NCBI GenBank assembly: GCA_903926605.1
Contig: CAIYJV010000228.1
Span: 1 to 32,190, forward strand
Length of the DNA: 32,190 nucleotides
DNA from: an uncultured Bacteroidota bacterium
GTDB lineage: Bacteria > Bacteroidota > Bacteroidia > Chitinophagales > Chitinophagaceae
Reading direction: 5' to 3'
Below, in pieces: positions 1 through 32,190 of this stretch. The notes under the pieces were generated by a model, which worked only from the letters and a program-made list of their open reading frames with translations, ran no database searches and had not been told where the DNA came from. Numbering within the stretch: position 1 is the first letter of the stretch; each line of letters starts with the position of its first letter. The translations under genes and the position numbers were made by a program.

Positions 1-131
1 AAATTCATAATCCTGTTAATTAATGATAAAGCGATAATTGAGTTTATATTTTTCGGTTCTGTTGAATTGTATCACATTTGGGCCTGCGCCTAAGTACGCG
101 AAAAATTTAAAAAATAATTTGGATCAATAGT

Positions 132-1424
132 TTACTTTTTATGAGTCCAAGTTACAATTTCCGATAGACTTCTGGTCTGGGAAATTGCGAACTCAGGTAC
201 CGTATTTGAAATCACCGCGTCAAAGTACAATGATTTTCCAAAGTAATTTTTTGCTGTTATGGTGCAGGCTTCAATATTGTCTATATGCAAAACCGGGAAA
301 TTGCCGGTCTGGTAAATATAGATGGTAAGGTAATACTTGCCTGGTGCCAGTTTGGGAGATTTTACAATATAATCAAGAATAAACCTTTCGTTTTTGTCTA
401 CGCTGAATTTGTATTCAATCCAGTTTGATCTGGAGTGAACGACGTTCTCATTATTTTCGTTGTAGAGGTTAAAATCCACCATGATATTGGTGAACATCGT
501 GTTTCGCGATTTAAATGCCAGAACGAAAGGAATGTCCTGATCGGGACTGAGTTCCTGAAGTTCGTTCAGGTTTTGTATACCTTCCCAGTCTATTCCCTTA
601 TTTGAAGTGACATATACTTCACTATTCCCACTGTTGGATGCCATGTAGCTATTTATGGTATCCTTGATGTTGCCAGAGAAACCCAATGTACCGTTGACCA
701 GCAAAAGGCCTTTGTTGCAGATCTCAGAGATGGTGTAGATATTGTGGCTCACAAACAAAACAGTTTTTCCTTGTTTCTGTGAAATATCGCTCATTTTGCC
801 AAGGCACTTTTTCTGGAAGTCGGCATCGCCCACTGCAAGAACTTCATCTACGATCAGTATGTCTGAATCAAGACTGGAGGCAACCGCGAAGGCCAGCCGC
901 ACGTACATACCCGACGAATATCGTTTCACCGGTGTGTCTACATACATGCTGATACCGGCAAAATCTATGATCTCGTCCAGTTTCCGTGTGATCTCGGTTC
1001 TGGTCATACCGAGGATCGCACCATTCATATAGATATTTTCCTTTCCAGTCATTTCTCCATGAAAACCGGTGCCGACCTCTAACAAAGATGCTATTTTACC
1101 CTTTATTTTTATGCTGCCATGAGTTGGGGTAGTAATGCGGGAAAGAATTTTAAGAAGTGTGGATTTGCCGGCACCGTTCCGTCCGATAATGCCCAAGGTA
1201 TCTCCCGGACTTACCTCGAAACCTATATCGCGTAGCGCCCAGGCATATTCGCTTTCCGCTTTTTTTGTCCGATCGTTTTCCATTCCGATCTTCTGGAAAG
1301 GATCCTGTTTTCCCCTGGATACTGCCCACCATCTTTTCAGATCATGGCTTAAAGTGCCTGTACCAATCTGTCCAAGTCTGTAAATTTTACTCAGCCCCTC
1401 TACTTTAATTACTGCTCTGCTCAT
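132..1424 (-). CDS. Wzt-like ABC transporter ATP-binding protein (polysaccharide/O-antigen export)
   Basis: The protein is the ATPase subunit of an ABC-2 type exporter that moves lipid-linked polysaccharide across the inner membrane. From the ATG at 1424 it has 430 residues. Walker A GRNGAGKST is at 81-89, the signature YSSGM at 169-173 and Walker B ILIVDE at 189-194. After the ATPase core (to about residue 250) comes a beta-rich tail of about 170 residues, matching in position and size the glycan-binding domain of Wzt proteins. An in-frame GTG at 1445 would add seven residues (HYQLLK before the Met), but the ATG gives the usual short lead into the first strand (VIKVEGLSKIY). A -7 box lies about 80 bases upstream. 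The permease partner is not in the window and may lie beyond the left edge; bases 1-131 are AT-rich with no gene seen. Family call is secure; the glycan exported is unknown. Confidence 0.9.
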   Translation of the reverse strand: MSRAVIKVEGLSKIYRLGQIGTGTLSHDLKRWWAVSRGKQDPFQKIGMENDRTKKAESEYAWALRDIGFEVSPGDTLGIIGRNGAGKSTLLKILSRITTPTHGSIKIKGKIASLLEVGTGFHGEMTGKENIYMNGAILGMTRTEITRKLDEIIDFAGISMYVDTPVKRYSSGMYVRLAFAVASSLDSDILIVDEVLAVGDADFQKKCLGKMSDISQKQGKTVLFVSHNIYTISEICNKGLLLVNGTLGFSGNIKDTINSYMASNSGNSEVYVTSNKGIDWEGIQNLNELQELSPDQDIPFVLAFKSRNTMFTNIMVDFNLYNENNENVVHSRSNWIEYKFSVDKNERFILDYIVKSPKLAPGKYYLTIYIYQTGNFPVLHIDNIEACTITAKNYFGKSLYFDAVISNTVPEFAISQTRSLSEIVTWTHKK

Positions 1425-1505
1425 TTTTAATAACTGGTAATGCACTTTTAAAATACAGTCTGTTCCAGATCGGTAGTATTACGACCAGTAGAGCGGATGT
1501 AAATT

Positions 1506-1513
1506 CAAAAGTA
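1506..1513 (-). promoter_or_regulatory. Bacteroidota -7 promoter box for the Wzt-like gene
   Basis: The minus strand reads TACTTTTG, an exact TAnnTTTG match, about 80 bases before the ATG at 1424. No convincing -33 TTTG element is seen, so the call rests on the -7 box and its position between tamB and the Wzt-like gene. Confidence 0.45.
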
Positions 1514-1561
1514 GTATAAATTAATGATATTTATTTACCCAGTCCGAAACCAAGATACAAA

Positions 1562-4500
1562 TCAGTTTCCGGAAAGGTTTACCCGACGGTTGCTGAGTGA
1601 GGTATCGGTGGGTTTAAGGTTGTTGAAACCGGGGTCTTTTCGCTTGTTCGCTCCCGGAGTTTTTTCTTTGCCGAAAAAATCACCAAAATTGTCGAATGCT
1701 TTCCGCCAGGAAATGCCAACGCCATTTTTTACAATCTGTTTGTCCAGCGTCACGTCGAAATCGCTGGTACTGAACCCATTGAGTCGTAGTTTGCCTGACG
1801 GTGTGAGCAGGTATTGAATTTTGAAGTCACCGGAAAAGTTGTAGGACGAGGCTACTGAGGCCGACCAGTCGGACTTTCCGCCGGCTTCTACTATCAGCCG
1901 GTCGTTCAGGAAATTACGGCTAATGGTGCCTTTTAGCTGGTTGCGGTTCCAATAAGAACCGGCATCGCTGTAGTTGTAGTTCTGGTAGTTTACATTTATG
2001 TTCAGCTTACGCTCTCCCGTAAGTTTGCTGACTATGTTGGTAAGTCCGGTTGATACCGTTCCCGACAGTATCTGTGATATATTGTTGAGTGCCAGGGTAC
2101 TTCCGGAGTTTTTGCCAAAAAGGCCCTCCTGCGACATAAAGCTGCCTGTGAGCAATAACGAAGCAACCTGATCCAGTTTCTGGCGGTCGTCTTGGTTTAT
2201 GAGCATCAGCTTGGTGTATGCCGGATTGCTTTCCATGCCTTTATTGTCGAGGCTGAGGTCGAACGACAGCTTGGGATTGAAAATCACATCCTGCATGTGC
2301 AGCAACACGTTTACAGCTTGCAACTGTTTGGCATCGAGCAAATCTGAACTGCCGCTGGTACCGGACGGTGACATAGATGCCTGCTCGGTAGCGCTCAGCA
2401 AGTCGAACAACCTGGCTTTGGCAGTGTAGGTGGCAAACACATCGAGCGTGGTGGCGGCAAACGGTCCCTTAAAATAAATGGTGCTTCCGGAATTGAGCTT
2501 GAACTGTTTGGAGTAATTGAGCAATTGCTTAAATGTAAACGTATAGGTTCCAGACTCGATATTGTACCCCCCGGTAATGCGCATATCGTTGTTGGCAGGC
2601 ATCTTCAACTGTATGTTGCCTTCGCCACGGGCGTCTATGGCATCGCCTGTTACAGGGTCGAGTAAAATGGTCATAATAGCCAAATTGTTCATATTGGCAT
2701 CTATGTCCAAATTTATTTTAAGCGGGTTTTTCTTTACCGGTTTTTCTATGGCTTTTCCATAGGTTTTGAATGATACATAACTGTACGATCCCGCATCGCC
2801 GGTAGTGGCCATGGGTATATAAATATGGGATTTGTCTGCCGGATATACGTTGTATGCGTTGAGTGAAATATCGTTGAATGGTCCTGAAACGGTAAAAGAG
2901 TCCATACCTACAGTGGCATAGCCATAAAAATAGATATTGTCGTTGTGCGATAATCTGAGTGCCTCGATTTTTTCGGATCGGGCATTGATGTGCATACGCA
3001 TATCCCTGAACAATTGGTGGGCGAAATAACCCGACACATGCGCCTCATTCTGGTACTGATCCAGGACTGTTACGTCGCCCAGGTCTATCCGGGTATTGCT
3101 GACGTGTACTTTGGCATAGGGTATTTTGTAGGCCACACCCATATAATCGAGCAAAAAGGCCGCATCATGCACTTCGAGGTCACCCTTGATGTTTGGTTCG
3201 TAGGAGCGCCCCCCGATCAGTACTTTGCCGTCTACCGTTCCGCCCAGCCTACTGAATACACCCGAGATAAAAGGCGAGGTACAGGCAACCGGAGCATGAT
3301 TGAACTGAATGACACCGTCTAGCTGCTGATTGATATTGCTATCGAACGATATTCGCCCTGCGCCGGTAATTGACGAACCATCAGAAAAGTATATACCGGA
3401 TTGTGGGTCCAGAATAGCCAGTTTTTTGTAGGCGTCGTAGTCGCTTATTATGGTGATGCCGCCAATAGTATCAGTGCCAAGTTTTACATTGGTTGCCCTG
3501 ATATTGCCACTAAAGTAGGGAGCGCTGAGCAGGTTTGTTATACTCACGGTACCATTTATTCGCCCGTCGGGCTGGTAGTAATTGAGGCCGGTGAGCGCAC
3601 CAAGCTGGGCAAGATCTATATTTTCCAGGTTCAGAAGCATGGGGTGCGCGCCATTTAAATCGGGCGATGTTACGCTGATTTTCTGGAGGGCTGATGTGAT
3701 GTTGAGGTTATCTACAGAAAGATACTTGCCGGAATATACGGCGCTACTGCCCATTGCTATGTCCCACCTTACCTGATTGAGATAGAAGGATGAAGGATTC
3801 ATGGCAAGGTATAAAGTATCGTGGCTGGCCCTGATTTCTCCGTTCAGCGTAATGGAGCTGGTAGAGTCTGGTGTGGTAGTTGCAATATTAAAATTGAGCA
3901 GATCATTGCCCAGAGAGGCCGTAAAACCTACCGACCCGGATATGATACTGTCGCCCAACACCACATTGTCTATAGTTGTATTTACACTGATGGTATTGAG
4001 GTTGCCCTGTGCTGAAACCGCAACATTGTTCATGTGCACTTTTCCCAGTGTTCCGTTGGGTATGCTGGCCACCACGGAGAGGTTTTTGGAGTATGTGCTG
4101 AAAATGCCGCTGATGTAAGACGAATCGAAGCCGCGCACCCAGGGCACTGTAATGGCAAATATGCTATCTACCGAGTATGTATTGATCTTGAACTCCAGAT
4201 CTTGTTCCGGAGCAGTACCCGCAGGGGTCTTTACGTAGTCTGGCAGATAGCGAGCCAAATAATACTGAAATGAAGCCGGCAACTTGCTGATGCGGTAGTT
4301 GCCCTTGATCTTGGCATAGGCGGCGTTGCTCTGAATAGTGAGGACTTTGTTGGTGCTGTCGCCGGTGGCGATCAGCGTTACAGAGTCGAGAGCCAGCTTG
4401 TGTTGTTCCCGGCGTATATTGATCTTGCCCAGACGGGCGAAACCCGAGAAGTTGTCTATGTTACTACCGGTACAATCCAAATCGAAGTCGGCAGAGGCTG

Positions 4501-6313
4501 TAAATAAATTCTCTGTGAACTTCAACTCCCTGAAGTTGCACTTGGTGACCGATGCTTTGGCCTTGACGTTCACACGGGCGCTACGAAAGTCTATTGCACC
4601 GTTAAAGTTCATTGCCAGGTTTGTGTCGGCTACGTTCAGGAAACCGCTGAACTGCCTGTTTTCCAAGGATCCGATCGTGGTGATGTGCGCGTATGAATAG
4701 CCATTCAGGTCTATGCTGCTAATATTTCCGTCCAGTTCAACATGACCGTTGGAGGGTAGAAACGAAAATCCGGAAATTTTTTCGTCGAGCGATATGCTGC
4801 CCAGAAAATCTTTTTTATTGAGCAGATCGCCCAGCATAAAATTGTTTACAACCACATAACCCGCATACATGGCAGAGTCGGGTTTAAAACCGGGAAGGAA
4901 CATACGCACGTCGGCATCTATGTTTCCCAGATTGGTGGTGATCATCCCCTTGAGCGAAAAGCTGTCTATAAACCCGGAGTAATCCCCTGTAAAGTAAGCA
5001 TAGGATAGTTTTTCGAGTGCCAGGTCCTCGCTGTTTCTCAAGCCGGGCACATATTTCAGGATACCTTCACCGTTGGTTATCAGGTGCGCTTGTGTGAAAC
5101 TGATGCGGCTTTTGTAGATATCCGGCAGGCCCTTTATGGTTCCGTTTCCCTTCAGAAAATTGACACCGTCGGTTACCACGAGGTCGCGGCCCGAAAGATT
5201 GGCAACGGTACCGTTGCCCGAACCACTACCCCTTAGTGTGATCTGAGGAAAGGTCTTTAAAACAGGGGCGAAACATGCAACATCCCTGATATCCACCACA
5301 GCGTCTTTCAGGTTGCCCTCCATACGTACACTATCTATATAGTTGAGGAAATCGGGGAAATGCCTGTACCGCATTGCGTAGTAGTTCTTCACCTTGCTGT
5401 AGTTGGTCTCCAACAACAGGTTGGCACATACAGATGCTATTGGCGACACGCTCACTTTGCTGCGCATAGACTTGATGGCAACACCGCTCCGTTCTGCCGC
5501 TTCGAGATGCTGTAAATCGCCGGTAATGGTATCACCAATGATACCGGCATCTTTTATGTTGATTCGAATGCCATTGATGACAATATGGTCCGGGTCAAAT
5601 TCGCCCGGTTTGGGGACAGTGGTACCCCAGTTGATGCTAAACGCTGAATTATTGACGATAGTGGAACGGATCCTAATTACCCAATTGTCTTTGTTGAACG
5701 GCGTTGGATCAAATTGCTCGGTATCAGAATGTGGTGGTTTACGTTCAGGTGGGCGTCCGCCGGTGTAATCTCTGTAAGCTACATTTGCCCCGTCTATGTT
5801 GATATCGTCTACAAACACGGATTTTTTCTTCATGTCAACCGTGCGCGTGTCGAGGTCCAGCTTTGCCACATCGTAGTTCATATCCCAGCCTACCCAATTG
5901 TCGTCCATGTGAAACCGGACATTCTCGAGTGCTATCTTTTTCAGATCAAACTCAAAATCCTGTTTTGGGTCCGGCTTCTTTTTATCAGACGCAAAAAAGT
6001 CTTCCAGATAAGCATAGTTCCACACGTCTGAGGTGCGCGGTCTGTAAAGGTGCAGGTAGATGTTTTTAAGACCCAGGTAGTGCAACACGGGAGTCTTATG
6101 ACTAAAGACCAGGTCTGACAGGTGAAGTTCCAGTTTTCCGGCATACAAGAGCGTGTCGTTCATTTTGTCTTTGACCAACACATCGTTCAGCACAAGGTGA
6201 TTAAAAAAACTTATCTCTACAGAATTGACCTGCACGGCAGTACCGATCTTTCCAGACAAAATCGAGGCGGCCCTCCGTGTAAGAAAATTCTGCACCGGGC
6301 TGAGGTTGAGCAA
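1562..6313 (-). CDS. tamB: TamB-family translocation/assembly protein (start region irregular)
   Basis: This 1583-residue protein is of the TamB/AsmA-like class: long periplasmic beta-rich bridges anchored in the inner membrane that help assemble outer-membrane proteins or carry lipid between membranes. The whole length is repetitive short beta strands, and the last 400 or so residues look like the conserved TamB C-terminal domain, with a run around 'NVNYQNYN' and a final barrel-like stretch. The first recognised start in frame is TTG at 6313, which would leave out the membrane anchor. The same frame reads upstream through VSGIVIFSFITISILLL, a clear membrane segment, to a stop at 6373-6371 with no ATG, GTG, CTG or TTG in between. 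A second frame just upstream encodes LRRFFKILKK, a typical anchor lead, from a CTG at 6387, and joins the main frame if the A6 run at 6358-6363 were A7. The true start is therefore upstream of 6313. Family call is strong; the gene symbol is by family. Confidence 0.88.
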   Translation of the reverse strand: MLNLSPVQNFLTRRAASILSGKIGTAVQVNSVEISFFNHLVLNDVLVKDKMNDTLLYAGKLELHLSDLVFSHKTPVLHYLGLKNIYLHLYRPRTSDVWNYAYLEDFFASDKKKPDPKQDFEFDLKKIALENVRFHMDDNWVGWDMNYDVAKLDLDTRTVDMKKKSVFVDDINIDGANVAYRDYTGGRPPERKPPHSDTEQFDPTPFNKDNWVIRIRSTIVNNSAFSINWGTTVPKPGEFDPDHIVINGIRINIKDAGIIGDTITGDLQHLEAAERSGVAIKSMRSKVSVSPIASVCANLLLETNYSKVKNYYAMRYRHFPDFLNYIDSVRMEGNLKDAVVDIRDVACFAPVLKTFPQITLRGSGSGNGTVANLSGRDLVVTDGVNFLKGNGTIKGLPDIYKSRISFTQAHLITNGEGILKYVPGLRNSEDLALEKLSYAYFTGDYSGFIDSFSLKGMITTNLGNIDADVRMFLPGFKPDSAMYAGYVVVNNFMLGDLLNKKDFLGSISLDEKISGFSFLPSNGHVELDGNISSIDLNGYSYAHITTIGSLENRQFSGFLNVADTNLAMNFNGAIDFRSARVNVKAKASVTKCNFRELKFTENLFTASADFDLDCTGSNIDNFSGFARLGKINIRREQHKLALDSVTLIATGDSTNKVLTIQSNAAYAKIKGNYRISKLPASFQYYLARYLPDYVKTPAGTAPEQDLEFKINTYSVDSIFAITVPWVRGFDSSYISGIFSTYSKNLSVVASIPNGTLGKVHMNNVAVSAQGNLNTISVNTTIDNVVLGDSIISGSVGFTASLGNDLLNFNIATTTPDSTSSITLNGEIRASHDTLYLAMNPSSFYLNQVRWDIAMGSSAVYSGKYLSVDNLNITSALQKISVTSPDLNGAHPMLLNLENIDLAQLGALTGLNYYQPDGRINGTVSITNLLSAPYFSGNIRATNVKLGTDTIGGITIISDYDAYKKLAILDPQSGIYFSDGSSITGAGRISFDSNINQQLDGVIQFNHAPVACTSPFISGVFSRLGGTVDGKVLIGGRSYEPNIKGDLEVHDAAFLLDYMGVAYKIPYAKVHVSNTRIDLGDVTVLDQYQNEAHVSGYFAHQLFRDMRMHINARSEKIEALRLSHNDNIYFYGYATVGMDSFTVSGPFNDISLNAYNVYPADKSHIYIPMATTGDAGSYSYVSFKTYGKAIEKPVKKNPLKINLDIDANMNNLAIMTILLDPVTGDAIDARGEGNIQLKMPANNDMRITGGYNIESGTYTFTFKQLLNYSKQFKLNSGSTIYFKGPFAATTLDVFATYTAKARLFDLLSATEQASMSPSGTSGSSDLLDAKQLQAVNVLLHMQDVIFNPKLSFDLSLDNKGMESNPAYTKLMLINQDDRQKLDQVASLLLTGSFMSQEGLFGKNSGSTLALNNISQILSGTVSTGLTNIVSKLTGERKLNINVNYQNYNYSDAGSYWNRNQLKGTISRNFLNDRLIVEAGGKSDWSASVASSYNFSGDFKIQYLLTPSGKLRLNGFSTSDFDVTLDKQIVKNGVGISWRKAFDNFGDFFGKEKTPGANKRKDPGFNNLKPTDTSLSNRRVNLSGN

Positions 6314-6413
6314 TAAAATGCTGATTGTAATAAAAGAAAATATTACAATTCCGGAAACTTTTAATATTTTAAAAAATCTTCTCAGCTAATACGCTATTTA
6401 GTATTTTTCTACA

Positions 6414-6421
6414 AATGTAAT
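6414..6421 (-). promoter_or_regulatory. Bacteroidota -7 promoter box for tamB
   Basis: The minus strand reads TACATTTG, an exact TAnnTTTG match. Transcription would begin near 6410, just ahead of the CTG at 6387 and the A6 run. This supports the view that the tamB message includes the stretch upstream of TTG 6313. No ATG or GTG lies between the box and the anchor sequence. Confidence 0.5.
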
Positions 6422-6570
6422 TTTAATATAGGATTGAACCGAAGACATTGATGAAAAATATGTTAAGAATGGTACAATAATAATGCCATAGCCCTATTAA
6501 AATTGGTAATTGAAAAAAACAGACCTTTGCCAGCAATAAAAACCAGCAGTAGACGTTGGTAAGGCAACAA

Positions 6571-7434
6571 GTGAAGAAACCAATTATCATATCCCTATTG
6601 TGTGTGTGCCTGCTGGCGGGCCATGCCGCTCTGGGGCAAAGTTATTATACGATAGCCGAATATGGGCTGGCCATTGGCGAGTCTCAGTATTTTGGCGACC
6701 TTAATAACAATTATGGCTTAAAAACGCTGCACCCTTCCTATGGAGTTTACTGGCGCTATCACCTGAACCAGTTTATCGCAGTAAAAATCGTGACCAATAT
6801 TACTCAGGTAGGCTATAACGATAATCTGAATAAGAACCCCTACGAGAAAGAGCGCAACCTGAATTTTGAGACCGACATTTATGAGGGTATGCTACAGGCA
6901 GAGTTCAATTTTTTCAGATTTGCTACCGGTGATCCGGAGCACCGTTTTACGCCTTACCTTACGGGGGGCATCGGGGCTATTTATTACAATCCTTATACTT
7001 ACTACGCCGGTGTAAAATACTACCTGCAGCCATTGGGTACCGAGGGACAGAATGCAGGATACAGCGGCCGCCAATACGGAAACTACAGTCCCTGTTTCCC
7101 CATCGGGGCGGGTTTTAAGATGTGGCTGGTGGGTGGCGTGAATCTGAGTATAGAAATAGCCGACAGGCTCACTACGACCAGCTATATGGACGATGTGAGT
7201 TCCACCTATGTCGGGATTGACAAATTCAAATCCAATTCTATCGCTTCGATATTGCAGGACCGCTCCGGTGAAATTGCGGGCAACAACGTGTTGGGCCGGG
7301 CGGGTAAACAAAGAGGTAATACCAGTCGTAAAGATCAGTACATCATAGGGCTGTTCAGCCTATCCTGGCATTTTAAGTCTTATCATTGCCCGCAGGGCCT
7401 GAATGACGATATGATCAGGGTAAGAAGAAGATAA
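6571..7434 (+). CDS. DUF6089-type outer-membrane beta-barrel protein
   Basis: The 287-residue product starts with a clear signal peptide (KKPIIISLLCVCLLAGHAALGQ), followed by alternating aromatic strands: YGLAIGESQYFGDLN, then 'GVYWRYHLNQFIAVKI' and 'YLTGGIGAIYYNP'. This is the pattern of the small Bacteroidota barrels annotated as DUF6089, whose exact role is not known. I choose the GTG at 6571 because it is followed at once by KKP and the hydrophobic core; a TTG at 6556 would add five residues (VRQQ before the Val). A weak -7-like box (GACCTTTG, one mismatch) lies at 6522-6529. The gene stands alone and is convergent with the SGNH hydrolase, 12 bases away. The intergenic stretch 6422-6555 shows nothing else. 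Confidence 0.8.
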   Translation: MKKPIIISLLCVCLLAGHAALGQSYYTIAEYGLAIGESQYFGDLNNNYGLKTLHPSYGVYWRYHLNQFIAVKIVTNITQVGYNDNLNKNPYEKERNLNFETDIYEGMLQAEFNFFRFATGDPEHRFTPYLTGGIGAIYYNPYTYYAGVKYYLQPLGTEGQNAGYSGRQYGNYSPCFPIGAGFKMWLVGGVNLSIEIADRLTTTSYMDDVSSTYVGIDKFKSNSIASILQDRSGEIAGNNVLGRAGKQRGNTSRKDQYIIGLFSLSWHFKSYHCPQGLNDDMIRVRRR

Positions 7435-7446
7435 AAACGGCAGCGA

Positions 7447-8922
7447 TCATATTCCAGACGTGCCGCCTGCCTTCCTGAAGTCCTTCATAAACGCGTCGTA
7501 AAGCATATTGCCTAGAAAATCTGCACCCAGGAAATTGGGGTGTACATAGTCTTTATTGGCCATTGCGGGAGAACTATCTGCCCAATGCACGATGGTTCCG
7601 GCTCCGCCCATACTTTTGTACATATTGTAGAAAGCCACGTCGTTGCGGTAGGCCAGTTCTGCTTGTGTCTTCACCAGATTATCAATACCGGTTGCGGTGC
7701 GCCATTTGTTGTTATAGTTGAACGCGCGATCGGCAGTGCTGATGACCAGAAATTCGGCATGCGGCATAGCTTTCTGCAATTTTGCCAATACATTTATAAT
7801 ATGCCTGCGGTACCAGCTATAGTCCACATCGTCGGGACGGAACATAAGGTTTGCGCCGTACTCCAGAATCACGAGGTCGTAGCCATTGTCACCATCCAGC
7901 GACCCGAGCATGGCCGAGTCCAGTTTTCCCAGCTCCAGACCGGTTATACCACGGAAAGAAAAATTATCTACCACGATGCCCGTGCGTGGCTCTATAGAAA
8001 TACCATAAACCGGTAGCCGGCCATTGTTTACCACTACGTCTACATTGTGACGGTTGGTGGTATCCAGCAGCAACCTGTTCACCCTACGGTTGGCTTTGTA
8101 ATGGCGCAACTGCCCGTTTACCAACAATTCTACCTGACCGGGTGCCTCGCCACAGATCAGGCTTTTTTCCAGTATCTGGTTGGTATCGGGAACGGTTTTG
8201 TCGGTCAGGATGAGCTCGCCATTGCTGGTAAAAAAAGTATGTCCGGATAGAAACAGGGGTTGTGTGAGTGCCGAAGTTTTGAAGCTTTCTTCTTTCCAAT
8301 CGCCCTTCCATTTATGAACCACCGTATTGCGAAACGGAGCCGTAACCGATGTGGCGGGTACAAAACCTACGCCATACCCGCCAAAAAACTGCTGCATCCG
8401 TTTGCGGAAAGTTTTGGTAAGCAGGTCGCCTTCAATCATGCTGTCGCCGAACCAGGCTATACGCACCTTTTCCCGTTTCCCCTTTTTCAGCGCCACCAAT
8501 TTCTTCATAAAATCGGGCAGGGCGGGCTTAGCGGTGTCTTTGCTGAAACTGTTAAGCACCCTGGAAGAAGTGTAACTGGCAAAATTTTTGTTGGTCTTTT
8601 GCAGCATTTCTACAGGTGTCTCATGTACCCTGGCGACCGGCGAATGGACCACTTTTTGTTTTCTTTCTGTTTTTGCCGTGGCAACAGCAGCGGTATCGGC
8701 CGTATCGGCATGGGGTGCAACGTCTTCTATAGTCATACCCGCATCCGTGGTGTCATTATATACAGCGATGTTTACCGCCTTGTCGTAAATAATGTCTGAA
8801 ACAATGCTGATCTTATCTGTACCCAGAAACTCTGATTTGGAATAAGTGATCAGACAGGAATAGACCAGTAAAATAAAAGTGGCTGAAAGTGTGAACACAA
8901 CCACTTTTTTATTTTGATTCAT
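7447..8922 (-). CDS. Secreted/anchored SGNH (GDSL-type) hydrolase
   Basis: This 491-residue protein is a member of the SGNH esterase/O-acetyl-transfer fold. A membrane anchor lies at about residues 7-26, then a low-complexity Ala/Thr-rich linker (about 55-105). The block I motif with nucleophile GDS is at 159-161 (S161). A beta-rich insert of about 160 residues follows, then block III (LEYGANLMF) and a C-terminal block V with the Asp-x-x-His dyad in DYVHPNFLG near residue 460. The large insert between blocks I and III resembles the carbohydrate-binding insert of peptidoglycan or alginate O-acetyl enzymes such as PatB (from memory of that family). Substrate is likely an acetylated glycan or wall polymer in the periplasm, but no MBOAT acyltransferase is adjacent to confirm this. 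The ATG at 8922 is 25 bases after a -7 box. Confidence 0.82.
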   Translation of the reverse strand: MNQNKKVVVFTLSATFILLVYSCLITYSKSEFLGTDKISIVSDIIYDKAVNIAVYNDTTDAGMTIEDVAPHADTADTAAVATAKTERKQKVVHSPVARVHETPVEMLQKTNKNFASYTSSRVLNSFSKDTAKPALPDFMKKLVALKKGKREKVRIAWFGDSMIEGDLLTKTFRKRMQQFFGGYGVGFVPATSVTAPFRNTVVHKWKGDWKEESFKTSALTQPLFLSGHTFFTSNGELILTDKTVPDTNQILEKSLICGEAPGQVELLVNGQLRHYKANRRVNRLLLDTTNRHNVDVVVNNGRLPVYGISIEPRTGIVVDNFSFRGITGLELGKLDSAMLGSLDGDNGYDLVILEYGANLMFRPDDVDYSWYRRHIINVLAKLQKAMPHAEFLVISTADRAFNYNNKWRTATGIDNLVKTQAELAYRNDVAFYNMYKSMGGAGTIVHWADSSPAMANKDYVHPNFLGADFLGNMLYDAFMKDFRKAGGTSGI

Positions 8923-8947
8923 ACAGGATACCGCTTGGGGCGAAATG

Positions 8948-8955
8948 CAAAATTA
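8948..8955 (-). promoter_or_regulatory. Bacteroidota -7 promoter box for the SGNH hydrolase
   Basis: The minus strand reads TAATTTTG (exact TAnnTTTG), 25 bases before the ATG at 8922. No clear -33 element is seen at the expected distance. Confidence 0.55.
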
Positions 8956-9050
8956 ATACAGTTTAAAGGTTATGCCCTGTGGATAAAGGATTAATTTTTC
9001 CACAAATTTTTCACCAATGTCCAATTCCGATGAAAACCGGGTGGCAGATG

Positions 9051-9539
9051 CTAATTGAGGTGGTTGGCCCTGATGGTGTGCATGATTTTTTGCTCCCAGG
9101 TCTCCGGCTCTTCTGAATAGCCTGTATGGCTGAGTGCCAGAACCCACAATCGCGGATCTTTTTTGCCCTTCATTTTTGGGTAGAATTTTTTGGACGATAC
9201 CAACAGGCAGAAATCAATAAAGGATTCTATCTCATTGTCATATTGCTTGTATCGGCTTTTGTGGCCAAAACGGTTCACGAATTCGTTTTTGCCAGCCATA
9301 CCAAAATGATTATTCAGGACTTTGGCAATGTCGCAGGTACCGGCAGAGGATTCTACAATGGCGACACCCATAATGACGGAATAAGGTATGCCGTAGGTTT
9401 CGGACAAGATGGTGACCAGTGTTTTGTGATCTTTGATATAGGTAGGGATATCGAGTTGCTGAGCGCTGAGGCGCTGGGCTCCGCAGACCATCAGCCAAAG
9501 GCAGAGAGATACGACCAGATATTTGTGTGTGAGTCTCAA
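9051..9539 (-). CDS. Small secreted glucosaminidase-domain protein (GH73-like)
   Basis: The 162-residue product has a signal peptide (about residues 1-26, ending LSAQQ) and one catalytic domain. This has the features of the N-acetylglucosaminidase/GH73 family that cuts peptidoglycan glycan strands: helix with IPYSVIMGVAIVESSAGT carrying the likely acid E63, then NNHFGM, and a later YKQYDNEIESF segment. The domain lacks any LysM or SH3 attachment module, so it is a minimal secreted enzyme. The start is TTG at 9539: in-frame TAG lies 18 bases upstream and no earlier start exists, while starting later would destroy the signal peptide. A -7 box is placed 23 bases upstream. Activity is inferred from family. 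Confidence 0.8.
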   Translation of the reverse strand: MRLTHKYLVVSLCLWLMVCGAQRLSAQQLDIPTYIKDHKTLVTILSETYGIPYSVIMGVAIVESSAGTCDIAKVLNNHFGMAGKNEFVNRFGHKSRYKQYDNEIESFIDFCLLVSSKKFYPKMKGKKDPRLWVLALSHTGYSEEPETWEQKIMHTIRANHLN

Positions 9540-9562
9540 AGTACGGGTTGTCGGCTAATTTA

Positions 9563-9570
9563 CAAAAATA
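9563..9570 (-). promoter_or_regulatory. Bacteroidota -7 promoter box for the glucosaminidase gene
   Basis: The minus strand reads TATTTTTG (exact TAnnTTTG). A TTG at 9597-9595 could serve as the -33 element with a 24-base spacer, slightly longer than usual. The box sits 23 bases before the TTG start at 9539 and supports that start. Confidence 0.5.
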
Positions 9571-9658
9571 ATCAATATTTTGTACCTGCCGCGGCAATGC
9601 TCGCCTCCCATTTGGCCAACCGCCGGCAGCGGCAGCGTTTACCCTACCATTCCCTTGG

Positions 9659-10882
9659 TTATAAGTTAGTAATCAGTCTGCACATTTTCTCTCCTGTTTT
9701 GGGGTCTTTAAGTTGTAGTTGGTAGAAGGCGGGGTGCAGTTGGCTCATGTCCAGCACCTCCCTGGGGGCTATGCTCTCTTTGGTAGCAACCACCCTGCCT
9801 ACCGCATCGTAGAGGGTGAGGTCGCACCCCGCTGCACCGTCTATGTGCAATGCTGTAGTTGCGGGATTGGGGTACACATTTACTAACGATGGTTGCAACA
9901 CATGTTTGTTGCCCAAGGCCCAGACATACACCGTAACCGTGTCGGTTGTTATGGTACCGCACAAATCCATGCTCACCATATAGGTAGTGGTGCTGGCGGG
10001 CGCCACTTTTATGGTGCCGCCACTGTCTATGGGCGTGCTGCCGCCCAATACATACCAGTAGCAAGGCATACCCTCACCGTTACTGTCCAACCCAATCCAC
10101 GCTGTATCTCCTATCATTACTGCTTTGTCAGGACCCGCATAGGCTTGTGCATCGCTGGCTATTACGGAGACATCGTCGAGGAGATAACCGCCAAATTCGC
10201 CCCCAATTCCGTACCACGTTATTTTGGCCGTATGTGCCGTATCGGAAAAATTGCCAATCGTGATAAATGTTTCAGTACCGTTCGCCACGAAGCTGCCTTG
10301 TATTTTTGTCCATCCTGTCGTATCGGTAATAATTTCCTCTTCCACCACCTGAGGCGTGTACTGCGTTTGGGGATATTCACAATGCTGCGTCGTATCAATC
10401 ATACCATCATCAAAATAGGCTGAAATTTTATTGTTGGCATATTGAGAACGACACGCCAGACTCACGTAAAACGTGACACAATATGCTTTGCCGTAAACAA
10501 GAGTACTTATCAATTTGCCTTGCAGATAGTCATACATGATATGCCCAGACGGACCACCGTCACTGTAAGCACGAAATCCAATCATGCCATCCCCGGTTCT
10601 TGGATATTGGTAATAATATGCAGTTAGTGGCACAGTGCAGGGGGATCCATACGGAGCACATACGTTTATATAGTCTGCAAGGCAAAAAGGATGGGCCGCG
10701 CTACCACCTATATACCAATTGGAATCTATGCCGTTCCACCCATTTGCCAAATAAGACTGGTCGTTATTGATGGGACAGGCAGAATATTGCTCAAAACTCG
10801 GATTTTTCACCAAGTTCACTTGCGCCTTTACTTTCGTAACGACGCAAGTGAACAACGCAATTATAAAAGCTACTTTTCTCAT
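9659..10882 (-). CDS. T9SS-sorted secreted protein with an N-terminal jelly-roll-like domain
   Basis: The 407-residue protein has a signal peptide (about 1-20, ending VKAQ). It then opens with VNLVKNPSFEQYSACP, a lead seen on many Bacteroidota secreted proteins with a carbohydrate-binding-like beta-sandwich (about 22-240, ending GYLLDDVSV). An Ig-like segment (about 245-320, with the 'TTTYMVSMDLCG' strand) follows, and then the C-terminal T9SS sorting domain (about 330-407) with the hallmark VNVYPNPATTALHI and YDAVGRVV. The sorting domain directs it across the outer membrane, where it is normally cleaved and attached to the surface or released. Ligand is unknown. No TAnnTTTG box is seen within 80 bases of the ATG at 10882. 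Confidence 0.85.
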   Translation of the reverse strand: MRKVAFIIALFTCVVTKVKAQVNLVKNPSFEQYSACPINNDQSYLANGWNGIDSNWYIGGSAAHPFCLADYINVCAPYGSPCTVPLTAYYYQYPRTGDGMIGFRAYSDGGPSGHIMYDYLQGKLISTLVYGKAYCVTFYVSLACRSQYANNKISAYFDDGMIDTTQHCEYPQTQYTPQVVEEEIITDTTGWTKIQGSFVANGTETFITIGNFSDTAHTAKITWYGIGGEFGGYLLDDVSVIASDAQAYAGPDKAVMIGDTAWIGLDSNGEGMPCYWYVLGGSTPIDSGGTIKVAPASTTTYMVSMDLCGTITTDTVTVYVWALGNKHVLQPSLVNVYPNPATTALHIDGAAGCDLTLYDAVGRVVATKESIAPREVLDMSQLHPAFYQLQLKDPKTGEKMCRLITNL

Positions 10883-11078
10883 TCTATAATAAATCTGATG
10901 TTGATAGAAATGTTGATTTTAGCGGTAATTTTAATCAAGTAAAGAATGTTACTGTTTCTGATAAACCAAGATGCGAGAATCTTTCAATAAAGTTTTGCAC
11001 GCCCTGTAAATCTCCTTTCCCCGGCATAAAATATACAACCATTTACGGAAGTGTTTTTCAAATATACCAATTGTTTTT

Positions 11079-11116
11079 GTTTTTCGCACTCGGGCTTTGT
11101 TCCCGAATGCAAAAAC
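11079..11116. promoter_or_regulatory. Dyad/hairpin upstream of the AraC regulator
   Basis: Arms at 11079-11094 and 11102-11116 are complementary (core GCACTCGGG against CCCGAATGC, flanked by matching T and A runs) with one bulge and one mismatch and a 7-base loop. No T run follows on either strand, so it is a poor intrinsic terminator. It lies 31 bases before the -7 box of the AraC gene, where an operator would be expected. Confidence 0.4.
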
Positions 11117-11146
11117 AGGGTAGTGTCTTCGGATTTGATTACTTCG

Positions 11147-11154
11147 TAATTTTG
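11147..11154 (+). promoter_or_regulatory. Bacteroidota -7 promoter box for the AraC gene
   Basis: TAATTTTG is an exact TAnnTTTG match only four bases before the GTG at 11159. If used, the message would begin at or next to the start codon (leaderless or nearly so), or the true start lies further downstream. Confidence 0.4.
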
Positions 11155-11158
11155 CTTT

Positions 11159-12019
11159 GTGGCAAAAGATTTACTGACTTCAAAGAAAGCGGCAACCCCG
11201 TTAAGGCGTTTCCTTGGCGATGAAGCACGGGCAGTGAGCAATACACGTATTGCGATCAGCAATGCGGTGGAGGCTGAGTGGATGGCTGTGTCGCTACCGG
11301 CCAATAGTCTGCCTGAAGAACAGGGTAAACTGTATATGTTCCCGATTGATGATAACCGGTTCTGTGTGGAATTGTGTTATCTGAGATTTGAAGAGACCGA
11401 CGCGGAAACCGCTTCGGTGTATATGCTACGATTCCTGCCAGCCTTTTTTGACCAGTATCCTGTGGAGGCATTGATGGCCAATCAACCCTTCCGGTTCGAC
11501 CAGGTAACGGAACAACAATTCCCCATTTGTAATCTTACCTGTTCACTGCTGGATCAGCTACGGGAAAATTCAGACTTGCCGCCGCTTATCAGCTCGCTCC
11601 AACAGAGCCAGACTGCCATACAGTTGTTGCGCAGGGCGCTGGAGTGCATCACGGTACCATTTACAGTATGTCAGGTGCCGGCCTGCCGGTTTTTGGCTTT
11701 TGAATCTGAACGCGAGAAAATACGCGAAGCCTGCAGGATCATTGAAAAAGAACTGGACCAATCTTATACCATTCGCGAGTTGTCGCGCAAGGTGGCCATA
11801 AACGAATGTTATCTGAAAAAAGGGTTTAAAGCGCTTACGGGATGCACGGTACATGAATACCGGGAAAATCTGCGCATCAATAAGGCCAGAGAATTACTAC
11901 AACAACAGGGACAGTCTGTAACCGATGTAGCGCTCACACTGGGGTTCAGCAGCATATCGCACTTCAGCACCGCTTTTAAAAGGGTGACGGGTATGAAGCC
12001 CTGCGAGTTGCTGGCCTGA
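11159..12019 (+). CDS. AraC-family transcriptional regulator
   Basis: The 286-residue protein has an N-terminal sensor region without a recognisable motif (about 1-185) and a C-terminal AraC double helix-turn-helix (about 190-285). The domain is recognised by the first helix-turn-helix SYTIRELSRKVAINECYLKKGF and the second QSVTDVALTLGFSSISHFSTAFKRVTGMKP, the latter close to the family signature. The GTG at 11159 is the most upstream start (TAA 12 bases before); a Met at 11281 would remove much of the N-terminal region. It is divergent from the T9SS gene and abuts the convergent secreted protein at 12021. The dyad at 11079-11116 is a candidate operator. Its target genes are unknown. Confidence 0.88.
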   Translation: MAKDLLTSKKAATPLRRFLGDEARAVSNTRIAISNAVEAEWMAVSLPANSLPEEQGKLYMFPIDDNRFCVELCYLRFEETDAETASVYMLRFLPAFFDQYPVEALMANQPFRFDQVTEQQFPICNLTCSLLDQLRENSDLPPLISSLQQSQTAIQLLRRALECITVPFTVCQVPACRFLAFESEREKIREACRIIEKELDQSYTIRELSRKVAINECYLKKGFKALTGCTVHEYRENLRINKARELLQQQGQSVTDVALTLGFSSISHFSTAFKRVTGMKPCELLA

Positions 12020-12020
12020 G

Positions 12021-12776
12021 CTATTTGAACTGCTTGAAGAAGTATTGCATTTCTTCGTCCTGAAGAATGATCTCACCTCCCTGACATTTTGTGACGGTAA
12101 ATGTGCGGGAGGGTTTACCCTCGCATTCCATCTGGTGCTTGGAATCAAATTTTATGATGGTCCAGGAAGGGTCATCTTTTTTATCTACGTCTGAGAACAC
12201 AAAACCCATCTTGCGCCCTGTGGAGCGGCCGGTAATGAGCATGGATTTGAGCAGCACATTGTGGTCTATTACCTGCAGGGCTTTGAGCGGTGTGCGCTTG
12301 TATACACTCCAGTGGCCGATCATATTGTCTATGGTGAAACCGGAGTCTATTTTTTCCTCCTTGGGCAGCACAATCGTTTTTACGGTATCCGACGAGTCGA
12401 GCCCGAACAGGTAATAACCCTTGGGGTCGCGCAGCAACATAGTCTTTGGCTTCTTGGAGACAATGGTGAATTTGGCGTAGCCGAAATCGAGGGATTTGTC
12501 GTCGAGGATATAAATACCGTTGTATACAAAGGCACTTTTGTTGTGATAGGAAAAAGAATCTTTACGCTTGATGGTGATGAACATGGTATCGAGATAGGGC
12601 ACGGCCACAGAATCTGCATCCAGTCTTTTGATCTCCCGCCAACGATTGGCAGGAAGGGATTTTGAGCCCTTGTGACCACCGGCGAAGGATGCCTGTGAAT
12701 AGCTTAGCGCTACCAGCAGAATAGCGGTACATACAATTATCAACCGGTTTTCTCGTAACTTAGTCATCGGTAACAT
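12021..12776 (-). CDS. Secreted protein of unknown function
   Basis: I do not recognise the family. The 251-residue product has a signal peptide (about 8-32: NRLIIVCTAILLVALSYSQ, then ASFAGG) and a mature part rich in short beta strands (SFVYNGIYIL-like, YLFGLDSSDTVKTIVLP, MGFVFSDVD), ending with DEEMQYFFKQFK. The pattern would fit a small lipocalin-like or barrel-shaped periplasmic protein, but this is only an impression. ATG codons at 12776 and 12767 are both possible; the second gives a cleaner signal peptide. It has its own -7 box, is divergent from the nitrilase gene, and ends one base from the end of the AraC gene. Confidence 0.7.
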   Translation of the reverse strand: MLPMTKLRENRLIIVCTAILLVALSYSQASFAGGHKGSKSLPANRWREIKRLDADSVAVPYLDTMFITIKRKDSFSYHNKSAFVYNGIYILDDKSLDFGYAKFTIVSKKPKTMLLRDPKGYYLFGLDSSDTVKTIVLPKEEKIDSGFTIDNMIGHWSVYKRTPLKALQVIDHNVLLKSMLITGRSTGRKMGFVFSDVDKKDDPSWTIIKFDSKHQMECEGKPSRTFTVTKCQGGEIILQDEEMQYFFKQFK

Positions 12777-12804
12777 GCTGGTCTTTGTGTGGGTAAATTG
12801 ATTT

Positions 12805-12812
12805 CAAAAATA
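12805..12812 (-). promoter_or_regulatory. Bacteroidota -7 promoter box for the secreted unknown
   Basis: The minus strand reads TATTTTTG (exact TAnnTTTG), with TTG at 12837-12835 as a possible -33 element and a 22-base spacer. It is 28 bases before the ATG at 12776. Confidence 0.55.
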
Positions 12813-12860
12813 CTAAAGAAGCACCAACGAGTTGCAATCTAATCCTAATACAGTCATACT

Positions 12861-13643
12861 ATGCCGGGCGCACAACTATACGTTCACCTGATCCAGACCG
12901 ATATTGTCTGGGAAAATGTGGATGCCAACCTTCGGAATTACACAGAAAAAATTGCTTCTATTGAGGGAAAGAAAGAAATAGTGGTGCTACCCGAGATGTT
13001 CGCTACAGGTTTCAGCATGGCGCCGGAAAAATTTGCGGAGCCTATGGATGGTACCAGTGTGCGCTGGATGACAGCGCAGGCCGTAAAAAACCGATGCATT
13101 ATTTGTGGTAGTCTGATGATACAGGAAGATGGGCTATATTATAACCGCTTCCTTTGGGTGCAGCCCGACGGCAGAATAGGCTACTACGACAAAAGACATC
13201 TTTTCGCGTATGGCGGCGAAGACAAACACTATACCCCCGGCGAACGTAGGACCATAGTGAGCGTGAATGGCTGGAAGATAAATCTGATGGTCTGCTACGA
13301 CCTGAGATTCCCGGTATGGGCGAGAAACCAGAATGGCGAATATGATGTGCTGATCTATGTGGCCAACTGGCCCACCCAGCGCAGCCTGGCCTGGAAAACA
13401 CTGCTACAGGCGCGCGCCATAGAGAACCAATGCTATGTGGTGGGCGTGAACCGGGTAGGCACCGACGCTAAAAACAATGTGTATAGCGGCGACAGCAGTG
13501 TTTTTGGTCCGCTGGGGGAAATGATCTGGCAGAAATCGGGCGAAGAGGTGGTGCACACTGCGGTGCTGGACAAGGAAGCGTTGCAGAAAACCCGGCAGGA
13601 TCTCCCGTTTCTGAACGACCAGGACAAATTCGCGTTGATCTAA
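12861..13643 (+). CDS. yafV: Nitrilase-family amidohydrolase (omega-amidase YafV-like)
   Basis: The 260-residue enzyme has the complete nitrilase triad: Glu45 in LPEMFATGF, Lys111 in DKRHLF and Cys145 in VCYDLRFP. Length and motifs (PEMFATGFSM, YDKRHLFAYGGE, CYDLRFPVWAR) match the YafV/omega-amidase subgroup, which hydrolyses alpha-ketoglutaramate or similar omega-amides left by glutamine transaminases or methionine salvage. The protein is soluble with no signal peptide. It starts at ATG 12861 and ends 26 bases before the YkgJ gene, which has its own -7 box in the gap. The subgroup call is confident; the physiological substrate is inferred. Confidence 0.9.
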   Translation: MPGAQLYVHLIQTDIVWENVDANLRNYTEKIASIEGKKEIVVLPEMFATGFSMAPEKFAEPMDGTSVRWMTAQAVKNRCIICGSLMIQEDGLYYNRFLWVQPDGRIGYYDKRHLFAYGGEDKHYTPGERRTIVSVNGWKINLMVCYDLRFPVWARNQNGEYDVLIYVANWPTQRSLAWKTLLQARAIENQCYVVGVNRVGTDAKNNVYSGDSSVFGPLGEMIWQKSGEEVVHTAVLDKEALQKTRQDLPFLNDQDKFALI

Positions 13644-13645
13644 CC

Positions 13646-13653
13646 TAACTTTG
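13646..13653 (+). promoter_or_regulatory. Bacteroidota -7 promoter box for the YkgJ-like gene
   Basis: TAACTTTG is an exact TAnnTTTG match 16 bases before the ATG at 13670. It suggests separate transcription from the nitrilase gene despite the 26-base gap. No clear -33 is seen. Confidence 0.5.
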
Positions 13654-13669
13654 CGGCAAGTAACTAAGA

Positions 13670-14152
13670 ATGATACCTGAAAACTGGCTGAAAGAATCCA
13701 AGGAAAAACAGAAGGTTTTTAAGCGCCTGCTCGAATTTGGCAACAAGAACAGGATGCTTAATGCATTGCCGGATCTGCATGAAGAAGCTTTTAAAAATAT
13801 AGACTGTCTGGAATGCGGCAATTGCTGCAAAAGCTATTCGCCCAGGTTCAAACAGCCGGATATAAAGAGAATCTCGAAAGTGCTGGGCATGAAGGAGGGC
13901 GATTTTGCGTCGCGATACCTGCGCATGGACCAGGACGGGGATTATGTGGTAAAGTCCAGTCCATGCCCGTTTCTGGAAGAAAACAATATGTGTCAGATCT
14001 ATGAAGACAGGCCGTCTGATTGCAGGCGGTATCCGTATACAGATGAGGATGTGTTGATAAAGCGTGTGGCACTGACGCTAAAGAATTCTACAGTTTGCCC
14101 GGCTACGTTTATGGTGCTGCAGCAACTTGCTAAGATGGAGGGAGTGAAGTGA
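13670..14152 (+). CDS. YkgJ-family cysteine-cluster protein
   Basis: The 160-residue protein has the family pattern C-x2-C-x2-CC at residues 46, 49, 52 and 53, and later cysteines at 99, 108, 118 and 143, including the conserved SPCPFLEENNMCQIYEDRPSDCRRYP block. These eight cysteines are expected to bind zinc or an Fe-S cluster. The biochemical role of the family is not settled. There is no signal peptide, so it is cytoplasmic. It follows the nitrilase gene but carries its own -7 box; a toxin-antitoxin pair comes next. Confidence 0.85.
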   Translation: MIPENWLKESKEKQKVFKRLLEFGNKNRMLNALPDLHEEAFKNIDCLECGNCCKSYSPRFKQPDIKRISKVLGMKEGDFASRYLRMDQDGDYVVKSSPCPFLEENNMCQIYEDRPSDCRRYPYTDEDVLIKRVALTLKNSTVCPATFMVLQQLAKMEGVK

Positions 14153-14235
14153 ATTTTCTTCAGACCGATCATGGTGTAACACTGAAAGTCTGCGATAAAG
14201 AATTTTATTCTTAAATTTACAGAAACGAAGATGTG

Positions 14236-14448
14236 ATGAAAGCGATTGAATTCCAAACAAAATTGCATGACGGCGGAATAATAGAAATACCAGAGGCTTT
14301 TCAGAAACAACTTAGCAAGGAACAGGATCTTAGAGTCATTGTACTTATGGAAGATGGCAAACAGGATATGTCGTGGAAGCAACTGACGACGAAGCAGTTT
14401 TTCGAAGGATATAGTGACGAGGATGCCGTTTATGATTTGAAAAAATGA
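14236..14448 (+). CDS. Probable antitoxin of a MazF/PemK-type pair
   Basis: This 70-residue protein (KAIEFQTKLHDGGIIEIPEA after the start Met) has the beginning of a swapped-hairpin style DNA-binding fold ('GGIIEIPEAF' resembles AbrB-type strands) and an acidic tail (FEGYSDEDAVYDLKK) like the flexible toxin-neutralising tails of antitoxins. No exact family is recognised; the call depends on size and its place eight bases before a MazF/PemK-like gene. A GTG at 14233 would add one residue; the ATG is chosen. A near-match -7 box (TAAATTTA) lies at 14212-14219. Such antitoxins usually repress their own promoter, which is inferred here. Confidence 0.65.
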   Translation: MKAIEFQTKLHDGGIIEIPEAFQKQLSKEQDLRVIVLMEDGKQDMSWKQLTTKQFFEGYSDEDAVYDLKK

Positions 14449-14456
14449 TATGATCC

Positions 14457-14783
14457 ATGTACGGGTTTGGCGACGTAGTTCTACTGGAATACCCATTTAC
14501 CGATTTGTCTGGAATTAAGTTACGCCCGGCGATAGTCGTTTTAGACACCTGCGATTCAGACATAGTTGTTTTACGTGCCACAAGCCGTTTGTGGCAGACT
14601 GAATTTGATATAGCCATAAAAGATTGGCTTGCCGCAGGGCTATTAAAACCTACAACCATCCGCGTTCATAAGATTGCTGCGCTTGAGTCACTTTTGGTAA
14701 ATCGTTTACTTGGAAACCTATCCGCCCATGATAAACAGTTTCTTGCAGAAACCGTATGCAAAGTCTACGGCAACCTGCTCTAA
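14457..14783 (+). CDS. MazF/PemK-family endoribonuclease toxin
   Basis: The 108-residue protein begins YGFGDVVLLEYPFTDLSGIKLRPAIVV. The GDVVLLEYPFTD opening and the K-x-RPAIVV segment are the conserved core of MazF/PemK toxins, which cleave mRNA at short sequences. The family's usual length (100-120) fits. Starts at ATG 14457 are forced by an in-frame TGA two codons earlier. It lies eight bases after the antitoxin stop, so the two are almost certainly co-transcribed. Cleavage specificity cannot be read from sequence. Neither flank shows insertion-sequence remnants, but the pair separates two housekeeping-type genes. Confidence 0.85.
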   Translation: MYGFGDVVLLEYPFTDLSGIKLRPAIVVLDTCDSDIVVLRATSRLWQTEFDIAIKDWLAAGLLKPTTIRVHKIAALESLLVNRLLGNLSAHDKQFLAETVCKVYGNLL

Positions 14784-14884
14784 AAATTTTATTTATTGCA
14801 ATTTTAATTTATTCCCGGGTAACCAAATTGGCTGAACATAAACTACCTCATATTTAGCCTTTAAATAACAAATTGACCTGACAT

Positions 14885-14919
14885 ATTGTTTCCATACCGT
14901 TTGGTTTTTACTACCTTTG
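14885..14919 (+). promoter_or_regulatory. ndk promoter (-33 ATTG, -7 TACCTTTG)
   Basis: TACCTTTG at 14912-14919 is an exact TAnnTTTG match; ATTG at 14885-14888 could be the -33 element with a 23-base spacer. Transcription would start about 14925 and the ATG is at 14939. Confidence 0.65.
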
Positions 14920-14938
14920 CGTCCACAAATAATATAAT

Positions 14939-15355
14939 ATGTCAAACAGAACATTTACCATGATCAAGCCGGATGCAGTTCGCGCCGGGAACATTGGAAA
15001 TATCCTCCAGATGATCAATGCAGGTGGTTTCAGGATCGTAGCAATGAAGTACCTGAAAATCACTAAAGAACAGGCTGAAAAATTTTATGAAGTTCATGCC
15101 GCGCGCCCCTTCTACGGCGAACTGACTGAATTTATGAGCAGCGGACCGATCGTTGCGGCTATCCTTGAAAAAGACAATGCCGTGGCTGATTTCCGTAAGC
15201 TGATCGGTGCTACCAATCCTGCTCAGGCAGAAGAAGGTACGATCCGCAAGAGATATGCTGCATCCATAGGCGAGAACGCCGTACATGGTTCGGACAGCGA
15301 TGAGAATGCTGCCATCGAAGGCAACTTTTTCTTCAACGGACTGGAAAGGTTTTAA
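14939..15355 (+). CDS. ndk: Nucleoside-diphosphate kinase
   Basis: The 138-residue enzyme transfers the gamma-phosphate from ATP to other nucleoside diphosphates to balance the NTP pool. The family signature NAVHGSDS with the phospho-acceptor His116 is intact, as are TMIKPDAV at the N-terminus and [15 protein letters not shown]. Length is standard for the bacterial form. It starts at ATG 14939 behind a recognisable promoter and ends at a strong terminator, so it is a single-gene unit. Confidence 0.98.
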
Positions 15356-15374
15356 TTATCTGATACCCCATAAT

Positions 15375-15433
15375 AAGCGGACAATTTACTCCGGTGCGAA
15401 CCGGGTTGGTAGATTGTCCGCTTTGTTTTTTTT
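15375..15433 (+). terminator. Rho-independent terminator of ndk
   Basis: An 11-base perfect stem (AAGCGGACAAT at 15375-15385 with ATTGTCCGCTT at 15413-15423) is followed by a T run. Inside the loop lies a second 5-bp hairpin, CCGGT-GCGA-ACCGG at 15391-15404, whose GCGA loop is of the GNRA class. Confidence 0.85.
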
Positions 15434-15565
15434 ACGCCACACCTAGATTCAGTCTATGGTGTTGACAAGGATACTATTTTTCGATTTATTGGACGACTTG
15501 AAAGTCTGGGGAATGTGTATACAAATGGCCTCAACCGAACATCGACTACCCCCTCTGCGCTTTTT

Positions 15566-15616
15566 GGCTAAAGCCTGATACAAAAGGTGTTCCTGACCAC
15601 GACCTGAAGGTCGTGG
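15566..15616. repeat. REP-like bipartite palindromic element
   Basis: GGCTAAAGCC at 15566-15575 is followed by an 8-bp perfect hairpin, CCACGACC-TGAA-GGTCGTGG, at 15597-15616, then CTACTTG. This small-palindrome plus hairpin form resembles dispersed REP-like repeats that I recall from Bacteroidota genomes, some linked to REP-associated transposases. Only one copy is in the window, so repetitiveness is inferred. Confidence 0.5.
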
Positions 15617-15667
15617 CTACTTGAAAATTTAGGTTTATGATCCTTTCGTAAATGTCAAAATGGACGC

Positions 15668-17161
15668 TTATTCCACAGAATAACTCATCGATCCATCTTT
15701 CTCGTCTTTCAAGTTTACACCTGATGCGGCAAGCTTATTACGGATATCATCGCTGGTTGCGAAGTCCTTGCGCTTTTTCGCTTCTTTGCGAATCTCCATG
15801 AGTACGTGCATCACTACATCCAGCTTGTTGTTGTTCTGAATCTGTAGCGGCTGCATACCGAATACGTCTTCCAAATAAGTTTTGAACGTGGTTTTCAGCA
15901 ATGTCATGGTGGAAGCGGAAATGGCGGCGACATTTACCTGCCCACCCTTCATGCCGTAGATGACCGGGGCCAGCTCAAACAGATTGGCAATGACTTTTGC
16001 GGTGTTAAAGTCGTCGTTCATGAAGTCCGGGCATTCGGCGCAGAGGGTTTTTACTTTGCTTTCCAGCTCTGCGTCTGCCGCGGTTTCTGCTCCGGGGTGG
16101 GTGAGTTTCTGCAGGAATTCGCCGGCTTCCCAAAGTCTGCGGAATCCTTTTTCGGATGCCTGAAGGGCTTCGTTGGAGAAATCGAGTGTGCTGCGGTAGT
16201 GTGTCTGCAATATGTAAAACCTGACTACCATGGGGTGGTAGGCCTGCTGCAGTATGGGGTGATTGCCACTGAACAACTCGGTGAATTTGATGACATTGTT
16301 GTAGCTCTTGCCCATCTTCTTGCCGTTGATGGTGATCATGTTATTGTGCATCCAGTAATGCACGGGTGGATGACCATGTGCGATGGTAGACTGTGCGATC
16401 TCGCTTTCGTGGTGCGGAAACTGAAGGTCCATGCCACCGCCGTGAATATCGAATGTCTCGCCGAGGTATTTGCTGCTCATGGCAGAGCATTCGATATGCC
16501 AACCGGGGAAGCCGTAACCCCAGGGACTCTTCCAGCGCATGATGTGCTCGGGTGGTGCGTTCTTCCACAGAGCGAAGTCGGCCTTGTTGCGTTTTTCATC
16601 CTGTCCGTCCAGTTCGCGGGTAGTCTCAAGCTGGTCTTCCAGTACCCTGCCAGACAAGGTGCCGTAAGGATACTCGGCGGCATATTTTACCACGTCGAAA
16701 TATACAGAACCATTCTTCTCATAAGCATAGCCTTTTTCAATGATCGTCTCGATCATGCTGATCTGCTCTATGATGTGGCCGGTGGCCGTGGGCTCTATGG
16801 ATGGGTCCACGCAATTGAAAAGGTGCATGGCATTATGATACAGATTGGTGTACTTAGTGACGAGTTCCATGGGCTCGAGTTTTTCGAGCACGGCTTTTTC
16901 GCTCACCTTGTCGGTTGCTTCGCGGCCTTCTTCTTCAAAATGACCGGCATCGGTGATATTGCGTACATAGCGAACCTTGTAGCCCAGATGACGCAGATAA
17001 CGCAAGACGATATCGAATGTGATATAGGGTCGGGCATGACCCAGATGCGACTCGCCGGAGACGGTAGGGCCGCAAACATACAGACCGGCATAACCGGGTG
17101 TAATGGGTTCGAATTTTTCTTTCTGCCGTGTATACGAGTTATAAATAAAAAGTTCAGACAT
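15668..17161 (-). CDS. cysS: Cysteine--tRNA ligase
   Basis: The 497-residue class I aminoacyl-tRNA synthetase charges tRNA-Cys. The HIGH-type motif is HLGH at 39-42 and the KMSKS-type loop is KMGKS at 281-285 (KKMGKSYNN). Likely zinc ligands are Cys30 (YVCGPTV), Cys224 (HIECSAMSS), His249 (FPHHES) and a following Glu. The C-terminal region carries the usual anticodon-binding helices (RKDFATSDDIRNKLAASG). The ATG at 17161 lies 15 bases after a -7 box. A degenerate copy of its first 19 codons and promoter lies at 18388-18474, on the other side of the RhuM-Fic gene. Function is certain. Confidence 0.98.
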   Translation of the reverse strand: MSELFIYNSYTRQKEKFEPITPGYAGLYVCGPTVSGESHLGHARPYITFDIVLRYLRHLGYKVRYVRNITDAGHFEEEGREATDKVSEKAVLEKLEPMELVTKYTNLYHNAMHLFNCVDPSIEPTATGHIIEQISMIETIIEKGYAYEKNGSVYFDVVKYAAEYPYGTLSGRVLEDQLETTRELDGQDEKRNKADFALWKNAPPEHIMRWKSPWGYGFPGWHIECSAMSSKYLGETFDIHGGGMDLQFPHHESEIAQSTIAHGHPPVHYWMHNNMITINGKKMGKSYNNVIKFTELFSGNHPILQQAYHPMVVRFYILQTHYRSTLDFSNEALQASEKGFRRLWEAGEFLQKLTHPGAETAADAELESKVKTLCAECPDFMNDDFNTAKVIANLFELAPVIYGMKGGQVNVAAISASTMTLLKTTFKTYLEDVFGMQPLQIQNNNKLDVVMHVLMEIRKEAKKRKDFATSDDIRNKLAASGVNLKDEKDGSMSYSVE

Positions 17162-17176
17162 AATTCAGTGTTGGCG

Positions 17177-17184
17177 CAAAATTA
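17177..17184 (-). promoter_or_regulatory. Bacteroidota -7 promoter box for cysS
   Basis: The minus strand reads TAATTTTG (exact TAnnTTTG), 15 bases before the cysS ATG. The same eight bases are conserved in the duplicated copy at 18460-18467. Confidence 0.6.
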
Positions 17185-17378
17185 AGGAAAAGGGATTTGA
17201 GTATCGGTCTGAACTCGGTTCTAGGATTAGGACGCTTCGCTGATTACTTTATTATGCAACTACTTCCGGTACCTTTCCCGGTAACGGTGGAAGCCCAACA
17301 TGGCTTCATTGGGAGCATTGGTGGATAATGTTTAGCGCAAATACCAAGAGGTTGGCAGCAGCGTCTATTTGCCTTTAC

Positions 17379-18335
17379 CTACCCATTTTCTATCAGGTTG
17401 CAAATCAGTGCTGTCATTAACTCCTTATCATCAGGATTGCTTTGTGCTACAAGCAAAGCCAATGCCGTCAAAGCATTGTCGTTAATTTTTATCTCTCCGT
17501 TTTTCTTGAACCGGTGTTTGTTCTTTTCCAGAAACCAGATAAAGAGAAACGCCCCTATACGTTTGTTGCCATCACTAAACGGATGGTTTTTAATAATAAA
17601 GTAGAGCAAATGCGCCGCCTGTTCTTCAATAGTCGCGTACACATATTCACCTCCAAACGTTTGTACCACGCTATTCAGCGTTCCTTCAAAACTTTGGTCT
17701 TTCTCGTTGCCAAACAATTCGGTAGCTTCCTTTTTAGCAATGAGTTGTTGTTTCAATTCTGCTATGGCGGTTTTTGCTTCGGCGTATTTTATTTCATAGG
17801 TAATATTGGCGTTCAGCTTTCCAGTTCCCAGATTATTACAATCGTATTGATTTAGCAGTACAAAACTTCGGGTATAACTGCTCAAAATATCCAGTAGTCC
17901 TTTTGCTTCAGTAAGTTGTAAACTATTCGTGGTGCCCGATTGCTGTATTACATTTACTACCTGATAAAGTTGCTCTAGTCGTTGTTGATTAAGGGCGTAT
18001 CCTTTGACCAAATATTCCTTTAACCGTTGTGTGGCCCATTGACGAAACTGGATGCCTTGTTTTGAATTGACCCGATACCCTACCGATATAATTACTTCAA
18101 GGTTATAAAAAGATACAGGTTTATCTGAATTTGCAATGTGCATTTTTTGCACATTGCTATCCATTGTCAACTCACCATCTTTAAAAACACCGTTTATATG
18201 TTTGGTAATCACCGTTCTTTCTTTATGAAAGAGTTCGGCAATCTGAGATTGGGTAAGCCAAACCGTATCGTTTTCAAACTTTACCTCTATTTGGGTTTGG
18301 TCGTCAGACAATTTGTAAATTAATATTTCGTCCAT
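17379..18335 (-). CDS. RhuM-family protein with C-terminal Fic/Doc domain
   Basis: The 318-residue protein joins an N-terminal RhuM-type region (about 1-125: DTVWLTQSQIAELFHKERTV, then 'YRVNSKQGIQFRQWATQRLKEYL') to a C-terminal Fic/Doc fold with motif HPFSDGNKRIG at 251-261. RhuM-like proteins occur in pathogenicity islands and beside mobile genes; Fic/Doc enzymes attach nucleotide monophosphates or phosphate to target proteins. The motif has His251 and the GNKR loop, but not the second Arg of canonical Fic (HxFx[D/E]GNGRxxR); it is closer to the Doc form. I start at ATG 18335 rather than TTG 18362, because MDEILIYKL is the family opening. No antitoxin gene is adjacent; any inhibitory helix would be internal. 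It lies inside a 1.2-kb block flanked by the two cysS start copies. Target unknown. Confidence 0.85.
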   Translation of the reverse strand: MDEILIYKLSDDQTQIEVKFENDTVWLTQSQIAELFHKERTVITKHINGVFKDGELTMDSNVQKMHIANSDKPVSFYNLEVIISVGYRVNSKQGIQFRQWATQRLKEYLVKGYALNQQRLEQLYQVVNVIQQSGTTNSLQLTEAKGLLDILSSYTRSFVLLNQYDCNNLGTGKLNANITYEIKYAEAKTAIAELKQQLIAKKEATELFGNEKDQSFEGTLNSVVQTFGGEYVYATIEEQAAHLLYFIIKNHPFSDGNKRIGAFLFIWFLEKNKHRFKKNGEIKINDNALTALALLVAQSNPDDKELMTALICNLIENG

Positions 18336-18387
18336 AACGTTCTTGTTTGAAGATGTAGTCAAATTACGACCCTAACAGGAGCGTGCT

Positions 18388-18444
18388 GGGTTCGAATTTT
18401 TCTTTCTGCCGCGCGTACTACCTATCAATAAAAAGTTCAGACAT
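18388..18444 (-). pseudogene. Decayed copy of the first 19 codons of cysS
   Basis: The minus strand from ATG 18444 has the same length and frame as the start of cysS. Fifty of 57 bases agree. It reads MSELFI, then two changed residues and an in-frame TAG at codon 9, then a restored Y-x-RQKEKFEP. All seven changes fall in codons 7-11. The match ends abruptly at the Pro codon (GGGTTCGAA on the + strand); what follows is unrelated. It cannot encode a synthetase and is a leftover fragment. Confidence 0.8.
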
Positions 18445-18459
18445 AATCTATGATTGCGG

Positions 18460-18467
18460 CAAAATTA
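18460..18467 (-). promoter_or_regulatory. Duplicated cysS -7 box
   Basis: TAATTTTG on the minus strand, at the same spacing from the pseudogene ATG as in cysS. It may still drive transcription toward the RhuM-Fic gene, whose ATG is about 120 bases downstream. Confidence 0.45.
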
Positions 18468-18575
18468 GGGGAATTTCCCAGTTGGAGGGAGGTACGAACG
18501 TATGAAATGCAAATACGCGGCCCAGGGGTATGGAATATTAATCCAGAACAGTGCGGTGTGGTATTAAATTTCAGT

Positions 18576-19343
18576 TTACAGGACCGGACTTTTTTTGATC
18601 TTTATCTGGTAATACACGCAATATAAAATACCCAATAATATCGTGCTGCCACGATACAGGTTTTCGTTAGTGCTCATGGTGATATTGCCCGAAAAATTGG
18701 CCAGCGTCGTTGCCGAATCCATGAACGAATGGAGAAACAGCGGAAACCACAGGTTCCAACCACTGTACTTGTAAAACAAGTAAAACCCTATCCCAACTCC
18801 AAATGCCGACAAGAACACCACGGTTGATTCTGAAAATGAGTGTGCCTGGTACAGGTGCCCCATTCCAAATACCAGACTGGAGACCACCAACGGTATGAGA
18901 AAAGGCACCCGGACATACCGGACCAGTAAGCCGATGAGAAATGCCCTGAAGAAAATTTCCTCATGATAGCCGGGATGGATACCGTATATCCAAATATCCA
19001 TAAATGTGAGATCGTGTTTAATTCCATGAAGCACGATCTGGCCGATAAGCTGTGGTAATGCTGCTATGAAGCCAAAGATGAGTCCGGGAAGAAATCCGGA
19101 TCCGGAGAGTCCCAGCATATCCAGCATTCTAGCCCAGGATCTGTTGGCCAGGAAAAAGGTGGCCACAAAACAAATAACCAAATTGGTAAGGTGAACCCAC
19201 AGCACTTTTTCGTAAAGTGGAAAATTTTGGAAAGCCTGCTTTCCAAAAACCACGTAAGCATAGAAGTTTGCCGTGAATCTGGTGACTATGAAAACGCCGA
19301 CCACAGTAGCTACAAAAACTATAAATTGTTTGTCGAATTTCAT
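18576..19343 (-). CDS. CPBP-family intramembrane metalloprotease
   Basis: The 255-residue multi-spanning membrane protein has the three CPBP (CAAX-protease/bacteriocin-processing, Abi) motifs: EE at 128-129 with Arg133 (HEEIFFRAF), FxxxH ending at His163 (FGMGHL), and HxxxD with His205 and Asp209 (LHSFMDS). About seven or eight hydrophobic segments are visible. Members process prenylated or other small membrane substrates or act in bacteriocin self-immunity; the substrate here is unknown. It starts at ATG 19343, with a one-mismatch -7 box (TATCTTCG) about 20 bases upstream. It is divergent from the NHL-repeat gene. Confidence 0.88.
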   Translation of the reverse strand: MKFDKQFIVFVATVVGVFIVTRFTANFYAYVVFGKQAFQNFPLYEKVLWVHLTNLVICFVATFFLANRSWARMLDMLGLSGSGFLPGLIFGFIAALPQLIGQIVLHGIKHDLTFMDIWIYGIHPGYHEEIFFRAFLIGLLVRYVRVPFLIPLVVSSLVFGMGHLYQAHSFSESTVVFLSAFGVGIGFYLFYKYSGWNLWFPLFLHSFMDSATTLANFSGNITMSTNENLYRGSTILLGILYCVYYQIKIKKSPVL

Positions 19344-19435
19344 TTTAGCTTCACTTAATCGGTGTGATACGAAGATATGCAGAAAAGCGAGATTAAGAGT
19401 ACAACCTGTTTGTGGACGATCAAGACCAGTGATTT

Positions 19436-19518
19436 AAATTTTAGTGTTAAAAAAATATAATGATGGTTTAAATGAATTTTTTTAAATTTGAGTGTGTTGA
19501 TTTATAACACTAAAATTT
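19436..19518. repeat. 13-bp inverted repeat around the NHL-gene promoter
   Basis: AAATTTTAGTGTT at 19436-19448 is the exact inverse of AACACTAAAATTT at 19506-19518. The arms are 57 bases apart and bracket the -7 box at 19483-19490; the right arm ends one base before the ATG. It could bind a dimeric regulator or cover the start region in the message. Confidence 0.6.
19483..19490 (+). promoter_or_regulatory. Bacteroidota -7 promoter box for the NHL-repeat gene
   Basis: TAAATTTG is an exact TAnnTTTG match 29 bases before the ATG at 19520, lying inside the loop of the 13-bp inverted repeat. No -33 TTTG is obvious. Confidence 0.5.
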
Positions 19519-19519
19519 T

Positions 19520-21859
19520 ATGCTAATGAGTAAAATGATTTGTCGCCTCCCGCTTTTAGCGCTCCTTATCACTTTTGCACGGCCGTTGTATGCACAAAAT
19601 ATAGTTACAGTATGCGGCAACGGATTGGCCGGGTATTATGGCAACGGCATTGCCGCAACGCTTGCGCAAATGTGCTATCCAAGCGGCATTGCCGTAGACG
19701 CAACAGGTAATGTGATTTTTTGCGATGCCGAAAACAATTTTGTCCGCAAGGTTTCGCCAGCGGGCATTATTACTACAATTGGTGGTACAGGTAGTGCAGG
19801 TTTTTCCGGAGACGGAGGACAGGCAACCGCAGCCACGTTCAATTCTCCAGGTTATGTAGCTGTAGATAATTCTGGAAACATATTTATAGGTGATACCCGG
19901 AATCAGGTTGTACGTAAAATTAATAATTCCGGTATAGTGTCTACCGTTGTCGGAAACGGCGTAGGGGGATATTCCGGCGACGGCGGAAGTGCCACGTTGG
20001 CGTCGCTTGAGTTTCTGGGAGGTATTTGCGTGGATATGGCCGGCAATCTCTACTTGTCTGATCAAATGAATGGAGTGGTGAGGAAGGTAGATGCAAGTGG
20101 TATTATCCAAACAATAGCCGGAGATTATACAAATACGGGAACCTACAATGGAGATAATATACCGGCTACCAACGCTTCGCTTAACTGGCCCTGCGATTTG
20201 AAAGTAACTACTGACGGCAAACTACTGATAGCCGACCAGTATAACGATCGTGTACGTATGGTGGATACTTCAGGCATCATTCACACTTTATATGCCGACT
20301 CCATGGTAACCTATTTTGTGATGCCGGGTTGGCTCGCGTTGGGTAGTTCCGGTGAGTTTTACATCGGCGACAATTTGTATACAAACTTGGTGCTTTGCGT
20401 GACACCGGGGGGGGCCGTATCTACATTTGCCGGGAATGGTCTTTATGGATTTTCGGGGGATGGGGGCGCAGCAACAATGGCTTCAATGTGGAATCCCAAC
20501 GGAATAGCGTTTGATGCTTCCGGGAATCTTTTTATGGCCGATTATGGTAACAATAGAATCCGGAAAGTGAATACAGCCAGCATCATCAGCACAGTGGCAG
20601 GGGGTACATTTACGGGGTATGGCGATGGTGGTACAGCATTGAACGCACAACTAACAGGGCCTTGTTGGTCTGCAAAAGATGCCTACGGCAATCTGTATGT
20701 GACAGATATTGATGCAAGTACGATTCGCAAAATAGGTACGTCCGGCATTATTTCCACGATAAGCGGGACCGGAACACCCGGTTATTCAGGCGATGGTGGT
20801 CCGGCAACTGCGGCTCAGCTTTATTATCCATACGCGATAGACTTCGATCAGTCGGGCAATCTTTTTATGTGCGATTTGGGTACCAGTATAATTCGAAAAA
20901 TCGATCCGTCCGGTATCATTACAACTATCGCCGGTACTGCAAGCACTTTTGGCAATTCTGGAGACGGAGGCCCTGCCTCAGCTTGTTTACTTAATTCTCC
21001 TGTAAATCTCAAAGTTGACCGCTACAACCGGATTTATATTTGTGATCGTTCGAACCGGAAAATCAGGATGATAGATACCACCGGTATTATTACTACAGTA
21101 GCCGGCAACGGCACTTCTGGTTATACCGGAGATGGTGGACCTGCAACCAATGCAGAAATGGTAAGTCCGCATGGAATTGCGTTCGATGGCTCCGGAAATT
21201 TATATTTTGCAGATGCGTCTAAATCTGTCGTAAGGAAAGTAACACCCTCGGGAATCATCAGTACGGTCGCCGGAATAGGAACGTTCGGATTTTCGGGCGA
21301 TGGTGGACCTGCAACAAACGCAGCATTGGCTTTTCCATGTGCACTAGCCGTAGATTCGGCAGGAAATATTTTTGTGTCCGATGGCAATAATAGTTGTATC
21401 CGGAAAATAGATGCGTCCGGCACAATCAATACCGTGATCGGAACGGGTACCGTATATGGATTTGCGGGCGACGGTGGTCCGGCAAGTGCCGCCAAAATGA
21501 ATGAACAGTATGGTATATCGCTGGATAAAAACGGCAATATGTATATAGCAGACTGGGGCAACCATCGCATACGGAAAGTGGTCTACAACCTTAGCGTAAT
21601 GCCGGTTGACGTACATGCAGAAGCGATGAATATCTATCCCAATCCTAATAACGGCTCTTTTTCTGTCAATGTTCATTCCGATGCTGAACAGGAAACGAAT
21701 ATGAATGTCACTGACCTAACCGGTAAATTACTTTTTTCCAGGATGATCAAAACCAATATGGCTTCAACGATAAACGTTGATCTGCCAGATGGTATCTATA
21801 TCGTTTCCGTGTCGCTCAGGGAAGGTCAGATCTCTAAAAAAGTGATCGTGATGAAATAA
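19520..21859 (+). CDS. NHL-repeat T9SS-sorted surface protein
   Basis: The 779-residue protein has a signal peptide (about 8-26, ending LYAQ) and about 12 tandem units of 55-60 residues. Each contains a Gly-rich loop such as GYSGDGGPAT, a core P-x-GIAVD, the strand GNLYVTD and an arm 'N-x-x-RKI'. Counting the Gly-rich loops gives 12, with GNSGDGGPAS, GYTGDGGPAT and GFAGDGGPAS as clear examples and two weaker units (TYNGDNIPAT and GYGDGGTAL). This is an NHL/six-bladed-propeller arrangement, so 12 units would make two propellers. The C-terminus (about 705-779, MNIYPNPNNGSFSV) is a T9SS sorting domain. The role is probably binding of a protein, sugar or lignin-type polymer on the surface, but no enzyme motif is visible. 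Start is ATG 19520 or 19526. Confidence 0.9.
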   Translation: MLMSKMICRLPLLALLITFARPLYAQNIVTVCGNGLAGYYGNGIAATLAQMCYPSGIAVDATGNVIFCDAENNFVRKVSPAGIITTIGGTGSAGFSGDGGQATAATFNSPGYVAVDNSGNIFIGDTRNQVVRKINNSGIVSTVVGNGVGGYSGDGGSATLASLEFLGGICVDMAGNLYLSDQMNGVVRKVDASGIIQTIAGDYTNTGTYNGDNIPATNASLNWPCDLKVTTDGKLLIADQYNDRVRMVDTSGIIHTLYADSMVTYFVMPGWLALGSSGEFYIGDNLYTNLVLCVTPGGAVSTFAGNGLYGFSGDGGAATMASMWNPNGIAFDASGNLFMADYGNNRIRKVNTASIISTVAGGTFTGYGDGGTALNAQLTGPCWSAKDAYGNLYVTDIDASTIRKIGTSGIISTISGTGTPGYSGDGGPATAAQLYYPYAIDFDQSGNLFMCDLGTSIIRKIDPSGIITTIAGTASTFGNSGDGGPASACLLNSPVNLKVDRYNRIYICDRSNRKIRMIDTTGIITTVAGNGTSGYTGDGGPATNAEMVSPHGIAFDGSGNLYFADASKSVVRKVTPSGIISTVAGIGTFGFSGDGGPATNAALAFPCALAVDSAGNIFVSDGNNSCIRKIDASGTINTVIGTGTVYGFAGDGGPASAAKMNEQYGISLDKNGNMYIADWGNHRIRKVVYNLSVMPVDVHAEAMNIYPNPNNGSFSVNVHSDAEQETNMNVTDLTGKLLFSRMIKTNMASTINVDLPDGIYIVSVSLREGQISKKVIVMK

Positions 21860-21869
21860 TATTCGATAC

Positions 21870-21898
21870 CAGCTCCTTTATGTCTGTAAAAGGAGCTG
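21870..21898 (+). terminator. Possible terminator after the NHL-repeat gene
   Basis: A 10-bp stem (CAGCTCCTTT at 21870-21879 and AAAGGAGCTG at 21889-21898) with a 9-base loop lies 11 bases after the stop codon. No T run follows, so termination strength is uncertain. Confidence 0.5.
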
Positions 21899-21935
21899 TG
21901 GAAATATGGTAGGGCAATTTTGAAAAAGCGGAACT

Positions 21936-21967
21936 AATGGTGGTGGATTTGCAAATCCGCCACCATT
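21936..21967. repeat. Long near-perfect hairpin between convergent genes
   Basis: AATGGTGGTGGATTT at 21936-21950 pairs with AAATCCGCCACCATT at 21953-21967 (one T-G wobble), giving a 13-15 bp stem with a very small loop. It sits between the end of the NHL gene (+) and the end of the macB permease gene (-). It may stop transcription from both sides or be an independent palindromic repeat; T runs are short. Confidence 0.5.
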
Positions 21968-22054
21968 GCTGTCTGAATACCGGTACAACTTTGTAACCCG
22001 ATTGGTGTCGGATTTCAACATTACCGTTCCAATAGTCGACAATTGAAGGAAATT

Positions 22055-23275
22055 TTATTCGAATCGCAAAGCATCGATTGGATTGAGGTTGGCCGCTTTG
22101 AGGGCCGGATACCAACCAAAAAAGATGCCCACGGCAGATGAGAATGCGAACGACAGCACAATAGAGGTAGGTGTAACCACTACAGGCCAACCTCCGAAAC
22201 GACCCACGATCATGGCAACGGCCACACCGAGCAGAATGCCAATGATACCACCAAGCACGCTGATGAAGATAGACTCTGTGATGAACTGAAACATGATATC
22301 CCTGCTTTTGGCGCCTACCGCAAGGCGGATGCCTATTTCGCGGGTTCTCTCTGTGACAGAGACGAGCATGATGTTCATAATACCGATGCCGCCGACAAGG
22401 AGTGAAATGCTGGCGATACATGCCAGAAGAATCGTCATCACATTTGATATAGATTCGAACGTATTTGCAATATCGGCCTGAGAACGGACGGTGAAATCAT
22501 CCTGATCCTGAGGGGTAAGTCTGTGCTGTATGCGCAACATGGTACTGATCTGGTCTTGCGCTGCATGTATATCGTTCTCCGACGTAGCTGATGCCAGTAT
22601 GGAGTTGAGATAGAGTGTTGACATCATGCGCTTGCGCACCGTAGAAAAAGGTGCGACAATAATGTCGTCCTGGTCCTGACCAAACGTATTCTGACCTTTG
22701 ACAGCGAGCAGACCGATAACTTTGAAAGGAATACTGTTGATACGGATCAGCTTGCCCACCGGATTTACACCCGCACCAAAAAGATTGGTAGACACGGTCT
22801 GGCCAATCACGCAAACCTTGGCGGCGGTATGCTCGTCGGTTGAAGAAAAGGTGTTGCCTATGGCAATAGTAAGGTTACGGATCGTGAAATACTGGTTGAG
22901 CCCTCCGGCCACACTGGTATGCCAGTTCTGGTTGCCTGCTATAACTTGTGACGACTTTGAAACCACCGGGGTAACATCCGTTACATATTCGCAACGGGTG
23001 GCTATCAATTCTGCGTCTTTTTCTGTGAGTGTGGAATACGACCCTGCCCCCATTCGGACACCGCCGGAGTTTGTTGAACCTGGGAATATCATCACAGAAT
23101 TAATTCCGAGATTAGCCATGGACGCCTGAATGTTTTCTTTCGACCCCTGTCCTATGGCCAGCATGGCAATAACAGAAGCCACGCCTATAATGATACCCAG
23201 CATGGTAAGCACCACCCTGAGCTTGTTCTTCGTCAGCGACCGGTAGGCAATTTTCAGCATATTCAATATTCTCAT
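22055..23275 (-). CDS. macB: MacB-type ABC transporter permease (FtsX-like)
   Basis: The 406-residue protein has one membrane segment near the N-terminus (about 20-42, LRVVLTMLGIIIGVASVIAM). A large periplasmic domain follows (about 45-270), then three membrane segments in the last 130 residues, starting with ISLLVGGIGIMNIMLVSV and the conserved TERTREIGIRLAVGA. This is the MacB_PCD/FtsX arrangement that works by mechanotransmission with a periplasmic adaptor and TolC. The 5' end overlaps the ATPase gene by four bases (ATGA), so they are co-translated; the two halves that are fused in Proteobacterial MacB are separate genes here. Exported substrate cannot be inferred. Confidence 0.93.
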   Translation of the reverse strand: MRILNMLKIAYRSLTKNKLRVVLTMLGIIIGVASVIAMLAIGQGSKENIQASMANLGINSVMIFPGSTNSGGVRMGAGSYSTLTEKDAELIATRCEYVTDVTPVVSKSSQVIAGNQNWHTSVAGGLNQYFTIRNLTIAIGNTFSSTDEHTAAKVCVIGQTVSTNLFGAGVNPVGKLIRINSIPFKVIGLLAVKGQNTFGQDQDDIIVAPFSTVRKRMMSTLYLNSILASATSENDIHAAQDQISTMLRIQHRLTPQDQDDFTVRSQADIANTFESISNVMTILLACIASISLLVGGIGIMNIMLVSVTERTREIGIRLAVGAKSRDIMFQFITESIFISVLGGIIGILLGVAVAMIVGRFGGWPVVVTPTSIVLSFAFSSAVGIFFGWYPALKAANLNPIDALRFE

Positions 23276-24036
23276 GTCAAAATCTCTTTAGGGTCCAACA
23301 CGGGTAGTCTGGGCAATTCGTCTCTGGCTATAAGGCGATCTTCTACTTTTGTTACAGATACGATACGCCCGTCACGGAACAGGATATTGGTACGTGCAAA
23401 TCGTGCAATATCGGTTTCATGGGTTACCATCACAATCGTGATTCCCTTGTCGTTGAGGTCCTGAAAAATCTCCATTATCTCGTAGCTGGTGCGCGTGTCC
23501 AGATTTCCGGTGGGTTCGTCGGCCATGATCACGACAGGATTGTTTACCAGCGAACGTGCTATTGCAACTCTTTGCTGTTGTCCGCCTGATAACTGATTGG
23601 GCATGTGGAAAGCACGCTCAGCAAGACCCACCGATCTCAATGCGGCCATTGCCCGCTCACTTCGCTCGGCAGTAGAAACAGAACTGTTGTACAACATGGG
23701 CAATTCCACATTCTCTATAGCGGACGTTCGGGCCAAAATATTGAACGACTGAAAAATGAAACCGATTTTTCGGTTGCGCAATTCAGCCAGATCATCCCTG
23801 GTCTGTTTGAAGACATCTATGCCGTCTAGTCTGTATGTTCCCCTGGCCGGTTGGTAGTCCAGACAGCCAAGTATATTCATGAAAGTAGATTTGCCGGAAC
23901 CGCTGGGACCCATGATGGCTACGAAATCGCCTTTATCTATAGTGAGCGATACATCGTGAAGGGCATTGACCTCCATATCGCCCAGTTTATAAGTCTTGGC
24001 CATGTTCAGGACTTCTATTAAATGAGTCTCCGCCAT
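23272..24036 (-). CDS. macB: MacB/LolD-type ABC transporter ATPase
   Basis: The 254-residue ATPase has Walker [10 protein letters not shown] at 43-51, the Q-loop 'FIFQSFNIL', the signature LSGGQQQ at 149-155 and Walker B VVIMADEP at 168-175, followed by TGNLD (the hallmark of the MacB/LolD class) and the His switch VTHETD. It powers the MacB permease encoded just downstream. Start ATG 24036 shares its first base with the end of the macA stop (TAATG). It is the cytoplasmic motor of the tripartite pump. Confidence 0.95.
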
Positions 24037-25250
24037 TATTTTTTATTTGTAGCCGGCTTCATTTTCGGCATGAAAGGATTGTTGGCGGTACCGCTCACAG
24101 CCTGCGTATTGGTACCGATTCCCGTGATCACGTCATCTCCCACATTTATGTCGCCGGATATTTCGATAAAGGACCCATCAAACAAACCCGCGGTGACTTT
24201 AACCGGCGTAAGCGCGTCTCCCTTTTTTACCCATACATAGCATTCATTGCCGGGTTTGGGTATCTCGTTTCCAGGCACTTTATGCTGTAAAATCCCGGCC
24301 AACGTGGCATCCGGAAATTTTACGAACTTCAGGTAGTCTGCCGGGGGCGTAAAATGTATCGCGTTCGCCAACACTTTTTTTACGTGCAGGTGTTGCGCGG
24401 TTTTGATATTCGTGGTCGCTGTAAGTCCCGGCAACAACCTGAAATCTTTATTTTCCACGTTTATCACTACTACATAATTGTTTACGTTCTGGATATTGAC
24501 GGGGTTGAGCCTTATCTGCACTACCTGACCCGTAAATACGTCGTAGGGATAGGCATCAACCGTAAATGTGGCTTCCTGACCGTTGTGAACCTGACCAATA
24601 TCGGCTTCATCTACATCTGCCATATCCTGCATGGTAGACAAATCTGTAGCAATGGTGAACAACTGCGGCGCATTGAAACTGGAGATCACGGTTTGGCCTA
24701 CATCTACGTTGCGGGAGATGACTGTTCCATTGCAAGGTGCAAGAATAGTAGCGTAGCGCAGATTGGTGCGATCGTTGGCAAGACGTGCCTCGGCGGCATG
24801 TTCGTCAGCAATGGATGCATGATAATTTTCGTAGGCAAGGTCATAACTGTTCTTGGATTCTACACGGGCGCGAAACAATGTATCTATCCGCTCAAACTGT
24901 AGCTTGGTGAGGTTAACATTCGCGCGTGCTTTTTCTACTGCTGCCCGGGAGCTTAGTACGTTGAGGTATAACAATGTGGTATCCAGTTTGGCAATCACCT
25001 GGTTCTTACGAACAACCGAGTCAAAATCCACATACAACTTAGTGACTATGCCGGACACCTGCGCCCCTACTTGTACCGTTGTAACCGGGTTTATGGCACC
25101 AGTAGCCGTAACAGTAACCACCACATTACCCGTGTCTAATTTCGAAATTTTCCACTGCGGCACCTGGTATTTCTCTTTTGTAAAGAAGTAACCGGCCACG
25201 ATTAGTGCGGCGACCGCTACAATGGAACTTATAATGATGATCTTCTTCAT
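24036..25250 (-). CDS. macA: MacA-type periplasmic adaptor protein
   Basis: The 404-residue membrane-fusion protein has an N-terminal membrane anchor (about 4-23, IIISSIVAVAALIVAGYFF), the first half of the lipoyl-like domain (about 55-90, VGAQVSGIVTKLYVDFDSVV), a coiled hairpin (about 95-165), the second lipoyl half (CNGTVISRNVDVGQTV), then the beta-barrel domain and a membrane-proximal domain to the C-terminus. It bridges the MacB permease and the TolC-type outer-membrane channel. The coding sequence starts at ATG 25250, one base after the tolC stop, and ends sharing one base with the ATPase gene. Confidence 0.95.
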   Translation of the reverse strand: MKKIIIISSIVAVAALIVAGYFFTKEKYQVPQWKISKLDTGNVVVTVTATGAINPVTTVQVGAQVSGIVTKLYVDFDSVVRKNQVIAKLDTTLLYLNVLSSRAAVEKARANVNLTKLQFERIDTLFRARVESKNSYDLAYENYHASIADEHAAEARLANDRTNLRYATILAPCNGTVISRNVDVGQTVISSFNAPQLFTIATDLSTMQDMADVDEADIGQVHNGQEATFTVDAYPYDVFTGQVVQIRLNPVNIQNVNNYVVVINVENKDFRLLPGLTATTNIKTAQHLHVKKVLANAIHFTPPADYLKFVKFPDATLAGILQHKVPGNEIPKPGNECYVWVKKGDALTPVKVTAGLFDGSFIEISGDINVGDDVITGIGTNTQAVSGTANNPFMPKMKPATNKK

Positions 25251-25251
25251 A

Positions 25252-26685
25252 TTATCTGGTTAAAGGGGTGCCGGAATAAAAACCGACTACCTTGGTCTGG
25301 AAAATGTAGGTATAACGTGCCTGTAGATTCGCCAGCATGGCCTTGAAATAATTGTTCTGTTGTATGAGATAGTCGGTCACGTTTGCCAAACCGACATTGT
25401 ATTTGCGTCGCATATTTTCGTAGGCTCTGGTTTCTGCGAGCAGTTGTTCCCGGGTAGCCACATAGTTTCTACTGCCTGCAAGCTGGTTGGCACAGGCTGT
25501 CTCAATATTTTTCCGAAGGTTGTTGCGGACGGCCTGTTCGTTGAGACGGGCATTGCGGACAGCGATCTGGGAAAGCCGCACCCCATTGCGAGCACGGTAA
25601 TTATTAAAAATGGGGACCGTAAGATTGAGTGCAATAAGCTGACTAAAGTTGTCCCTGAACTGGCTGAAAAAAGGATATGGTTTGGAAATGGTGCTACCGA
25701 CGGACCCCATAACCGGCTCTGCAGCATTGTTCTGAAGATAACCGATCACTTCGGTCTGGTACACAGACTGATAACGCGAGAGCGCGCTGTAGTAGTCGCT
25801 GCTCAATCCGCCTGTGAGGCTGAGCGTCGGCATCAGGGCTGCTTTGTTTACCAATAAGTCTGTTTCGTAGGCACGGGTCTTCATAGCAGCGCTTTTCTCG
25901 TCAGGAAACAGTTCGGCGGCCTGCTTGTAGACATCAGCAGAATTGGCAACCGGCTCTGCGACCAGTTCATCGTCGCCTGGTTTTTCGATGGCAAAATCTG
26001 GAGCAATAGGAAGTTCCATCAATTGTTGTAGTTGCACATTGGCCAGTATTACCTGAGTTTCGGCAGTAACTTTTGTGGATCGGTCTGCTGCCAACTGGGC
26101 CTGCAGCACCAGCAAACTGTCTTCCGGCGTCTGACCAACGGCCACGAACAATTCGGTCCGCTTTACCTCAATACTGTCAGACTTAATTTGGCGTTGTGCA
26201 ATCGCCACCACCTCGTTTTCGAACAGTACTTGCTGGTAGGCTGCAGTTATGCTGAGTTGCAGATTGTTTTTCTGGGTTTCCACATCGAGCAGGCCAGATT
26301 GGTATGTGAATTCACTTTCCTTCACCAGATTTCCATATTTCATGCCGTTGAACAGTACTATGGTACTGCTGAGTGAGGGTAAATTACTGGTCGTATTTTG
26401 GTGGGTGACCTGATTGCCTGAAGTATTGATGGTATTGCCAAATTCGAATGTGTGGGCATCAGTAAAGACCAGATTGGGCAGCCGGTTCATTTTAGCCTGA
26501 TCCAGATTTACTGCCTGTACCTCGGCTGATAATTGCTGCTGCTTGTAGGCCACATTGTGTTCGAGCGCGAAATTGATACACTCGTCCAATTTCCAGTTTT
26601 TTGCTGCAGCTGAGGTCGCGGTAGGTTGTGCTACACTGCCTGCAAAAATTGCAATTAGGATGAGATGCAAAATATTGATTTTCAT
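25252..26685 (-). CDS. tolC: TolC-family outer-membrane efflux protein
   Basis: The 477-residue protein has a signal peptide (about 1-28) and two copies of the outer-membrane efflux repeat: the first opens WKLDECINFALEHNVAYKQ and the second is in the C-terminal half (LNLTVPIFNNYRARNGVRLSQ). Long helices with few Cys fit a TolC-type channel. The final part, KYNVGLANVTDYLIQQNNYFKAML, is a typical end. It is the first gene of the efflux operon, with a long AT-rich leader region of over 300 bases upstream and no clear TAnnTTTG box. The gene symbol is by role in the operon. Confidence 0.93.
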   Translation of the reverse strand: MKINILHLILIAIFAGSVAQPTATSAAAKNWKLDECINFALEHNVAYKQQQLSAEVQAVNLDQAKMNRLPNLVFTDAHTFEFGNTINTSGNQVTHQNTTSNLPSLSSTIVLFNGMKYGNLVKESEFTYQSGLLDVETQKNNLQLSITAAYQQVLFENEVVAIAQRQIKSDSIEVKRTELFVAVGQTPEDSLLVLQAQLAADRSTKVTAETQVILANVQLQQLMELPIAPDFAIEKPGDDELVAEPVANSADVYKQAAELFPDEKSAAMKTRAYETDLLVNKAALMPTLSLTGGLSSDYYSALSRYQSVYQTEVIGYLQNNAAEPVMGSVGSTISKPYPFFSQFRDNFSQLIALNLTVPIFNNYRARNGVRLSQIAVRNARLNEQAVRNNLRKNIETACANQLAGSRNYVATREQLLAETRAYENMRRKYNVGLANVTDYLIQQNNYFKAMLANLQARYTYIFQTKVVGFYSGTPLTR

Positions 26686-27040
26686 AATTTTATGCTCTAT
26701 TTCCGATCATTTGCGGGGAATTCGGTCCATTGTATTGCAGACCCGGAAGAATTAATAAAAAATAATTAAAAATTATCGCCAATCAACGACTATCAAGACG
26801 AGAAATGATTTTGAACATTACCCCGGTTGTCACCTAAATGATGAACGGAATAAAACACTGTTGTGGGCTTAATTTAGATAGTCTACAGTTCGGTGTACTT
26901 TATTGGACTATCTGAAAGCGAATAAGTAACCAAACCTGAAAAATAATAGCTGTTGGTTTTTGATGTACTGCGATAAATAGAAAAAACGCAAAAAGTTATT
27001 AATGTACATCAACCAGTAGGCACTATTTTCTTGCACCTTG
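26686..27040. other. Intergenic region upstream of tolC operon with two inverted repeats
   Basis: The 355 bases are AT-rich and hold no convincing gene. Two inverted repeats are visible: AGATAGTC at 26876-26883 with GACTATCT at 26906-26913, and TTGATGTAC at 26959-26967 with GTACATCAA at 27004-27012. Either could be an operator for the efflux operon; the second is nearer the rhomboid gene end and could instead act at its 3' end. Confidence 0.45.
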
Positions 27041-27736
27041 CTAATGCAGGAAGTAAAACCATACTGCCCAAAGCAAAAAGTAATAGGCGACGAACTGCAG
27101 AATACTGAGCAACAGATTTTTTTTCCAGTCGGGACATAGTACGACCCCGATAATAATGCCGACCACAAATCCGGAAAGGTGGCCCACATAGGCGGTCTGC
27201 ATGCCTTCGGCTGTGGGATGTTTTACTGCGTTATAAAAGCCTGCAATGTTGATGAGCAAATAGGTAAATCCGGCTACGCCCAGCGGCATGGGCAGCAGAT
27301 TGAGCAAAAGCGAAAACTTCCATGGATTGAATAGCATGAGAGTAGCCAGAATGGTGCAAATAGCCCCGGATGCACCTACGCACGGCATATTGTGGGGATA
27401 ATAAAAACAACTGAATAGCATGGAGGCGACCCCACCTACAAAAAAGACGCTTAGCAGACCTACAGGACCAAGGTGACGCTCCAGCCCCTTGCCAAACAGG
27501 TAAAGGAACACCATATTGCCAAGCAGGTGCATGAGGTTGCCGTGTACGAACAGGGCTGTGAACACACACCACCATCTGCCATGACGAAAAATATTGTCGT
27601 AACTGCAACCGAGCGTGGCATCCTGAAGGCCGTGAGCATAGTTGAGTATGCAACCGATAACCAACAGCCATGTGGCTACCACGGGACCCTGATAGGTGCC
27701 GTGGTTGGAGCTGGCCTGGTAGCGATCGTTATTCAT
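27041..27736 (-). CDS. Rhomboid-family intramembrane serine protease
   Basis: The 231-residue protein has six or so hydrophobic segments and the complete rhomboid set: WW in RHGRWWCVFTALFVHGN, oxyanion Asn74 in HLLGNM, nucleophile Ser123 in GASGA and His186 in YVGHLSG. It cuts within the membrane near the lumen-side end of substrate helices. It is the last gene of an operon with the glycosyltransferase (three bases away) and the HddC-like gene. The operon position suggests a surface-glycan or adhesin-related task, but the substrate is unknown. Confidence 0.92.
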   Translation of the reverse strand: MNNDRYQASSNHGTYQGPVVATWLLVIGCILNYAHGLQDATLGCSYDNIFRHGRWWCVFTALFVHGNLMHLLGNMVFLYLFGKGLERHLGPVGLLSVFFVGGVASMLFSCFYYPHNMPCVGASGAICTILATLMLFNPWKFSLLLNLLPMPLGVAGFTYLLINIAGFYNAVKHPTAEGMQTAYVGHLSGFVVGIIIGVVLCPDWKKNLLLSILQFVAYYFLLWAVWFYFLH

Positions 27737-27739
27737 ACG

Positions 27740-28870
27740 TCAGGAAGGGATGGCTTTCATCAGTACATCGGTGAAAGTTTCCCAGGTATATTTTTTCTTT
27801 TCTTCCAGTATGTTTTGTTGGAGGTGGGGTAGTGAGCCGTGTTCGTAAAACTTCAGTATGGCATCGGCAATTGCGGTCGGATTGGTCTCGGCTACGAAAC
27901 CCACTTTGCCATCGGGCACTACTTCAGCCAGTCCGCCTACATTGGTGACCACCATGGGTTTTTCGAAGTGGTAGGCGATCTGGGTGATACCACTCTGGGT
28001 GGCATGTTTGTATGGCTGCACCACCAGATCTGCTGCACTGAAATAGTAGCGCACTTCGCTGTTGGGGATAAAATCGGTGCGCATGACAACAGCATCGCCG
28101 AGTGAATGGTCTGTGATGATCTGGTTATTCTGCTCCTCTAGCGACTTATTATAGTATTCGCCGGCAGCAATGAGGCGTATTCCGGCTTTGCGAATACGGT
28201 CGTCGGCCATGGCGTGCAACAACAGGTCGAGACCCTTGTATTCGCGGATGAACCCAAAGAACAAGATGTATTTCCGGTCTGGGTCGAGGCCGAGTTTTGC
28301 ACAGGCTTCGGCTTTTGAAACGCCGGTGTCATAACTGTCGTAAACCGGGTGGGGTGTAAACACAGCAGCCTTGGAAGTAAATGTTTTTACGTCGCCCAAA
28401 ACGTCGCGGCTCATGGTCACGAACGCATCTACGGCACCAATGAAATAATTGGTGAATGGGCGGTCGCCGGGACGTTTCTCGTGGGGGATGATGTTGTCTA
28501 CTATGCACAACACCCGTGTCTTGCCATTTTTACGGGCCTGTCGCAGAATGGTTCCGAAACAGGGGCCCATAAAGGGTAACCAGTATTTGACGATGATAAG
28601 GTCATATCGCTCCCGGTTGATACGACTGCCCACGGACAGCCAGTTGAGGGGGTTGACGGAGTTGACGACAGTCTGAATATTCAGATTTGCGGGCGCCGGC
28701 TCGTCGGTGAACTGTGTTTTGCCGGGGAACAGGAACGAGGGGTATTGCAGTGAGAAAGAATAGATCACTACTTCATGGCCCTGGTTTTGCAGTTCCGTGG
28801 CCAGGCGCTCGTTGAAAGCGGCCAGTCCGCCGCGCAGCGGGTGCGCCGATCCGATCAATGCAATTTTCAT
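27740..28870 (-). CDS. Glycosyltransferase family 4 protein
   Basis: The 376-residue enzyme has a GT-B fold. The N-terminal half opens MKIALIGSAHPLRGGLAAFNE (glycine-rich acceptor loop), and the C-terminal half carries 'YILFFGFIREYKGLD', the donor-binding run 'YYFSAADLVVQPYKHATQSG' and a likely E in the 'KPMVVTNVGGLAEVV' run. This is the GT1/GT4 layout that adds hexoses to lipid-linked glycans. Its 5' end overlaps the HddC-like gene by four bases (ATGA). Donor sugar is unknown, though the adjacent HddC-like gene suggests a GDP-activated sugar. Confidence 0.9.
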   Translation of the reverse strand: MKIALIGSAHPLRGGLAAFNERLATELQNQGHEVVIYSFSLQYPSFLFPGKTQFTDEPAPANLNIQTVVNSVNPLNWLSVGSRINRERYDLIIVKYWLPFMGPCFGTILRQARKNGKTRVLCIVDNIIPHEKRPGDRPFTNYFIGAVDAFVTMSRDVLGDVKTFTSKAAVFTPHPVYDSYDTGVSKAEACAKLGLDPDRKYILFFGFIREYKGLDLLLHAMADDRIRKAGIRLIAAGEYYNKSLEEQNNQIITDHSLGDAVVMRTDFIPNSEVRYYFSAADLVVQPYKHATQSGITQIAYHFEKPMVVTNVGGLAEVVPDGKVGFVAETNPTAIADAILKFYEHGSLPHLQQNILEEKKKYTWETFTDVLMKAIPS

Positions 28871-29565
28871 GGGAACATTTTTTTAAAATCGTCCTGTACT
28901 TTGGCATAGTCTTCCGGAATGCCAATATCTATGAAATAGTCCTGGCTCCGGCTGCCAAAGAACCTGCCCTGAGCTACAAATTGCTCGAGGTATTCTTTTT
29001 CGAAAGAGAATTTTTGTGGAAGGTTGCGGGAGAGGAACGCATCTCTGTTGACGAGGTACACACCGCCATTGATGAGTCCGTGTTCCATATAGCGTTTCTC
29101 GGCAAAAGATATGATGGCATCAGTGTTATCGGTATTGACCACTCCATAGCGTTCGAAGTGGTGCATTTCGCGGAGCGCTATTGTGGTTTCGGCATGGTGT
29201 TCCATGTGGAAATTTGCTAATGCGGAGAGGTCTATGTCGAACAATGTGTCGCCGTTCAGCACAACTACGTTGCTGGTTGTAGCCTGCTTCATGGCGAGCT
29301 GGATCCCACCGCCGGTGCCGAGGGGTTCGTACTCTATCACCCATTCGCACGGGAAGGGCAGGTTATGCTGCCCGAGCCACTCTATCACCACTTCATGTTT
29401 GAAACCCAGAGAAAGAATGGCTTTCGTGCAGCCCTGCCGCGAAAGGTATTCGAGAATATAGGCCAGAAATGGTCTTCCGTTTACACCGGCCATACATTTA
29501 GGGTATGCACCTATTACACCTTGTAAACGGGTACCGAGTCCACCTGCAAGTATTATTGCTTCCAT
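28867..29565 (-). CDS. hddC: Sugar-1-phosphate nucleotidyltransferase, HddC-like
   Basis: The 232-residue enzyme begins MEAIILAGGLGTRLQG, the nucleotide-binding loop of the NTP-transferase fold; PKCMAGVNGRPFLAYIL, LNGDTLFDIDL and YFIDIGIPEDY are the other conserved blocks. The sequence is close to HddC, which attaches GMP to D-glycero-D-manno-heptose-1-phosphate for glycan assembly; other hexose guanylyltransferases are possible. ATG 29565 is chosen over TTG 29592, which would add nine residues lacking family character. It is the first gene of an operon with the GT4 and rhomboid genes and has its own -7 box 24 bases upstream. No other heptose-pathway genes are in the window. Confidence 0.85.
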   Translation of the reverse strand: MEAIILAGGLGTRLQGVIGAYPKCMAGVNGRPFLAYILEYLSRQGCTKAILSLGFKHEVVIEWLGQHNLPFPCEWVIEYEPLGTGGGIQLAMKQATTSNVVVLNGDTLFDIDLSALANFHMEHHAETTIALREMHHFERYGVVNTDNTDAIISFAEKRYMEHGLINGGVYLVNRDAFLSRNLPQKFSFEKEYLEQFVAQGRFFGSRSQDYFIDIGIPEDYAKVQDDFKKMFP

Positions 29566-29589
29566 CGTATCTGTCTTTGGCTGTTGTGG

Positions 29590-29597
29590 CAAAGTTA
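29590..29597 (-). promoter_or_regulatory. Bacteroidota -7 promoter box for the hddC-GT4-rhomboid operon
   Basis: The minus strand reads TAACTTTG (exact TAnnTTTG), 24 bases before the ATG at 29565. It separates the operon from truB upstream. Confidence 0.55.
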
Positions 29598-29702
29598 ATC
29601 AGCGGCAGCCGAAAAAGCCTAAACGAACATCCAGACGGCAGTCGGGTGTTTGTTCATTGCGTACCTTATACTCATTCCAACGTTTATCGCCGGTCTGCAC
29701 AA

Positions 29703-30419
29703 TCAGGGCCTTGTTGTCGCAGCCCGGCGTTGCTCGGCCTCTTCTTTCCAAATATCCTTGTATTGGTTTGGCGTAAGGGCGTCATCTGCTTTGAAGTTGC
29801 CGATTTTGGTGCGGCGCAATTCCTGAAGATAGGCCCCACAACCCAATATTTCGCCCATATCGTGCGCAAGGGATCGTATGTAGGTACCGGTGCTGCACAA
29901 TACACGGAAATGAACCTCCGGCAAGTTGATGGCAGTGATCTCAAATTCGCCGATCGTTACCGGGCGGGCATCAAGGGTTATTTCCGCTCCCGCGCGGGCC
30001 AGGTCGTAAGCGCGTTTTCCGTCTTTTTTAATGGCGGAATGTATGGGTGGCACTTGCATAATGTCGCCGGTAAACTGCAATGCTGCGGTCTTTATCATCT
30101 CTTCTGTAATGTGCTCCCAGGGCTTAAAATTGCCCGGAGCACTTTCCAGGTCATAGGTCTCTGTTTCGGCGCCAAAGTGAAATATACCGGTGTACTCCTT
30201 GGGCAATTGCTGATAACTTGATATCTGCTTGGTCATATCGCCGGTGCAGCAAATGAGCAGGCCGGTAGCCAGCGGGTCAAGCGTGCCACAATGGCCTATC
30301 TTGGCCCGGAGGGCGATCTTAATAAAATTGACCGCATCGAAAGAAGTCCATTTATAGGGTTTGTCTATCAGTATTACACCACCTTTCTTCAGCTCGGCGA
30401 CCGCCGGTATTTTTTGCAT
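29703..30419 (-). CDS. truB: tRNA pseudouridine(55) synthase
   Basis: The 238-residue enzyme makes pseudouridine 55 in the T-loop of tRNAs. Motif I (GGVILIDKPYKWTSFDAV) and the catalytic block GHCGTLDPLATGLL with Asp48 are intact; RVLCSTGTYIRSLAHDMG is the family's later motif. The C-terminus lacks an added PUA domain, as in short bacterial forms. ATG 30419 is four bases after a -7 box, so the message may be leaderless. Between it and the hddC operon are 137 bases with no clear gene. Confidence 0.97.
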   Translation of the reverse strand: MQKIPAVAELKKGGVILIDKPYKWTSFDAVNFIKIALRAKIGHCGTLDPLATGLLICCTGDMTKQISSYQQLPKEYTGIFHFGAETETYDLESAPGNFKPWEHITEEMIKTAALQFTGDIMQVPPIHSAIKKDGKRAYDLARAGAEITLDARPVTIGEFEITAINLPEVHFRVLCSTGTYIRSLAHDMGEILGCGAYLQELRRTKIGNFKADDALTPNQYKDIWKEEAEQRRAATTRP

Positions 30420-30423
30420 CTGG

Positions 30424-30431
30424 CAAATTTA
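30424..30431 (-). promoter_or_regulatory. Bacteroidota -7 promoter box for truB
   Basis: The minus strand reads TAAATTTG (exact TAnnTTTG), with its last base five positions before the truB ATG. Transcription would begin at about the start codon. Confidence 0.5.
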
Positions 30432-30512
30432 AGACACGCAGTTCACTTATCCCCACGGAAAAGCAACCTGTGTGAAACAGGCTGGGGGTCTGATGAAGTA
30501 CTGCCGGGGAAA

Positions 30513-30752
30513 TTATTTCTTGGACAAATGGTCTTCGATAGATCGTATCATATCTCCGACATTAGACCATTTCTGGATCTCAAGAGATTTGAATTTGATC
30601 TTAAAAAAACGCTCTACTTCCACAACAAGACTGATATGGGAGATGGAGGTCCATTTTTCGATATCGCCAGCCACCGTGGCTTCCGTAACGGTAATATCCT
30701 GTGTGCGGAACACTTTTTTCATGATACCGGTTACGTCGCTGAGAATGTCCAT
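30513..30752 (-). CDS. Acyl carrier protein
   Basis: The 79-residue protein is a carrier-protein domain: MDILSDVTGIMKKVF, then the attachment block EKWTSISHISLVVEVE with the likely phosphopantetheine Ser36, and a helix ending SIEDHLSKK. Instead of the usual D-S-L the site reads T-S-I, a form seen beside FkbH-like proteins. The ATG at 30752 is chosen; an upstream extension reads as non-family sequence. It follows the FkbH-like gene by ten bases, so it is probably its partner carrier for a three-carbon glyceryl-type unit rather than the fatty-acid ACP. Confidence 0.85.
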   Translation of the reverse strand: MDILSDVTGIMKKVFRTQDITVTEATVAGDIEKWTSISHISLVVEVERFFKIKFKSLEIQKWSNVGDMIRSIEDHLSKK

Positions 30753-30762
30753 ATATGTGCTA

Positions 30763-32190
30763 TTATTTTTTGTTGATAAAGTGATTTCTGGTGTTAAAGG
30801 TAGTAATATCCAGCGTCCAGATGTTTTCGCCGGTTTTTTCCATGCCCAGGGTGGTATAGTGATTTTCAACCAGCTTGTTTTTGGCAGTCGGGATATATTC
30901 GCCTATCAGGCTTTTGTATCCCAGATCGCGCAACGATTCCACTATGTAGTTGAGCACATATTCTTCCACGCCGCGTTTCAGCACCCGGCAACTCATGAGC
31001 CAGGTATTGATGAAGGCTTCGCCATTGTCGCGCAGTTCTACAATGATGATGGATATCAATCCGTAGTCGCCAAACTTGTCCCTGAGTTTTACAGAAAGCG
31101 TAAGGTATTTTTTGTCGCCGGCTATTTCAACAATGTCGCCCACACTATGTCTTACCGTTCTGAGATTGAACTGGTTGGAGCGCTGACTCAGTTGTGCCAG
31201 TCTGGGGAAATCTTCCTCGGTAAAAGACTCAATCGAACCCGTCATCTCCAGCGATGCAAGATACTCGTCCATGTTGGTCACCGAGAATTGCAGTTTTTTC
31301 CGCTCGGCTTCTTCCTGATATTGTTTGGTGCGTACGCTATCGTTTTCAGAATACGAGGTGGTCTCAAACAGATTAAGGCTCATCAGGAAGTCCAGGTACA
31401 GGGCAGGATCTTCCGGCAGTTCGGGTACGCACACCTGTGGCAGGTTCATGCGCACCACTTCGCGTTCCGCAGGATTATCATCAATGAACACCATGGAATC
31501 GAAGCCTATATTCAGTATTTCCTGTATATACCGGATATTGTCTGCTTTGTTGTTCCAGTTGGCTACAAATACAGATATATCCTCGAGGTGCAGCACCATT
31601 TCGCGGTGATTAATAAAAGGATCTTTTGCTACATCTTCATTGTTTTTAGAGCATACTGCCAGGATGATACCACGTTCCTTCAATTGCTTCAGCCATTTTT
31701 GAAGACCAGTGAAAGCCTTACCGATCGCCAGCGAACCGATTTGGATATTGGCCAGGCCATCATCGCCTATCACTCCGCCCCATAATGTATTGTCGAGATC
31801 CAGGATGACACATTTTCTAAACCTTCCGAGCAACGACGAAATAATACCTGTTGCGGCACCTGCGATGTCCACATAAAAATCCAGTCCGAAATGCAGATCC
31901 GAGTTCACATAAAGACTCCAGTTGCGTGCCTGTTCCACACCTTTCTTGTAGAGCAAGGAATTGACGTCTACCAGAAAAAGGTTTTCAACAGACTCAGACA
32001 ACTTCAGCAGCTTGTAGTTCAGTTCGGTGAGCTGATGGTAAAATGAGGTTCTTACCTTGGCGTAAAAGTTACCGTACACATAGTCGTTCAGCATTTCGAA
32101 AGTGAGGAACAACACTTTTGTTTTAGGCAACTGTTGGGCGAGTTGGCTCACCAGATTGCTGTTCTTTTCCAGAATCAGGTCGGCAAAGGT
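30763..32190 (-). CDS. FkbH-like HAD-IIIC family protein (partial, runs off right edge)
   Basis: The visible 475 codons are open at the right edge: the frame reads on past the GTG at 32151 to base 32190 without a stop, so the N-terminus is outside the window. A HAD domain with KCVILDLDNTLWGGVIGDD (nucleophile Asp) is followed by motifs 'AVCSKNNEDVA' and 'MVFIDDNPAERE', then a C-terminal GNAT-like region with RSNQFNLRT and EYVLNYI. FkbH-type enzymes take a three-carbon unit from 1,3-bisphosphoglycerate and load it on a carrier protein as a glyceryl thioester, which is used in polyketide extender units or for glyceryl decoration of cell-surface glycans. The partner ACP follows ten bases downstream. 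Confidence 0.92.
   Translation of the reverse strand, partial: TFADLILEKNSNLVSQLAQQLPKTKVLFLTFEMLNDYVYGNFYAKVRTSFYHQLTELNYKLLKLSESVENLFLVDVNSLLYKKGVEQARNWSLYVNSDLHFGLDFYVDIAGAATGIISSLLGRFRKCVILDLDNTLWGGVIGDDGLANIQIGSLAIGKAFTGLQKWLKQLKERGIILAVCSKNNEDVAKDPFINHREMVLHLEDISVFVANWNNKADNIRYIQEILNIGFDSMVFIDDNPAEREVVRMNLPQVCVPELPEDPALYLDFLMSLNLFETTSYSENDSVRTKQYQEEAERKKLQFSVTNMDEYLASLEMTGSIESFTEEDFPRLAQLSQRSNQFNLRTVRHSVGDIVEIAGDKKYLTLSVKLRDKFGDYGLISIIIVELRDNGEAFINTWLMSCRVLKRGVEEYVLNYIVESLRDLGYKSLIGEYIPTAKNKLVENHYTTLGMEKTGENIWTLDITTFNTRNHFINKK

Follow-up and report, generated by a model that had tools for sequence, protein, structure and literature searches.

A conserved CTG codon as the probable start of tamB in Chitinophagaceae, with apparent non-AUG tamB starts elsewhere in the class

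Where does translation of tamB begin when its reading frame offers none of the usual start codons ahead of the membrane anchor? The question is raised by the window, a stretch of 32,190 nucleotides from an uncultured Bacteroidota bacterium, in which tamB lies on the minus strand with no ATG, GTG or TTG in frame ahead of the anchor, as the initial annotation had recognised. When only these three codons are admitted as starts, the open reading frame begins at TTG 6313 and most of the anchor would be lost, also as first described. The features of the 5′ region are the following.

1562..6385, minus strand: tamB coding sequence, an open stop-to-stop frame of 1607 codons that would begin at the CTG and ends with TGA
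6383..6385, minus strand: proposed start codon CTG, the first codon after the in-frame stop and the one aligned with the family codons
6386..6388, minus strand: in-frame stop TAG, which abuts the CTG on its upstream side and excludes an in-frame upstream start
6305..6385, minus strand: LRRFFKILKVSGIVIFSFITISILLLN, the basic N-terminal lead with the membrane anchor that follows it, read in the tamB frame
6311..6313, minus strand: TTG chosen by mechanical ORF calling, an internal codon within the anchor
6365..6370, minus strand: tamB codons 6-7 (AAA ATA), near-fixed at the nucleotide level in the family
6371..6376, plus strand: A6 run, which reads TTT TTT in the sense direction and forms the ordinary codons 4-5 (two Phe)

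The tamB gene is intact and lies in one frame. Read on the minus strand, its 5′ end runs TAG (6388-6386) CTG AGA AGA TTT TTT AAA ATA TTA AAA GTT TCC GGA ATT, and the lead LRRFFKILK and the anchor VSGIVIFSFITISILLL form a single open frame from which no base is missing. As the initial annotation had it, the frame upstream of TTG 6313 encodes this anchor and contains no ATG, GTG or TTG; the CTG at 6385-6383 is the only NTG codon ahead of the anchor in the tamB frame. The lead had been assigned to a different frame opening at CTG 6387. It in fact shares the stop-to-stop frame of the anchor (1562..6385, 1607 aa), the CTG stands at 6385, and the stop thought to bound the anchor frame, at 6371-6369, belongs to another frame. 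Judged by eye, LRRFFKILKVSGIVIFSFITISILLLN contains an N-terminal inner-membrane anchor, and the lead and anchor are present in 14/14 aligned sequences (the window and 13 relatives). The Pfam TamB domain (PF04357) matches residues 1109-1564 of the product (E 8e-39, 134.4 bits against a cut-off of 22.4), and the protein falls below the cut-off of the NCBI equivalog model TamB NF047952 (36.4 bits against 825), which in our reading describes the proteobacterial TamB type. The divergent neighbour of tamB, porG, is a type IX secretion gene. Its start seems to be GTG 6571-6573 on the plus strand (GTG AAG AAA CCA ..., signal-peptide-like) and not the mechanically called TTG 6556.

We compared the 5′ end of tamB across the family, which was taken as Chitinophagaceae by record titles; most of its named records are titled Chitinophagaceae, Taibaiella, Flavipsychrobacter or simply Bacteroidetes, and a few titles are odd. 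Family loci were sampled as 30 loci and 60 fetched stretches out of 288 matching genomes; removal of 28 duplicates and of L056, where the model match began at position 11, reduced 176 loci to 147 distinct tamB genes. At the codon aligned with the window CTG (codon 1), these genes carry CTG in 123 cases, TTG in 16, GTG in 4, and ATG, TTA, CTT and GCT in one each. CTG, TTG, GTG or ATG thereby stands at codon 1 in 144/147, and the three genes that depart from NTG are preceded by an ATG at a distance of 3 or 8 codons (two genes) or by a TTG in the immediately preceding codon (one gene). The three further species of the genus that were examined likewise have CTG. With CTG in 123/147 family genes, a putative start codon other than ATG, GTG or TTG is kept between species. 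The excluded locus L056 has the lead CTG CGT AAA AGC CTT AAC ATA TTA, followed by an extra ~50 largely hydrophobic residues before the usual anchor.

Codon 1 follows the pattern of a start codon and not that of a leucine codon, since its first base is free while T and G are fixed. The third base is 98% fixed, the other listed columns ranging from 0.29 to 0.69 with the exception of codons 6-7, and CTG makes up 33.5% of the leucine codons at codons 2-95 of family tamB. Fourfold-degenerate sites are near saturation (identity 0.334 vs 0.255 expected). On an 83-gene tree built without the first residue (74 CTG, 5 TTG, 3 GTG, 1 ATG), codon 1 undergoes 6 changes, and six other leucine codons, with 43-81 rows each, undergo 16-41; this tree is the sole analysis here that accounts for relatedness, and all other counts ignore it. 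The comparison across genomes establishes the position and the conservation of this predicted start codon. We therefore consider it very probable that tamB is read in one frame from a conserved CTG start at 6385-6383, with CTG, TTG or GTG kept at this place within the family and often ATT or ATC outside it.

The codons that follow are conserved in the manner of coding sequence. Across codons 2-6 the amino acids are conserved while synonymous change is free: codon 2 encodes Lys or Arg in 138/147 family genes, and codon 3 encodes Arg in 106/147, with all six Arg codons in use, and Lys in 35. This selection on amino acids at codons 2-3 indicates that the lead is translated and that the ribosome starts no later than codon 2. 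The segment from the upstream stop to codon 1 is free of in-frame ATG, GTG and TTG in 111/147 genes, 102 of which have CTG at codon 1, and in 7/147, the window included, the stop directly abuts codon 1. An in-frame ATG lies between stop and codon 1 in 9/147 genes, within five codons in 4; at L094, a CTG at codon 1 is accompanied by an in-frame ATG within five codons upstream.

The sequence upstream of the CTG contains a promoter-like box. The -7 promoter element of Bacteroidota has the consensus TAnnTTTG, and the window carries a match at a short distance from codon 1.

6412..6419, minus strand: TACATTTG, matching the Bacteroidota -7 element TAnnTTTG, 26 nt before the CTG

The transcription start would lie ~5 nt beyond this box. 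Among family genes, TAnnTTTG occurs 5-60 nt upstream of codon 1 in 106/145, mostly at 20-29 nt, against ~6 in shuffles, and a relaxed form of the element occurs in 140/145 against 21 in shuffles. Given the position of the box just ahead of the CTG, the frame upstream of codon 1 is probably not even transcribed. As a counterpoint, however, an ATG, in one frame or another, lies between the box and codon 1 in 23/142 box-bearing rows.

Outside the family, the start of tamB varies. In 36 loci from other families of the order, read by eye, it is mixed (TTG, GTG, CTG, ATG and perhaps ATA), with ATG in several. For other orders of the class, presumably Bacteroidia, we used a mixed sample with 80 stretches taken from 138 matching class genomes: 104 class or phylum loci, less 8 of the paralogue TamB2 (recognised by ORF length), 3 of the same family, 2 of the same order and 2 duplicates, gave 89 loci, 5 of them from other classes of the phylum. 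The aligned codon in these 89 is ATC in 25, ATT in 20, TTT in 6, TTG in 5, ATG in 4, GTG in 3, ATA in 2 and other codons in the rest, so that an isoleucine codon stands at the aligned place in only 47/89 rows, many of the remaining rows being ambiguous. The base before a codon-1 ATT or ATC is T in 41/45 mixed rows, compared with 156/503 before internal ATT or ATC (Fisher p ~1e-15, relatedness ignored). Read as a codon, the preceding triplet would encode any of eleven amino acids; conservation there thus concerns a nucleotide and not a residue, as would be the case in a leader. No in-frame ATG, GTG or TTG precedes codon 1 in 32 of the 45 ATT/ATC rows, an in-frame ATG lies upstream in 6, and 27/45 carry a promoter-like box 10-52 nt ahead of codon 1, against 6 in shuffles.

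Two families of other orders were sampled more deeply, f42 (one genus, best 30 of 35) and f75 (30 different genera, best 30 of 58; our guess is Flavobacteriaceae). In the best 30 of 35 from f42, tamB has ATT at codon 1 in 30/30, preceded by T in 30/30. In the best 30 of 58 from f75, it has ATC in 27 and ATT in 1, with T before it in 25/28, and the other two genes have ATC one codon upstream; in 12 of these f75 genes the stop lies only one or two codons before codon 1. No ATG, GTG or TTG occurs between the stop and codon 1 in 28/30 genes of each of these best-30 sets, and a promoter-like box is present in only 10/30 (f42) and 12/30 (f75) of them. Taken with the mixed sample, these alignments suggest that much of the class uses a start other than AUG for tamB. 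In several f75 genera (L439, L443, L444, L447, L452), a CAAAGGTAAAACAT-like stretch lies just ahead of the ATC start and may be a promoter or leader element.

Several other readings of the locus were weighed against a CTG start. Gene callers limited to ATG, GTG and TTG pick TTG 6313, and translation could in principle begin there or at a further ordinary codon, the conserved upstream codons remaining untranslated. That codon is inside the anchor, however, the first downstream ATG, GTG or TTG falls at codons 9-24, the anchor region, in 117/147 family genes, and codons 2-6 show conserved amino acids with free synonymous change (Arg by six codons at codon 3), all of which makes an ordinary downstream start very unlikely. 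Programmed slippage or frameshifting from an upstream frame had been suggested by the A6 run, first placed at 6358-6363. The run exists, at 6371-6376, but it has no role, as the tamB frame is already continuous. Neither of the other two frames of the window contains an ATG, GTG or TTG between its last stop and the junction, which leaves a frameshift without any upstream start to connect with tamB. Other-frame ORFs spanning codon 1 have any canonical start in 51/147 and 73/147 family genes (15 and 32 when ATG only is counted), so that no such upstream partner is general in the family. The assembly of the window genome is fragmented (426 contigs), which speaks for an ATG misread as CTG; against this, CTG is shared by 123/147 distinct genes that include isolates of Taibaiella and Flavipsychrobacter and the closed chromosome CP075895. 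The continuous frame and this shared CTG likewise rule out the polymerase slippage on A6 and the one-base sequencing or assembly error that had been proposed. Both a programmed frameshift and a misread ATG are therefore exceedingly improbable. An unusual start codon, the remaining early suggestion, was the right kind of answer (CTG here, ATT or ATC in many genomes of other orders), although not as the ATT proposed at 6367: the codon there is ATA, and ATT does not appear in frame downstream of the CTG until 6349. The observation that tamB lacks a normal start thus stood, while all three explanations offered for it failed as written.

The codon at 6367-6365 nevertheless merits attention. Third-base conservation at codons 6 and 7 of family tamB is 0.88 and 0.91, and ATA accounts for 132/139 family Ile codons at codon 7 (usage 37%) and 56/65 in the class sample (usage 24%); it is also found at codon 7 in 30/30 genes of f42 (best 30 of 35) and 30/30 of f75 (best 30 of 58). 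This exceeds codon habit, as early Ile codons in 400 kb of G170 are ATA in only 137/265. Near-fixation of this kind speaks for the ATA as itself the start, or for the use of both CTG and ATA, and ATA looks like the real start of infC in f75, where 25/25 genes (L461-L485) lack ATG, GTG and TTG and most seem to begin ATA GCA .... The lack of these codons in f75 infC fits the known non-AUG start of that gene and serves as a positive control. Yet ATT and ATC, which could serve as starts too, are nearly absent from codon 7. ATA as the sole start was rejected, because codons 1-6 look translated and codon 1 has the character of an NTG start. A start at ATA, including its joint use with CTG, appears improbable overall, though somewhat less so than a start downstream, and initiation at the CTG remains the preferred reading.

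A CTG start is not a general habit of these genomes, as judged from two control genes. The paralogue TamB2 is a related protein that resembles tamB in having a similar basic lead and anchor in several genomes, but differs in its start codons: in 20/31 family loci an in-frame ATG coincides with the aligned codon or precedes it, in 10 the only candidates are GTG or TTG, and in 1 the sole candidate is CTG. Apart from the query, six TamB2 genes have ATG followed by an Arg codon at precisely the aligned position, with a similar lead (M-R), and an ATG-started TamB2 occurs together with a CTG-started tamB in one genome in four cases: G044 (L373/L016), G064 (L374/L032), G028 (L376/L029) and G071 (L378/L014). 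The second control, infC, is present in the window genome. In the tamB family it has an in-frame ATG in 18/18 genomes examined, and in other families of the order only GTG or TTG is available in 9/10, including L288 (TTG). A crude scan of 400 kb of G170 returned 4/312 ORFs without ATG, GTG or TTG in the first 40 codons; tamB was not among them.

In the model we favour, an mRNA with a short leader of ~20 nt would be translated from CTG 6385-6383, where formyl-methionine would presumably be inserted by the initiator tRNA, giving (fM)RRFFKILK followed by the membrane anchor. CUG is reported to represent 0.024% of bacterial start codons and to support 0.86% of AUG output (PMC11497404). Initiation by fMet-tRNA at CUG would accordingly be expected to be weak, and the weak codon may keep synthesis of the large essential TamB low. 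Start codons outside the AUG, GUG and UUG set are disfavoured by IF3 (PMC4611024), so this factor may also influence TamB levels. The sequence context also agrees with weak initiation: in Flavobacterium johnsoniae, an A at -3 and at -6 promotes initiation (PMC6847099), and CTG rows are poor in this base (22% at -3, 27% at -6). Folding of 60 of the 123 CTG rows gave no sign of an mRNA hairpin around the start, these rows being slightly less structured than shuffles (mean z +0.59).

Given the rarity of CUG, one would not expect a family to retain it in the orthologue of an essential gene; that it does so implies that weak or controlled initiation is favoured by selection. Evidence that tamB is essential comes from F. 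johnsoniae; in that study (PMC12045153), replacement of the native tamB promoter failed despite several attempts, depletion of TamL caused TamB to rise sharply, and the authors suggest strict regulation for TamL and not for TamB. A tuned, low rate of TamB synthesis would fit these promoter and depletion results. The non-AUG start may bear on the failed promoter replacement, with the proviso from the same study that a tamB promoter swap worked in Capnocytophaga canimorsus (PMC12045153). There is also a practical consequence: callers limited to ATG, GTG and TTG likely misplace the TamB start here and cut off the membrane anchor that defines its topology. More broadly, the tamB start bears on whether initiation factors control outer-membrane biogenesis.

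The literature searched, which mostly did not cover subscription papers, contained no report of or experiment on a non-AUG tamB start. By comparison, tamB appears to have a conserved non-canonical start of the kind found in infC and sigR, in a new gene context. Like infC, it is an essential gene with a conserved putative non-AUG start of the ATT/ATC type, a kind of codon against which IF3 discriminates. Unlike infC, it encodes an envelope protein; as the product is not IF3, self-regulation is not expected. Within the family of the window the two genes also part ways, infC having an in-frame ATG in all genomes examined and tamB a CTG, while in f75 (tamB, best 30 of 58) both seem to carry non-AUG starts. 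In Streptomyces, sigR has a GTC start that is conserved in 32/34 species and for which IF3 repression was shown experimentally (PMC5472188). The likeness to sigR is a non-canonical start conserved within a group; the codon and the gene are different, and sigR concerns one genus whereas tamB spans a family (CTG) and the sampled families of other orders (ATT/ATC).

It is conceivable, although we regard it as doubtful, that the non-AUG tamB start is an ancestral feature of the class, in the form of an IF3-sensitive ATT or ATC with U at -1 that became CTG in Chitinophagaceae, that it couples the supply of an outer-membrane assembly bridge to the state of initiation, and that AAA-ATA is a second part of the signal. 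A U at -1 could reportedly pair with A37 of initiator tRNA and so support AUU and AUC (Esposito et al. 2003). Where codon 1 is CTG, there is little bias at -1, as this pairing model predicts when the first base of the codon is mismatched.
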